In this document: positions 1-64,000 of the stretch, piece after piece
Layout of the letters: each line of letters begins with the position of its first letter
How positions within the stretch are numbered: position 1 is the stretch's first letter
Source of the DNA: Lamellibrachia satsuma
Lineage: Eukaryota > Annelida > Polychaeta > Sabellida > Siboglinidae
Length of the DNA: 64,000 bases
Direction of reading: 5' to 3'
Assembly: GCA_033239005.1 (NCBI GenBank)
Contig: BSQZ01000070.1
Span: forward strand, 1,319,617 to 1,383,616
The notes under the pieces: model-generated
The model's input: the letters and a program-made list of their open reading frames with translations, nothing else
The model's database searches: none
What the model was told of the DNA's origin: nothing
Position numbers and translations under genes: made by a program

Positions 1-233
1 AAAAATTTGCAAATGATTCATAGTTTTCATAGTTTATTTAGAAAACAGTATGTAATATAGCAGTGTGTTTGGTATGGAAACCACTTAACTAGTTAATTGG
101 TGTGTGCAGTTAATTTAGAACCAAGTCCCTGTGTCATCTGTCCTGTTTGGGCCCTCTTCCCACACACAGGGATGGCCACTTCTTCCCAGTAATGACTTCC
201 ATGTGTTGACTTAGGAAATATTTTCCAGCTGCA

Positions 234-520
234 GGGGTGTCACTGCCCTCTAAACAAAATTAAGTTTGGGTGGGGTGGAGCCAGACACTAAGTTTAAGCA
301 GGGGTGACACTGTTCTTTAAAGAAGATCTAGTTTTAGGTGGGGTTATGTCATGTATTAAGTATAGCTGCAGGGGTGTTATTTCCTCTAACAAAAAAATTG
401 GGATGGTGGGATGGAGTCAAAGACTTTAAAGTTTAGTCCAGGACTAAGTTTAGCTGCAGTGTCACTGCCCTCTAGACAGGATTCAGTTTGGGTGGGATGG
501 AATCAAAACAAAGTTTCAAC
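234..520. repeat. diverged tandem repeat, four units of about 65-88 bp
   Basis: Four degenerate units, each opening with GCAGGGGTG or a close variant, then a CTCTAAAC-like block and a GGTGGGATGGAGTC-like block, begin near 234, 298, 369 and 456. The copies differ by substitutions and length changes, so the array is old. No coding potential is seen. Confidence 0.7.
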
Positions 521-762
521 TTTCACTGTCAGTTAATTATATTCCTTAGGAAGATTAAAAACAAATGCTGCAATATATATATATATATATATACATATAA
601 ATATATTTATGAAAATTCTTCATAAATAAATTACATATAATATAATTTGTTTGTTGTTCCTATATCTTTTAATAATACTTACAGTGTTTAGTATGTACGT
701 GTATGTTTGAGCTGTGCTATTACGTGGTCAAACCACGGGGCATGTTGGCCAGTATGATCTTA

Positions 763-1122
763 GGCCAAGCTCACATCTAATTTTCAACCAAATTACGATG
801 CGGATCAGCTAATTTGGCCCTGTTCACATACACCTAGTTAAGCTGGATTAAACTGCCAACCGAATTAGTGCACCAGAGGGCGTGGTGTGTGGGTCATATG
901 CACTCACACATCGTGAGACTATGGCCCTCTGTCATGCAGCAGCGCCGCTATCGCCGAATCAAGGCAAACGGAGCATTCACATTGGTTAATCCGCATCCTA
1001 ATTCGCCTGTTTTCCCGCATTAGAATTCGGGTAGCTTAATGCGGATTAAGGGTGTTCACATTGCGCTACCCGAATTGGGATCCGCATCCTAATGCGGATT
1101 AGCGTTGTATGTGAACACGGCC
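763..1122. mobile_element. MITE, PIF/Harbinger-like, 360 bp
   Basis: The ends are imperfect inverted repeats: GGCCAAGCTCACAT on the left and, on the opposite strand, GGCCGTGTTCACAT on the right. The element is flanked on both sides by TTA (760-762 and 1123-1125), the 3-bp TWA-type duplication known for PIF/Harbinger elements. Inside are several inverted copies of an AATGCGGATTA-like motif. There is no ORF of note, so it is a non-autonomous derivative. The family assignment rests on TSD length and is an inference. Confidence 0.75.
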
Positions 1123-1125
1123 TTA

Positions 1126-3171
1126 GAGCATTGGCATCTCAAGCAAGGCCTACCACTGGAGGGGAAGACCACAACAGTCTTAAATCATTTGGATGAATTG
1201 TTATTCTAGTGAGGCACCTTCTGTTCTTCTCTGTCAGACAGACAGAGGAATGGTAGACCTCGATGGCATAAACAACAGCACCCTTCCATCAGTGCCATGG
1301 GAGGTGCTAGTCATTGGTAGATGAATGGACCCTCAGGTGGACAATGTCTGATTTCAGCTGGACATATTTACTGCCAACCAAATAGTGAACAATAGGGACG
1401 ATAGACCAGGGGACTTTTAATTGAATATGTGAACAATGCAGTAGGTTCATACAAAGTACAGACTGTGATTTAGTTGGCTGCTACCACCAGATTCTCAACT
1501 TGAACATCCTGTTCTGGCTTGTTGATTTAGTCTGAAACCAGTTTCTGCACATCACAGGTAAAGCAACAGAACTAAGCATGGCTTGCACAGTGGAACAAAT
1601 GAAGTGAAGGAGAATGAAAGACGAACACTGCTTAAGATAAGTACAACGTAAGCACACATTTATTTTAAACCTGCATCACGTGTTTCTGTTGAGAGGAACT
1701 TTCAGCATGCCAGTATATGAGCTATGTAGCAAATTACGAGGTACTTTGAACTACTTTTTTCAAGTATCGTGGTCCATTATTTTAGTTGTTTAAACATAGT
1801 GAGTATTAAGGTATTAGGTTTTGCAGTTGCACATAAATTATGAAACTACTTATAATAAATAAAAAAATAAATAATAAAATACAAAATGTATATATAGTGT
1901 TATGTTCACCAAGTGCTCTAGGATGCATTAAATCGTGGAAACTGGGAGACAGGTGTATGCATAAATAAGACAGTAAATGTAATTGACCTTGGAACTCAAC
2001 ATGTTGAACTTACTGACGAGTTGGAGACTTGATAAATAAACTTGGTGAACAAAATATTTTATCATGGCAATTACAAATGTGAAAAGCGAGGGTTCTGACA
2101 TTCCATGTGTTATTGTTAACAGATTTTTGTTATAAAGTCTCCCTCTTGAAGCTAGTGTTAACTTACACTTGCTCATAAAATTAACTTTTTACTGGGCAGT
2201 TCTTCCAAACTGGATGCAACCCGAGATCCCAACATCCACCCATTTCCCACACCACAGCCACATATGGGGGATATAAAACAGTTTCTTTAAAATCTTGGTT
2301 TCTTTGAAGTCGTTTTTGAACTTGTAGAAATTACTTCCTATGACTTCCAGAGGTCCTTAAATCAGATCTATCCATAACTGTACATATTTTATCCAAACTA
2401 ATTTTAGGCTGGCACTTTTGCAGTGGGACATTTTTGCGTTGGGTAAGCAAAGAAAATGTGATGTTATGTTGTTAGTATTTACCAGAAAACCCAAAATACA
2501 ATACTGTTATATGCGTTAATTAACAGTGGCCCACAAAAGTTACTTAAATTTGATGTTTTCCCTTACTTCCTCTGATATTGCAAGATTTTACCAGTTTTTG
2601 TTGTGACTTGGTCTCCAGAGTGTTTATTTATGTTGCGTGGTGTTTGGCCATTTAAAACCTCTACTTTCTGGATTTCACATCCAACATGTTTGTCGTCACT
2701 TGGTGGGGGTCTCTTAGAAGAACTTTCAACCTGTAGACATTTAATCCTGGGCAGCAGTGAATGGGGGAGGGGGGCTGTGAAAAACTCAAAGACATAGAGG
2801 GGATAGTGTCTTCACCAGTAGGTCTGCTCTATTGTCTGCAAAGTCCATGGCAGATATGGATATCCAGCAAATATACCGGCTTTTCATCAGTGACTGCCAC
2901 TAGTACAATACAAGACAAAAAGGAATAATATATTTCCAAGATTCAGAAACAGCTATGGTACAGCAAATTAACAACAGGAGTAGGACCTATATTATGGAAT
3001 TCTGTTCAAAGAAATCTAAAATAATTATGGTCGTCTTTAATAGAAACATTTGCTAAGAACATGAAACCTTACTGTAAATTTGAATGTATCGGGTCAATGT
3101 AATTGAAGTAATAACTGATTCTAGTGATCCGCCCTCAAAGTATTATTATTATGGTCAAACTGTTATTTTTT
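1126..3171. other. intergenic, no gene seen
   Basis: AT-rich sequence without a recognisable protein, RNA gene or transposon boundary. The open frames near 1928-2176 and 2603-2797 are short, low in complexity and resemble nothing I know. Confidence 0.5.
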
Positions 3172-3910
3172 TCCAGGTTCATGCCTGGTGAATAAAGTAC
3201 CAGTGATGTTGTTTGGTTCATGCCTGGTGTATAAAGTACTAGTGATGTTGTTTAGTTCATGCCTGGTGAATAAAGTACCAGTGATGCTGTTTAGTTCATG
3301 CCTGGTGAATAAAGTACCAGTGATGCTGTTTAGTTCATGCCTGGTGTATAAAGTACCAGTGATGTTGTTTAGTTCATGCCTGGTGTATAAAGTACCAGTG
3401 ATGTTGTTTAGTTCATGCCTGGTGTATAAAGTACCAATAATGTTGTTTAGTTCATGCCTGGTGTATAAAGTACTAGTGATGTTGTTTAGTTCATGCCTGG
3501 TGTATAAAGTACTAGTGATGTTGTTTAGTTCATGCCTGGTGTATAAAGTACCAGTGATGTTGTTTAGTTCATGCCTGGTGAATAAAGTACCAATGATGTT
3601 GTTTAGTTCATGCCTGGTGAATAAAGTACCAGTGATGTTGTTTAGTTCATGCCTGGTGTATAAAGTACCAATGATGTTGTTTAGTTCATGCCTGGTGTAT
3701 AAAGTACCAGTGATGTTGTTTAGTTCATGCCTGGTGTATAAAGTACCAGTGATGTTGTTTAGTTCATGCCTGGTGTATAAAGTACTAGTGATGTTGTTTA
3801 GTTCATGCCTGGTGAATAAAGTACCAATGATGTTGTTTAGTTCATGCCTGGTGAATAAAGTACCAATGATGTTGTTTAGTTCATGCCTGGTGTATAAAGC
3901 ACCAGTGATT
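3172..3910. repeat. 39-bp minisatellite, about 19 units
   Basis: The unit is 39 bp (core TTCATGCCTGGTGTATAAAG followed by TACCAGTGATGTTGTTTAG). Variants differ at a few fixed sites, such as GAATAAAG/GTATAAAG and ACCAGTG/ACTAGTG/ACCAATG. Because 39 is divisible by 3 and the unit has no stop in one plus-strand frame, it creates a 242-codon open frame of a 13-residue hydrophobic repeat. There is no sign that this frame is a gene. The mixed order of variants suggests local gene conversion or unequal exchange. Confidence 0.95.
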
Positions 3911-4636
3911 TTGTGATGGTGTCACTTTTGAAGGATCCATGTCTTGCACCCTTGAACAGGGAAGTGGCCATATTTGTTATTTAAGCACTAGCTGCACTAT
4001 AACATTTTATTCTGACATGTCAGTCCTGCTCATTGGGCAAGTTATTTACAACTTCTGGTCTTCATTAGCAGTGCCAGACATGGCCTTACACTGCCAATTA
4101 CTTACCACTGATTATATGCATCATTTCATAGGAGAGTTGGCAGTGGTATTGGTTCATTAATGCCCAGGTCAGATTTACTGCAGTCCTTAACCAAGGAAGA
4201 CAGGGATAGATCTGCTATAATGGGAACAGGCTGCTGGAGGCAGATTCCCACCTGACACCTCCTACTTGCTGGTTGATAAAGAGGATGCACCCAGATTGCC
4301 TGGTAATTGGTGATTAGTGTGCTGATTGCAGCACAGGCAGAGGGAGGTGGGGTTGACAGGCATGGTGGCAGATTGTGGAACTGTTTATCTCTGCTATTGA
4401 CATCAGGGCCATGTTAGCTCAGGTGTGGCAATGCTGCTTAGTGCTTGATGGATCTTGATGGTTTATTCTAATTCATATATAACCATAACTTCCATAATTA
4501 AGTAAGTCATAATTGTCCTGTTGTGAAAATGGTGGAATTTAAGGCACGTTCAGTACATCCACTCGTAATGGCATCAGTAGTGCAGAAATAGTGTTAACAT
4601 TAACGTGCAAGGCCATTACAGAAAGGTGAACTGTCA

Positions 4637-4812
4637 CACAACAAAGTGTTATACAATAGCAACAATCTGTAGAGAGTATGACTTGTTTACTCCATTAGTA
4701 ACACAAAAAAGTGTTATACAATAGCAACAATATGTAGACAGTATGACCTGTTTATTCCATTAGTCACACAACAAAGTGTTATACATTAGCAACAATTTGT
4801 AGGCAGTATGAC
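4637..4812. repeat. tandem repeat, three units of about 66 bp
   Basis: Three copies of a unit containing GTGTTATACAATAGCAACAA and AGTATGACCTGTTTA. Copies are about 90 percent alike by eye. Confidence 0.8.
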
Positions 4813-5127
4813 CAGTATATTTGTAATGGATTTCAACTAGCTTAGATTTATTGTTTGTTTGTCTGAACTTTCATCGTGAGTAACATGAAAATTGCTGATT
4901 TAAGGGTAATGTTTAGAACTTTCATTGTTGGATTGAAATACCATTGTTCATGGCAGAAGAACTAAATGTGATGGTATAAATGTGAAATGTTGGATTCAAG
5001 TTATGTAAACGTCATTGTTTGAAGTTATGACAATTAATTTTCGAACTGTGTATTGAAGCAATGTATTATATTTTGTTTTCAAAGTGTCATTAACAAAACA
5101 GTAAAACTAGCCAAACACTTCTGTGAT

Positions 5128-5225
5128 TTGTAATCATGTGTCAGTATATTGATTGTGATTTGTAATCATGTGTCAGTATATTGGTTGTTTTGTAATCATG
5201 TGTCAGTATATTGGTTGTTTTGTAT
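5128..5225. repeat. short tandem repeat, three units
   Basis: Three units built on TGTAATCATGTGTCAGTATA followed by TTG(G/A)TTG, spaced about 32-36 bp apart. Confidence 0.8.
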
Positions 5226-5250
5226 TTAGTATTTCAACTTATGTTATTAA

Positions 5251-5862
5251 AGCGAAACAAAAGTAATTGTTTTGGGGCTGTGCACCTAAAAGAAAAAAGA
5301 AAAACTAACCATGTTCAACTAAAATAAAGAATATCACACCAGTGGTTTACTCGAGATATTATGGTTATTACTCCAGTTAACCGAGGGCTGACACATTAAC
5401 CCGTGCGACCGATAAGCACATGCACAGTTCTATGAAATTGGGTAACCTAGACTACCACATGACGTATTAAGTGAGGCTGGCATACACAGAACCAAGGCAA
5501 ACTCTCCAACAAACATTCTGCTATGTCAGAAAGAGGACTATTTTAGTAAACAAAGGCCAAAATATGTTAAAAAAATTTAGTTTGGATGCATGGTCATATC
5601 CTATTGGCAAGTATAGGAATATGTGTGTACAAATATATTTTTATTTGGCGAGCGAACATTGCCAGAATACGACACTCATGACGTAGGGTTATCTAACAGT
5701 AAGGCGCGGCCCATGAAAGTAAGATGTGTGTTCAACAAGGTTTTCCTAGTAAACCACTGGCATGATATTCTTAACTGTAGTTGCAAGTTGTTATGTTGTA
5801 ATAACTCTTATCGGTGCATAGGCTCAAAACCCATAGGCTCAAAACCATGCCGTTTGTTTCCC
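5251..5862 (+). mobile_element. long-TIR MITE, copy 1 (about 612 bp)
   Basis: The left end follows TTAA and opens AGCGAAACAAAAGTAATTGT. The right end, read on the other strand, opens GGGAAACAAACGGCATGGTT. The inverted repeats run for roughly 100 bp, including a shared ACCAGTGGTTTACT block. The interior aligns with the reverse complement of the element at 21639-22269 over its whole length. The right terminus lacks the TTAA, so this copy is degraded. Small open frames inside (5471-5686, 5623-5961) are not conserved in the second copy. Confidence 0.8.
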
Positions 5863-7094
5863 TGTGATACAAATAATTATATATACATTTTTTCCTGTGA
5901 CATTATTTCCTACATTCGAGTCAAACAGCAGAGGGTAAATGGTTCATGGATTCAATCATAATGTGTGAAAGTACTCAGTTGTTGAGGGATGCACGTAAAC
6001 ATGTAGATACCTTGTTCAGATAAACATGCTACATTGGTTTTGTGAAATCAGTCATATACAATTTATCAATCCTTGGCTGTATCTTATCTTGAATAAATTT
6101 TGAATTAACTTGCACAGATCATACAAGTTATTTATCTGAGTATTGGCTTGACATTGAAAGTTTTTTACAGCATAAACCACCCACTGTGTAGATGATGTAC
6201 AAGTTATTGCTGTATTTGATGGACCTATTCGTTGGAGTTGATTTCTGATCGCTTGTGATACCACCAAAGTCCCTCTTCTTGGATGGGCTTGTGGGAATAT
6301 GCATTCTGAGCTATTAGGGAAAGCCAGTATGGCTCATAAAACCACAGGCTCCCTACACATGTGCATGCAAGCAACACACATACGCATGCACACACACTCA
6401 TACGTAATATATACTGAACCCTTCCTAATAGCCACCCTGACATTGAAACCACTGCACCAATGTTACCACTCCTCCCATATACAATTGAAAATTAAGATAA
6501 ATTTGGAATTAATACCACTGTTGACTAGTCCTATGTGTGGACATATGACATATCTATGTGTGGACGTATTTATGTCTTGGGAATGATTAATCATCACCCA
6601 ATTATTGTGAGGCAATTTCTTGGCAAAGCTGTTCAATAACAAATTAATGACAATGGCAACGACAATAACAACAGAAAACAACTTTTACAAATAATTTTTG
6701 GAATTCATGCAAATTCCCAAGTGCCAACTCGTCTGATCTCTGTACCACATATATTTCTTAGTGGAATTCTCCAAACAAATTGATAGGTTACGGTTCACTC
6801 CCTGTGGGATTTGGTCAGGCAATCCATAGGATCCTGAGTAAATAGAACAATAGCTGCCAGGAAAGTGTACTGTATTATTCAGGGATTTTTTTTCAAATCA
6901 CCAGAACTTTGTGTAGCAGGCATTATAATATCACATGGAACCACTCAGCGTTCACTGGTTGGCATTAGAAGCCTGAGTAACTTCTTCAGTATTTTTATCT
7001 CAGATTGTTTGACTTTCTATGGGTAGAAATTAATACCTGGAATACTAAAAGATTTTAAGATTTTGTAATGTAGCTTTAATGTACTAATTGCAGT
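5863..7094. other. intergenic, no gene seen
   Basis: Short overlapping open frames on both strands at 6052-6681 have no recognisable domain. A CA-rich stretch lies near 6370-6400. Confidence 0.5.
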
Positions 7095-7207
7095 GATGCT
7101 GAATTCTTCCCAGAGACGTCAACGTGGTGTCAGAATGCACAGGTGTAGCGAAACATGAAGTCTTTTGACCAACGACTGGATACTGCGATATGTAAGAACT
7201 GTCTTAC
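7095..7207 (+). mobile_element. SINE tail, degraded
   Basis: Shows the same order of blocks as the better SINE copies at 14730-14838 and 53095-53190: GTCAGAATGCACAGG, GAAACATGAAGTC, GGATACTGCGATATGTAAGA, then CTTACTTTAA. It is clearly more diverged, and the tRNA-like head is missing. Confidence 0.55.
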
Positions 7208-7536
7208 TTTAATATAGTTTTAAGTTGTTTACTTAATTCATGTTATTTAAAATAAATATATAAAATATTTTTTAATATTCATTAGATTAATTAAAAAAGC
7301 ATATACATCGATTTTAATTATCAAATTTTATTGCCATGCCAAATAGATGGTACAGCAGTCTTTATATGTTGTAAATTTGGTTATTTTATTTCATCAAATA
7401 TATATATATATAAGGAGATGATAGATCGCAGTAGTAACATGTTTTGCATAGATATTTTTGAAATGCTGTAAAATACTAATAAATATTGTGTCGCAATGTT
7501 CAGCTGTAAAACAGTTGTTGTCCGAACTGAAAAAGA

Positions 7537-7544
7537 TGACGTCA
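7537..7544. promoter_or_regulatory. perfect CRE palindrome TGACGTCA
   Basis: An isolated full CRE/CREB-ATF consensus site. No gene start is recognised nearby, so function is unproven; a chance match is possible. Confidence 0.3.
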
Positions 7545-8097
7545 TTTGTCAAGCTTTTTTGTTCATGCATTTTTTAATTCCGTTTATACAATTTCTAACA
7601 GGTAAATATACTGTAGCAATAATGATCAGTGAATTGTAATATTGTTAATTTAGACGTAATCTGAAATTTATTAGTTATGAGAATTGAGACATTTTAGTTA
7701 TGTGAAGCATCACTTAATGATTTAGCCAATCAAAAGCGCCGTACATTCCCTTTGAAGTAGAATATGTAACTTTAGTCATGTTGTGTAAATGACTGTCAGG
7801 GCACCCTTGAAATAGACAGTGCGGTTTATGAAATCCAATACTGAGAAATCATCAAAAACCCTTGCACTTACAGTTGCTTGTCGTCAAGAGTCCTGTGTAC
7901 TGTTTGCCTACACAAAGATACAAATAACTATTCACCTACCAACTCCGATGTCTGACAGAATGATGAATTACTGTTTTAATTTTTTTCAATGTTGCCACTT
8001 CATGTCTCCTGTGAAAGGTGGCCGCCCAGCTCCCTTTCAATCTCATTCAGCAGGTTTTCATTTGCACTTCTCTTGATAGCTGCAGTTGGCAGGCATG

Positions 8098-8400
8098 TCC
8101 ATTAGCTTCCAGGGGGTCACTAGTGTCCATTAGCTTACAGGAGTCACTAGTGTCCATTAGCTTACAGGGGGTCACTAGTGTCCATTAGCTTACAGGGGGT
8201 CACTAGTGTCCATTAACTTACAGGGGGTCACTAGGTGAAATCATTAGCTTACAGGTGAGTGACCCCCTGTAAGCTAATGGACACTAGTGACCATTAGTTT
8301 ACAGGGGGTCACTATTGTCCATTAGCTTACAGGGGGTCACTAGTGTCCATTAGCTTACAGGGGTCACTAATGTCCATTAGCTTACAGGGGGTCACTAGGT
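8098..8400. repeat. 27-29-bp minisatellite with an inverted unit
   Basis: Units of CCATTAGCTTACAGGGGGTC plus ACTAGTGT are repeated head to tail about ten times. One unit at 8263-8291 is inverted, producing a hairpin with 14-bp perfect arms (8242-8255 and 8266-8279) around a 10-nt loop. The block GTGAAATC appears at the inversion and again at the end of the array. Confidence 0.9.
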
Positions 8401-8404
8401 GAAA

Positions 8405-8870
8405 TCTGTATTACAGGTATGAAGTCTGATAATTGTATAATAAAATCATATGTAGTATAAACTATCTATGCTCATCCAAATGTGTTTTAATGAACCATGC
8501 TTTGTTTAATATCATTTAATCTGTTTATGAATATCAACCTTGCTGTTCTGTACATTTGAGAACAGCTGGCGGCAATTTCCAATACCTGTGGACAAAGTTA
8601 ATCCAGGTCAGGAGTTCACTGGATCATGTGATGGGTGTATCATGTGATGGGTCTATCATGTGATGGGTGAATGGTCAAAGTATATTTTTTAAATTTGGTT
8701 CATTAAAAATACATTTGGGCCATCGAGATGTTGGAACAGAATCAGGTCATATCATTTATAAATATTTTACTGTAAAAACAATAATATTTTGTGCTTTTAA
8801 CTGTCCAGTTATGTAGCAAATATTGTTAGATTACTTTAGTGTTATGTAGGCAAACATGTCTGCTACTTCT
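8405..8870 (+). repeat. dispersed repeat family A, copy 1
   Basis: Aligns by eye with 24397-24850 and, over its first part, 40018-40200. Shared landmarks in order are a GGTAT-AGTC start, TAGTATAAACT, CCAAATGTGTTTTAATGAACCA, CAATTTCCAATACCTGTGGAC, TTCACT-GAT, and TTAAAAATACATTTGG. Ends are not defined. It carries three tandem TATCATGTGATGGGT units at 8624-8671. Probably a non-autonomous transposon. Confidence 0.65.
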
Positions 8871-10360
8871 TGTTTTGCACCAAAGTAAATATGTAATGCT
8901 TATAGATGATCAAAGATGCATATTATAAACCGTTGCACCATTTTCTCACCATACCCTGTCTTCTTCTTCCGTCCTCTTGCACTGAAAGCATCACATAGAG
9001 CAGAAACAATCTCATGCTGCCTTCCTCTGTCCTGAGCCGCAGCTGGTCATTTTGTCTATCATATTGAGGTTTGAGACCTTTCCCTCACTGCCTTGGTTAA
9101 CTGGTGTCTCAAATCTTGCTATCATTAACTCCCTGACATATGTTGGTTGAATTTCACTTGACATATTTTCAAAATAAAATAAATAAGACATGTTGAATAC
9201 TAGATAATATGTTAAAGCTGTGATTAAAAGTGGATCATGGTGAGATCGGGAGATCAATCATAATACCCACGCGATCCCAGTTACTATGAATGAAACAACA
9301 GAGAGGAATGTTCTAAAAGGGGGATGTAGGACATTTCCCTCCCTATTTTTGTGGGGACAAATATCTGGGGGGAAGAGGGTTAAAACATCCAGGGGGGCAT
9401 CTATACCCTTAAAACGGGTGCCCTTCTTTCAGTGCCTGCTCTTCTACTAGGTTATAAAGTATAGGTTATCTACAATAAACCCAGTTCTAGCCACTTGAAC
9501 CTTAAGACACATTTAAGAGATAAGATAGAAAGGTCATAAAGCTATGTTGACCAAAGGCTGGTTGAGGGACACTGCACCTTACTAAATCACCCTAACTATA
9601 AACCCAAGTATAACAGAGACTAACTATAACCTACCTAGTTTAAACTGTTCTTGTTCTCACAACTACCGTGTACTCCACATTGTAGGGTAGGGTAAACTGA
9701 AATACCCTTTAATAGTGGGAATATTTCTTACAATTTAAGAATGAGCTTAACTTAGAACAGATTGTGGATAGCCCTTTGAAACCCAGTAACAATCTACACA
9801 GACTGACCACAAAACCAGGATTTCATGACCTTTGGCCTTGTTGATCTGCATCCACCCAAATCCAACATTTACAAGGGTTTTATAGTTGTATGTCCAAGTT
9901 GCAGCAGTTACAGGTTGGCTGTAGTGCTCCAGCACTTAAAACTGATAACTAATCTCTCTCCTCATTAAGTGGGGGTATCATGCTCCCACCCAGTTGATGG
10001 AGCCTATCAAATGCAAGTCTAATTACTTCTTGACATCTAAGGCACCATGGGAACATTTCCTTGGAGTTTCTTCCCACGTTTTAATCAGATATGGTTTACA
10101 CTGATGTTTGTATTTTGTTACAGTAAGACATTGCAGACATTTTGGAGGGAACATTTAGATAGACGTCACTGGGATGCACAGAGATTTTTTATATGGCACT
10201 TTATTTTTGTGCAGAAATACAGTGCACTAATATAGTGTATATTATAGTCAGTGTAATTGCACAAACTTTTGAGAGTTTTTGTAAAGATCTTTATGTTTCG
10301 TGCGGAATATCTCACCAATTTCCCCTGTAGACAAACTATTCCTGACAAATCGCTTGTTTA
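8871..10360. other. intergenic, no gene seen
   Basis: Open frames at 9012-9257, 9747-9935 and 10047-10235 are short and unrecognised. No repeat or boundary stands out. Confidence 0.5.
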
Positions 10361-10365
10361 GTTAG

Positions 10366-10535
10366 AGGTGGTGGTAGTGGTGGTGTTGGCGGTGTCGGTG
10401 GTGGTGGTGGTGGTGTTGGCGGTGTCGGTGGTGGTGGTGGTGTTGGCTGTAGTGTTGGTGGTGGTGCTGGTGGTGTTGGTGGTGGCAGTGTTGTTGGTGG
10501 TGGTGGTAGTGGTGTTGGCAGTGTGTGTTGTTGGA
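10366..10535. repeat. GTG-rich simple repeat
   Basis: An imperfect GTGGTGGTGGTGTTGGCG microsatellite about 170 bp long. It leaves long open frames on both strands (Val-rich and Thr-rich), which are artefacts of the repeat. Confidence 0.9.
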
Positions 10536-10769
10536 ATGTTCATCTTTTAGAAAAAAATTATAACACTAAAATTTTTAATAATTATATATCTGATATGTAA
10601 CTATTTATGGTGAAAAAAATTACTGGGATTAGGGTTATAAAATATTACTTTTAATCTAAACTTATTGAGGTGGTTTTTGTTAAATTGACTGTGCAAATTC
10701 AAATTGGTTTTGGACGTAATTAAAGTTACTACTTCACGTTTGACAGGCCATGAATGGACATGAAAATTA

Positions 10770-11705
10770 GGGGAAGGCAGTGTTAGATGAGCCATTTCTT
10801 ATTCTTTTTGATGTCTAGGGTGCAATCATATTCATAAGTCAACATTTATTTTACTCACATAAGCTATGATTATTAATAGATAATTTTATACCAAGATAAT
10901 ATATCTAGCATGCATAGATAAGTATATCTAGTTGATTCAAATAAGGTTGGTAAGCTGGCTCAGCTAACACTTGGTGTGGGGTAAGTTGAGCCACATTGCG
11001 GTGTAAGTTGCGTAAATGCTTTATTTGTATAATTTACGTAGGCCTTGTACAAAAAATTTGTAACAACTCAGCCAACGCATCTACCCAATGGGTACAACAC
11101 GTCTCTGACAAGTCTACATGCTTAATTAATAAGTCAACACACTTAATTAATATAGAATTATAGGTAAATCGCAACCAGTGTAACTAACTGCTATTATGTT
11201 ACCTTGTAGCTATCAGACGTCCCAATTTGCTCAGAAAAATGAATTCCCTGATGTATTTTGGGCTAAAGAATACTTGTCTTCGGTCTTTAACCACTGCTCA
11301 GCTAAACCTCCCTTGGGTCTTGGGTGGCTCAACTAACCTGTTTCAACAATTAAGCTTATTTAATTAACTTCTCATTAATGCATGAAGATATGTAAATAAT
11401 CTTCTTCTCTGTGCATAGTTAAACCATTTGTAAGTGCACAAACAACAAAGTTTGGTCACGTGCTTTAATAGTTTACACACCAGCAAACATTAATCACAAT
11501 TCCTAAAAGTTTAGAAAAACATAAAAAACATACTTTTAGCTCACATGTTCAGACCATTGTGACAAACATTACCTACTATAGGTCAATAGTGTTCTAATAA
11601 CATGTTCAATCACTGGGTGGTACCATGTAACTCTTACTGCAGAAGTTTCCTGGGAAACATGGGTGGCTCAACTAACCCAGTGGCTCAACTAACACTGCCT
11701 TCCCC
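10770..11705. mobile_element. TIR element, 936 bp, TA-flanked (mariner-like)
   Basis: Left end GGGGAAGGCAGTGTTAGATG and right end, on the other strand, GGGGAAGGCAGTGTTAGTTG are inverted repeats of about 24 bp. TA lies directly outside both (10768-10769 and 11706-11707), fitting Tc1/mariner-type targets. Subterminal GTTAGTTGAGCCAC motifs recur near 10950-11000, 11325 and 11662-11690. No transposase frame is visible, so it is non-autonomous. Superfamily is inferred from the TA flank only. Confidence 0.7.
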
Positions 11706-11707
11706 TA

Positions 11708-13228
11708 AGTCTGGTGTACCATGTTTTGAAAACAAAACAATCTGTCACATGTGTTCAACTTTATACTGTATTTTATTCAGTACTATGTATTTCTATTTGT
11801 AATAGGACAAGTAACGTAAGTATTACACTTCTTCTTGCCCTTTTTCAAAAATGTTATAGTTGTTCATGAAATGTTGTTCTATTATGTTTGTCTATTACTG
11901 TTGTTGAAAATAAAGATTAATTAATTAATTCATTCATTCATTCATAAATGACTCAACAAAACTATGCACTATTCTATTAAACTGACTGCATGTTTCTTAA
12001 ACTATTCGCACACCACAGATTTGAACACCTGATTCATGATGCGCTAAATCAGTAGAAGTTTTCATGAAACGGGCCCTATGCCAGCAAGAATGGAATGTTT
12101 CTTAAAATGTAGAAACACCTTCTGGTGTTGTTTTAGTAGTTTTTGTTTATTTTTCGTCTTGCATAACGATGTGACTGCCTTTGAGCAGAAAGAACAACTG
12201 GCACGAATAATGTTTCACAGTTCCATGTGCCTGGCCCTAGCCAAGTCAGCAGGTTGTACCAAATTGCTATGAAACAGCTTCGTTAGCTACTGGCAGGGGT
12301 TTCGAGGTACTGGGTCCAAACCCCGTGCCTGCAGCTGAATCAGTAATGATTGGTAGAACTTGTCTGGAACGTGCATTTACATAGTACCTGGCAGAAAGTT
12401 GGATGCATGTGTCTCTAGGATGAGATGTACCCAGATCAGTATCACTCAGGCTCTGAAGTGTACAGAGGTTATCAATATTGTATGATTTATTTGTGTCAGT
12501 AGCTATCACTATTGGGAACTGTAGTGGAGATAATTTATTTGATCCGGCCACTTCTGTGACACCGATTTCCTGCTTTGACAGCACTGTGTGACATCTGTAT
12601 GTCACCATGTATTCCGTTTCAGTTACATAATATGAAAACAGCCCCAATCACACAGTGAAAGGTCCTATTAAATTGCTCTCTGTATGACACATGCTACCTG
12701 CCACTGGCAAAAACATACGTCTATCAGCACAAGCAGCATATTTCAATACTGAATCAGTTTGTCGAATAGTTGTCACTTAGTTGACAATCAATTAAAACAT
12801 GTTTTATTATATAGATACAACATCAAAGGCATATTACTTAATAAATGGATAGTGAAGATTTTATCAGTTGTTCAACTTTTCAAATATCAAATTCTCAATT
12901 ATAAATTCTGCAAAATATTTAATTGTCTTTGGATGTTAAATCAACAGTATATTCTTGTTTATGATGCATGTTTCATATTATTAATGTCCTGTAGTTTTTC
13001 ATTTCATCACCTCGTAACCAGGAAACCTTATAACCAACCAATTTATTAAAACAACCATCTGTAAAATATATGATAATAAAAAATCAGGATAAAAATCAAC
13101 TGGGCTAAGTAAAACAGGGGAGTGTTTTTCTGCAATCTGCCTCCCACTTCCTATTACCTGGGCTGGCCAATGGGCATGGCAGTGTCTGGACATCTTGCCC
13201 CTCCCCCCAGCGCCATCACAAGTCATGA
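11708..13228. other. intergenic, no assigned gene
   Basis: The longest frame is 12267-12647 on the minus strand (126 codons). It has no recognisable domain, no repeat structure, and no flanking exon that I could join. ATTAATTAATTCATTCATTC at about 11920-11943 is a simple repeat. A possible transposon end (CATGAAACGGGCCC, about 12063) lacks a visible partner. Confidence 0.45.
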
Positions 13229-13252
13229 ACCTGCTGCTGCTGCTGCTGCTGC
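13229..13252. repeat. (CTG)n trinucleotide tract
   Basis: Seven CTG or near-CTG triplets in a row, in a GC-richer patch at 13140-13260. No reading frame is recognised around it. Confidence 0.8.
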
Positions 13253-13648
13253 CTGCAGTGGCTGTTTCATTTGCACTGGTGTAACTGGTGCTAACTGTTG
13301 TGGGCCACTAGACTTGTTGCAGGGATCAGAGATAATCCCTCATGTAACCAGTCAGTCGGTTGATAATCCATGTTGCTGGGACTCTGCTGTGATCGCAGGA
13401 GTTTTTGCAGTTGTCGTGGTTAGTGTGGTTCAGGTATTCCATATTCGCCATGCTGCGGTTGCATAGAAGGTGAGTGGTATCCGTGTATTGGTTTCTGTGG
13501 CCGGAGTAGGCGAAGCTTATTAATGTTGACAGATCCAAGTGGAGCCAGGCAGGTCACTGGGATAAACTGTCTGACCCTGACTAAGATCTGTACGATTGTA
13601 GTCACAGTTCTGGCTAAGAAACCTAGACTGTTGAGTTTGGTGTCTCTA

Positions 13649-13876
13649 TCAAAGAATTGGAAGATCTCAAAAAGGGGTTGTGGTCATGCAAAGTTGGAGT
13701 GTCTGTCTCTGTCCTGTCCACACAAAGTCTGGAAGATCTTGAAAAGGGGTTGTGGACATGCAAAGTTGGAGTGTCTGTCTCTGTCCTGTCCACACAAAGT
13801 CTGGAAGATCTTGAAAAGGGGTTGTGGTCATGCAAAGTTGGAGTGTCTGTCTCTGTCCTGTCCACACAAAGTCTGG
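13649..13876. repeat. 72-bp minisatellite, three units
   Basis: Three nearly identical 72-bp units containing AAAAGGGGTTGTGGTCATGC and GTCTGTCTCTGTCCTGTCCA. The unit length is a multiple of 3 and several frames on both strands lack stops, so long overlapping open frames appear here. They are not supported as genes. Confidence 0.9.
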
Positions 13877-14233
13877 AATTGAACACTCTTGTGATATTGG
13901 ACGTAATTTGTTTATAAATAATTTATATATTTATAAATTTAAAAATACATCAGTTGGTATTTCTACTGTATGGTAGTAACTGTTCTGTCTCTCTGTCGTT
14001 CTTATCAGATCTGCCTGCCCCTAGCACTAGTAATGTATCTGTGACACACCAACGACCTACTACATCCTATCACACTGCCAGTGATCCTTGAAATTGTCTT
14101 ATAAAAATGTGGTATGACTTTTCAACTTGACTAGCTCCAGGCACACAGAAAGGAAGCAAGAAATATGTACCCTTCATTAAAAATTAGTTTCCTTCACACT
14201 GGGTGAAAAAGATCATAAATTATGTGAGTGGAG

Positions 14234-14237
<4 letters not shown>

Positions 14238-14273
<36 letters not shown>
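14238..14273. repeat. (TA)n microsatellite
   Basis: About 18 TA units without interruption. Confidence 0.95.
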
Positions 14274-14276
<3 letters not shown>

Positions 14277-14729
14277 TGCCATGGTATTGCAGAGCTGTGC
14301 AAATCATTGAGCAGTTAGAATTCTGCAGATGGTTATGTGGATCACTGATCCGGATCCAGACAGAGACTGTACCTTGGAAAGGTCATCTCACAGTGGGCTA
14401 TACAGATCATGTTTTGACCTAGGCATGCCCAGTGGGGTGTAGAAACAGAACAACAGTCCTAGTGGTGATGCTACTAGACAGAGATCTGATCTGTGTTCAC
14501 TGTCTAGTCCTGGAGAATCTTACAGTGCCCCCCATGGTGTGGTAACAGTCACAGTTTTTGTATGAAGTATACCTAGAGTGTTTCTGGTTAAAGTGGACAC
14601 CTGGGTTCAAACTAAGTCAACAACTCAAAAGCCACATTTTAATTACTAGCACGCAATGTGTTTCTCTGTAAAGTTTAACAGCAGTTTTGCGAACTGCCAA
14701 TGCATGCAAATAAGCAACTGGGGTAACGG

Positions 14730-14838
14730 CATGGTGTTGGAATGAACAGGTCTGCCAGGGCGTGAAGTGTAAAGTGCTTTGAACAGTCCCAAGGGCTGGA
14801 TACGGCGCTATATAAGAACGTACCTTTACCTTTTTATT
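14730..14838 (+). mobile_element. SINE 3' body
   Basis: Contains GGAATGAACAGGTCTGCCAG, GTGAAGTGTAAAGTGCTTTG, GGATACGGCGCTATATAAGA and ACCTTTACCTTT in that order. The same blocks occur at 15117-15226 (inverted), 48150-48235 and 53095-53190. The tRNA-like head is absent or too decayed to see. Confidence 0.75.
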
Positions 14839-15116
14839 TCTGAATGTCACACAAACATGTCACATCTTTAACAAAGCCAGGAAAATGACACTCCTATAGT
14901 CAATAGATATTGTTATTAATAGTAGCTGAACAAATGTTAATATCAGTATTTATGTTAATGCAGGGCTCGATATCAGTTTATTTGAATATTCAGTTATTTT
15001 AAAAGTACTTGGTATGTTCAAGGAAGCTCTAATTTAAAACATAATGTCACTAGCATGAGAGCCATCCCAATAATAATATTATAAACTACATCGTGTTTTG
15101 AATCATGGAAGATAGG

Positions 15117-15226
15117 TAAAGGTAAAGGTATGTTCTTATATAGCGCGGTATCCGGTCCATAGGACTGCTCAAAGCGCTTTACACTTCACCCCCTGGCAGA
15201 CCTGTTCATTCCAAGGCCATCTCAAC
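15117..15226 (-). mobile_element. SINE 3' body, inverted
   Basis: Reverse complement of the element at 14730-14838. It reads from AGGTAAAGGTATGTTCTTAT through CAAAGCGCTTTACACTTCAC to GACCTGTTCATTCC. Two copies 280 bp apart in opposite orientation could form a weak foldback. Confidence 0.8.
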
Positions 15227-15655
15227 TTCTTTGAGGTGATAGGTGAGATACTCTCGTCACATGATATTTTCTACGAGATGGATGTGAATTGGGAAAAATT
15301 GTATCGAGCGAAACCCAGAATTACCATGTTCAGAAGAGAAAGAACATGAACTGTAGGGAGAATGTACGTTAATACTGAAAAAATACTTTTAAAATGTCTT
15401 TATCGTGACTGTTTTAAGTCAAGCTATATTATAACTATTCAGTTATGTCATATATTCCAGTTCCAGTGATGTTGCATTACCTTGTATAGCAGTTTAGCTA
15501 CCAATACAATCCCTGTGACATTTATGATTTACTGGCTATATAACTGTGCAACCACCTGCATTGGTGCAGCATGGGCCAACATACCAGAGTGCTGTTGGGG
15601 GATAAATATACTACAGTTGAGCCTTCTTGCATGTATCCAGAAGTTGTGGGAATGA

Positions 15656-15722
15656 TACTACTTTGCATAGACCTCCTGTAGGAACGATGACACTCAAGCA
15701 CCTTTGTTTAATCAGATTCTTA
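15656..15722. repeat. single left-hand unit of the 66-bp minisatellite
   Basis: One copy of the unit that forms the array at 17698-18093, containing ACCTCCTGTAGGAACGATGA and CAAGCACCTTTGTTTAATCA. It is separated from the array by exactly one LINE insertion. Confidence 0.9.
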
Positions 15723-15732
15723 ATTATTATTA

Positions 15733-16075
15733 TTATACATTTATAATGCGCCGTGTATTCAGGTTAAAAACCTGCTCAAAGGCGCTAACAAGGTAATGCT
15801 AAATAATTTTAAATAAATGGAAGAGCTAAAATAAAATGTGATTAAAAGACAGGTAAACATAAGTTAAATAAAAAGTTCACTAAATGATTTAAATGAATTA
15901 ATTATGTCAAGAAGTTAAATAAATACATAAAATAAAATAAATAAATAATAAATAAAAAGATAAAATAAACAACTACAATTAAGTTGATACATTAGATAAA
16001 CATATAAGTTAATCAGATAAGTTAAATAAACAAATTAAATAAATAATAAGTTAAATAAGTAAAATGTTCGAGTGA
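15733..16075 (-). other. LINE 3' UTR
   Basis: Non-coding tail of the LINE. It is rich in AAATAAATAA-like runs and ends at the minisatellite junction with ATT triplets, the sort of short microsatellite tail common in CR1/L2-type LINEs. Confidence 0.6.
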
Positions 16076-16695
16076 TTAAAATGTCAACAGAGTGTTCGAA
16101 AGGCTTCGCGAAACAGATGTTTTTAGAAGTGACTTGAATACCGCAACGGAGTTGGCATGCCTGATTGCGGGAGGCAGGGCGTTCCACAATGTCAGCCCTG
16201 CCACAGAAAAGGCCCGACGACCGTACCGCTCGAGATGGTACCGCGGTATAGTCAACAGATGTTGATCGGCGGATCTCAGTGTTCGGGTGGGTGTGTATGG
16301 AATCACTAGCGACGACAGATACACAGGGCATAGATGATGCACAGCGCGAAACACAAGTAAAAGAAGTTTGAATTCGATTTGCTGACGAATAGGCAACCAA
16401 TGTAAACTGAATAAAACTGGCGTTATGTGATCTCGTCTGCGGGTTCCAGTAATCAGCCGTGCCGTGGAGTTTTGAATCATCTGCAGTTTCCGCCGCTGCG
16501 TCTCGGGCAGTCCATAAAACATAGCGTTGCCGAAGTCCAAGCGCGACATGACTAAAGCATGAATAATTGTTTTGCAAGCAATGGTGGAAAGGCATTTTCT
16601 GATAGTTGCAATGCCGCGAATGTGACAGTATGCCACCTGGCAGACACGGCGTATCTGCGCCGCCATTGTCATTGTGTCATCAAATACAAAACCAC
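16076..16695 (-). pseudogene. LINE RT C-terminal region
   Basis: Minus-strand frame of roughly 200 codons. It shows the conserved post-catalytic part of a LINE RT: a FDDTMTMAAQI block, then SRLDFGNAMFYGLP, LQMIQNSTARLI, HWLPIRQQIEFKLLLL, TLRSADQHLL, and finally TLWNALPPAIRHA. The frame stays open, so this half of the copy is fairly young, but it is detached from the catalytic half. Confidence 0.85.
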
Positions 16696-16997
16696 TGAAA
16701 TAGTAGTATCGTATAACATTTCGCAATTACAATGCTCTATAAACAACAATTGACTCGAAAACAATAATACTGTAGCGTACAACAAGTCAACAGCATTTCG
16801 CTAAGACGTGGAAACAGTTGAAAATAGCGAAGAATTCGTTAGTTGTTTCGGCCCACGGCACCCGCTGGCACCGGTTGCATACACGGATGGTTCGGCCCAT
16901 GCGAGCGAAAACACTTCACAGTTCACCGGTTGCGCCGTTGGATGGTTCGGCCCATGGGCCGAACCCGTTATGGGCCGAAACATCCGACACCTGTAAA
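16696..16997. other. foreign block in the LINE, with palindromes
   Basis: Replaces or interrupts the RT segment that should carry the catalytic ADD motif. It contains four copies of a TTCGGCCCA motif in both orientations, a perfect 22-bp palindrome at 16944-16965, and outer inverted repeats (GTTTCGGCCCACGG at 16844-16857 against TTATGGGCCGAAAC at 16968-16981). Two imperfect direct copies of CACCGGTTGC-N-GGATGGTTCGGC lie between. It may be a small foldback element; no target duplication is clear. Confidence 0.6.
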
Positions 16998-17690
16998 AAA
17001 CAAGGGTCCCAGCACGCTACCCTGTGGTACACCAGAGCATAAACCAACACTTCTTGAGGTGACGTTATCAACTTTAACAGCTTGCGTTCGCTGCGAAACG
17101 TACGACTGTATCCAGCGGTGTGTGTTGTCACGTACGCCAATTTCGTGCAGTTTGTCTAGAAGCAGACGGTGATCAACAGTATCGAAGGCAGCACTGAGAT
17201 CGAGCAACACCAATATCACGGTATTCCGATTGTCGAGCGAATGTAGAATGTCGGCCTGTATACGAACGAGGGCTGTTTCACAGCTGTGAGCAGGACGATA
17301 CGCACTCTGAAAAACATCGAAGAAATCATTCGAGTCCATGTACTGCCGGATTTGCGATGCTACATACTTCTCGAGGAGTTTTGATATGAAACTCAGGTTG
17401 GATATCGGTCGGTAGTTGGATAGTAGTTCAGGGTCAAGATCACTCTTCTTTAACAATGGTGTCACGACTGTGTGTTTCATAACAGCTGGCATTGTTGAGG
17501 ACTCGATCGACAGGTTCACAATGCGTGTTAACACCGGTGCGAGCGTAGCAATGTTCGATTTAAGCAGGGTTGCAGAAATGATGTCGATGTCAGTTGAAAG
17601 TTTGCTAGTACCCTTCATTACCAGATTACAGATGCCATTGCATGTAGCTAGTTCGAAGTCACAAAGAGGATCCACAACGTAACAGTCATT
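16998..17690 (-). pseudogene. LINE RT catalytic region, N-terminal part
   Basis: A minus-strand frame with RT blocks in order: STMPAVMKHTVVTPLLKK, NYRPISNLSFISKLLEK, FQSAYRPAHSCETALVRI, LLDLSAAFDTVDHRLLL (RT motif A, first catalytic Asp), and SGVPQGSVLGPL (motif B). The frame then runs into foreign sequence, so the second catalytic motif (ADD) is missing. Upstream the frame continues open through the 66-bp minisatellite to 18005, which produces an artificial repeat-RT fusion. Confidence 0.9.
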
Positions 17691-17697
17691 ATCATAT

Positions 17698-18093
17698 AAA
17701 AGTACTTTACATAGACCTCCGGCAGGAACAATGACACTCAAGCACCTTTGTTTAATCAGATCCTTAAGTACTTTGTATAAACCTCCTGCAGGAACGATGA
17801 CACTCAAGCACCTTTGTTTAATCAGATCCTTAAGTACTTTGTATAAACCTCCTGCAGGAACGATGACACTCAAGCACCTTTGTTTAATCAGATTCTTAAG
17901 TACTTTGTATAAACCTCCTGCAGGAACGATGACACTCAAGCACCTTTGTTTAATCAGATTCTTAAGTACTTTGTATAAACCTCCTGCAGGAACGATGACA
18001 CTCAAGCACTTTTTTTAATCAGATTCTCAAGTACTTTGCATAGACCTCCTGCAGGAATGATAACACTCAAGTACCTTTGTTTAATCAGATTCT
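17698..18093. repeat. 66-bp minisatellite, six units
   Basis: Six units of AAGTACTTTGTATAAACCTC, CTGCAGGAACGATGACACTC, AAGCACCTTTGTTTAATCAG and ATTCTT. The 66-bp length keeps a 22-residue frame open on each strand. The outer units are more diverged than the central ones. Confidence 0.95.
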
Positions 18094-18636
18094 CAAGTCT
18101 ATGTTTTTAGTTGCACAAGCTTGAACCCAGACCTGGAAAACCATACAGAATTCCCATGTATAGTGCAGATTTTTGGAGAAATACTGTATCCCACTTTAAT
18201 ACGGAAACATCTTTAAAAAGTACATATTTTCTTGCGCTCATTGCACCAGTATAAAATTGAATGACAAAAAAATAGGAACATTTGATGCTAGGCAGATTTC
18301 TGATGAAATCTAGCGGATTTTATTTTATGTAGGTATACTTCATAGTCTAATAAGATGATGACACTCGGTTAGAATAGGAATGCTGATTAACCAATGAAAA
18401 CTTTTATGAATTTGTACGGCTTTACAGAGAATTTCAAGTCAAAAATACGGATTTGAGCCAAAACAACATGGCTGGTCTGTGAACCTCACAACACAAGCTA
18501 GAAGCTAGAAGACTGAGCAACCACCTTTCGCCACAGGTATGGAGGGGATTGCCTGGAGATCACCCATCCGTTCTTTGATATTGTCAAACCACATCTTTCT
18601 TGGATGTGGTTTTCTTATTTTCTTCTTCCCCATTTC
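18094..18636. other. intergenic, faint LINE-like fragment
   Basis: Mostly featureless. On the minus strand at about 18510-18630 a short frame with a KMWFDNIKERMGDLQA-like string resembles the C-terminal tail of some LINE-encoded proteins, but the match is too short to be certain. Confidence 0.3.
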
Positions 18637-18985
18637 ACAGTGGCACTGTGCCCTGTAGGACGTCAGTAGCACTGTGCCCTGGACGTTGGTGGCACTGTGC
18701 CCTGGACGTCGGTGGCACTGTGCCCTGTAGGACGTCGGTGGCACTGTGCCCTGTAGGACGTCAGTAGCACTGTGCCCTGGACGTTGGTGGCACTGTGCCC
18801 TGGACGTCGGTGGCACTGTGCCCTGTAGGACGTCGGTGGCACTGTGCCCTGTAGGACGTCAGTAGCACTGTGCCCTGGACGTTGGTGGCACTGTGCCCTG
18901 GACGTCGGTGGCACTGTGCCATGTAGGATGTCAGTGGCACTGTGCCCTGTAGAACGTCAGTGGCTCTGTGCCCTGTAGAATGTCA
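18637..18985. repeat. minisatellite with 98-bp higher-order unit
   Basis: Short units of 23 bp (GTGGCACTGTGCCCTGGACG plus TCG) and 26 bp (GTGGCACTGTGCCCTGTAGG plus ACGTCG) alternate. The block from about 18665 recurs from about 18763 with the same order of variants, a 98-bp higher-order period. Long Arg/Gln/Thr-rich frames on the minus strand come only from the repeat. Confidence 0.9.
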
Positions 18986-21634
18986 TTGGCAATGCTGTTG
19001 TGGCAAGTGGTGGGTCCACACCATTGTAACTGTTTTCTTTTGATTACATTCAAGACTGGTTCTTGGGTCCCATCAATCATAGCTGTACTCATATGTTACC
19101 ACTTTGTCAGGGTCATTGACCTTATTTGGTTAGTATGACCTCATGTAGAAAAATATGGTGCCACACCCCTCTGTGTAACATCAATACATAATGTACTCAG
19201 ACTGCTTTTGCAGGTCATTTGTGATTAAAAATGGACAGTTTTACCCATGAGAAATGTTATGATTAGTGGTGCTATAGTCGAACAGATCAACTTGTGAAGT
19301 TGAGTGATCCCATGGTGCATTCTCTTCTGATATGTTTCATTAGCACTGCCATGCCAATCATATACACGTCATTCTCCCTATTTAATTAGGCACCTGTCAC
19401 CACCACACACGCTTCTGAATAATCCCAATAACATCACAGGTATTTATGGACATGGATATGAATTCCATGAATTGTAATCTTGTGGCTGAGACATAGGCAT
19501 TTGGCAGACCCATGAGACTAGTGCTACACATTTCGAGTTACACATACCATATTAACATGGCATGCTAATAATATGCTAATGATCAATATATAATTACGTC
19601 TTCTTTGTTGTAAAATATATCATACATGCCAACTCTTATGATTTATTCATAACTCTTATTGATTTTCTGAAATTTGATGGTCTTACAAGGTACAAGCATA
19701 GGAGACAATGCATTATGGTTTTGTCCGTTTTGAACATAGAATAAAAATTATTGTTGCATTTACAGTGTAATCCACCTTTGATGGCATCTTGTTATAAATA
19801 CTGGTCATTTCTTCCCTGTGTCTGTTTATTTACTGGTTAGTGTGAGAAAGAGCACAGGGTGTGTCCAATTTATGGGAACTTGTCCTGTCAAAATGAGAAC
19901 CAGTTTCCCCAGGGAGCGGCTATAAGGAAGTCTCCCTACTGTGCCCTTCCCAAGTAGGGAAGTCACCCTTCCTGTCACCAGCTGTAAAGTCAAGTAACTC
20001 TTGACCTTTGCTATGGGAAAGCCATCCATTAGACAAGGTGCTGTGATTATGATTTATGGGAATGAAAATGCCTGCCAAATGCATAGAAAAATCTGGTTTT
20101 ATGAGATTTACTGCTGGTAAATGTTGGAGTATTTATTGATCTTGTGTGGAAGTCCACAGCTCCCTGGGATTATTGTCAGTTTGTCACATGTTCAATGTAA
20201 TACAGCTCTCAGTGTGGTATTGCCATGTCCATTTTAGCACCACCAGTTGTTAATACACTTTCATGTCCGAATGGTGTTCATTTTCTCACCACTCCACCTC
20301 AATAGTACAGAAGGCGATAATCATGTTATGTGAAAAAAAAAATTAAGTAAAGTAAATTCTTTATATTACATAGTGGAGCCCAATCAATAAAGGGTACAGT
20401 CAAATATAAAAATGGCAAAAGACAGAAAAGATGGTAATAATATGTAATTTAAAATTTTTACCACAAAGTGGAGATAAGAAATGTCAAATTGTATTTCCAA
20501 TGGAAAAATGTCTAATATTTGATAAATAAGACAGAGTCTTTATTTTATTGGACACTATTATGGTGTTGATAGTTTGAAAATCATCTGTCATTTGATTTGA
20601 CCTCTTATCTTTCTGTTGGCTCACCTCTTATCTTTAAGGCCTCTAAGTTGAATTATGATAGTGATTGGAAACAGATGTTGCCAGGGAACATGTCCCAGTG
20701 AAGTCCAGCAGAAATAACACAAACTGCCTGAAGAAATAACACATAAATAACTGTGAGAAAGGTGGAGCACTGAAGGTTGCCATCATAACCTGTACATTTG
20801 TATGATGCTGTATGCAAATTTTAATGAATTTATTGTCCAGTTACTGGTTAATTACTGGTTAAATATTGAATTTGTTCTTACATTTCACTGGCTTAACTGT
20901 TCACATTTTATGTTTATATATTGCCTATGTTGCCACGTCAGCATTATTCAGGTTAGTGCAGCATACATATGAATATGTTTCATACTTTAGTCAGTGTGAG
21001 GAGTGAAATAACTATATTAAAATGTATATTAAAACAGTTAAATTGACAAAACATGGAAAAATGACCTCACAACCATTAAAATCAAAATTAATTACTTTAA
21101 TAAATGAAAAATATTTGCTTTCTGTGTAAGTTAAAGCTCTATTCTGTATCACTTAATTTCTCATCAATTTTTAATATAATTAATTTACTTAATTAACTAG
21201 CTAATTACAGAAATGAACCCATGCCGGACTGCACATACAGGAGGTGGGGGTAGGGTAGTAGCTATTCAAAATTACATTTCCACCTAAATCCTCAGTGGCC
21301 CTTTGGTCTTATGATGGCTCCCACACATCCCTGTTCTCTATATGATGATGCTTAATGATTCTGGATTGTTGATGGGTTGTTGCTGAGTTGTTGCTGGGTT
21401 TCTATGGAAGTTGTGTTATTATTTTGATATGATATGAACGCACGCCAAATAAACTAGCTTGAGGGTTTTGAGGAGTAAGTGTGACCAAGCCAAGTTCCAG
21501 GAATGTAATCATGTTAACAGTGTCCTCAGTTTTTATAAACCAAAAATTTTATATTTTTTATAAATACATTAGATTATTGGAATTGAAGTGAGTTTTCTGG
21601 TAAATGTCAACTATACACGTTGAATCTGCTAACA
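18986..21634. other. intergenic, no gene seen
   Basis: No recognisable exon, RNA gene or transposon end. The frame at 19826-20029 (minus) is short and unrecognised. Confidence 0.5.
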
Positions 21635-21638
21635 TTAA

Positions 21639-22269
21639 AGGGAAACAGAAGTCATGGTTTTGGGCCTGTGCACCTATAAGAGTTACTAAAACATAACCAT
21701 TTGTAACTATAATGAAGAATAACACGCCAGCGGTTTACTAGAAAAACAGCATCTTAATTTCATGGGTCATGCCATACTGTCAGATAACCACATGTTATGG
21801 ATGCCGTATCTGACAATATTCGCTTACCAAATGAACAGATTATATTTGTAAACACCTGTTCCTATGCTTGCCAATAAGATATGGCCATGCTGTTTGCGTC
21901 CAAACTCAACTTAACATATTTTGGCCTTTGTTTACTAAACTAGTCCTCTTTCTGACATAACAGCCCATTTGATCGAGACTTTGCATTGGTTGTGTGTATA
22001 CCGGCAGCATTTGGTAGTCTAGATTACCTGATTTGATTTCATAGAACTGTGCATGCGCATATCGGTCGCGTGGGTTAACATGTCAGCGCTCTGTTAACGG
22101 GAAAAATAACCAGAATCTCCCACTTTTAGAACACATTCTGAGTAAACCACTGGCATGATATTCTTTAATTTAACAAGATTTAACAATATTCTTTAATTTA
22201 ATTGCACATGGTTAGTTTTTATTATCTCTTCTAGATGCATAGCCCCCAAACCATGACTTTTGTTTCGCT
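21639..22269 (-). mobile_element. long-TIR MITE, copy 2 (631 bp, TTAA-flanked)
   Basis: Flanked by TTAA at 21635-21638 and 22270-22273. The left end AGGGAAACAGAAGTCATGGT and the right end, read on the other strand, AGCGAAACAAAAGTCATGGT form inverted repeats that continue for about 100 bp. The interior matches the copy at 5251-5862 in opposite orientation. A TTAA target fits piggyBac-like or Kolobok-like elements; no transposase is encoded. Confidence 0.85.
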
Positions 22270-22273
22270 TTAA

Positions 22274-23280
22274 CTTGTATATTCATGGAGAGAGGTTGTT
22301 TTTGAAAGGAGTTCCCATTTAGCAGCCACTGCCCTGTATTGTGCTGTTATCTGCAGCAGTGCCTGCTGGTTACACACCAGACCCCTCTGTCCAAAACAAT
22401 CCTCATCTGTGTCTGGGAAACAAATGAGATAAGAGATATTTTAGACTGTAAACATGCTTAAAATGTGCATTTTTCATTGCAAAGTTGGACCCCCTGTGAC
22501 TGCTCGGGGGTGTTGTGATTTACATACAGGGTGAACATAAGACAGTAGACATAGTGTGCACTATGGTAGTGCTTTGCAGTAATGCACTGCATTATCCCAC
22601 CCCAGTCTAGACTTACATAGAGTCCCAGGTGTGGGAATGTTATCTTATTTTTTTATAGCACGCCCCCTCACTGATATGTGTATCTTGATATCACAAGGTT
22701 CACAACAATGTTATGGGGCAGTTAACAAAACAGATTAGATAAGACCCCCAGTTGGGGTGAAAGACAAGTCAGAAGTCTGATGAGAGTGCTATGTTGGAGT
22801 CACCCTCGATTCTGCTTTGTCACTGGAATGTAAAATTTTTAGGATAGGATTTTACATTGACACAGTAACATAACACTTCTTGTATCATGTGTAGCACAGG
22901 ATTCATTATTGATAGAGTAACATAACACTTGTAGTTTGGATTGACAGAGGGACACAGACCACTACTTCACTTCTTTGTTCAAGAGATACAGAACAACTGC
23001 CAGAGAGTTTGAGTTTGGAGGGGTGCCTCCTAACAATGGTTATTTTAATTGTTAATAAAATGTCTTTTTAACAGGAACATTTTGTGGCGTACAATAACTG
23101 GGTGGGGACTTACTGACAACTCTAGATGATACTTAGCAACTACTGTTCTCATGACAGGGTGTACACAAAATATGGCATGACTTTCTCTAAATGAAGGAAG
23201 GTGGAAGAACTAGAGGGTGTGGAATAGTGAAAGAACAATGTTGGTTGGTTATAATGTTCACAGAGTTGCACATTGGTGAA
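22274..23280. other. intergenic, no gene seen
   Basis: No supported feature. A direct repeat around ATAGAGTAACATAACACTT occurs near 22865 and 22915. Confidence 0.45.
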
Positions 23281-23372
23281 TAATGGTTGGACTCTCGATA
23301 AGCCAATGGCTTCCTTGTCCACCAGCTTCCTTGTCCACTACGACTTCCTTGTCCACTAACCATCTGAGATTT
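23281..23372 (+). mobile_element. LINE 3'-end fragment
   Basis: TTGGACTCTCGATAAGCCAA, then TGGCTTCCTTGTCCAC, matches the 3' end of the minus-strand LINE at 59010-59055 with only a few differences, in DNA and in the encoded SQWLPCP string. Here CTTCCTTGTCCAC is repeated three times. This is a severely 5'-truncated insertion of the same LINE family. Confidence 0.8.
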
Positions 23373-24396
23373 TGCCTTAATTTTGTTCAAGTGGATCTAC
23401 CAGGAGTGACAACAATATCATCCCTTGTTCATGAGAGTGGGATAACTGAAGGGAAGTGGATTTGGGCTACACTAAATTTGGGCTTTCATAAGGGGAAGAC
23501 CAAACCAGACAGCTGGTTGGTGTCTGGGATGGGAGGCTTGCTGGCTTGGGAGCTTGGTTCAGCACTTGGGGGCTTAGGATACAAGACTGCACTTAAATGC
23601 ATTCACAGCCTCTTAAACTAGTCTGAAGAACTGTGTCAGCCATGGCTGCCTAGGAAACCCTACCAAAGTAAACTCTGTGACAACAGTTAAAATCATGAAT
23701 GCACACACACACATGCATGCTCGCACGCATGCATACAAAACACTGATCTTCATTTCACTGGGAATAGTTGGTTCCGGTATTAATTTGAGTAGCCCCAGGG
23801 ATAACTAATCAATAGCTGGGGTCTCCTGACACTCCTGTGTGCTGTGTTTAGTGTTATTATGTTTGTGTTGATTACTGTGAAATACAATATCTTTGAATTT
23901 TGAGAGTTCTGAGTTGAGGCCAGGTATTGAAAGCCTACAGCTACTGATATATTGCTTTTAAGAATGTTCTTGCCTGGAAATCTTTACCCCATAATACAAA
24001 TCCAGTGAAGTGATTCTAGTGAAGGTTTAAATTTAATATTAGATACTAGGCAATTGGAAAATATCTGGCAGGCTTGTACTTCCTGCCTCAGTATGCACAC
24101 ACTGTCCCCATTTCCCCCACCAAACCCTGGACAGTGGCTGATTGGGAAGTTGACTTAATGAATAGAGACATTGCTGGGCAGTGAGTGGTGTGATAGTAGA
24201 AAGGTCTTGGGAGACAGGGTGAGGGGTGGGGGGGGGCAGAGGGAACATGTCAGGTTGAAATAACACCACCTGCCTTCCTGCCTGGGGTTGTGAACAGCTG
24301 GGATAGGCACACTGCCACTGGACCAACAATAACAGTTGTGTAGGTGGGTGTATCAGGTATGCAAACAGCATGTCTGGTGTCAGACAGAAACTGCAC
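23373..24396. other. intergenic, no gene seen
   Basis: Open frames at 23283-23621 (plus; it begins in the LINE tail) and 24039-24467 (minus) have no recognisable domains. A CA/GCAT-rich run lies at 23700-23735. Confidence 0.45.
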
Positions 24397-24850
24397 TTAA
24401 AGGTATTGATCGGTTTTTCATAGAATCGTGTTATATAGCATAAATGGTATATATTATATTCTAACATTTTGACCGTGCCAAATGTGTTTTTTAATGAACC
24501 ACAATTTAAAAATCTTCTTGTTCAGTGCCGTTGTGAATAGCTATCGATAGTTTCCAATGTCTGTGAACAAACTTTGTCCAAATCAGGGATTCACTAGATG
24601 GGCATATCATTAACACCTGCATAATTGTTACCTTGGTCTGTGATGTAAACACGATATTCACCTTTAAACATTCAAGTTAAGCAAATAACGAGCAAATTAT
24701 ATATTAAGTTGTGATTAATTAAAATACATTTGGTTTCGTCAAGATGTAGAATAAATAATTTATACTAGTATATAACATAATTTTACAATAAAACTATCAA
24801 TAGAAGAGGGCACATATTGACATATTGGAGTAATTTGCCATTATACCCTT
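24397..24850 (+). repeat. dispersed repeat family A, copy 2
   Basis: Co-linear with 8405-8870: AAAGGTATTGATCGG, CCAAATGTGTTTTTTAATGA, GTTTCCAATGTCTGTGAACA, GGATTCACTAGAT, TTAAAATACATTTGG and GTAGAATAAAT. Identity by eye is moderate. Confidence 0.65.
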
Positions 24851-25609
24851 ATAAGGAGTCCCTTGGAAAGTGTGGATTGCATGTGAGGGGTTGATTTGTT
24901 TGTATTGAATAAGTAAGTAATGTTTGTGTTCTCTCTACTACAGGGTACTGTATCAGAGATGTCAAATGGTAGCAGTGGTCAGACTCGCTGACAGCTTGTG
25001 TGTCTGATGTAGTGACCAGTGGTCACTGACCATCAGGCTCAACGTGCCAACATTTCAAAATGAGTCACACGGCTGGGTCAAAATTGAGGGATATCAGATC
25101 TGGTGTTTTTTTCCCAAAAAATTAGATTGATAAATTTTACGCAGGATGTCAGGTTGATTGTTGTGTAATACACTGTGAAAGTTGCAAGAAAAATTGCAAG
25201 AAGCACTATAATGGCTGCCACTGATAAACATGACTGCACTCTCTCCCCGGCAGAATGGGTTCAGTTGTTCTTCTTTTCGTGATTACAATGTGGCTTGGTT
25301 TACAGAACCTCGTCAGAACGCTACACAGTTAGTTAATAAAAAGCAGCTGATTATATAAGCATACCAATGTGTCATGAAACTACCCCTTGTGCTCTAAGTA
25401 TTTATTTCCTTCCATAGTGTGAATTTCCACTCATAACTAAAAAGGTTGAAAAACTCTGCCTTGTCTCCTTGTTTAAGGGGTGCACTTTGTTATCCAGGCA
25501 GAGGTTGCACCCTAAACTATAGTTAGTTTATTTCTTGGTGGGAGTTTATTTATTGAGAGGTAGATGCGTTAAGTTTCTGGAATCAACAGACCTGTGAACT
25601 AACATAATC
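24851..25609. other. region upstream of CSGALNACT, promoter not identified
   Basis: No clear TATA or CpG-rich core. A CCTGAACAG sequence ending at 25624 could be a 3' splice site, in which case the first transcribed exon is further upstream. The alternative is that transcription starts in this stretch. Confidence 0.35.
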
Positions 25610-25828
25610 ATGTCTCCTGAACAGGAAACTGCACAGCGAGGTTCAAGTGTTCCTGGTGCCATGGTTACGAGTGAGGATGCGTCGGATTCCACGTGTTCTG
25701 CTCCTACTATTTGCCCTGTGCGCCGCCACAATGATCTTTGTCGCCCGATGTGGCCTCAACTTCGACCCTCCGAATATGCAGTCGACTGCGCCAAAGATAC
25801 GTCGATCAGCCATTGCAAGTTACCATGA
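25610..25828 (+). promoter_or_regulatory. possible upstream ORF overlapping the CSGALNACT start
   Basis: ATG codons at 25610 and 25661 (the latter in a strong GCCATGG context) precede the true start at 25677 in a different frame. The frame runs through exon 1 to about 25828. If the transcript includes 25610-25676, this overlapping frame would dampen translation of the enzyme. It is real as sequence; its role depends on where the transcript begins. Confidence 0.35.
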
Positions 25829-25859
25829 CGACACCAACGTGCACACAGAGATACAACCG
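25677..25859 (+). CDS. CSGALNACT: chondroitin sulfate GalNAc-transferase, coding exon 1
   Basis: Encodes the N-terminal 61 residues: a short basic cytoplasmic tail (MRRIPR) and one hydrophobic segment, about residues 7-23 (VLLLLFALCAATMIFVA), which is the signal anchor of a type II Golgi membrane protein. A stem region follows. I chose the ATG at 25677 because it gives the MRR-anchor start expected for the family and has A at -3. The donor CCG|GTACAA leaves phase 0, matching the phase-0 acceptor of exon 2. A second donor, AAC|GTGCAC after 25838, is also in phase 0 and would shorten the stem by seven residues. The last 21 nt of the exon are also the start of the intron minisatellite. Confidence 0.85.
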
Positions 25860-26887
25860 GTACAATATGGACCCTCTCATTCTTAAAGTACATACAGAGA
25901 TACAACCAGTATGGAATAGACCCTCTCATTCTTAAAGTACATACAGAGACACAACTGATATGGTATAGACCCTCTCATTCTTAAAGTACATACAGAGGTA
26001 CAACTGATATGGTATAGACCCTCTCATTCTTAAAGTACACACAGAGATACAACTGATATGGTACAGACTCTCTCATTCTTAAAGTACACACAGAGATACA
26101 ATTGATATGGTATAGACCCTCTCATTCTTAAAATACATACAGAGATACAACTGATATGGTATAGACCCTCTCATTCTTAAAATACATACAGAGATACAAC
26201 TGATATGGTGTAGACCCTCTCATTCTTAAAGTACATACAGAGATACAACTGATGTGGTATAGACCCTCTCATTCTTAAAGTACACACAGAGATACAACTG
26301 ATATGGTATAGACTCTCTCATTCTTAAAGTACACACACACAGATACAATTGATATGGTATAGACCCTCTCATTCTTAAAATACATACAGAGATACAACTG
26401 ATATGGTATAGACCCTTTCATTCTTAAAGTACATACAGAGATACAACTGATATGGTATAAACTATCTCATTCTTAAAGTACATACAGAGATACAACTGAT
26501 ATGCTATAGACCTTCTCATTCTTAAAGTACATACAGAGATACAACTGATATGGTATAGACCTTCTCATTCTTAAAGTACATACAGAGATACAACTGATAT
26601 GGTATAGACCTTCTCATTCTTAAAGTACATACAGAGATACAATTGATATGGTATAGTCCTTTTCATTCTTAAAGTACATACAGAGATACAATTGATATGG
26701 TATATACCCTCTCATTCTTGAAGTACATACAGAGATACAACTGATATGGTATATAACATACCCTCTCACTCTTAAAGTACATACAGAGATACAACTGATA
26801 TGGTATGTAACATACCCTCTCACTCTTAAAGTACATACAGAGACACAACTGGTATGGTATAGACCTTCTCATTCTTAAAGTATTGTG
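25839..26887. repeat. 49-bp minisatellite in intron 1, about 21 units
   Basis: The unit is GTACATACAGAGATACAACT, then GATATGGTATAGACCCTCTC, then ATTCTTAAA (49 bp). The first unit (25839-25887) has the same length and begins inside coding exon 1, where GTGCACACAGAGATACAACC encodes the end of the exon and the donor follows at 25860. Its first 20 nt match the second unit at 18 of 20 positions. The array fills about two thirds of the 1549-bp intron. Units near the right end carry small insertions (TATAACATACC). Confidence 0.95.
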
Positions 26888-27408
26888 GGAGTGACCTTTG
26901 AATCTCAAGGGAATAACACTTTCGATTTCCACATTGAAAGATACTAGATTCCATGACTTCCGTCCACAATTACAAGAAAACGGAGGTTCAGTAACAATAT
27001 CTATTCTTACAGTTCTTCACACTTCTTTTGGTAGCTCAGTGAATATGAAGTCTTACATGAACTGTATGTTTTGGTAACTACATCAAACATATGGTTTCCA
27101 ATGTGCTATCCATGTATGTGTGCAGTTTTTTCTACAAAATCATGTGAAGATTGGAGGCCAGTGTTCCATAAGTACAACAACTTAATTGTGTAATTAGCAA
27201 CAGCAAGTATCTTTACAAGAATGTATCTCAAATTTAATCTTTAGTAATGAAAGATTCAATCATATTCTCTTGACTGATTTTCATCATATAGAGTGCAGTA
27301 TATCGCGAATGGCGTGTTCACTGTCCAGAATTATTTATGGGTGAAAAGGGGCATATAAAGAAAATCATGTCCCAGGTTAATGACATGGTTGACGTCCTCT
27401 GTTAACAG

Positions 27409-28839
27409 CGATTCCAGAACGATGCAGCAGAGGCAGACAGGGCGGAATCTGAAACAGGGGAGGACTACCTGCGTGAGATGACGCGACTGCGCACACAGAT
27501 CGCACACCTGCAAGAGCAGTTGACAGAGGCACGCACAATGGCAAAAGATGTCCAGCGTGAGGTGCCCAAGAATCTCAAATACGAGGAGATGGCTCGGTTC
27601 TACGAAAAACACTTTGCAAAGCAGCGCAGTGAAGCTGAGCTGACGAGTGGCGTCCCACTGAACAACGAGTATGAGCTGTTTCCATTCAGCCGATTCACGC
27701 TCACGCGAGTTTACATCACTGAGCCAGGGCTCGGTAAACGTGTCGTTGAGAAACCGATTGGGGCGAAAAAACGAGACTTGCTTGAGGTGATCGATTCTGC
27801 CATCGAGAAACTCAACAGTGATGGTGTCGACAGGATCAGCAAGTACACGGTTGATGATTTCCTTGAGGGAATCTATCGAACGGTGCCCAGTATTGGGACG
27901 CAATATGAGTTGTACTTCCATAATGTCGATGAGCCAACTGGTGGCCCCGCCTATCAGAAGGTGACGCTTGCACGACTTTATGGCCCGATCAACATAATCG
28001 AGACGGTTGTACGCAACACAAAGAGAGACATGATCAACTTGATTCTGCCGCTGTCGGGACGTGTCGACAAATTCGAGGCATTCATCAAGCGCTTTGTGAG
28101 AATGTGTGTGCGTCGTGACAAGCGCGTCTTTCTAACCATCGTATACTTCCGCACGGCCGGTCTCAACCAGGTGCGACACATCATCACGTCACTGACGAAA
28201 CGATTTCATTTCAAGAATGTCCGCCTGGTGACTCTCGACGAAGACTTCTCGCGCGGTCGTGGCTTGCAGGTCGGCGCACAAAGCTGGCCAAATGGCGATG
28301 TGCTCATGTTCCTTTGCGACGTCGATATCGTCTTCACGACGGATTTCCTCGAGCGTTGCCGATTGAACACGCAAAAGGGCCGCCGTGTCTATTACCCGAT
28401 TGTCTTCAGCCTGTACAATCCACAGGTGGTGTATTCGCTCCAGGATATGCCGATTCCTCCAGAAAAGGACCAGTTGATCATCTCGAAGGATGCCGGATTC
28501 TGGCGCGACTTTGGTTACGGCATGACATGCCAGTATCGCTCCGATTTCGTGAAGATCAAAGGCTTTGATGAGAAGATCACAGGATGGGGGTTGGAGGACG
28601 TGTATCTGTACAGGAAGTATGTCAAGAGCGAACTGATGGTGGTCCGAGCCACTGACCCGGGTATCTTCCATCTGTGGCACGAGAAGGATTGTGACTTGAA
28701 ACTACCGGCCGACCAGTACCGTGGTTGTATCCGGTCGCGGGCTCTGAACGAGGCCTCACATGCACAATTGGGCATGCTGGCATTCAAAGACGAGATAGAC
28801 GCACACAAGAACTTGCTAAAGAGCCAAAGTCTCAGGTAA
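27409..28839 (+). CDS. CSGALNACT: chondroitin sulfate GalNAc-transferase, coding exon 2 (catalytic)
   Basis: Transfers N-acetylgalactosamine from UDP-GalNAc in the Golgi, starting and/or extending chondroitin sulfate on proteoglycan core proteins. The acceptor TTAACAG|CGATTC is in phase 0. Exon 1 plus this exon give 537 residues, close to the roughly 530-540 of vertebrate CSGALNACT1/2 and far below the larger CHSY/CHPF synthases. Residues 62-115 are a likely coiled-coil stem (MTRLRTQIAHLQEQL). The GT7/CHGN domain follows, with FIEGIYRT-like FLEGIYRT, a metal-binding DxD in FLCDVDIVFT (about 365-367), GFWRDFGYGMTCQYRSDF, and the C-terminal GWGLEDVYLYRKY (about 453-465) then FHLWHEKDC. All the family's key blocks are intact. 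GC content and codon use differ sharply from the surrounding DNA, as expected for a conserved exon. I cannot decide between CSGALNACT1 and 2; an invertebrate may have a single pre-duplication copy. Confidence 0.96.
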   Translation, partial: RFQNDAAEADRAESETGEDYLREMTRLRTQIAHLQEQLTEARTMAKDVQREVPKNLKYEEMARFYEKHFAKQRSEAELTSGVPLNNEYELFPFSRFTLTRVYITEPGLGKRVVEKPIGAKKRDLLEVIDSAIEKLNSDGVDRISKYTVDDFLEGIYRTVPSIGTQYELYFHNVDEPTGGPAYQKVTLARLYGPINIIETVVRNTKRDMINLILPLSGRVDKFEAFIKRFVRMCVRRDKRVFLTIVYFRTAGLNQVRHIITSLTKRFHFKNVRLVTLDEDFSRGRGLQVGAQSWPNGDVLMFLCDVDIVFTTDFLERCRLNTQKGRRVYYPIVFSLYNPQVVYSLQDMPIPPEKDQLIISKDAGFWRDFGYGMTCQYRSDFVKIKGFDEKITGWGLEDVYLYRKYVKSELMVVRATDPGIFHLWHEKDCDLKLPADQYRGCIRSRALNEASHAQLGMLAFKDEIDAHKNLLKSQSLR

Positions 28840-30391
28840 TCGGTGGTACAGCAATAGCAGACGTACGGTATGACATTCAGTTTGTAATGTTTGAAACATG
28901 GCAAGACCCTGAATACTTCATTCATACGTATTTCAGGGACACTTTGCAAACGTTGTTTATTTTATTTAAACAGATCTTCAGCAACAAGACTTCTCTGTTG
29001 ATGACAGACATTGTAATTTTCTGTCGAGATTCAGCTGTCCTGGTTTGCTGCGTGTTTACACAATATTTGCTATTGTATAATAATTGTTTTTGCATAATAT
29101 TTGTCATTCTCTTTTAATACATGCTCATTAGGAATCTCATAAAAGTCACAACTTCAGGTAAACTACTACAGGGTTTATGATAAAAAACTGCCACTGTAAA
29201 ATCTGTTTTATCTGAGATACAATGTTAACAGCAATGCAGGTTTCAAGAAAATTATTTCTGTATAACTTAAATCTTAAACTAGTCGCAAACATACCAATAT
29301 TTGATTATATTACGTTAGTATAATACACAATGTGATGTATTGGGAAGAGCCCAGCCAAAGTAACAGCTGGTTCTTCAAATATTTATTACTGCTATGTTCC
29401 TGCCACAGTATGCTATAGATCTCCAAAGTTAAAATCCATTTTCTGGGGTGTTTTAGTCAATTTGTCACCGATGACACGCATACGGGATCTGTTGGACTTC
29501 TTTATCAATCAAGATGTTATGTTTCTAGAACATTGTTGCACCTATTTAATACATTTTGTGCAGCTTTAATTTTTGCACAGATAGGACACTGTAATTGTTT
29601 ACTAACGTTTTTATTTAACGCCCGACAGTATTAAAATCCTAGAGGAAGAGGGCGTTTAATGTCCTACATATCATATTTACTCGTTGCATATTTTTGGCCA
29701 TAATCGTCAATATTTTGGCTTGGGTTAATTAGCTCATGCTGAAGGGCTAGTGGTATAGAACTTGGGTTGTGAGTGGGGTTGATGTGGGTATGTGATTTTT
29801 CTGGAGGGTTTGTTAACATTGGTAATTAATTATGTGTAGTACTGTAATTGTTTAGTTGTTGGCATTCCCACTACAGGGTGCAGGTTGATGAGTCAGGGAG
29901 ATTAATTGTAGAACTTTCTAAATTGCATTTATTAACTAGAATATGTGACATTTTCAGTGAAAATGATTGTATTAGATCATTTAAAGTTCGCATTGAGACC
30001 AGACAATGTTTCTTCATAATTTGAGGTACGTGACTGGTTGACCAATCTCCTCCTTAGCTATGTGATTAGTTTGGAGAACATGTGTCTTGTTGCCGCCTCC
30101 TTTTTTCTTGAACAACAGAGATGTCTTGCTTCATATTTTCACCCCAGAAATGTACAGATAATACAAATCTGCGATCAACTGGTTTGATTGTTGCATTAAG
30201 CTGTTTAAATTATCATTATAACACAAGTCATGATAGATATATTAATGTCAGTTGGGTCAGATCATATTACGAATTTACCATTTTGGCAAAACAAAAGTAT
30301 CTTTGCAAAAGCCTCATAAATTATTAATGCAAATAATATATCTATCCATATCAGTATCTATTGTATATCAATGAAGGGACCAAAATAAATA
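28840..30391. other. CSGALNACT 3' UTR and downstream, extent uncertain
   Basis: After the TAA at 28837-28839 no coding sequence is seen. A tandem AATAAATAAAG at about 30385-30395 is a candidate polyadenylation signal. An imperfect hairpin (TTTAACGCCC near 29616 with GGGCGTTTAA near 29650) is present. Transcript data are needed to fix the 3' end. Confidence 0.35.
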
Positions 30392-31619
30392 AAGAATATT
30401 TTCAATAATGTTGTCACTGTCTTTTATCTTCCAGCCATTACTGTTAATATCTTAAAATTATTAGATTGTAGAAATTATCCACACAATGTAGAGACATCAA
30501 AGAACTTATTTTACATTTTACTTAAATTTATAATTCTTAGTTTCTGGCAAGATCATTTACTTAACTGGCCTAAATTATTACGGCTTACGTTGGCATCCTT
30601 ACGTTCATTACTTTATTCCGCTACAAAAAGGGCATATCATGTTATAAAACAGTGCATTTAATGACACTTTTTTATATTGTATGCTAGTCAAATAAACGAT
30701 TATCTTTTCCATGATAGTAAACAATATTATGTATTTGTAGCCAGGCATGTTTTCGAATATGGCGTGGTGACAATTGTCAGGGTTGGTAAAAACATGTAAG
30801 CACATTTTTTTTAATTTTTGTATATATAATGTAATACATGTTATTTTCATAACTGCTATTAAATTACGCATATATGGTGAATATTAACGGGACAGGACGA
30901 CTTAAAAATCTTGATAATGAAGATGTTCCGGTTTCGGTTCAGGTGCATAACCATACATAGTAACAGCTGCTCAAAATCTTAAACCTAAATTAACCATTCA
31001 AAGTTCTTTAACTAATAGTTAAACTTATAGCACAAGTCAAATAGTTCAACTTATAGCACAAGTCAAACTAGATACTGTTAACAGTACCAAAAATTAAATA
31101 ACTTCTAACTTCTAGGATTTTCAAAATAACTTTAACTTTGAAATCGAATTTTTCCCGCCGTATTAAAGTAGACAAAGGAAAAAAGAACCCCTAGCAACGC
31201 TCGACATACAAAACTTAGACATAGGAAATTAGCTAGACATAAACATTAGTTAGACATAAACACTACAAATTAGTTAGACATGAATACATTTCTTCAACCG
31301 TCCAGCACTAATTCTTGACTTTATACTAATTTGGCCCTTTCATCAAGGCAACTCAATATACCCAGAGTTGCCCTGGGTATCACTCTTCGTTTCTGTAAAT
31401 AAACCACTGAGTCTCCGATCTACCCCCAGACTCAATCTCTTTCTCCCAGCACTGCCTTGATCCCTTGCACAACACAATATTATATAAAAAATATAAAAGC
31501 AATAAAAATAGTTACTCCAACTCAGTCTTAAATTAGACATAAAATAAATAAAACTAAAGTAGCCAGGTTATGGCAAGTCAAAAAAACTAAGGACAAAAAG
31601 TAAAAATGACTCTGAATGG

Positions 31620-32470
31620 ATGACCGATGATGATGACGTATGGATATGCACAGGGTGTAAAAAATTCAAAGGACCTAACCACAAATTGTTGGAATGTGAG
31701 TACTGTGATAAACATTACTGCATTGAATGTGTTGAAATAACGGATAAAGAATATAAAATCATGACGGATAAACCACAAATTCACTGGTTTTGTCCACCAT
31801 GTAACACAAAGGTGATGAAAAACTTGAAAAATGAAAAAGCTGCAAAGAAAGGTGTCAGAAATTCCTTAAGAAAGTGGAAGAGAGAATCGTTGAACTAGAG
31901 AAAGAAATCAGAACCAAAGTGGGCAAAACAAGAGTCAGCGAAATGATCAAAGAAGCTAAGTTTGGAAAAAAACCAAGCAAAGTCATCAACCCAAATGAAG
32001 TTAAGGAAGTCGTACAAATTCAGGTAAAAGAACAGAATATGGAATCAAAAGACAGAAAAAAAACTCAACAACGTAATCATTTTCAACTTACCAGAATCTA
32101 CATCACAACTAAAAACTATGAGACAACAACATGACAACGAACAAATTTGAGAAATGTGTACAGAAATAAACAATAACTTCACAGATGTCACAGAAACGAT
32201 GAGGCTTGGGGAAGCCAAGGAAAATGCAACCGGTCCAGACCAGTTCTAATCACATTAACATACATTGACAAAAAACTAACCCTTCTTCAAAGGTTCCATC
32301 ACATCAGAGACAATGACAAGTTCAAAAACATAAAAATTATCATGACAAAACTAAACAAGAAAGGGAGGAATCAGAAAAGCTCTATGAAGAAGCAAAGAGG
32401 CAGGAAGCTGCAGACAAGTTGGGGGAATACCTGTACAGAGTCAGGGGTCCACCATGGGAGAGAAAAATAA
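31620..32470 (+). pseudogene. LINE ORF1 with PHD finger, frameshifted
   Basis: Residues of the first frame form a Cys4-His-Cys3 PHD-type finger: VWICTGCKKF, LLECEYCDKHYCIEC, and HWFCPPC. A second frame (31874-32134) continues with Lys/Glu-rich, probably coiled-coil sequence. A third, broken frame to about 32470 has the NVIIFNLPES-like string typical of the RNA-binding part of LINE ORF1 proteins. PHD fingers in ORF1 are known for some CR1-like LINEs; their role is thought to be in protein or RNP interactions. Confidence 0.8.
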
Positions 32471-32569
32471 GAAAGATAAGGAAAAGCCAGTAAGGACTAC
32501 ACATCCACATAGAGTGACGGGTGGTAAAACAAATGTTAATAAAAAATAATCTTAATGGCATAGGCAATA

Positions 32570-33190
32570 TACTGTGTTTTTATACCAATGCTGATCAACT
32601 AAGGAACAAGCAAAATGAATTTGAACAAAGAATTAAAGAACTGAAACCAAAAGCCCCAAATGCACTGTAACCAGAATTTACCTTAGAAGGCTATACATTG
32701 TTCTCGAAAAATAAAAATAATGAAGGTAGGGGTATTATAATATACGTCTTAAATTCCCTATATGCAAAAAATATAAACCTGGTCTCAACCTTCAAGGAAT
32801 GCTTATTTATAGAAATTAAACTTAAAAATAAAATTTCTCTTTGGATGCATATATAGGAGCGATGGGGTCAGAAGAAAATAACGTAGAACTTCTAAATATG
32901 ATTAGATCCACATCAGGACTTAAATATTCACAGATTGTAATTACAGGAGATTTCAATCTACCACATATTAACTGGAAACATTGGATGACCAAATCAATTA
33001 ACCCTAGCAACCTAAACTTAAAATTTGTAGAATGCATTAGAGACACATTCATGTTTCAAAACGTCTCAAATCCCACCAGAGGACGAGGCACAACCAGCAC
33101 AAACCTTTTAGATCTGATTAGATTAGATTTTATCAAACAAAGAAGACAACATAGGGGAAATAGAGTACCTCAGTCCTCTAGATAAAAGTG
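32570..33190 (+). pseudogene. LINE endonuclease (APE-type) remnant
   Basis: Broken frames contain the start of an APE endonuclease (YTNADQLRNKQNEF) and the core ITGDFNLPHINW, which carries the conserved GDFN. A later FQNVSNPTRGRGTTSTNLLDL block is also typical. The SDHC-like block (DKSDHCVITLNIL) follows at about 33183 in another frame. Several stops interrupt it. Confidence 0.8.
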
Positions 33191-33589
33191 ACCACTGTGT
33201 CATAACATTGAATATTTTGTGCAAAGTTATAACAAATAAATACACTAAAAACGGAAGCTGTTTAATAAGGCAAATTATGAAGGAATGAGGAGAGTTTTCA
33301 AATATAGATTGGGAAAAGAAATTTAAAGACTGTAAAGACAGCGTTAACGACCAATGGTAAATCCTGAAAACAGTACTAAAATTATTAGAAGATAAATACG
33401 TACCTCAAAAAGAAGTTTCAAATTACAGAAAGGGAAATTTCCCCCTGAATGCAAACACCAGAAAACTAATTAGATGTAAAAATAGACTATGGACAAGATA
33501 CATTGAAACAAGGGATGGGACAAAATATTTAGAGTATTGTAAAAGCAGGAATAAAATCCGAGCTTTAACCAGAAAGCTCCGAAAGGAGT

Positions 33590-34657
33590 TTGAACGAAAT
33601 TTAGCCACTCAAACCAAGAAAAACCCTAAAGTCTTCTGGAACTACTATAAATCAAAACAAGAAATTGGGGAACTGAATATAGACCACACAAATCCGAAAT
33701 CCCAAACAACTGAAGATGAAGAAAAAGCAAATATTCTTGCCAACTACTTCTCCAGTGTATTCACTACTGAACAGACAGGGTCTATCCCAACTACACCCAA
33801 AATAAACAATAAATTAGCGATGGATGAGCTAAAAGTAACTGAAAACATAATATTACTAACATTAAAAGAACTTAGTATAAGCAAATCGCCTGGCCCTGAT
33901 GAAATAGGTGCCAGATTACTAATTGATTTGTCAGAAAATATCTGTCTCCCATTACAAAAAATATTTGAAACATCGATAAAAACTTCAAGTATTCCTGATA
34001 AATGGAAGGATGCCAAAATATCAGCAATATATAAAAAAGGAAACAAGAAATTAACTTGCAACTACCGTCCAATAAGCCTAACAAGCGTAGTTTGTAAATG
34101 CATGGAAAAAATTATTAGAAATCACATCATCAGTTACATGAAAGACAACGGTCTGTTCAGTCAAAAACAATATGGTTTTATCTCTGGCAGATCAACAGTT
34201 CTCCAACTAATTAAAATACAAGATGAATGGACCTCAGAAATGGATAAGGGTAATTACACAGATGTTATTTATATGGATTTTCAAAAGGCTTGATACCGTG
34301 CCACATAAGAGACTAATAAGTAAATTAAAAAGTTTTAACATTAGGAATGATTTAATTAACTGGATAGAGGCATTCATCACAAATAATCGATAAATAATAG
34401 CAGTAAATAGTCCTGTCCTAGGACCTTTATTGTTAGTTCTATACGTAAACGACCTGCCAGATTTAACTAAATCCAATACATTTCTGTTCGCTGATGACAT
34501 TAAGATATATAGAGCCATAACAAATAAAAATTACCAGGATATACTACAACAATATTTAAGTATCCTAGAACAATGGAGCGATGAATGGTTATTAAAATTT
34601 CACCCAGACAAATGTAAACAAATGGAAATTGGAAAAAATAATATAGGTGAAAATTAA
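33590..34657 (+). pseudogene. LINE reverse transcriptase, frameshifted
   Basis: Frame 33820-34293 has SISKSPGPDEIGARLL, NYRPISLTSVVCKCMEKII, QYGFISGRSTVLQL and VIYMDFQKA (motif A), then a frameshift in the FDTVPH block. Frame 34430-34657 has VLYVNDLPDLTKS and FLFADDIKIYR (motif C, catalytic Asp pair intact). Between them the motif-B region is shortened: the expected SG-PQGSVLGPLLF is reduced to SPVLGPLL by a deletion. Confidence 0.88.
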
Positions 34658-34748
34658 TATTTCATGACAAGTAATAATGTTAAACATTTACTAGCCACCA
34701 CAGACAAGCAAACTGACGTAGGTGTAATTATAGATTCAAAATTATCAT

Positions 34749-35453
34749 TTGATGATAAACCAAGTGGTAAATAAAGCAACCAAAATGACAAAAATAATCC
34801 GAAGAAACTTCCAATTCCTAGACACACACACTTTCTTGCCATTATATAAGACAATGGTTAGATCTCACCTAGATTATGCCATAGCAGTATGGTATCCATA
34901 TAAGATAAAACATAAAATAGCAATAGAAAACGTCCAGAGAAGGGTCACAAAAGAACTTCCTGGTTTGAGGGATTTATCATATAAATTATAGAAAGACTAA
35001 AATTACTGAAGCTACCCACATTAGCATACCGAAGGCTAAGAGGAGACATGATAGAAGTCTATAAAATAATGCATGAACTGTACGATAATAAATCTGCACC
35101 AAACCTCCTGAAATGGAAGGATGTGACACTAAGATCAGGAAATAGAGGACACTCCCTTAAATTATTTACCCAAAGAGCAAAAATAAATCTAAGAAAAAAA
35201 TGCATTCCCTCTTAGAGTGGTTGAACCATGGAATAGTCTCCCAAACTCTGAAATACAAGCTAGAACAATTAACTCATTTAAAAACAAACTAGACAAATTC
35301 TGGTCTACCCAGGCAATAATGTACGACTATGAATCTCCTTTAACAATAAGTAATGGAACCGAAAATTATGATATAAAAATATTTTATTCTGAAGTTCTGA
35401 TCATGGAGGAATCAACTGGATCCTGCAATCAGAATCGTCATAAGGTATCATAA
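34749..35453 (+). pseudogene. LINE RT C-terminal region, frameshifted
   Basis: Frames 34749-34991 and 35217-35453 contain PLYKTMVRSHLDYAIAVWYP, ENVQRRVTK, then VVEPWNSLPNSEIQA, the standard post-RT block order of CR1-like LINEs. Confidence 0.85.
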
Positions 35454-35470
35454 GGTAAGGTTAGGTAATA

Positions 35471-36338
35471 TGAACATGTTTAGAAAAGAAAGGCAATAAT
35501 GCTACACCTGCATATTAGTGTAAATCGTTTTTTTATTCAGACTTATTCCAATGTAAAACAAAATGATAAACATTACAATTATTAACTATGTTTTCATGAA
35601 CTCCTTAACAAAAGAACAATCTTGCCTACACATGTATGCCCACCCACGAGTCGGTACCCAAGAACTCTCTAGTATCTGTTTTATATGTTTTTCTAAATAA
35701 CTTCTTTAAATAATATGTAGATAATTGGATATGTGGGTAACATTGCTTGTTTTTATAATTTTTTTAGGCTTAATGAGGTTAAATGGATGTAAACTATTCA
35801 TTTTACCCCCATAATTTACACCCAAAACTCTAACACATGGAAACAACTATAGTCTGTGATTCGTAGGTAACCAGATTTATTTGTCAGAATGACATCATAG
35901 CCCCTCTGACACCCACATATTTCCATAGAATAAAATTGGCTTATATTTAAACCACACACGCACGCACGCATGCATGCACATATCCTGTATTAGGAAGTGA
36001 ACATAATATAGAAGTTTAAATTTTTTTAACGAGATCACACATGACAAACACCTTTAAAAAATCCCTTCATTAATGTGCAGGAATGGATCTTTGCCACAAT
36101 TTCACTGGAATCGACCACATATTATTATTTTTTAAGGGATGATATCAACTCATTGATGTTCGATACTTGATTTCATGGGGGAAGTGTTTCCCCAATTTTG
36201 TTTTCCATTTCATGTCAAGAAACAGAAAAAAATCACATTCTGCCAGTCATGTTAGTCCCGCATTCTACCTATTAAGTGTACACGCCCTAATTAGTGTACA
36301 CCCCTTTTTAACCAGCAGGATCCATAATTACTGTAATT
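35471..36338. other. intergenic, no gene seen
   Basis: No recognisable feature apart from an ACGCACGCATGCATGCAC-like simple repeat near 35953. Confidence 0.45.
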
Positions 36339-36396
36339 TGACTAGTGTGGAACAACTGAACAGATGGCACCATTTTAGGTTGTTCTACACTAGTCA
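36339..36396. repeat. inverted repeat, 18-bp arms
   Basis: TGACTAGTGTGGAACAAC (36339-36356) pairs with GTTGTTCTACACTAGTCA (36379-36396) with one mismatch around a 22-nt loop. It may be a terminator-like or transposon-derived hairpin; no function is assigned. Confidence 0.6.
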
Positions 36397-38686
36397 CCAA
36401 ATGACACCACTAGTGTTAAACAGTTACCTTATGGTCTACAGAAACAAATGTTGGTGTACGCTTATAAGAACAGATTCCTTGACATTTTTCCATGACCCAA
36501 TTATTTTTCAAGCGTACTGAGCGCTTATTAGGTCGAATACGGTATGTGTGTGTCTGTGTGGTATGTGAAGGTTACAGCAGGAAGGTCAATAACTTTTTCA
36601 GATATGTATCCACAGGTTGATATATTTCAAAGTTTCATATTGTAGAGGGGTCGGAAGTTAAATGACTTATCAAACATCAGTGTTTAGAGATCGTCCTTAA
36701 AGGAGATGGAAATGAAAACTTTTATAAAACTAGCTTGAAAATGTTCCAACACATTGAGTTAATCAAGAGCTGAGCACACAAATAAAATGTAGCTAATGGT
36801 TAACATGATTACTATTCACTGGTCAGGCTGTACTGATACACCATGCCACAACATGATACACATTGCAATATTTGTGTCACGACTTGATACAATACGTAAC
36901 GATAGGAGTAATAAACTGCTTATTTGGGCCACGTTACACAGCTGTGAATGTCTTCTGAAAACAATGTTCTGGAAAAAACTAAAGCAAACTTTTTACACGT
37001 TGCTAGCGAATTTTGCATTACTACATTACAAATGGGTAGACTCGAAATGGTTTCCAAAGCTTGGTTTTGACGTTGTTTCAACATGATAGCACAAAAAATG
37101 TATCATGTATAAATCATGATCTTTGTAAAATATACTGAGTATTGCATCGTGAAAAAAGTATCGCGATTCATCAATGATTCGTTACATTCCATTCCATTGT
37201 GTTGTGCTCTTTCGTTCTGCTGGAATGTTCAGAGATACAACATCCTGCCCAACCGGAGGTGGCCATAAAAAGATACTGGGCAGGTACCAACATTTCAGAT
37301 ACAACCATTTCAAATCCAAACAATTCAGGTCCAAGCAATTAAGCAAAATTTAAATATGTATAACAAAAATACTACTTCTAAAATATATACATGCATATTT
37401 CATAACGACAGCCAGAGGCAAGCAATTAGTAACAATTCAATACAACTATTCGCACTTATAATATAAGTAGGTAATACGTTTGTAAATAGAAACTCACAGG
37501 TTTCAATTTCCATATGGCACACTTGTGTCTGGTTATCACATACGATAATAGATCTGCGTGTTCATCATAACAAATATAAAAGAAATATTGCTTACACAAA
37601 TTTCTTTTAAAAACAAACAATTATGCTCCATTCGCTTGAATGACTTTCATAAATAATGAAATGTATCTACTCATGTGTACATCACACTGGTCCAGTGCTG
37701 TAGGCGTAAGATAGACTGTCAGGAGCAGAGCTGTCTCTGCACAAGTGCACTGCATGACTTTATAATGGTCCTGTGCATAAGACCAGCGTTGCCAACTAAA
37801 AACACCCTCCTTGTGTAGTTTAACCCATCGCAAATTAGGGTAATTCATCTTCTGTAGGGTGTGTGTCAATAGAATGGGTAACCTGTCAATAGCCTTATTT
37901 TATATTATATAAAGCCAGGCCACTTTTGCCCTTTTTTTGGCAAATTTTGTTTCGGCTAAACCAAAATTTATTTATTAGTTTGTCTGATGATTTCATCAAA
38001 ACTAAATAGCATGTTTGCACAAACTAGCAACGTCAATAATTAGTTTAAATTAGTTAAATTAAATTATTAGTTAGTTAAATTAGTTTGATTTTTAGTACGT
38101 GTTTGAAACAAGATGAGTAAAAATCTAAGATACCCTGATCAAGTAGAGGTTTTACCTTGATCAAGTAAGAGATTTTACCTTGATCATGCAGGCATTTGTA
38201 AATAACAACAATACAAAGAACAGACATATGTTACAATTAACAAATACTTTTCTTAACTTTGTGTTATACCAAACAAAGAAAACTCACCAACTGATAATGA
38301 TAGTTCACCTGGTTAACATTAGTCGATAGAAGGTCAATTTGAAAATATGCAGTTATGCCTTTGACTTGACGTTTAACGAATAACATTGGTTGAGACATCA
38401 ACAGACACCTAACTACACAACAGACATCTTTAAACAAAACAATAATCTTTTGAATATATAAAAATTTCTGAACAAATTTATATACTATACTATTATCACT
38501 TGGTCAATTGGAACCAGTTAAATCCAGTTCTCATTGGTTGACTAGTTACTCCACATATTCATTGTCAGGTTGTAAAATAGATAAAGTAATATCAACTATA
38601 ATAAACATGTGAATCTACGCTAAGTGTCAGGCTTTGCCTAAAATCAACTGCTTCCGATCAGCTGTTGGCAGTGTCACTGGTGGTAG
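36397..38686. other. 3' flank of the FYVE-Arm gene, no other gene seen
   Basis: Open frames 36796-37086 (plus) and 37621-37869 (minus) are unrecognised. TTTATTTATTAG at about 37970, an AATAAA signal on the minus strand, is one candidate polyadenylation site for the minus-strand gene. A CCTTGATCAAGTA direct repeat lies at 38110-38185. Confidence 0.4.
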
Positions 38687-38798
38687 TTAAGGAACCAGTT
38701 GGGAAATCTTCGGCACGACTTTCTCAACCTCAGCTTGCATGGCGTCCAATACCTCTGGGATGCTGGCGAGGCCGCTAAGCATTGCCATGGCACCAGGA
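38687..38798 (-). CDS. FYVE-Arm gene, terminal exon (exon 12 seen)
   Basis: The acceptor CTGTTATAG is followed by one base completing the Gly codon of the previous exon. It encodes PGAMAMLSGLASIPEVLDAM and onward to TAA at 38687-38689. The Gly-Gly/Pro-Gly turn followed by helices looks like the last Arm-type repeat, capped by an Asp/Glu-Val-rich helix. Confidence 0.88.
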
Positions 38799-41700
38799 CT
38801 ATAACAGTAAATGTAACACATCTGTATGAGATGTACAACAACAGATGGACCAACATAATAACAGACAGGACACCAAGATCACATGTAAGGTGAAAAAGAC
38901 GGCAAAATAGAAGGTAGCAAGATGAAATCAGAGCACAGCGGCATAAACTGGAAACTACTGGTCAAAGACAGACTTGTCTGGAAGATTGGTGAAGGGGCCT
39001 TCATCCGGTTGTGGATTGCAATAGGCTGAACAGATAAGAATAATCTGAAGCCAGGAGAATAGGCAAAGTTTAGATACATTATTACTTCTATTATTAACAT
39101 TATTATAATTTTATTATTAAAATTTTATTTAGCTAATAGTGTATGCACTACGGGAAACTGATGCAAACTAGGAATTCGATAGCACGGCCATGTCACCAAC
39201 ATAGAAGTGATGAAAGGGCCAGAGACAAGAACAGACAGAAGATCGATGTCTGACGTGGAACAGGATGCACTCATGGATGATGGAACATGATAGAACTGGG
39301 AAAGTTGAGGGATGGTAACTGGAACAAGATCAGGAGGTAGACCAGGGAGATGATGGATAGATGAAGTTACTGAGACAGGTAGACAGGCAAACATGAAGGT
39401 CGAGGAACAAGATCAGGAGGTAGACCAGGGAGATGATGGATAGATGAAGTTACTGAGACAGGTAGACAGGCAAACATGAAGGTCGAGCAACAAGATCAGG
39501 AGGTAGACCAGGGAGATGATGGATAGATGAAGTTACTGAGACAGGGAGACAGGTAAACATGAAGGTCGAGGAACAAGATCGGAGGCAATGGAAGGGAGGT
39601 GTGACGTTGCTGGCAAAGGAACGCAGCAGCTAATCGACACCAGCAATGACAAGAACAGAATATTTGTACTGTATAAACAATGACAGATGATCAAGACATA
39701 ATTCTGCAGCATAAGCAACCGACTAATGAAATGACAGATCATCAAGAAAATAAGACGAACCCTCCGAGCTTGTTGACCGTCTCTGGGCAGTGTCGTAGAA
39801 GCATGACGCACATGCGTAGGGCGTGTTGACGGATGGACGAATTCGGCGAGACAAACAGAACACTGGCCAGGAAGGGAAGGTAGGGAAGCTGAAAGAAAAA
39901 TCAAAAGGGCAACTTCTAGCAGATTGACTTATGTTGGTTACATAGTGAGAACATAAATCATGTATATTTATGTTAACTGTAATGGGTTAAAAACGTTTAC
40001 AAAAACACACAGCCGTTTTAAAGGTATAAAGTCCAATAGATTTTATCAGAAAATCAGGTTACATAGTATAAACTCTCTATTGTTTTATCTTTACTGCCCA
40101 AATATGGTTTAATGAACTACAATAGTCTTAATATATAATTGGACCACTATTTCTTTATGAATATCAACCTAATCATTGAAGCATTGAATGTAAACATGAT
40201 ATACAGACTGAAACATTAAAATTAGACAGACAAAGGTCAAATTATAATTAACAAATTGTGGTTGGGCGGTGAAGATTCTGGAATAGATATATTTTAAGGT
40301 ATACAAGATTTTAAGAAAAAAATGGTCAGACTTAGTACCATTAATGATGTAAGCACAATATCCATTTGGTGCACTATTCTTGCAGGAACAACTGGGAGTT
40401 AGTGTCACAAATTAATTGTTTCCCCAACTAATAGTAGTCAGGGTTGACATGTAACGTAGTAAAAGTACTTCGTTACAATACTTGAGTAGTTATTTCAAGT
40501 AATTGGCATGTAACGTAGTAGAATTTTGACTAAAAACTTTTACTTGTAACAAAGTAGTTTTATCTAAAGTAACGCGACTTCTTACGTTGTTACTTTTATT
40601 TACTTCGCAATAAATTTTCGTAAATTTTTTGCCGAAACTGCTGCTGCCGGTTGCGCTCCACCATCAACGACATTTCGTAAACTGTTCATAGTCGCCAGGC
40701 CAAAAGCTATTAATATCGTCCAGTTGCATGCCAGTTCGCGGCTATATTTGCATACAAACCTCTCTTTGGGAAATCGACGCAACCACTGTTTTATATCTAC
40801 ATCAGTGAACGAAGTCTGCCAAATATTGGCATAGGTCAGGTCAAGGCCGTTGACATGAAATGTCACTTCATGCACACAACGCTTGAACGCCATCTCAAAC
40901 CATGATGCAAATGTCTCTGTTGCATCACATAAACTGTTAATCAGTAAGTTTCCAATACGTATTATAAATATTAAAATTTGCAATTTCGACAATGTATTGA
41001 CAATCCCCATACACTGACACAATTCTGATATTCGTGAGTGAACGTGCATCATGGAATGAGATCCGATTTTCGCCTATTGTCAGCAATGCCAATGGTCTTA
41101 CCGGCTTACGTCACCATTAAACAGCATTTTACTTTCACGAATATAATTCATATTGATATGTTTAATAAATTCATAATAATGATTACTCTACAGAACTAAA
41201 AAGTAAAGAATTGATACTCTGCCATTTGGCAGCATCTTTTCCCAGCAATGGCTTATTCAAGCTGACCCATAAATAATATCAGGGACTGAGACAGGGGCCC
41301 TGACAGGTCACTTTTAATTGCAATTAGCAACAGCATTCCTCTGTTGCACTGGTCTGTCTTCTGATAAATTCTAACCCCAGCTGGTACCAAGTAACCAATG
41401 CAGCTAGCTGCTAAAGCGTGTTGTTTCAATGTTTGTGTGAGTTGATAAGATATGTCTAGAAAGACATGAGAAGGTGGGGGTTCACAAGCCAGATGGCTTC
41501 ATCAGCTAGGCATCAGATGTCTTTTTAATTTTAGCAGTGCTAGGTTGTATTACCTTTGACCAGTTTCCCTGAGAGTCTACTACTACTACTGGACTGATCC
41601 TCTACCTACTCAGATACAATCATACCTGCGTATACATATCCTGTTGTACAATCTAGCTCTTCTCATACCCCAGTGGAACAGGTCGATAAAAAGACAGATT

Positions 41701-42407
41701 GTGCCTCATCCTTAATTAAGTTATATATATAATTCGAAATTATTTGATGTCGTGAGCTCTCATTAATGATAATGAAATTTTCCAAGCATCCAAGTGAGCA
41801 CCATGTTCAAGGGTGGCCGACTGACCAGCTAAGGCTGTCTGGGAACACTTTGTTATAGGCAGAGTGGTTGCAAAACAGTTGTGATATGCAAGCTGTGTAA
41901 TTTAATATTACTCATGATTTTGTTGTTATTTCTGAGTGTTGTACTTTTACTTCTACTTTTACTTCAAATACTTTTGAAAAGTAGTTTTACTTTTTACTCA
42001 AGTAATTTTTTTTACAAAGTACTTTTACTTAAGCAGTTTTTAGGTGAATTACTTTAACCTTTTACTCAAGTACAAAATTAAAGTAATTCAGTCAACCCTT
42101 ATAGTAGTAACACAACACAACGGTTCATCACTCGATCCTCCTACACTAGACATAAATACCAAAGCAACCCACCAAGTTGACGGCATTCTGTGGGAACTGG
42201 GAGAAGTTAGCTATGCCTCTTGCACAGTGCACCAATAAATCCTCCCACATCGGGAAGTCCTCGACTAGTCGGCACAGTGCCACCTGCTGATCGAGAAAGG
42301 AACCCTGCGGACAACGAAAACAGCAAATTGACTTCCATGCCATAATTCTTTCTTTGTTCCAAAATATGACAGCTGCAGATTTACAGATACAGTAGACATC
42401 TCATGTG

Positions 42408-42471
<64 letters not shown>

Positions 42472-45400
42472 ATATAGACAGAACAAATTTCATCCAATTA
42501 ACTCCGTTAAGCATAAATACATGCTAGCTGGTACCAATGATCTGTATAAACTAAACTGGAGGTGAATGCCCATCGCATGGAGCCATTGGTTGCCATGCCA
42601 CATTTCTTCATCCAAACATTTTGTCGATCAAAAGTTTTAATAATTTTGGACGCGATCAAATAAGCATTGGCACAGAAAACAATTGTTTGCACAACCAATT
42701 AAATCTAAGTCTAATTGTTTATTTATTCAAACTATGATAGCCACTCGTGGACGTAGCTACACCACCACACATAATCATAATCTGGACCATCATGCTTTGC
42801 AGCACATGGCGGCATAATAATAATTATTGTTAAATGGTAAAACCCAAGCTAGGTAAGCAGGGCGAAACACTAAAGCACTGAAATGCTTCCGACGGCTTCA
42901 AGCCCAGTCAGCCAATCAACATTACGCTGCCAATCCAGCGTACACAAGTCAGTGGTTGGTACATATGAATGGATTTATCAGAATAAACAAACTGACCTGC
43001 ATGAGCTGCGTAGAGGCGAGGTTAGCGACGAGACAAGCGGCGTTACACAGGATCTGTGTGTTGTGTGGTCGGCTGCTAAGGAGCCTCGTCAGACAGTTGC
43101 CATTGAAGATGTCCTCCTACAACACATGTCATGGAACTAACCTAATCTAATCTAGTGCTATGTGTACACCTACCTGCAAGTGTGTAGGTCAGTGGACTCA
43201 TTGATCTGATTGTAACAGTTTGTAATCTTTTAATTAAGTTTCTCATTTCATGTAATATACATATCTACCTGTATTATCATGTGTCTAATAGTCTGCATGT
43301 GTCATCTTGTCTCTAACAGTCTACCTGTATTATCTTGTGTCTGACAGACTACCTGTATTATCCTGTGTCTGATAGTCTGCACGTATATTATGTTGTGTCT
43401 GACAATCGACCTGTATTATGCTGTCTCTAACATTATACCTGTATTATCCTGTGTTGGTGCCAGTCATGCCCGGACGACAGGTGTGCCAACATCTTCAATG
43501 CCAGCTCTTGAACCTGGAAGTAAGAACTAGTTAAAACTTTGAAATTAACTGTACTTATATGTGCTGATACTGTACAGGTGGTCCCACTATAAGCCCTGTA
43601 CATATATGTGCTGACACCGTACAGGTGGTCCCACTATAAGCCCTGTACATATATGTGCTGACACTGTACAGGTGGTCCCACTATAAGCCCTGTACATATA
43701 TGCGCTGATACCGTACAGGTGGTCCCACTATAAGCCCTGTACATATATGTGCTGACACTGTACAGGTGGTCCCACTATAAGCCCTGTACATATATGTGCT
43801 GACACTGTACAGGTGGTCCCACTATAAGCCCTGTACATATATGCGCTGATACCGTACAGGTGGTCCCACTATAAGCCCTGTACATATATGTGCTGATACC
43901 GTACAGGTGGTCCCACTATAAGCCCTGTACATATATGCGCTGACACTGTACAGGTGGTCCCACTATAAGCCCTGTACATATATGTGCTGATACCGTACAG
44001 GTGGTCCCACTATAAGCCCTGTACATATATGCGCTGACACTGTACAGGTGGTCCCACTATAAGCCCTGTACATATATGTGCTGACACTGTACAGCTGGTC
44101 CCACTATAAGCCCAACAGGGATTCATATGGACCACCTGAGTTGCATATCAATAAGACTCTTAATTAACTAGACATTCCCAGCACAATTGCAACTGAATAA
44201 ACTAATTATTACTACCACCATGTTATGGATATTTTCACAAGTTGAAACCACCAATATTTAAGTTTCCTGTTTCTTCATGGCAACATGTCACATCTATGAC
44301 AGAATGGGTCATGTGGGTTTCTATTCTGGCATTGTTGTTCTGTGACATAGTACAGTGACATAGTACAGTGACACAGTACTGTGATGCAGTACTGTGACGT
44401 GGTACTGTGACACAGTAATATGACTCAGTACTGTGACGTGGTACTGTAATGTGGTACTGTGACGTGGTGCAATGACATGATGCTGTGATGTGGTCCTCGT
44501 CCTGTAATGCTTAACATGATGTTACTTGCATTATCCTGAAGCTAAATTGTGCACAAAGGAATCTGGAATTCATTTGCTAGGGACTGTAGCCTCACCACAA
44601 CAAACATCAACATTTGTCATGGCATCAAAACACTCTCCTTAACTAACCATCTTAACTGGGTTGACATTTCAAACACCAGACCTGATCCTCGCGACTGTTG
44701 ATCAGTGCCATTATCCTCGTGAGGGTGTTTCTCTCCGAGTTGTCAACAATCATGTCATGTGTGTCAACCGACTCGACAATGACGCTGAGACAGTGGAGAG
44801 CAAGTAGAGCCAGTGTCGTGTTGACGGAGCTGCACAGGTGGAGCAGGGGCTCCAGCGCTCCGGCTTTCAGCACTATGACACATGACATACAGAAAATAGT
44901 CCAGGCCTTGAACAAGTAAAAATTATTTGAAACATGGTCCTCTCAATTGAGTGCGACGCTCAATCACTGTGGTACTGTGCCACATATTGTACTTTAGTGG
45001 TCTTTGTCATTAAGGACCTTTTTATTGGCAATAAGTTAGGATTGAATTGGTAACTGCTGCACTTGGAATTGCTTCACAAATAATTCTTGTTTTCAATTTG
45101 TAGTACTCTAACAGAGGAAAACATGGGCGACATCTGATTGGGGAGGTAGGAAGTGTTACTATTTCTCGCTGCATTTCCTTTATAAGATCCAGTGTGGTGT
45201 ACAACATTATGTGAACTGGTCAATTAGCTGGAACTTAAATTTTGCAGAAGCACATGACAACATAAGCAAACATAACATTTAGTAGTGAACTAAAGTTAGC
45301 CAAAATACTTCTCCCAGTTAGCAAGCAAATGAAGCAATACAACATTTGTTTTACATATACTAAATACCACATATAAACAGAAAGAATTTGGCAAAGTCAT

Positions 45401-48400
45401 CTAACTTACTCACTCTGGCAACAAAATACAACCACTTGAATGTTCTTGCAAAGTAATTCAACTCAAATATAAACAGAATCGTTTCAATGTTTTCATACTG
45501 TGATGTGTGATTCAATGTTTTCATACTGTGGTGACAACTAACCTTCTTTCTTTATGTCAACCGACTCGCAAAACAGTATGAGCACACCGATGCCATCTAG
45601 CAGCAACTGTGTGCACTTCTCTTCAGTTTCGGCCAGAATCCTGTAAACACCACACATGAAACATAAAACACAACAATTATAATGCATAAGCAACAGCAGC
45701 AAGACAATGTCTTTTAAACTTTGTACACAAGGTGGAGAGAGAAGTACATCACCTATGCCAAGAACACGAGTGCAAAGTGAACATCGTGGACACTACCCGA
45801 GTGGTGCACACCTGTAAGACCGGGTAACAGAAATCCGTAAGATCCATAAATGAACCCATATTGTATAACGCTACTTTCTGCTTCGATTAACAAGTTGACA
45901 CCGGTGCAGTTTATGTCATATGTCACTAACAGTGCCTCTTATTGGATAGTATAATACTATAAGGTTGCAAGGTTGGCACCATTTTGAACTTTATTTACTG
46001 CAATTACACCAGTGCCACCTAATGGACTGTTTAATACTACTTTTGTATTATTAAAAAAAATTACAAAACATGTCATGAATGCAAAGGTTGATTCTACTTT
46101 GGATTACAAGTTTCGGCCTCGGGGAAAGACAAATGTGTGATGTGTGCTACCTGCAGATTGCAGCAATGGCTCCCGAGTGTGAGAGGAACTGATGCAGACT
46201 GCGGTGTACTGCCAGAGCCTGTAGTCCGCTCACCACCAGCCTCTAACAAGCACACAGCACAGTGGCACGGGCAGCAATACATGTGTGTGGCAAGTAAACA
46301 CAAACTGTTTCTATATGAGAAACAATTGTCTTATTCTGCCTTAAACATAAAAACTATTAAGATATATGGGCTGTTCCATGGTATTGGGCGTACATTTTAG
46401 TCGTGTACTGCATGCTGGGATAAAAAGTACAACCTTCTACTGCTATATGGAATAGGAATCAATTACAATACAATACAATATAAAATACTTCTATTGCTCT
46501 AAAATCCTCGGCAGCGCACCAAAATAAAAAGGGTTAATCGATCGATAAGCAGTTCCAGTTGCAAACAGTTGGAATGGTATGTTGAGGAGCTATGGGTGGG
46601 GTTTTAGTTTACGATGAAATGTTGTTCTATTTCCTACAGGCTGCACACTAACAGGGAGTGAGCTCCACAGACTTAACACTCACAGGGAGTGAGCCCCACA
46701 GATTACACACTAACAGGGAGTGAGCCCCACAGATTACACACTAACAGGGAGTGAGCTCCACAGACTTAACACTAATAGGGAGTGAGCTCCACAGACTTAA
46801 CACTAACAGGGAGTGAGCTCCACAGACTTAACACTAATAGGGAGTGAGCTCCACAGACTTAACACTAACAAGGAATGAGCTCCTCAGACTTAACACTAAC
46901 ATGGAGTGAGCTCCTCAGACTTAACACTAACAGGGAGTGAGCTCCACAGACTTAACACTAACATGGAGTGAGCTCCACAGACTTAACACTAACAGGGAGT
47001 GAGCTCCACAGACTTAACACTAACATGGAGTGAGCTCCACAGACTTAACACTAACAGGGAGTGGACTCCACAGACTTAACACTAACAGGGAGTGAGCTCC
47101 ACAGACTTAACACTAACAGGGAGTGAGCTCCACAGACTTAACACTAACAGGGAGTGAGCTCCACAGACTTAACACTAACAGGGAGTGAGCTCCACAGACT
47201 TAACACTAACAGGGAGTGAGCTCCACAGACTTAACACTAACAGGGAGTGAGCTCCACAAACTCAGCACTAACAGTGAGCTCACTGAGTCAGTGCAGCAAC
47301 TTAAAAAGCTCCAGTTAGGACATCGTCACATATAAATTTTTAGTCATACAATAAAAAAATTGCATGGTGTCGGACGTATTCGCACAAACAATAAATTTCC
47401 ACCTACGAAAGGTTAAGTTCAAATCTCCGTGAAGTTTGAGGGCATATTAGAAATATTGTGTCATATGCCCATTTGTGGACTAAGCCCAATAACATTTTGT
47501 GTTGGTGGTACATAGAGAGAGAATTTGCCATGTTAGTTTAACTAAACACAGAACTGTCCATATATATGTACCATTTAATAAATCATACTTACTTCACCTA
47601 CATGTGTAACCGAAATAAAGTGGGATTAAGTTTTACATACCAGACCAGCAATACTTACTCTCATGTCTTCATTGTGTGCCCTGGCTGCGTGAATCAGAGC
47701 ATAGACTCCACCAAGTTCTATCACCTGGCGACGAGAACATGAAACAATTCTGAGTTTGTCTGTTACCACAGGCAAGGTCACACTACTTAACATGGTGTAG
47801 GGCACGGTTAGAACGTTGGACTCTCAACTGAGAGAACTTGGGTTCGAATCCTCCTGCTGCTGTTTCGAAGCTTTGGCAGTTTCGTTCACCAAACGTTGCC
47901 ACAGTTCACTCAGCAGCATAAATGAGTGCCTGGCTACAGACAGAGATGAGTGCCTGGCTACAGACAGAGATGAGTGCCTGGCTACAGACAGAGATGAGTA
48001 CCTGGCTACAGACAGAGATGAGTGCCTGGCTACAGACAGAGATGAGTGCCTGCCTACAGACAGAGATTAGTGCCTGCCTACAGACAGAGATGGATATAGG
48101 AATGAATAGTCTTGCAGCGTGGATGAATGCGTCCGAGAAAAGTTGAAATGGCGCTGGAATGAACAGGTATGGCAGGGGGTGAAGTGTACTTTCAGTGGTC
48201 CCAGGGATTTGATATAAGAACCCACCTTTCTTAACACAATGCTTTTGTATGTGGCTTCTCTAAAATATGATCGGTAATTTCAAAGTTCAAATTCATATTG
48301 TATTCAAGTAATGTTTCCATCTTCCAACTGAGACTTGTTAAATAGCAAGTGCATTAGGGTATATTCTTATTTGACGTCCGCTGATTCAGATAAAAAATTG

Positions 48401-50347
48401 TATAACAAAATGTGCATGTTTTATGCATGTTTCATTCAGAGTGCAGTTGGCAGTGCAATTTTTAGTGTAACAACATCCACAAACTGTGGACAAAGTTTGA
48501 ATATTGAATGAATCTATGCATTATGATTTAGACTCAAATGTATATGGCAATTTGCCAAAAAATTCCTGTTTCTAATGAGAAATAATACTAATATATATTT
48601 TCAACATTTGCCCAATTATTCATGACTAGCAACATCGTTGCCGACTAGCAACATCGTTGCCGACTAGCAACATCGTTGCCGACTAGCAACATCGTTGCCG
48701 ACTAGCAACGTGTTGCCTATGTGTGTGTTATGTCATACAAATAAATACTTACTGTTTTAATTTGGTCATTTTCTTTGCACATGTTTCTCAGCACTTCCAG
48801 TGCAGGTAACCTGGTATCCTGAAGACGTTGATCAACGCAATGTTAGATTATTTATATGTACACTAGAAATTACACAGAAATATTTAAAACATGTCTGCAG
48901 CATAAGTAATTTTATGACAATGCCCGAATTTGTTGATATTTGATGATTTCATGTTGATAATATGAATAATACACAGTTACATACAGTTTTAACGTGTTCA
49001 ATTTAATTTTCAAATAAACTTACATTAACTGGGAAAAGCAAGATTTTTTTTTAAACACAAGAAAAATCAAGAATAATTTTTTTAAAACTTCCAATTATGC
49101 AAATAACATTTCTGTAATGAACACATATTTTTTGGAACATCGTAATTTTCTCATATTCTGAAGTTTTAATTAAATCTTTGTTATTACAGTCAACACTGAT
49201 TTAAGACAAAAACGTAGGTTCACACCATGTTTGTTGAGAGTGCCTCTTGAATGAGCTTGGCCGCATCATGGCAGCTTCCACAAACACGCTCCGACTGTGT
49301 GTAACCCAGGTGTGGCAATAACGTCTACAACACGGAACAAAACTAATGTGCTTTGGCAATCAAAATACTGACTCAAAGTAATATTACTAACACTTCTACT
49401 ATTCCATGATAACACCCAAGTTTTAGAACCTGATTTCAATTTCTAGCCAAGCAACAGCATTCAAATAATATCAGGGATTTGTCAACTGTCTGAAGTTACC
49501 CCTATTTCAGATTTCAAAACACTTTCATGTGAAATTTGAATGGACAACACTTTTTTTAATGCAATCATATGCATAAGCTGTATAAAATAGAATGAAGTAG
49601 TTTTGTTCTTGGAATAACGATTCCTTTTTTCTAAATGTAACAGTTAGAATTCCGAGATATTCTGCCCATGTTAGGTTGGTCTTTTATTGCTGCCACAAGG
49701 ATAGATAATTTTACAATCCGAACCTATAAAAATATGCCCTCAATATTATGCAGATATGCTGAAGTCACTTTTTTAAAGGCATCCTCAATTCATGATGTTT
49801 GATTACTAGAATTTAATAAGTTTTCTGTCAAGGCTAAAGCTAGGTTGAAAATACAGTTATATATTTATACAGCCAAACAATAAATGAACAAAATAGTTAG
49901 GCCAGGAGCTCATTTACAACTTTGCCATTGTTTGTGATAATTACCTTTATACATTTTTTTCTCAAAACATGAGTCCTTATAAAGTGCATAGTTAAAAAAG
50001 TAGGTAGCCTAAAAAGTATTTAAGTTAGAAAGTGTGCAGTTTAAAATGTAGCTTTAAAAGTATGTACATATCCTTAAAAACATGTAGCCAACATTTGTCA
50101 CTTTAATAGTATGTTGCTTTAATAGTATATAGCATTAGTAGTTAATGCAAAGCTAAAGAATGATGATTTAGTGATGGCACACATGTAATAGTGTTGCGTG
50201 AACATATGGAAAGAGACACTGACCTTCTGGTCACAGCACTTGACGCAGTAGACATGTCCACAGTGTCGGCAGTGGTGACGACGTCGAATGTAACTGAAGT
50301 GACCACAACAACCATGACACTGGCTTGCGTCATTGTCCGACACCCAC
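38687..50347 (-). CDS. FYVE zinc finger-Armadillo repeat protein (5'-partial gene span)
   Basis: Twelve exons on the minus strand join with unbroken phase into 1303 nt: one base of a split codon, 433 codons and a stop. In transcript order they are 50224-50347, 49226-49324, 48753-48818, 47659-47724, 46151-46242, 45543-45640, 44682-44872, 43439-43513, 42997-43116, 42173-42304, 39761-39888 and 38687-38798. Every junction has AG/GT ends. The protein starts with a FYVE domain (residues 1 to about 61), then Leu-rich helical repeats of Armadillo type to near the end. FYVE fingers bind phosphatidylinositol 3-phosphate on endosomes, and Arm repeats are protein-binding scaffolds. A PI3P-membrane adaptor is therefore an inference. 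I do not recognise a named vertebrate orthologue. The first exon seen opens inside a codon, so more N-terminal coding sequence should lie upstream of 50347; I could not find it before 64000. Confidence 0.88.
39325..39590. repeat. 83-bp minisatellite in the intron, about three units
   Basis: The unit contains CAAGATCAGGAGGTAGACCA, GGGAGATGATGGATAGATGA and GACAGGTAGACAGGCAAACA. It lies in the last intron of the FYVE-Arm gene. Confidence 0.9.
39761..39888 (-). CDS. FYVE-Arm gene exon 11 (seen)
   Basis: The acceptor TTTCTTTCAG is excellent; the donor GG|GTTCGT leaves two bases. It encodes LPYLPFLASVLFVSPN and RQHALRMCVMLLRHCPETVN, a clear Arm-like helix pair. Confidence 0.9.
40018..40200 (+). 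repeat. dispersed repeat family A, copy 3 (partial)
   Basis: AAAGGTATAAAGTCCAATAG, CATAGTATAAACTCTCTAT, GGTTTAATGAAC and TTTATGAATATCAACC are co-linear with 8405-8550. The copy breaks off before the second half. It is intronic in the FYVE-Arm gene. Confidence 0.6.
40439..42100. mobile_element. hAT-like TIR element, 1662 bp, perfect 8-bp TSD
   Basis: ATAGTAGT is present directly outside both ends (40431-40438 and 42101-42108), the 8-bp duplication of hAT elements. The ends are CAGGGTTGAC on the left and, on the other strand, AAGGGTTGAC on the right. Both subterminal regions are dense in AAGTACTTTTACTT-like motifs in inverted order. It sits in the intron between exons 10 and 11 of the FYVE-Arm gene. 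The only long frame (40600-41052, minus) does not look like a hAT transposase. Confidence 0.88.
40600..41052 (-). CDS. unrecognised ORF inside the hAT-like element
   Basis: A 150-codon open frame inside the element. From about residue 45 it looks protein-like (SWFEMAFKRCVHEVTFHVNG, then DVDIKQWLRRFPKERFVC, NWTILIAFGLATMNSLRNVV). No hAT DDE block, BED finger or C-terminal dimerisation block is visible. It may be a captured host fragment or a diverged remnant. The displayed start is not supported; the protein-like part may be only the last 100 codons. Confidence 0.3.
   Translation of the reverse strand: MMHVHSRISELCQCMGIVNTLSKLQILIFIIRIGNLLINSLCDATETFASWFEMAFKRCVHEVTFHVNGLDLTYANIWQTSFTDVDIKQWLRRFPKERFVCKYSRELACNWTILIAFGLATMNSLRNVVDGGAQPAAAVSAKNLRKFIAK
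42173..42304 (-). CDS. FYVE-Arm gene exon 10 (seen)
   Basis: Acceptor GTCCGCAG, donor TTG|GTGGGT, both phase 0, 44 codons. It encodes GSFLDQQVALCRLVEDFPMW and LVHCARGIANFSQFPQNAVN, an Arm-like repeat. An alternative donor GCC|GTCAAC would drop the last three residues without changing frame. Confidence 0.88.
42416..42462. repeat. (TA)n microsatellite
   Basis: About 23 TA units ending in GTGTGTGTATA. Intronic. Confidence 0.95.
42997..43116 (-). CDS. FYVE-Arm gene exon 9 (seen)
   Basis: Acceptor TGTTGTAG, donor CAG|GTCAGT, phase 0 at both ends, 40 codons. It encodes EDIFNGNCLTRLLSSRPHNT and QILCNAACLVANLASTQLMQ, with the NAACLVANLA string typical of an Arm repeat helix 3. Confidence 0.92.
43265..43447. 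repeat. about 28-bp minisatellite overlapping the exon 8 donor
   Basis: Five copies of ACCTGTATTAT start at 43268, 43323, 43351, 43410 and 43438, with CTGTGTCTGACAGTCT-like spacers. On the minus strand each is ATAATACAG|GT, i.e. a copy of the end of exon 8 and its 5' splice site. The last copy is the real exon end. Confidence 0.88.
43439..43513 (-). CDS. FYVE-Arm gene exon 8 (seen)
   Basis: The acceptor TTCTTACTTCCAG is strong; the donor CAG|GTATAA is in phase 0, 25 codons (VQELALKMLAHLSSGHDWHQ then HRIIQ). Reading past the donor meets TAA at once, so the upstream-most copy of the repeated donor is the only one that keeps the frame. Confidence 0.85.
43550..44112. repeat. 47-bp minisatellite, about 12 units
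   Basis: Unit TGTACAGGTGGTCCCACTAT, AAGCCCTGTACATATATGTG, CTGACAC. Variants alternate GTGCTGACAC, GTGCTGATAC, GCGCTGATAC and GCGCTGACAC. Each unit has an internal inverted pair CTGTACA/TGTACAG. Intronic. Confidence 0.95.
44338..44500. repeat. short tandem repeat, GTGACRYAGTACT type
   Basis: About twelve diverged 11-13-bp units such as TACTGTGACGTGG and TACTGTGACACAG. Intronic. Confidence 0.8.
44682..44872 (-). CDS. FYVE-Arm gene exon 7 (seen)
   Basis: Acceptor TGTCATAG, donor CAG|GTCTGG; the first two bases complete a Val codon. It encodes LKAGALEPLLHLCSSVNTTL, ALLALHCLSVIVESVDTHDM and ERNTLTRIMALINSREDQ. The AGALEPLLHL block is a textbook Arm repeat helix. Confidence 0.93.
45543..45640 (-). 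CDS. FYVE-Arm gene exon 6 (seen)
   Basis: Acceptor GTTTACAG, donor GAAG|GTTAGT. The first base completes an Arg codon and the last base starts a Val codon. It encodes ILAETEEKCTQLLLDGIGVL and ILFCESVDIKKE. Confidence 0.92.
46151..46242 (-). CDS. FYVE-Arm gene exon 5 (seen)
   Basis: Acceptor CTTGTTAG, donor CAG|GTAGCA, ending after two bases of an Arg codon. It encodes RLVVSGLQALAVHRSLHQFL then SHSGAIAAIC, helices of an Arm-like repeat. Confidence 0.9.
46640..47275. repeat. 31-bp minisatellite, about 20 units
   Basis: Unit AACACTAACAGGGAGTGAGC plus TCCACAGACTT. Variants include ATGGAGTGAG, AATAGGGAG and GCCCCACAGATTACAC. Units are most uniform at the high-coordinate end. Intronic. Confidence 0.95.
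47659..47724 (-). CDS. FYVE-Arm gene exon 4 (seen)
   Basis: Acceptor GTCGCCAG, donor AGA|GTAAGT (consensus), phase 0, 22 codons: VIELGGVYALIHAARAHNED then MR. It is an Arm helix with the usual GG-V-ALI pattern. Confidence 0.92.
47790..48236 (+). mobile_element. SINE with tRNA-like head and internal minisatellite
   Basis: The head has an A-box-like stretch (GGTTAGAACGTTGG) and a perfect B box (GGTTCGAATCC, about 47842-47852). The 3' body has GGAATGAACAGGTATGGCAG, GTGAAGTGTACTTTCAGTGG and GATATAAGAACCCACCTTTC. Between them a 24-bp unit, GAGTGCCTGGCTACAGACAG plus AGAT, is repeated about seven times (47924-48090). The head alone would suggest a tRNA gene, but no cloverleaf end follows. Inserted in sense opposite to the host gene, in the intron between exons 3 and 4. 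Confidence 0.85.
48637..48712. repeat. 19-bp tandem repeat, four to five units
   Basis: GACTAGCAACATCGTTGCC is repeated perfectly, with a partial last unit. It lies 40 bp from the exon 3 donor, in the intron. Confidence 0.95.
48753..48818 (-). CDS. FYVE-Arm gene exon 3 (seen)
   Basis: Acceptor ACGTCTTCAG, donor ACA|GTAAGT (consensus), phase 0, 22 codons: DTRLPALEVLRNMCKENDQI then KT. Confidence 0.93.
49226..49324 (-). CDS. FYVE-Arm gene exon 2 (seen), end of FYVE
   Basis: Acceptor GTGTTGTAG, donor ATG|GTGTGA (weak), phase 0, 33 codons. It supplies the last zinc-binding pair of the FYVE domain in SERVCGSCHD, followed by a helix AAKLIQEALSTNM that leads into the first Arm-like repeat. Confidence 0.9.
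50224..50347 (-). CDS. FYVE-Arm gene exon 1 (seen), start of FYVE
   Basis: Acceptor TGTTTCCCCAG; the first base closes a codon from an unseen upstream exon. Donor AAG|GTCAGT, phase 0. It encodes the FYVE hallmark WVSD (WxxD), CHGCCGHF, RRRHHCRHCG (RRHHCRxCG) and CVKCC. With exon 2 all eight zinc ligands are present, so PI3P binding looks intact. No in-frame ATG precedes the Trp within this block, so the N-terminus must lie elsewhere. Confidence 0.93.
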
Positions 50348-50424
50348 CTGGGGAAACACAACACTTGTTAGACCCAAAAAAATTTTTTTTAAGTGTGGTC
50401 ACATTATCTACTGGCATGGAAGTT

Positions 50425-50650
50425 CAGTTGGCTCGGTACTGACCTCACAACCAGGAAATACTGGGTTCGAACCGCGGCCACCGGCGCACCCAGTCATTTC
50501 ATAAACATTGGATACAACGTCCCGACCCATCTAGCATCAGGCATGTGGAAATGTGGGTCTTTCAGATGAGACACTAAAAGCCATAGATCGCTCTTTTCAA
50601 CCTGGTGCCTATACCAGAGGAAGTAAAATATTTCACACAGGGGGTAAACA
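50425..50650 (+). mobile_element. SINE, tRNA-derived
   Basis: B box GGTTCGAACC at about 50464-50473 with an A-box-like GTTGGCTCGGTACTG upstream. Then comes CTTTCAGATGAGACACTAAA, similar to the central GGATGAGACGTTAAA block widespread in animal SINEs, and finally AAAATATTTCACACAGGG. It lies just upstream of the first FYVE-Arm exon seen. Confidence 0.8.
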
Positions 50651-50877
50651 TGTAACCGGTCAAGAACTTACAGAGCTGGTAATCTCTATCTACTGATATA
50701 AACCCACTACCATTAAAACACTCAGGAATGTGTTAGCCACAGACATGAGACTATTGATTGGGCATAACCACATAAGACGGCATTGTTTTTGTTGTAGCAG
50801 TGGAACTACAAACAATAATTGTTAATAAAAAGTATTAAAGAAATGTGAATGATTATAATTTTCTTAGGCCATGGCAT

Positions 50878-51085
50878 GGTGGGACTCGGTGGCTCTGCGG
50901 AAGAGCATCAGACTGTCGGTCGATGAGACTGGGGTTCAATTTAACCTGCTGCCGTTTCGAAACTTAGGCAATTTTGTTCACCCCACTTTTCCTGTTTCTT
51001 TTGGAATAGCTACTCAAAGCCGTTGATCCGTTCTACCTGGTGTTATGTGCTAGGGGAATTAAAAATCCCACACAGGGAAATGGAT
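50878..51085 (+). mobile_element. SINE, tRNA-derived, related copy
   Basis: Head GACTCGGTGGCTCTGCGGAA to GGGGTTCAATTTAACC, body GCTGCCGTTTCGAAACTTAG (close to the 47790 SINE), end AATTAAAAATCCCACACAGG shared with the SINE at 50425-50650. Confidence 0.75.
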
Positions 51086-51814
51086 TTATTATGGCATTTG
51101 CACAGTTGTTGGAAATAATTTTTTTATTGATTCATGCGTTTATATGCAGGCATCAAACAACTGCCACTGCACGGAACTGCTTTTCGAGTTTTTAAACAGT
51201 TATAATATTACAGACTTAAATGTAAATGCTAGCATCGTAAATATGTTTTGGTAAAGGCATTATGCCACTAATGCCATCATGGAGTAATGCCAATGGCAAT
51301 GCCATGGCTTCCTTGATAATGTTTAAAATATCATTACATTTAACCAAACAATCCATAGGGAAAACCTCTCTTTGGAGTGCTATATCATTGTAGACGATAT
51401 CTTTCCATATTGCTGTCTGTTCAATATTATTGACCATTAATGGGCATAGCCATTATATTTATAACCATAATATTTTAAACTTTCGTTTTCGATGACGACG
51501 TTGTTGTTGGAACTTTACCGTGGTTTGGTAAACACAACGTTTGACGATGAAAACACGTCATGGCAGCCTTCTATCTTGGGAGGAACGATTTCTTGGTTTC
51601 CTAATAACAAAGTCATGGTACGAAAACTCAAGCGTTATCTTAAATGCAGGTGAAGTTTCTTCCCGTTTTACCTACTACAGCTGCAACAACAAAGGTACGT
51701 TGACACCCAACACCCCGTGTGTTTCTCAGACATTCCAAGAGGGGGCAGTACAAGCACGTCTCCTATCGGATTAGATAGAAACTAAGCTATCCGATACAGA
51801 CTAATAATGATAAT

Positions 51815-52500
51815 AATGAAGTCTTGTATAGCGCCGGTATCCGCCCATAAGGCGCTCATGGCGCTTGATATAATTTAACCATTATTCGAAATATAATTTA
51901 AGATCAGTATCATGAAGATTATAAAATTAGTAATATATAATCATAAAATCAGTAAATATTATAAGATCATTATCAAAATAATATAGTATCATTATCAGAG
52001 CTTTTCTAAAAATCAATTACTATTATAAGATTAATATAATAAATAATCTAAAATCATTATCATAGACAGCATAAATCAGTATAATAACAATTGCAAAACT
52101 CAGTATCACAAATATTTTAGAAAGAACATTAGTATATTCAAAAAGTCATTGTAACGTATCAAATGTCCGAATGTCTTATTTTAAGTTAATTTTGAAGATA
52201 TGTGTTTTCAGGGCTGTTTTGAAGGTGTCGATCGTTGCGTTAGTTCTGACATTGTTTGGAAGTGCATTCCAAACCTTTGCTGCGGAGACAATAAAATATC
52301 GTGCTCCCCCACAATTGTTTAGCTTTGTGTTCTACTAGGAGCAACTAGCTTGTCTGCTGAGCGCAGATTGTCGCGGGCTGGCACATGTGGTTCAACAAGG
52401 TTTCACAAGTAGATCGGGGAAGCACCGTGGATTATCTTGAACACAAGTGTGCAGATTGTGGTTTGTTGAGGCCATGAAGCAGAGAATTGCCCATGTCTAG
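51815..52500 (-). mobile_element. LINE 3' fragment, same clade as 15723-17697
   Basis: The 3' UTR start ATAGCGCCGGTATCCGCCCA and the minus-strand protein blocks SAAKVWNALPNNVRTNATID and FKTALKTH (52190-52305), with a PARDNLRSADK-like string in another frame (about 52340-52400), are the C-terminal end of a Jockey-superfamily RT. Frameshifted and 5'-truncated. Confidence 0.75.
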
Positions 52501-52721
52501 TCTAGAGGTGATGAACGCGTGAGCGAGTAGTTCCACAACCGTGCTTGGCATAAATTTCGAATTAATAGACAGGCAGCTCTGGACACAGTGGGGATGTATT
52601 TATCTAAAGTTTGACCTTAACTGGGTTGTTGGTGTAGAATATAACTGTCGCAAAAAATTTTAATTTTGTGTGTTTACATGCCTTACGAAAGAAACCAAAA
52701 TAATGATAAATATCAGGAAAA

Positions 52722-52880
<159 letters not shown>

Positions 52881-53094
52881 GAAACTACGTGTGTGATGGT
52901 GGTAGGGGACTATAATCCCATACCGCTGATGAGACTTCATCATTTAGAAGGTCTCTCAAAAACCTTTGCATGGAATATAACTTGGTACTGTCTAGCATAT
53001 GTGCAGCATCTACCTGCTGATACGTTCACGTACATCAGTGATGCCTGGGGTTAGACCACTGATGAGAATGACGTGATAAGCGACATTAGTGTGT

Positions 53095-53190
53095 GCTATT
53101 GGTACGATAGTAGGGGTGAAGTGTAAAGCGCTTTGAGTAGTCCCAAGGATTGGATACCGCGCTATATACGAACGTACGTTTACCTTTTGT
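53095..53190 (+). mobile_element. SINE 3' body
   Basis: GTGAAGTGTAAAGCGCTTTG, AGTAGTCCCAAGGATTGGAT and ACCGCGCTATATACGAACGT, then TTTACCTTTT. This is the best-preserved copy of the SINE tail in the window. Confidence 0.8.
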
Positions 53191-54716
53191 GATATATCAG
53201 GCCATTATGGTTGTTAAATTTAAATGGGAGTTAACACATAATACATACCTTGCAATCCATACATAACATATAGGTTTAGTCTATCATAATTTCAGCCTAC
53301 AAGCTTGCAGAACGTAAGTTATGCAATGTTTATATTATATCAATTGTATTAAACATAATTGGTCATGTGTAATATACATTTGATACACTGTGATCATGTG
53401 CGTGTGGGATAAAATATAGGGACCGTCTTGCTTCACATGCATGAGGACCAGCTTACCCCACAGACAGAACGTATGTGTTAACACAATGTATACAAAGCAC
53501 ACCATACTAGTGTCCATTTGTATTGGTTAGCATGTCAACTGATTAACAATATTATCATGTCACCAATTAAGTCCATGATGCACACCGTTATATATTTCAC
53601 CAATGTATTATTATCAAAATATTAAAATATTAGATCCGTGCATATAATAGTGCATATCAAAGTTTAAAACCACTGATTTGATTACGTCTGTCTCGTGTTG
53701 CTGAGCTTTCGGGGTGTGTATCAGATAGAAGTTACTTTCATTTAGCACCAGATTTTAGGACGTTCAGAGTTGTATATGTTGCGTACGTGATAGGGGGGGG
53801 GGTCGTCTTACCTCCAGGGGCCGTGTTTCCCTAGGTTACCATAACAAACACACAACATCAAACTGATAAAGAACAAACAACTATAACTTTTTTTGGAAAA
53901 AACATTCTTGACAGGGATGTACCGCCTTTTTGTGGATACGAATATATGGTAGATTAATAGTTGTCACATGTCATGTAAACAGTAAGACGCATTGTGATGT
54001 GACTGCATGTCTACCAGTAACGATTGTCTTGTGCATCCTTGCCTGCACTAAGCTGGCTTACCAGGCTTCTATAGGAAAATGATTAATGATGTAGCGCTGT
54101 AGAGCAATATTTATATTAGGTTACATTTTAAACAGATAAGCCAGAACATCAAACGAAGTGCCAATTATTAATCAACCTGTGTGGTGAATGGCCGAGGGCA
54201 CTGGATTATTCCGTAGGGACCAGTGCATTAAGGACAAGGTCTACACATTGACGGAACGTTAAAGTCAAACAGTCAATAGTCATGCGAAGTATGATCGGGT
54301 TTGGTATTTTAATTATATGTGTATGCATGAATACTGTTTTTAAAATATTACATGCATGTTTGTATTTGCACAGGTTACGTATGGCTTGGCCCACTCCTGA
54401 TTGTGACTAGTCGTCTTTTGTCTTTCTTCAAAGTCTTACATTTGGACATATTTTGGTTGTTTTGTTAGTTGTCGTTTGAACGTTAACTTTCGGCCGACAT
54501 ACTGTATTTTTATAGTACTGAAGTTATATCATGATTATAAATGGTATTATGACTGAAAGGCTTTATGCACAATTTTAGTTGTTAAGCTGTGATGACCGCA
54601 TTTATTTCTTACAAACTTGATTTACAGTGGCCTATCCTTAATTTACGCATAAGCTTACCCCCCGCAGCCTACACACAATAACATACTACTAGCTGGCATT
54701 CACTAATGACTTTGCA

Positions 54717-54720
<4 letters not shown>
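53191..54720. other. intergenic or 5' intron of the FYVE-Arm gene, no exon found
   Basis: Searched on the minus strand for an exon ending two bases into a codon that could join the FYVE exon; none is convincing. Short frames at 53335-53517 and 54206-54394 are unrecognised. Confidence 0.4.

Positions 54721-54722
<2 letters not shown>

Positions 54723-54789
<67 letters not shown>
54723..54789. repeat. (TA)n microsatellite
   Basis: About 33 TA units. Confidence 0.95.
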
Positions 54790-54793
<4 letters not shown>

Positions 54794-54809
54794 TAATTGA
54801 CTATGTAAG

Positions 54810-55100
54810 GTATTGCCCGAATATGACGTAAACGGCCGATTAATAACGTCGTCGCTTTCCCGCCCGTATTGCTGTATGACGCATAGTCAGATTCCGTATT
54901 GGCCGAGTTCATACACTAGCTCTGGTTCAACCCGTATTGTGTCGAGTTCATCCGGTTATGACGTCAAACGCCATCATTTATAGTCAGCGGCAAACACGTC
55001 ACGCATAGGTTTTGAACGTTTCATGTCAGAGTCATTGATGGTCCCCTGAACAGGATATTGGAGCTGTAACAGCCACCAAATATGGAGGCAACTTCTCGGT
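54810..55100. promoter_or_regulatory. CRE-rich, CpG-richer zone, candidate promoter
   Basis: A perfect CRE (TGACGTCA, 54959-54966) lies among near-matches ATGACGTAAAC, ATGACGCATA and ACACGTCACGC within 220 bp, with many CpGs, in otherwise AT-rich DNA. A TTTATAGTCAG follows at about 54976. On the plus strand an ATG at 55083 opens a 22-codon frame. It could be the FYVE-Arm promoter (minus strand) or a promoter left by a transposon; there is no direct evidence. Confidence 0.35.
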
Positions 55101-55400
55101 TTAAAATCGTCAGAAAAAATTATACAAATGAAATCATCAAAATAGAGGGAAAAAAATGGGCATAAAAACGACCCTGTTCAAGACTCGTGATTATGCGCAA
55201 TTGTCAGTTAATAAAATGTTATAATGCACGCGCTCCAAAACCGATTGTTAGTTAAAATGTCGCCGTTGGTTGACGAGGAAATGAATTTATCACATATACG
55301 TTTATTCATATAATTGTAAATTAATAAAAACATTAATTCGAGTAAACACAGCTACTCTCAGGACAATACGAAGGCAATACGAATATAAGCAATCAATAAC

Positions 55401-55517
<117 letters not shown>

Positions 55518-57153
55518 GCATACATACGTATATACTTACGTAACATACATACATACATAGATAATATCAGGGCGTTTTTTAACATACAAAGTGGGGGCAA
55601 TGCCCCCAGCCCTTTCATTTGCCCCCAGTCAAACCAACTTGCCCCCAGTGCGTGCCCCCATTCTCCTTAACCAGCCCCTTGTATTAATGTAGGTAAAAAT
55701 TTGTATTCTTTTTGTTAGTGTGATTTAGTTAATTTTCATTGGTGGCAAAATCAAGAAAGTACCAAAGTTAAAGAAGGGCAATATGTCTACAAAAGATCAA
55801 TTTATTGATATGGCTCAGAGGGGAATCTTACATTTTCAAAAAAGGCTTTATATTTCCTGTTCCATAACTAGATGCCAGGTTACTATTTTCATGTTACCAT
55901 TTTCATGTTCGATGCGTCTCGAATGGTGAGGTTTACTTTTGACTCGAAAGTCGAAGAATAATGGCACTATCATGGACATAGGCAGTAGTACCCGAGTTAT
56001 GGTGTGTTTATGTTAATGCATGCGACAGGAAGTGAGGAATGTAATAGCATCATAGCAATAACAGTGACGTATTGCCGAATGGCTTCTTCATACAGTTCAT
56101 GCAAAGAACTGAAAACGTGCTTTGGCATAGCCATACCATAGCCATAGAAGTGTTTACTTATGACGTCAGTGTTCCGGTGCTAGAATAGGTAATGATTATG
56201 TATATGTAAATATGTGTACCTGCATGTTACTGTTTGTTTAAATTGTGTACAATTCAACAAGACCCGCCATCACATTTTACACGATTGAGCCGCGTGCAAT
56301 CCAGTTCTTTACAGTGATGTTGAAATAGCTGTTAACATAAACCGGTGTCCTGGCCGCGAAATTGCGAGACGTATCAGGCGAGACTAAACCACGCCCATTC
56401 GCTATTACCACTGGTCGAGAGCGAGCGGGCGGGGATTAACGATGTATCAACAACCTTTCAGTCGGCTGTTTTTTTTTTCAAATAATAAATAAACCTGGCA
56501 AAGTGTGTGTAGTGTCCAAGAAAGCAATTGGAAACGTTTAACAAATATCACAAAATAATCACATTTAATAATGATCCCTCTTGTAGGTAAGATGATACAA
56601 ACATCACAACAGCCATAAACCTGTCAGGGTAGATTTTTATTGAGGCAGTAACCTAGCCAATTCATTCTCCGCATCTTTGAGAAATCGAAATTTTAAGCAT
56701 GGTAACTCAAAGAAGCATATTGTATACATACCAAACAAACAAATTTTAAAATGTATGAGTAGTTGATAGTGATCTATATGTGAGATGGAAAGTTGGCGGT
56801 CAGCAGGTACTTCAACTTTGGAAAATTGTTACTCAAAAGTTGGTGGTCCACATATTAACATAAAAAATGTAATCAACATTTGCACATGTCAGTTTTGGAA
56901 GTACGTATTTTCTATATTTTTATTTGTTATGTACTTAGCCAACCATTTGATTGATAGACGTGGTATGCATGTTTTGTATAACTCTCTTTTCTGCCTTATG
57001 CCTATATCTTCAGTATATTTATGTCTAGAGTCTAGAGCATGTCGCCGCTCGCATTGTAATTCCACTATAAAAGTGTTTCAAATAGACAGGATTTTCCTGA
57101 GTTAGTTATTACATTTAACCATCTAACTTGTCCAGGTCGATATCCTGCCAGTC

Positions 57154-57529
57154 ATGCCTAACAGAGACACAAAAGCAAAACGAAAACAAAGAGGGCTTGA
57201 GAAATCTGCCGTAAAATGTCAACGCCTAGACACAATTTTTCGACGCAGCCTCAATGACTCATTGCCAGAAATACCCACAATGCCGCCAGGGAACTATGAT
57301 CCGTCCGCTGCCATCACACCTGATGACACTCCCAAAGACAAAGGTGTACCACCAGTCATAGAGATTCTGCCTTCGTCGTGCTCTCGCTCGAGTACCAGTT
57401 CATCAAGCAGCCATGATCCGTTCACTGCCATGACATCTGATGACACTCCAAAAGATAAAAGTGTACAACCAGTCACATAGATACTGCCTTCGTCGTGTTC
57501 TCGCCCGATAGCCAGTTCATCAAGCAGCC
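57154..57529 (+). pseudogene. hAT transposase N-terminal region with 117-bp duplication
   Basis: Opens with a basic stretch (MPNRDTKAKRKQRG) and then carries two tandem 117-bp copies (about 57297-57413 and 57414-57530) encoding Ser-rich DDTPKDK-containing linker. The second copy has a small change that brings a TAG into frame at 57478. Confidence 0.7.
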
Positions 57530-58609
57530 ATGATCCGGGACCCAAACTACTATAAGCAGATGCTGGATGTCATATACGAACTAGAGAAAGTGTGTCTGTC
57601 TCAAATGTTCAACCGATGCACAGTCTTCAGTGTGCAGATTGATGGCAGCTGTGACAGCCAAATGTTGGACTACAAGTTTGTAAGTGGACGGATGGCTAAC
57701 AGTGATGGTAGCGTAACGTGTGTGTTCGTCGTCATGCATTCGCCAGAGACGAACGGCGCCCCTGGACTACTGGAGGCGGTGAACAAAGCTTTGGTTCTGA
57801 CCGGAGGTAAAGACACGAAGCTCGTCGGTGTCACCACTGACGGCGAATCGGCAAACACTGGCAGACATGGTGGGTTATGGCGTTTGCTTGCTGACCAAGT
57901 GCAGAGAGGTCTGGCAACTTTCTGGTGTGCTGCTCACCGGTCGGACTTAGCCATTGAGTCGGTCGTCAGCACCATATCGGAGCTGGGCATCTGGAAGTCT
58001 AATCTACTGGGGCTCGTACGATTCTTCCGAACGCCGAGAAGGATGAAGATGTCAGCGCAAGCCGGGAATGTCAAACAGTTCCCCCGGCACCACAATGTCA
58101 GGTTTGCACAAGCTGCAGCTGGTGGATGCTGTGCTACCAGACTGCATTAAGGTGTGGGAACAGATGCAAGCACCTGAAAGTACCAGCGACAGAAAGGAGA
58201 AGGCTGGAGCCAAAGGGTTTCTGAGAATTTGGAACCACCAACAGAAGTGGATAACCTCACTGGTGGGCGACATCCTGGAGATATTTGAAACACTCCAAAA
58301 GAAGTTGCAAAGGAGTGATTTGTTCATCAGCGATCTTCTCACTGTGACTGGCGCTGCCGTCAAGAAGTTGAGATTGATGAGGGATTGACCATTCACGGAA
58401 AGAACAATCACCGCACCAGCATGGGTGAGGACACGAGAAACGCCCGCCTCATGGTGGCACTGAATGGTGTGGGCACCGCCTACTTTGACCTTCGACCCGC
58501 TGTCGTCAAATTCCTGGAGAAGGCCAGAAGATGCGGAGCTCCAGATTGGGATATCTACGGGCAGAGTGAATTCGTTAGGAAATTCACCCGCAAAACGGGG
58601 CTCGTCTAG
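57530..58609 (+). pseudogene. hAT transposase catalytic region, frameshifted
   Basis: Frame 57530-58150 has VQIDGSCDSQMLDYKFVSGR (first Asp), VGVTTDGESANTGRHGGLWR (second Asp) and TFWCAAHRSDLAIESV (the C-x-x-H block of hAT enzymes). It resembles the hAT-derived KIAA1586-like group. The sequence goes on in two other frames (58068-58388, 58385-58609), with VDAVLPDCIKVWEQMQA and FDLRPAVVKFLEKAR. The C-terminal dimerisation block (hATC) is not visible, so the gene is also truncated or diverged at the end. Confidence 0.85.
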
Positions 58610-58779
58610 TGAAATTGAGACGACTGTCAAACGTACTGACTTGCAAGTTGCTAGAGACGTGTCATGTTTCTCTAACTACTGCATGTGTTTGTAATAAAAA
58701 AAATTCTGGGATATAAGTGTAACATTAATTTTATACCGAGATGCAGTCGTCAGTGTGCAACCATATGGATAAAAATATA

Positions 58780-58780
<1 letters not shown>

Positions 58781-58842
<62 letters not shown>
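58781..58842. repeat. (TA)n(TG)n microsatellite inside the hAT element
   Basis: About 22 TA units followed by about 9 TG units. Confidence 0.95.
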
Positions 58843-58844
<2 letters not shown>

Positions 58845-59019
58845 TTCATACATTCCTAAGGGTTATGTAAATAATCATTAATAATGCGTAAGGTGCCCTT
58901 TTTAACCATTTGGAGTGCCCTTTTGGGACATTGCCCCCCAGTGAAAATTCAATAAAAAACGCCCTGGATAATATATATTTAACAAGATTGCCATCCCAAA
59001 CAACAAGTTCCAGATGGCA

Positions 59020-59672
59020 AGTGGACAAGGAAGCCATTGGCTTACCGAGAGTCCAATTCTATTTTTAAACAAATTCACACTTCTAGCATTAACACAATCA
59101 TTTGGCAGTTTGTTCCATTAATTTATCATCCTCTGTGAGAAAGAGTACTTTCTCATGTCCAACCTACACTGCTCCTTAACTAATGCTGCTTTGTGTCCTC
59201 TGGTTCTACTGCCTTCTTTAAGTTTGAAGAACATATTCCTATCAATATCCTCATAACCGTTCATTATTTTAAACACTTCTATTTGGTCTCCTCTTAGTCT
59301 CCTGATTTCTAGTGTTCACATTGTAATAAGCGACTTTCGTCGACTAAGGTATCTCAATTCTGGAGTAATTTTAGTTGCTCTTCGTTGTATTCGTTCTAGC
59401 TTGTCTATGTTATTTTTACGATATGGCTTCCATGGTTCAATACAATATTCCAAATGTGATATAACTATTGCTTTGTACAGGGGTACAATTAGATGTTTCT
59501 CCTTATACATGATATTTCTCCTAATTAGCCCTAGGATTTTATTTCCTTTCGAAGCAGCAATCCCACATTGCTCTGAAACATTCATGTCAGCACTATATGT
59601 TACTCCTAAGTCGTTTTCTTGTGTGGTTCTACCTAGCATCCCCCATTTTACATTCTTCGTCCATGTTTCCAT
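59020..59672 (-). pseudogene. LINE RT C-terminal region
   Basis: Minus-strand blocks DLGVTYSADMNVSEQC, GNKILGLIRRNIMYKEKHLI, VPLYKAIVISHLEYCIEPWK, LERIQRRATKI and, in another frame, NKLPNDCVNARSVNLFKNRI are the usual post-RT sequence of CR1-like LINEs. Confidence 0.88.
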
Positions 59673-59853
59673 GTCCTACGTGTATGCATATACTCTTACC
59701 AAAATTGAATAACATTTGCCATTTGTCTGATCTTTTAACTAATTTATCTAGATCATCCTGTAAACTTTGTTTATCTGTATCATTAGTAACCTTTCTGAAT
59801 ACTTTTGTGTCATCTACAAATTTTAGTACTTTGCTAGATATGTCATCTTCCAA

Positions 59854-59906
<53 letters not shown>

Positions 59907-60540
59907 GCCAGTATAGGGCCTAATACTGATCCCCGTGGTACCCCACTCAAAGCAGATTTCCAGTTTGAAATCTCACCATCTACTATTACTCTCTGTTTCC
60001 TGTGTGTAAGCCACTTTTCTATCCAGTTGATTACATAATTACCTATACCATGGGCTTTTCGTTTAAGTAACAATCTTTGTTTTGGCACTTTATCGAAAGC
60101 TTTCTGAAATTCTAAGTAGAAAACATCCACTGGTGACCCGTCATCTACCCACTTTGTAATTTCTTCAAAAAACAAGATTGGTTAGACATGCCCTTGCTTT
60201 TAGGAACCCATGTTGAGATGTATTTATTAATTTATGTTTTACAAGGAATTCTGCCATGTGGTCTCAAATTAATGTTTCGAGTATTTTACATACAACTGAT
60301 GTTAAACTCACTGGTCAGTAAATTTCTGCCATGTTCCTCGATCCCTTCTTAAATAGCGGCGTAATGTTTGCCTCTTTCCATTCTGAAGGAACTATTCCTT
60401 CTAATGACAAGTTAAAAAAATTTGTAAGTGGTGTACTAATTTGCTCAATAATTTCCTTAAGTAGTTTTTGTCGTATCCCATCAACTCCAGGTGATTTATT
60501 ATCTTGACTCTTCTTAGTTTTCTTTTCTATCATTTGTGGG
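59629..60540 (-). pseudogene. LINE reverse transcriptase with internal (TA)n
   Basis: Blocks in order: NKSPGVDGIRQKLLKEI, PSEWKEANITPLFKKGS, VFYLEFQKAFDKVPKQRLLL (motif A), SGVPRGSVLGPILA (motif B, Arg in place of the usual Gln), then about 45 bp of TA (59858-59901) where the YINDL block should be, then LKFVDDTKVFRKV (motif C, Val in place of Ala). The catalytic Asp residues remain but the enzyme is broken. Confidence 0.88.
59857..59902. repeat. (TA)n microsatellite inside the RT
   Basis: About 22 TA units sit exactly between RT motifs B and C of the minus-strand LINE. Confidence 0.95.
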
Positions 60541-60735
60541 GTTACAAATAATTGCTCTAAATGTTCTGATTTATTGCCCTCAAATTTAGTAAATGGAACT
60601 GGAAGTTAGCTGATATTTTCTGTGGTATAAACTTAGCAGAAATACTCATCCAGGACCTTTGCCATTTGAAACCCGTCTGAAATTATGTTTCCCCTGTTGT
60701 TTTCCAGTGGTCCCACCTTATCTCGAACTTTCTGT

Positions 60736-61745
60736 TTACTCCTTACATAAGCATAGAAACTCTTGCTGTAATTTTTTTATATTACCTGCCAATTTGTTTT
60801 CAAAGGTTCTTTTACATTTTCTAATTTCATTTGTAGCTAGGTTAAGTGCCTCTTTGTAATTTGCATAGTCTTCATCATTTCTGGTACGCCTATAAACCCT
60901 CCACATAGTTTGCTTAAACACTATTTTTTTAATAGTTCTTTTGACAAGTGTTTCTTTCTAGACCGTTTTCCTTGTTTTTTTTTCAAGGGAACAAATTTAT
61001 CGATGATACTCTCAATTTCATATTTTAGAATATTCCAACATTCAATTGCGGTCTTATTCATCAGCATGTTATTCCAATCTAGCTTTGCTAAGTATTTTCT
61101 CATACCTTTATAGTTACCTTTGTGGAAGTTTTTCCTATACGTTTTTTATTTTTACTTTCTGATTTTACATTGATGTCAAAATGTATTTTATTATGGTCTC
61201 TGTTACCAAATGGTTCATGTATTTTTACATTGTCCACTAATCCTTTTTGTGATGGTAAAACTATATATAATACATTTTCTCCCCTGGTTGGTTCTAGCAC
61301 GTGCTGAGTAAGGAAGCTCTCCTGAATTAAAAATAGAAATTGTTGGTCCTCACCCGCTGTACTCTCTAGATATTTCCATTGTATGTGTCCATGGTTAAAA
61401 TCTCTCATTTTGATACATTCACCTTTACTAACATCCTTTATAGCATTTTGTGTTATCATCTTCGTTTATGTTTGGACTTTGTTAAACTAATCGAATAGTT
61501 CATTTTGAATTTCCCGAAACTATTTTGCACCAAACAGCTTCATCGTAATCTGCTTCCCGCTCGAATTTCATCTCATAAGCCTGACTAGATTCTTTAACAT
61601 ATAAAATAACTCCCCCGCCCCTTCTTCCTATTCGATCTCTCCTAAACATTACGTATCTTGTCAATCCTAATTCAGCATCTGTTATGTATGTGTTGGCCCA
61701 TGATTCGGTAATGCCAATTATGTGAGGGTCAATATCTACTACCAT
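60736..61745 (-). pseudogene. LINE endonuclease and linker
   Basis: From 61745 downwards: DPHIIGITESWANTYITDAE (the ITE catalytic Glu block of APE nucleases), MFRRDRIGRRGGGVILYVK, then at 61459 MRDFNHGHIQWKYLE (GDFN changed to MRDFN), TQHVLEPTRGENVLYIVL and FGNRDHNKIHFDI (SDH changed to RDH). Two linker frames follow at 61103 and 60921. Two catalytic-site residues have changed. Confidence 0.85.
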
Positions 61746-62249
61746 AATTAATAATAGTGTTTAATTCGTTTTTCGTATTTACTCTGCTCCTAGCATTTAA
61801 ACACACACATTTATAACCTGCTACAGACATGTTTTTCGGACATTCTGTTTCTGTTATTGGTTTATCTGTACTAGTGGCCTCTTGTCCTGCTTGAGGCATC
61901 TCTAAGTAACCCCCCTGTGCTTCTAGTTTAAATAGTGTTTACTACCAAAAATATTTGATATGCTACCCATGCCACTGTCTACTGCTGCTGTGAGTCCATA
62001 TACTGCTGCCCCTTTCCACTTAGATGAAGCCTGTCCTTCATGTACATATCAACCCTTCCAACAAAACTTCCCCACAAATCCACAAAACCAACTTCCTCTT
62101 CCCTACATAGCTTCTCGATTAGCATGTTAATCCCCCGGCAATTTCTATATCTATGACCCCTCCTTCCTATTACATGTGTACTGGTAAAATCCCTGACAGT
62201 ATTACCTGCTCAACCCGCGTCTGCTTTAGTGTTCTGACCAAATTCCTGT

Positions 62250-62958
62250 ATTTCCTAACTATGGCAGTTGTACCATCCTCTCTACGTTATTTGTCCATAC
62301 GTGTACTAAAACAGATCCACCCTTGCCCGAACCCACGACGTTTTCTACCATCTCAGTTATTGCCTCTATTTTGGTCCCAGGCAAGCAAACTACCACTTCA
62401 TCTCCATTGTTTAAGACTCTGTCGGTCTTCCTAACTATTGAGTCCCCCACAAATACCCTCACTCTCTTTCTCACCCCCTCTATCAGTGCCTCGGAATAGC
62501 TCTTCCGATGGATCCCCTCCATCACATTCTGTCCTGCAGCCTTGTCACTTGGTGCAGACTGTTATCAGGCTCTCTCTCACTCATCAACCTGTCACCTTTC
62601 CCTCCCGTCTCCTGGCTAACTTACGCTACCGTCGCCTTCCATCCTGACACCTCCACTCCCGTCTCCCGCATTCCCATCGCCTTAACTATCGTCTCCTCCC
62701 CCCAGACCCCTTCGCTACTGTCTCCCCCACTTCCCTTTCCTTCGATCCATTTGTCTTCCCTCCCATTTCTTTCCTTCTCGTCTCCTTACGTCCTGTGTCC
62801 CTACGACCTGTCACCTTACCTCCTCTCAGCCTCCTCCCAGGTTGAGGAGAGCTCTCCCTAGCATCTCTCTCGTCGTCTTCCCCCACTTCATCATCTAATG
62901 TCCCCCACCAAAACCACTGGCACAAAACAGCCTGCCACTTAGCGAATACGGAGACCAC
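62250..62958 (-). pseudogene. LINE ORF1 with SGNH-hydrolase-like domain
   Basis: Frame 62525-62259 has RVRVFVGDSIVRKTDRVL (GDS, block I of SGNH/GDSL hydrolases), VVVCLPGTKIEAITEMVENV and VLVHVWTNN (block III; the usual Gly of GTNN is Trp here). Frame 62958-62686 is a charged N-terminal part (GRRDTGRKETRRKEMGGK). An esterase-like ORF1 is known for several CR1-type LINEs. It is frameshifted. Confidence 0.8.
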
Positions 62959-63057
62959 TGTGTAAACAAAACAACGAAATCAGTGTAAACGAACTTACGC
63001 TAAAATCCTGCTGTTAATTCCTTTTTACTGAAATCGTTTACTACAACTATGTCAGAT

Positions 63058-64000
63058 AAGTAGTATACGGAGGTTTTTGGGACCCCCTTATCGCCGCAAT
63101 CTAAGATCAAAGGAAGATCAAAGGAATGGCCCCTAATATCGCCCACCCGTTGAAGAGTGCGCGCAGCCAATGAGAGAGCAGTAGAGCGCCCCCTGGCGAG
63201 CGTAGTTGAGCGTAGTGCATGCTGGGTAAGGTAAGCGCCCCCTAGGGACTGGAGGAGGAACGAATATTGACCTAGTTACGTTTACCGGAGGGTCATTAAC
63301 CTAATAAGGAGACGAACACAATCGTACGGTGCACACGTATTTTACTGAATACAACAAAGCGGCAGCAGTACAAACGAGGCGATCGTGTGTGATTGGATAC
63401 AACGAGCTGGGTATGATGAATATGAAGACGATGACGAGGCGACTTGCGAATGGTGACCATCGCGCCAGAGGTCGCGAACTTAGGGGTGTCTCCACCGCGC
63501 CAGAGGTTCGAGGGCGAGCTTACGGGTGGAGCGACCACCGCGCCAGAGGCTCAGTATGATGCGTGATAGTACGGTATACCCTTTTTCAGCAGCTTAATCC
63601 AATCGAACACGCGACAATCGTTAGCGACCAGATCGGTGCGGAAAGCATTGACGAAAGTGCTCATGGGAGCGCCGTTACAACGAAACATGATATAAGTGAC
63701 GCAATATTGTCCGCAAACGTTAGACAGAGGACTCTGAAGCGTCTTGCTGTTATGAGTCCACTCGGAACAGTGTTTGTTCAGAAGGTGCGGAACGCCGCGT
63801 GACGAGGCGGCAGACCGTACGAACAGAAGTATTCGCCGCGCCCGTCGGAGGACAGGTACAGCGCTATCCAATGTTCGCCCGGTTCGTCGCCGTCGTCGGT
63901 GTTGCACACGAAGGCGATCGGCAAAGCGTCAATTGTTGCAGGCAGTCCATCTCGGGGTACGACGCCGCCAAAGACGGACCGGGTCTTCGGATCCATCGCC
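63058..64000. other. GC-richer edge of a likely viral-type element
   Basis: Base composition changes abruptly near 63058 from AT/TC-rich LINE sequence to a CpG- and GC-rich stretch containing a protease gene on the minus strand. TAGTATACGGAGGTTTTTGG at about 63061 may be near an element terminus, but the other end lies outside the window. A tandem CACCGCGCCAGAGG unit recurs about three times at 63459-63550. Confidence 0.45.
63551..63996 (-). pseudogene. adenain-type (C5) cysteine protease, frameshifted
   Basis: Two overlapping minus-strand frames encode consecutive parts of an adenovirus-protease-like enzyme. The upstream frame (63996-63778) has VVPRDGLP, FVCNTDD and GEHWIALYL (catalytic His), then an EYFCSYG block where an acidic residue usually stands before SYG. 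The downstream frame (the part from about 63785 to 63566) has SNVCGQYCVTYIMF (catalytic Cys) and RTDLVANDCRVF. The frames meet near 63780 with an offset of one base, so the gene is broken. Such proteases are standard in Polinton/Maverick elements, adintoviruses and adenoviruses; in an invertebrate genome a Polinton-type element is the best guess. Confidence 0.75.

Follow-up and report, generated by a model that had tools for sequence, protein, structure and literature searches.

A 49-bp minisatellite spans the inferred end of CSGALNACT coding exon 1 in Lamellibrachia satsuma, with a probable origin at the exon-intron boundary

We identified in the siboglinid annelid Lamellibrachia satsuma a minisatellite whose tandem units cross the boundary between coding exon 1 and intron 1 of a CSGALNACT gene; unit 1 is half exon, with the exon end inferred from the vestimentiferan Ridgeia piscesae, and 20 units lie beyond it. 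Positions refer to the window, the whole 64,000-nt stretch of DNA that was analysed (contig BSQZ01000070.1, 1,319,617 to 1,383,616, forward strand), in which the array occupies 25839..26879 on the plus strand. Judged from its sequence, the array probably includes the boundary and grew from it. We assign a probability of about 0.72 to a mirage-type minisatellite, in which a boundary segment was duplicated, the inner units are donor-dead, splicing proceeds from unit 1 and the intron has grown in a near-neutral manner. Mirages were described in amphioxus as minisatellite-like tandem duplications of exon-intron boundaries that are reported to be unstable in length and to leave splicing undisturbed (PMC3087553, PMC3902484). 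The affected amphioxus genes include Adh3, the globins BflGb6 and BflGb9, PGBD5 and troponin C (PMC3087553, PMC3902484).

By its sequence, the gene at 25.6-28.8 kb is a chondroitin sulfate N-acetylgalactosaminyltransferase (CSGALNACT) gene. Coding exon 1 (25677..25859, + strand), delimited by its start codon and by the exon end inferred from alignment to the Ridgeia protein P0001, encodes MRRIPRV...VHTEIQP with an N-terminus of the signal-anchor type. It is identical to P0001 at 49 of 61 residues without gaps, and N-termini like MPRVLLLLF are also present in other CSGALNACT homologues that we fetched. Exon 2 (27409..28839, + strand) carries the entire catalytic part and the stop codon, and matches the Pfam families CHGN (E 2.2e-91) and Glyco_transf_7C. 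The catalytic part lies almost wholly in one exon (27409-28839); in vertebrate CSGALNACT genes it is split over several. The top protein match to exon 2 among the best 120 of 1,271 was again P0001 (89% identical over 99%). At the start of exon 2 only 9 of 21 residues matched P0001, which, set against 49/61 in exon 1, marks the stem region as fast-evolving. P0001, the reference for all our junction alignments, is itself a predicted protein, from a pipeline described as drawing on homology-based, ab initio and RNA-seq-based prediction (PMC9921365). A protein search whose query was exon 1 extended by read-through into unit 1 recovered no homologue.

To place the exon end, we joined exon 1 to exon 2 at every GT between 25781 and 27394 and aligned the first 150 residues of each product, or the whole of shorter products, with P0001. 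Only the GTs at 25839 and 25860 kept the frame, and both lie in unit 1, as the first-pass annotation had proposed for its two candidate 5' splice sites. The GT at 25860..25861 (CCG|GTACAA, phase 0, + strand) gave a product of 537 aa with the best joined alignment (score 590) and is the likely donor, given that the Ridgeia alignment runs gap-free through the junction; the shared coding sequence reads ..H-x-EIQP and then R... The alternative in-frame GT at 25839..25840 (AAC|GTGCAC, + strand) gave 530 aa and a score of 530. We rejected it as the main donor, since it drops 7 residues relative to Ridgeia and has a donor-matrix score of -3.88 versus -1.03 for 25860. If exon 1 ends at the 25860 donor, the array begins 21 nt inside it, in agreement with the annotation. 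Donors at 25781, 25801 and 25819 gave products of 55-61 aa. All those tried from 25888 to 27394 gave 69 aa (score 165), because an in-frame TAA within unit 1 (25884..25886, + strand) stops read-through from exon 1. The array is therefore ruled out as a source of a length-variable protein end, and the length-variable exon end that the annotation had envisaged is excluded at the protein level. The acceptor AG of intron 1 (27407..27408, + strand) lies 528 nt past the last array unit, at a junction common to the P0001 gene model. Its location outside the array led us also to reject the idea that the array gave rise to the intron.

Tandem Repeats Finder (TRF) called the array at 25845-26882 with 20.9 copies of 49 nt, and cutting it by unit yielded 21 units, of which 18 are 49 nt long, one (unit 11) is 51 nt and two (units 19 and 20) are 54 nt. 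The roughly 21 units of 49 bp first annotated were thus borne out; the end of the array, placed there at 26887, lies at about 26882. Unit 1 (25839..25887, + strand) comprises 21 nt of exon, the donor and 28 nt of intron. It matches the array consensus at 41 of 49 positions, where 10,000 shuffles reached at most 25. Its exonic 21 nt alone match at 18 positions, where 100,000 shuffles reached at most 15, and the match reported earlier between its first 20 nt and unit 2 (18/20) was reproduced. The repeat does not continue into the sequence on either side: without gaps, the flanking 49 nt match the consensus at 13 positions before the array and at 19 after it. Mean pairwise identity is 0.907 among all units and 0.923 among units 3-20. 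Within units 3-21, adjacent units (lag 1) average 0.937 identity and units at lag 5 average 0.934, a lag-5 value attained by 1.4% of 5,000 shuffles and one of eight lags examined. Units 5-7 (26035..26181, + strand) share variants with units 10-12 (26280..26428, + strand), a putative copy of that block, and the pattern is consistent with a block duplication.

The unit appears to be private to this locus. A search of the window with the unit core returned 19 matches, all inside the array. A DNA search of the assembly that contains the window (735 Mb, 279 contigs) returned the array itself in a single place; because the search passes over simple repeats and words of very high frequency, its count of off-array matches is a lower bound. 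With the same bound, we rejected the unit as a dispersed repeat. A protein search with the minus-strand ORF of the array found no homologue.

Several lines of evidence favour an origin at the boundary. Both the exonic and the intronic part of unit 1 show homology to the remaining units, the exonic part is coding sequence common to Ridgeia and gap-free over the junction, the unit was absent elsewhere in the window and in the genome DNA search, and the flanks do not continue the repeat. The reverse history would be an older intronic minisatellite beside exon 1 whose first unit captured the donor, adding VHTEIQP to the exon. In its favour, the last residues of exon 1 lie in a fast-evolving stem, and inspection by eye of the other homologues that we fetched showed no counterpart of EIQP. 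Against it, the exon end is common to Ridgeia and therefore at least as old as the split of the two lineages, and neither DNA search met the unit outside the array; we consider this history unlikely. The common exon end predates the split in any case, and does not thereby date the array. The annotation had the array growing from the boundary: the inclusion of the boundary stands, and an origin there, with growth outward from the exon rather than exon capture, is probable.

The copies of the splice donor differ sharply between the edges and the core of the array. At the position that corresponds to the 25860 donor, which we call the home-donor position, GT is present in units 1, 2 and 21, and AT in the other 18 of 21 (units 3-20). 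Home GTs therefore occur in two of the 20 intronic units, at 25909..25910 in unit 2 (CCA|GTATGG, + strand) and at 26852..26853 in unit 21 (CTG|GTATGG, + strand), whereas the first count had put the exon end together with its donor in about 20. Similarly, GTACAT opens 13 of the 21 units and not every one; any GT is found at the unit start in 18. Live edges around a dead core are what we would expect had a donor-dead variant spread through the middle of the array. If GT was ancestral, a single change along the array would suffice, and if AT was, at least two would be needed.

A boundary origin and these donor states together suggest the following history. A 49-nt segment, consisting of the final 21 nt of exon 1, the 5' splice site and the opening 28 nt of intron 1, would have been duplicated in tandem, and slippage or unequal exchange would have raised the number of units to 21. 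While the array expanded, a variant unit whose home donor had gone from GT to AT would have displaced the inner units, so that GT survives only in units 1, 2 and 21. Splicing would proceed from the unit-1 donor at 25860, as the Ridgeia protein indicates, with the other 20 units intronic. An array so placed would be unable to lengthen the protein and could at most divert some of the pre-mRNA to decoy donors, whose use would yield a product of 69 aa that lacks the catalytic part. The likeliest net effect would be near-neutral growth of the intron, with at most a modest drop in productive splicing.

Although the copied home donor is mostly dead, competition by other GT sites is possible on sequence grounds. 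Units 2-21 hold 42 GT sites altogether, and a GT at unit offset 26 is present in 18 of 21 units. We scored the sites with a donor matrix that is approximate and not from the host species, and whose scores give a rough ranking. On this ranking the 25860 donor is weak (-1.03) and 6 of the 42 array sites lie above it. The highest score in the array belongs to the home GT of unit 21 (3.49) and the second to the offset-26 decoy of unit 20 at 26803..26804 (ATG|GTATGT, + strand; 3.23). In U1 pairing, 4 of the 42 equal or beat the 25860 donor. Clean splicing from unit 1 is therefore not obvious, because the real donor scores low and several array GTs score higher. We also considered an RNA structure that hides the decoys and found no support for it: the predicted fold of segment 25800-26100 is less stable than those of its shuffles (z +2.93), with 100 of 100 shuffles at least equally stable.

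These decoys raise the prospect that donor competition is regulatory, with the length of the array or the state of its units setting the share of productive CSGALNACT mRNA. The number of GT sites and the high rank of some of them would provide the means, and human IFI6 offers a precedent for downstream repeat units acting as donors (PMC4526556). Against this, the home donor is dead in 18 of 21 units, every downstream donor would truncate the product at 69 aa, and splicing is reported as unaffected in the amphioxus studies (PMC3087553, PMC3902484); we regard such regulation as quite improbable. A further proposal is that the array silences itself: the GT-to-AT unit would have been favoured and would have spread through the core, growth at the boundary would thereby be tolerated, and array length would still tune the share of productive mRNA through the decoys that are left. 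We hold this proposal to be doubtful. If it is true, selection against competing copies of a splice site would have left its footprint in the dead core and live edges of the array.

The mirage reading is favoured because the published mirages have the same layout and because the home GT here is found only at the ends of the array. In amphioxus, as in CSGALNACT, tandem units cross an exon-intron boundary and one end of the array is coding. The BflGb6 unit is on the acceptor side and measures 150-160 bp, whereas the CSGALNACT unit is on the donor side, measures 49 bp and belongs to another phylum. Many, though not all, of the amphioxus copies are described as retaining splice signals, in contrast to the two home donors among the 20 intronic copies here.

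The minisatellite of human IFI6 (6-16) was reportedly described by Turri et al. in 1995, and use of its downstream donors is said to give longer protein isoforms. Downstream donors of CSGALNACT are not predicted to give such isoforms, as every GT tried between 25888 and 27394 leads to a 69-aa product. Downstream minisatellite units of IFI6 have been described as acting as donors (PMC4526556, PMC3618361), and both genes carry, where a coding exon ends, units that contain 5' splice sites or sequences like them (PMC4526556). The downstream donors of IFI6 are reported to give several mRNAs, whereas those of CSGALNACT would each truncate the product. Internal tandem repeats at human exon boundaries are described as changing gene structure and possibly forming introns (PMC2812944), and tandem duplication has been proposed as a source of some Drosophila introns (PMC2891723). 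New introns are thus proposed for the human repeats, whereas in CSGALNACT the acceptor lies beyond the array and the Ridgeia model shares the intron. Among annelids, large minisatellite arrays are described in intron 1 of earthworm metallothionein (PMC12783039); both are intron-1 minisatellites of annelid genes, and, relative to the part of that report drawn on, a splice site within the unit is described only here. A C. elegans study links intronic minisatellites to splicing decisions. Our literature search for siboglinid minisatellites found none. Earlier reports describe the boundary-spanning layout in a handful of lancelet genes and in one gene of humans; what is apparently new is the lineage, an annelid, and the donor-dead core with live edges.

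A simpler account is coincidence: in a minisatellite-rich genome some arrays will meet splice sites, with no further consequence or special origin. Array density agrees with this, as 20 arrays (period of at least 10, at least 3 copies) cover 8.9% of the window, and 60 arrays cover 11.9% (23,768 bases) of a 200-kb sample of 20 stretches of 10 kb, each taken at 1.00-1.01 Mb of a contig. A single stretch, L005 (C4:1000001-1010000), contributes 6,717 of those bases; arrays thus fill 6,717 of its 10,000 positions, the longest being 3,139 nt. In a genome this dense in arrays some splice sites must meet them, and an array at a splice site is unsurprising. Exon DNA may, on the other hand, be more or less array-prone than the sampled bulk. 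Coincidence is also compatible with the mirage explanation, from which it differs only in denying meaning, and it would make the GT-to-AT pattern accidental; we give it an even chance. A single case shows neither enrichment nor depletion of arrays at splice sites.

Other repeats in the window touch open reading frames. At 17700-18098, 6.1 tandem copies of a 66-bp (22-codon) unit, a second array that starts in coding-type sequence, lie at the upstream end of an ORF with a reverse transcriptase domain (16968-18014, minus strand) and are open in its frame. A 39-bp array of 18.9 copies at 3177-3914 has a period divisible by three, which keeps both strands open for over 250 codons. Next to the window end, 63551-63928 (minus strand) and the stretch L003 (C70:1383617-1393616) are GC-rich (0.562) and contain long open frames, which by their polymerase-, integrase- and protease-like motifs look like a Maverick/Polinton-type element.

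The occurrence of this array in an annelid with a minisatellite-rich genome suggests that boundary arrays follow array density rather than being a peculiarity of lancelets. One apparently live donor beside mostly dead copies constitutes a natural test of how a donor is chosen among near-identical neighbours. The same layout also tests whether selection purges copies of splice sites.
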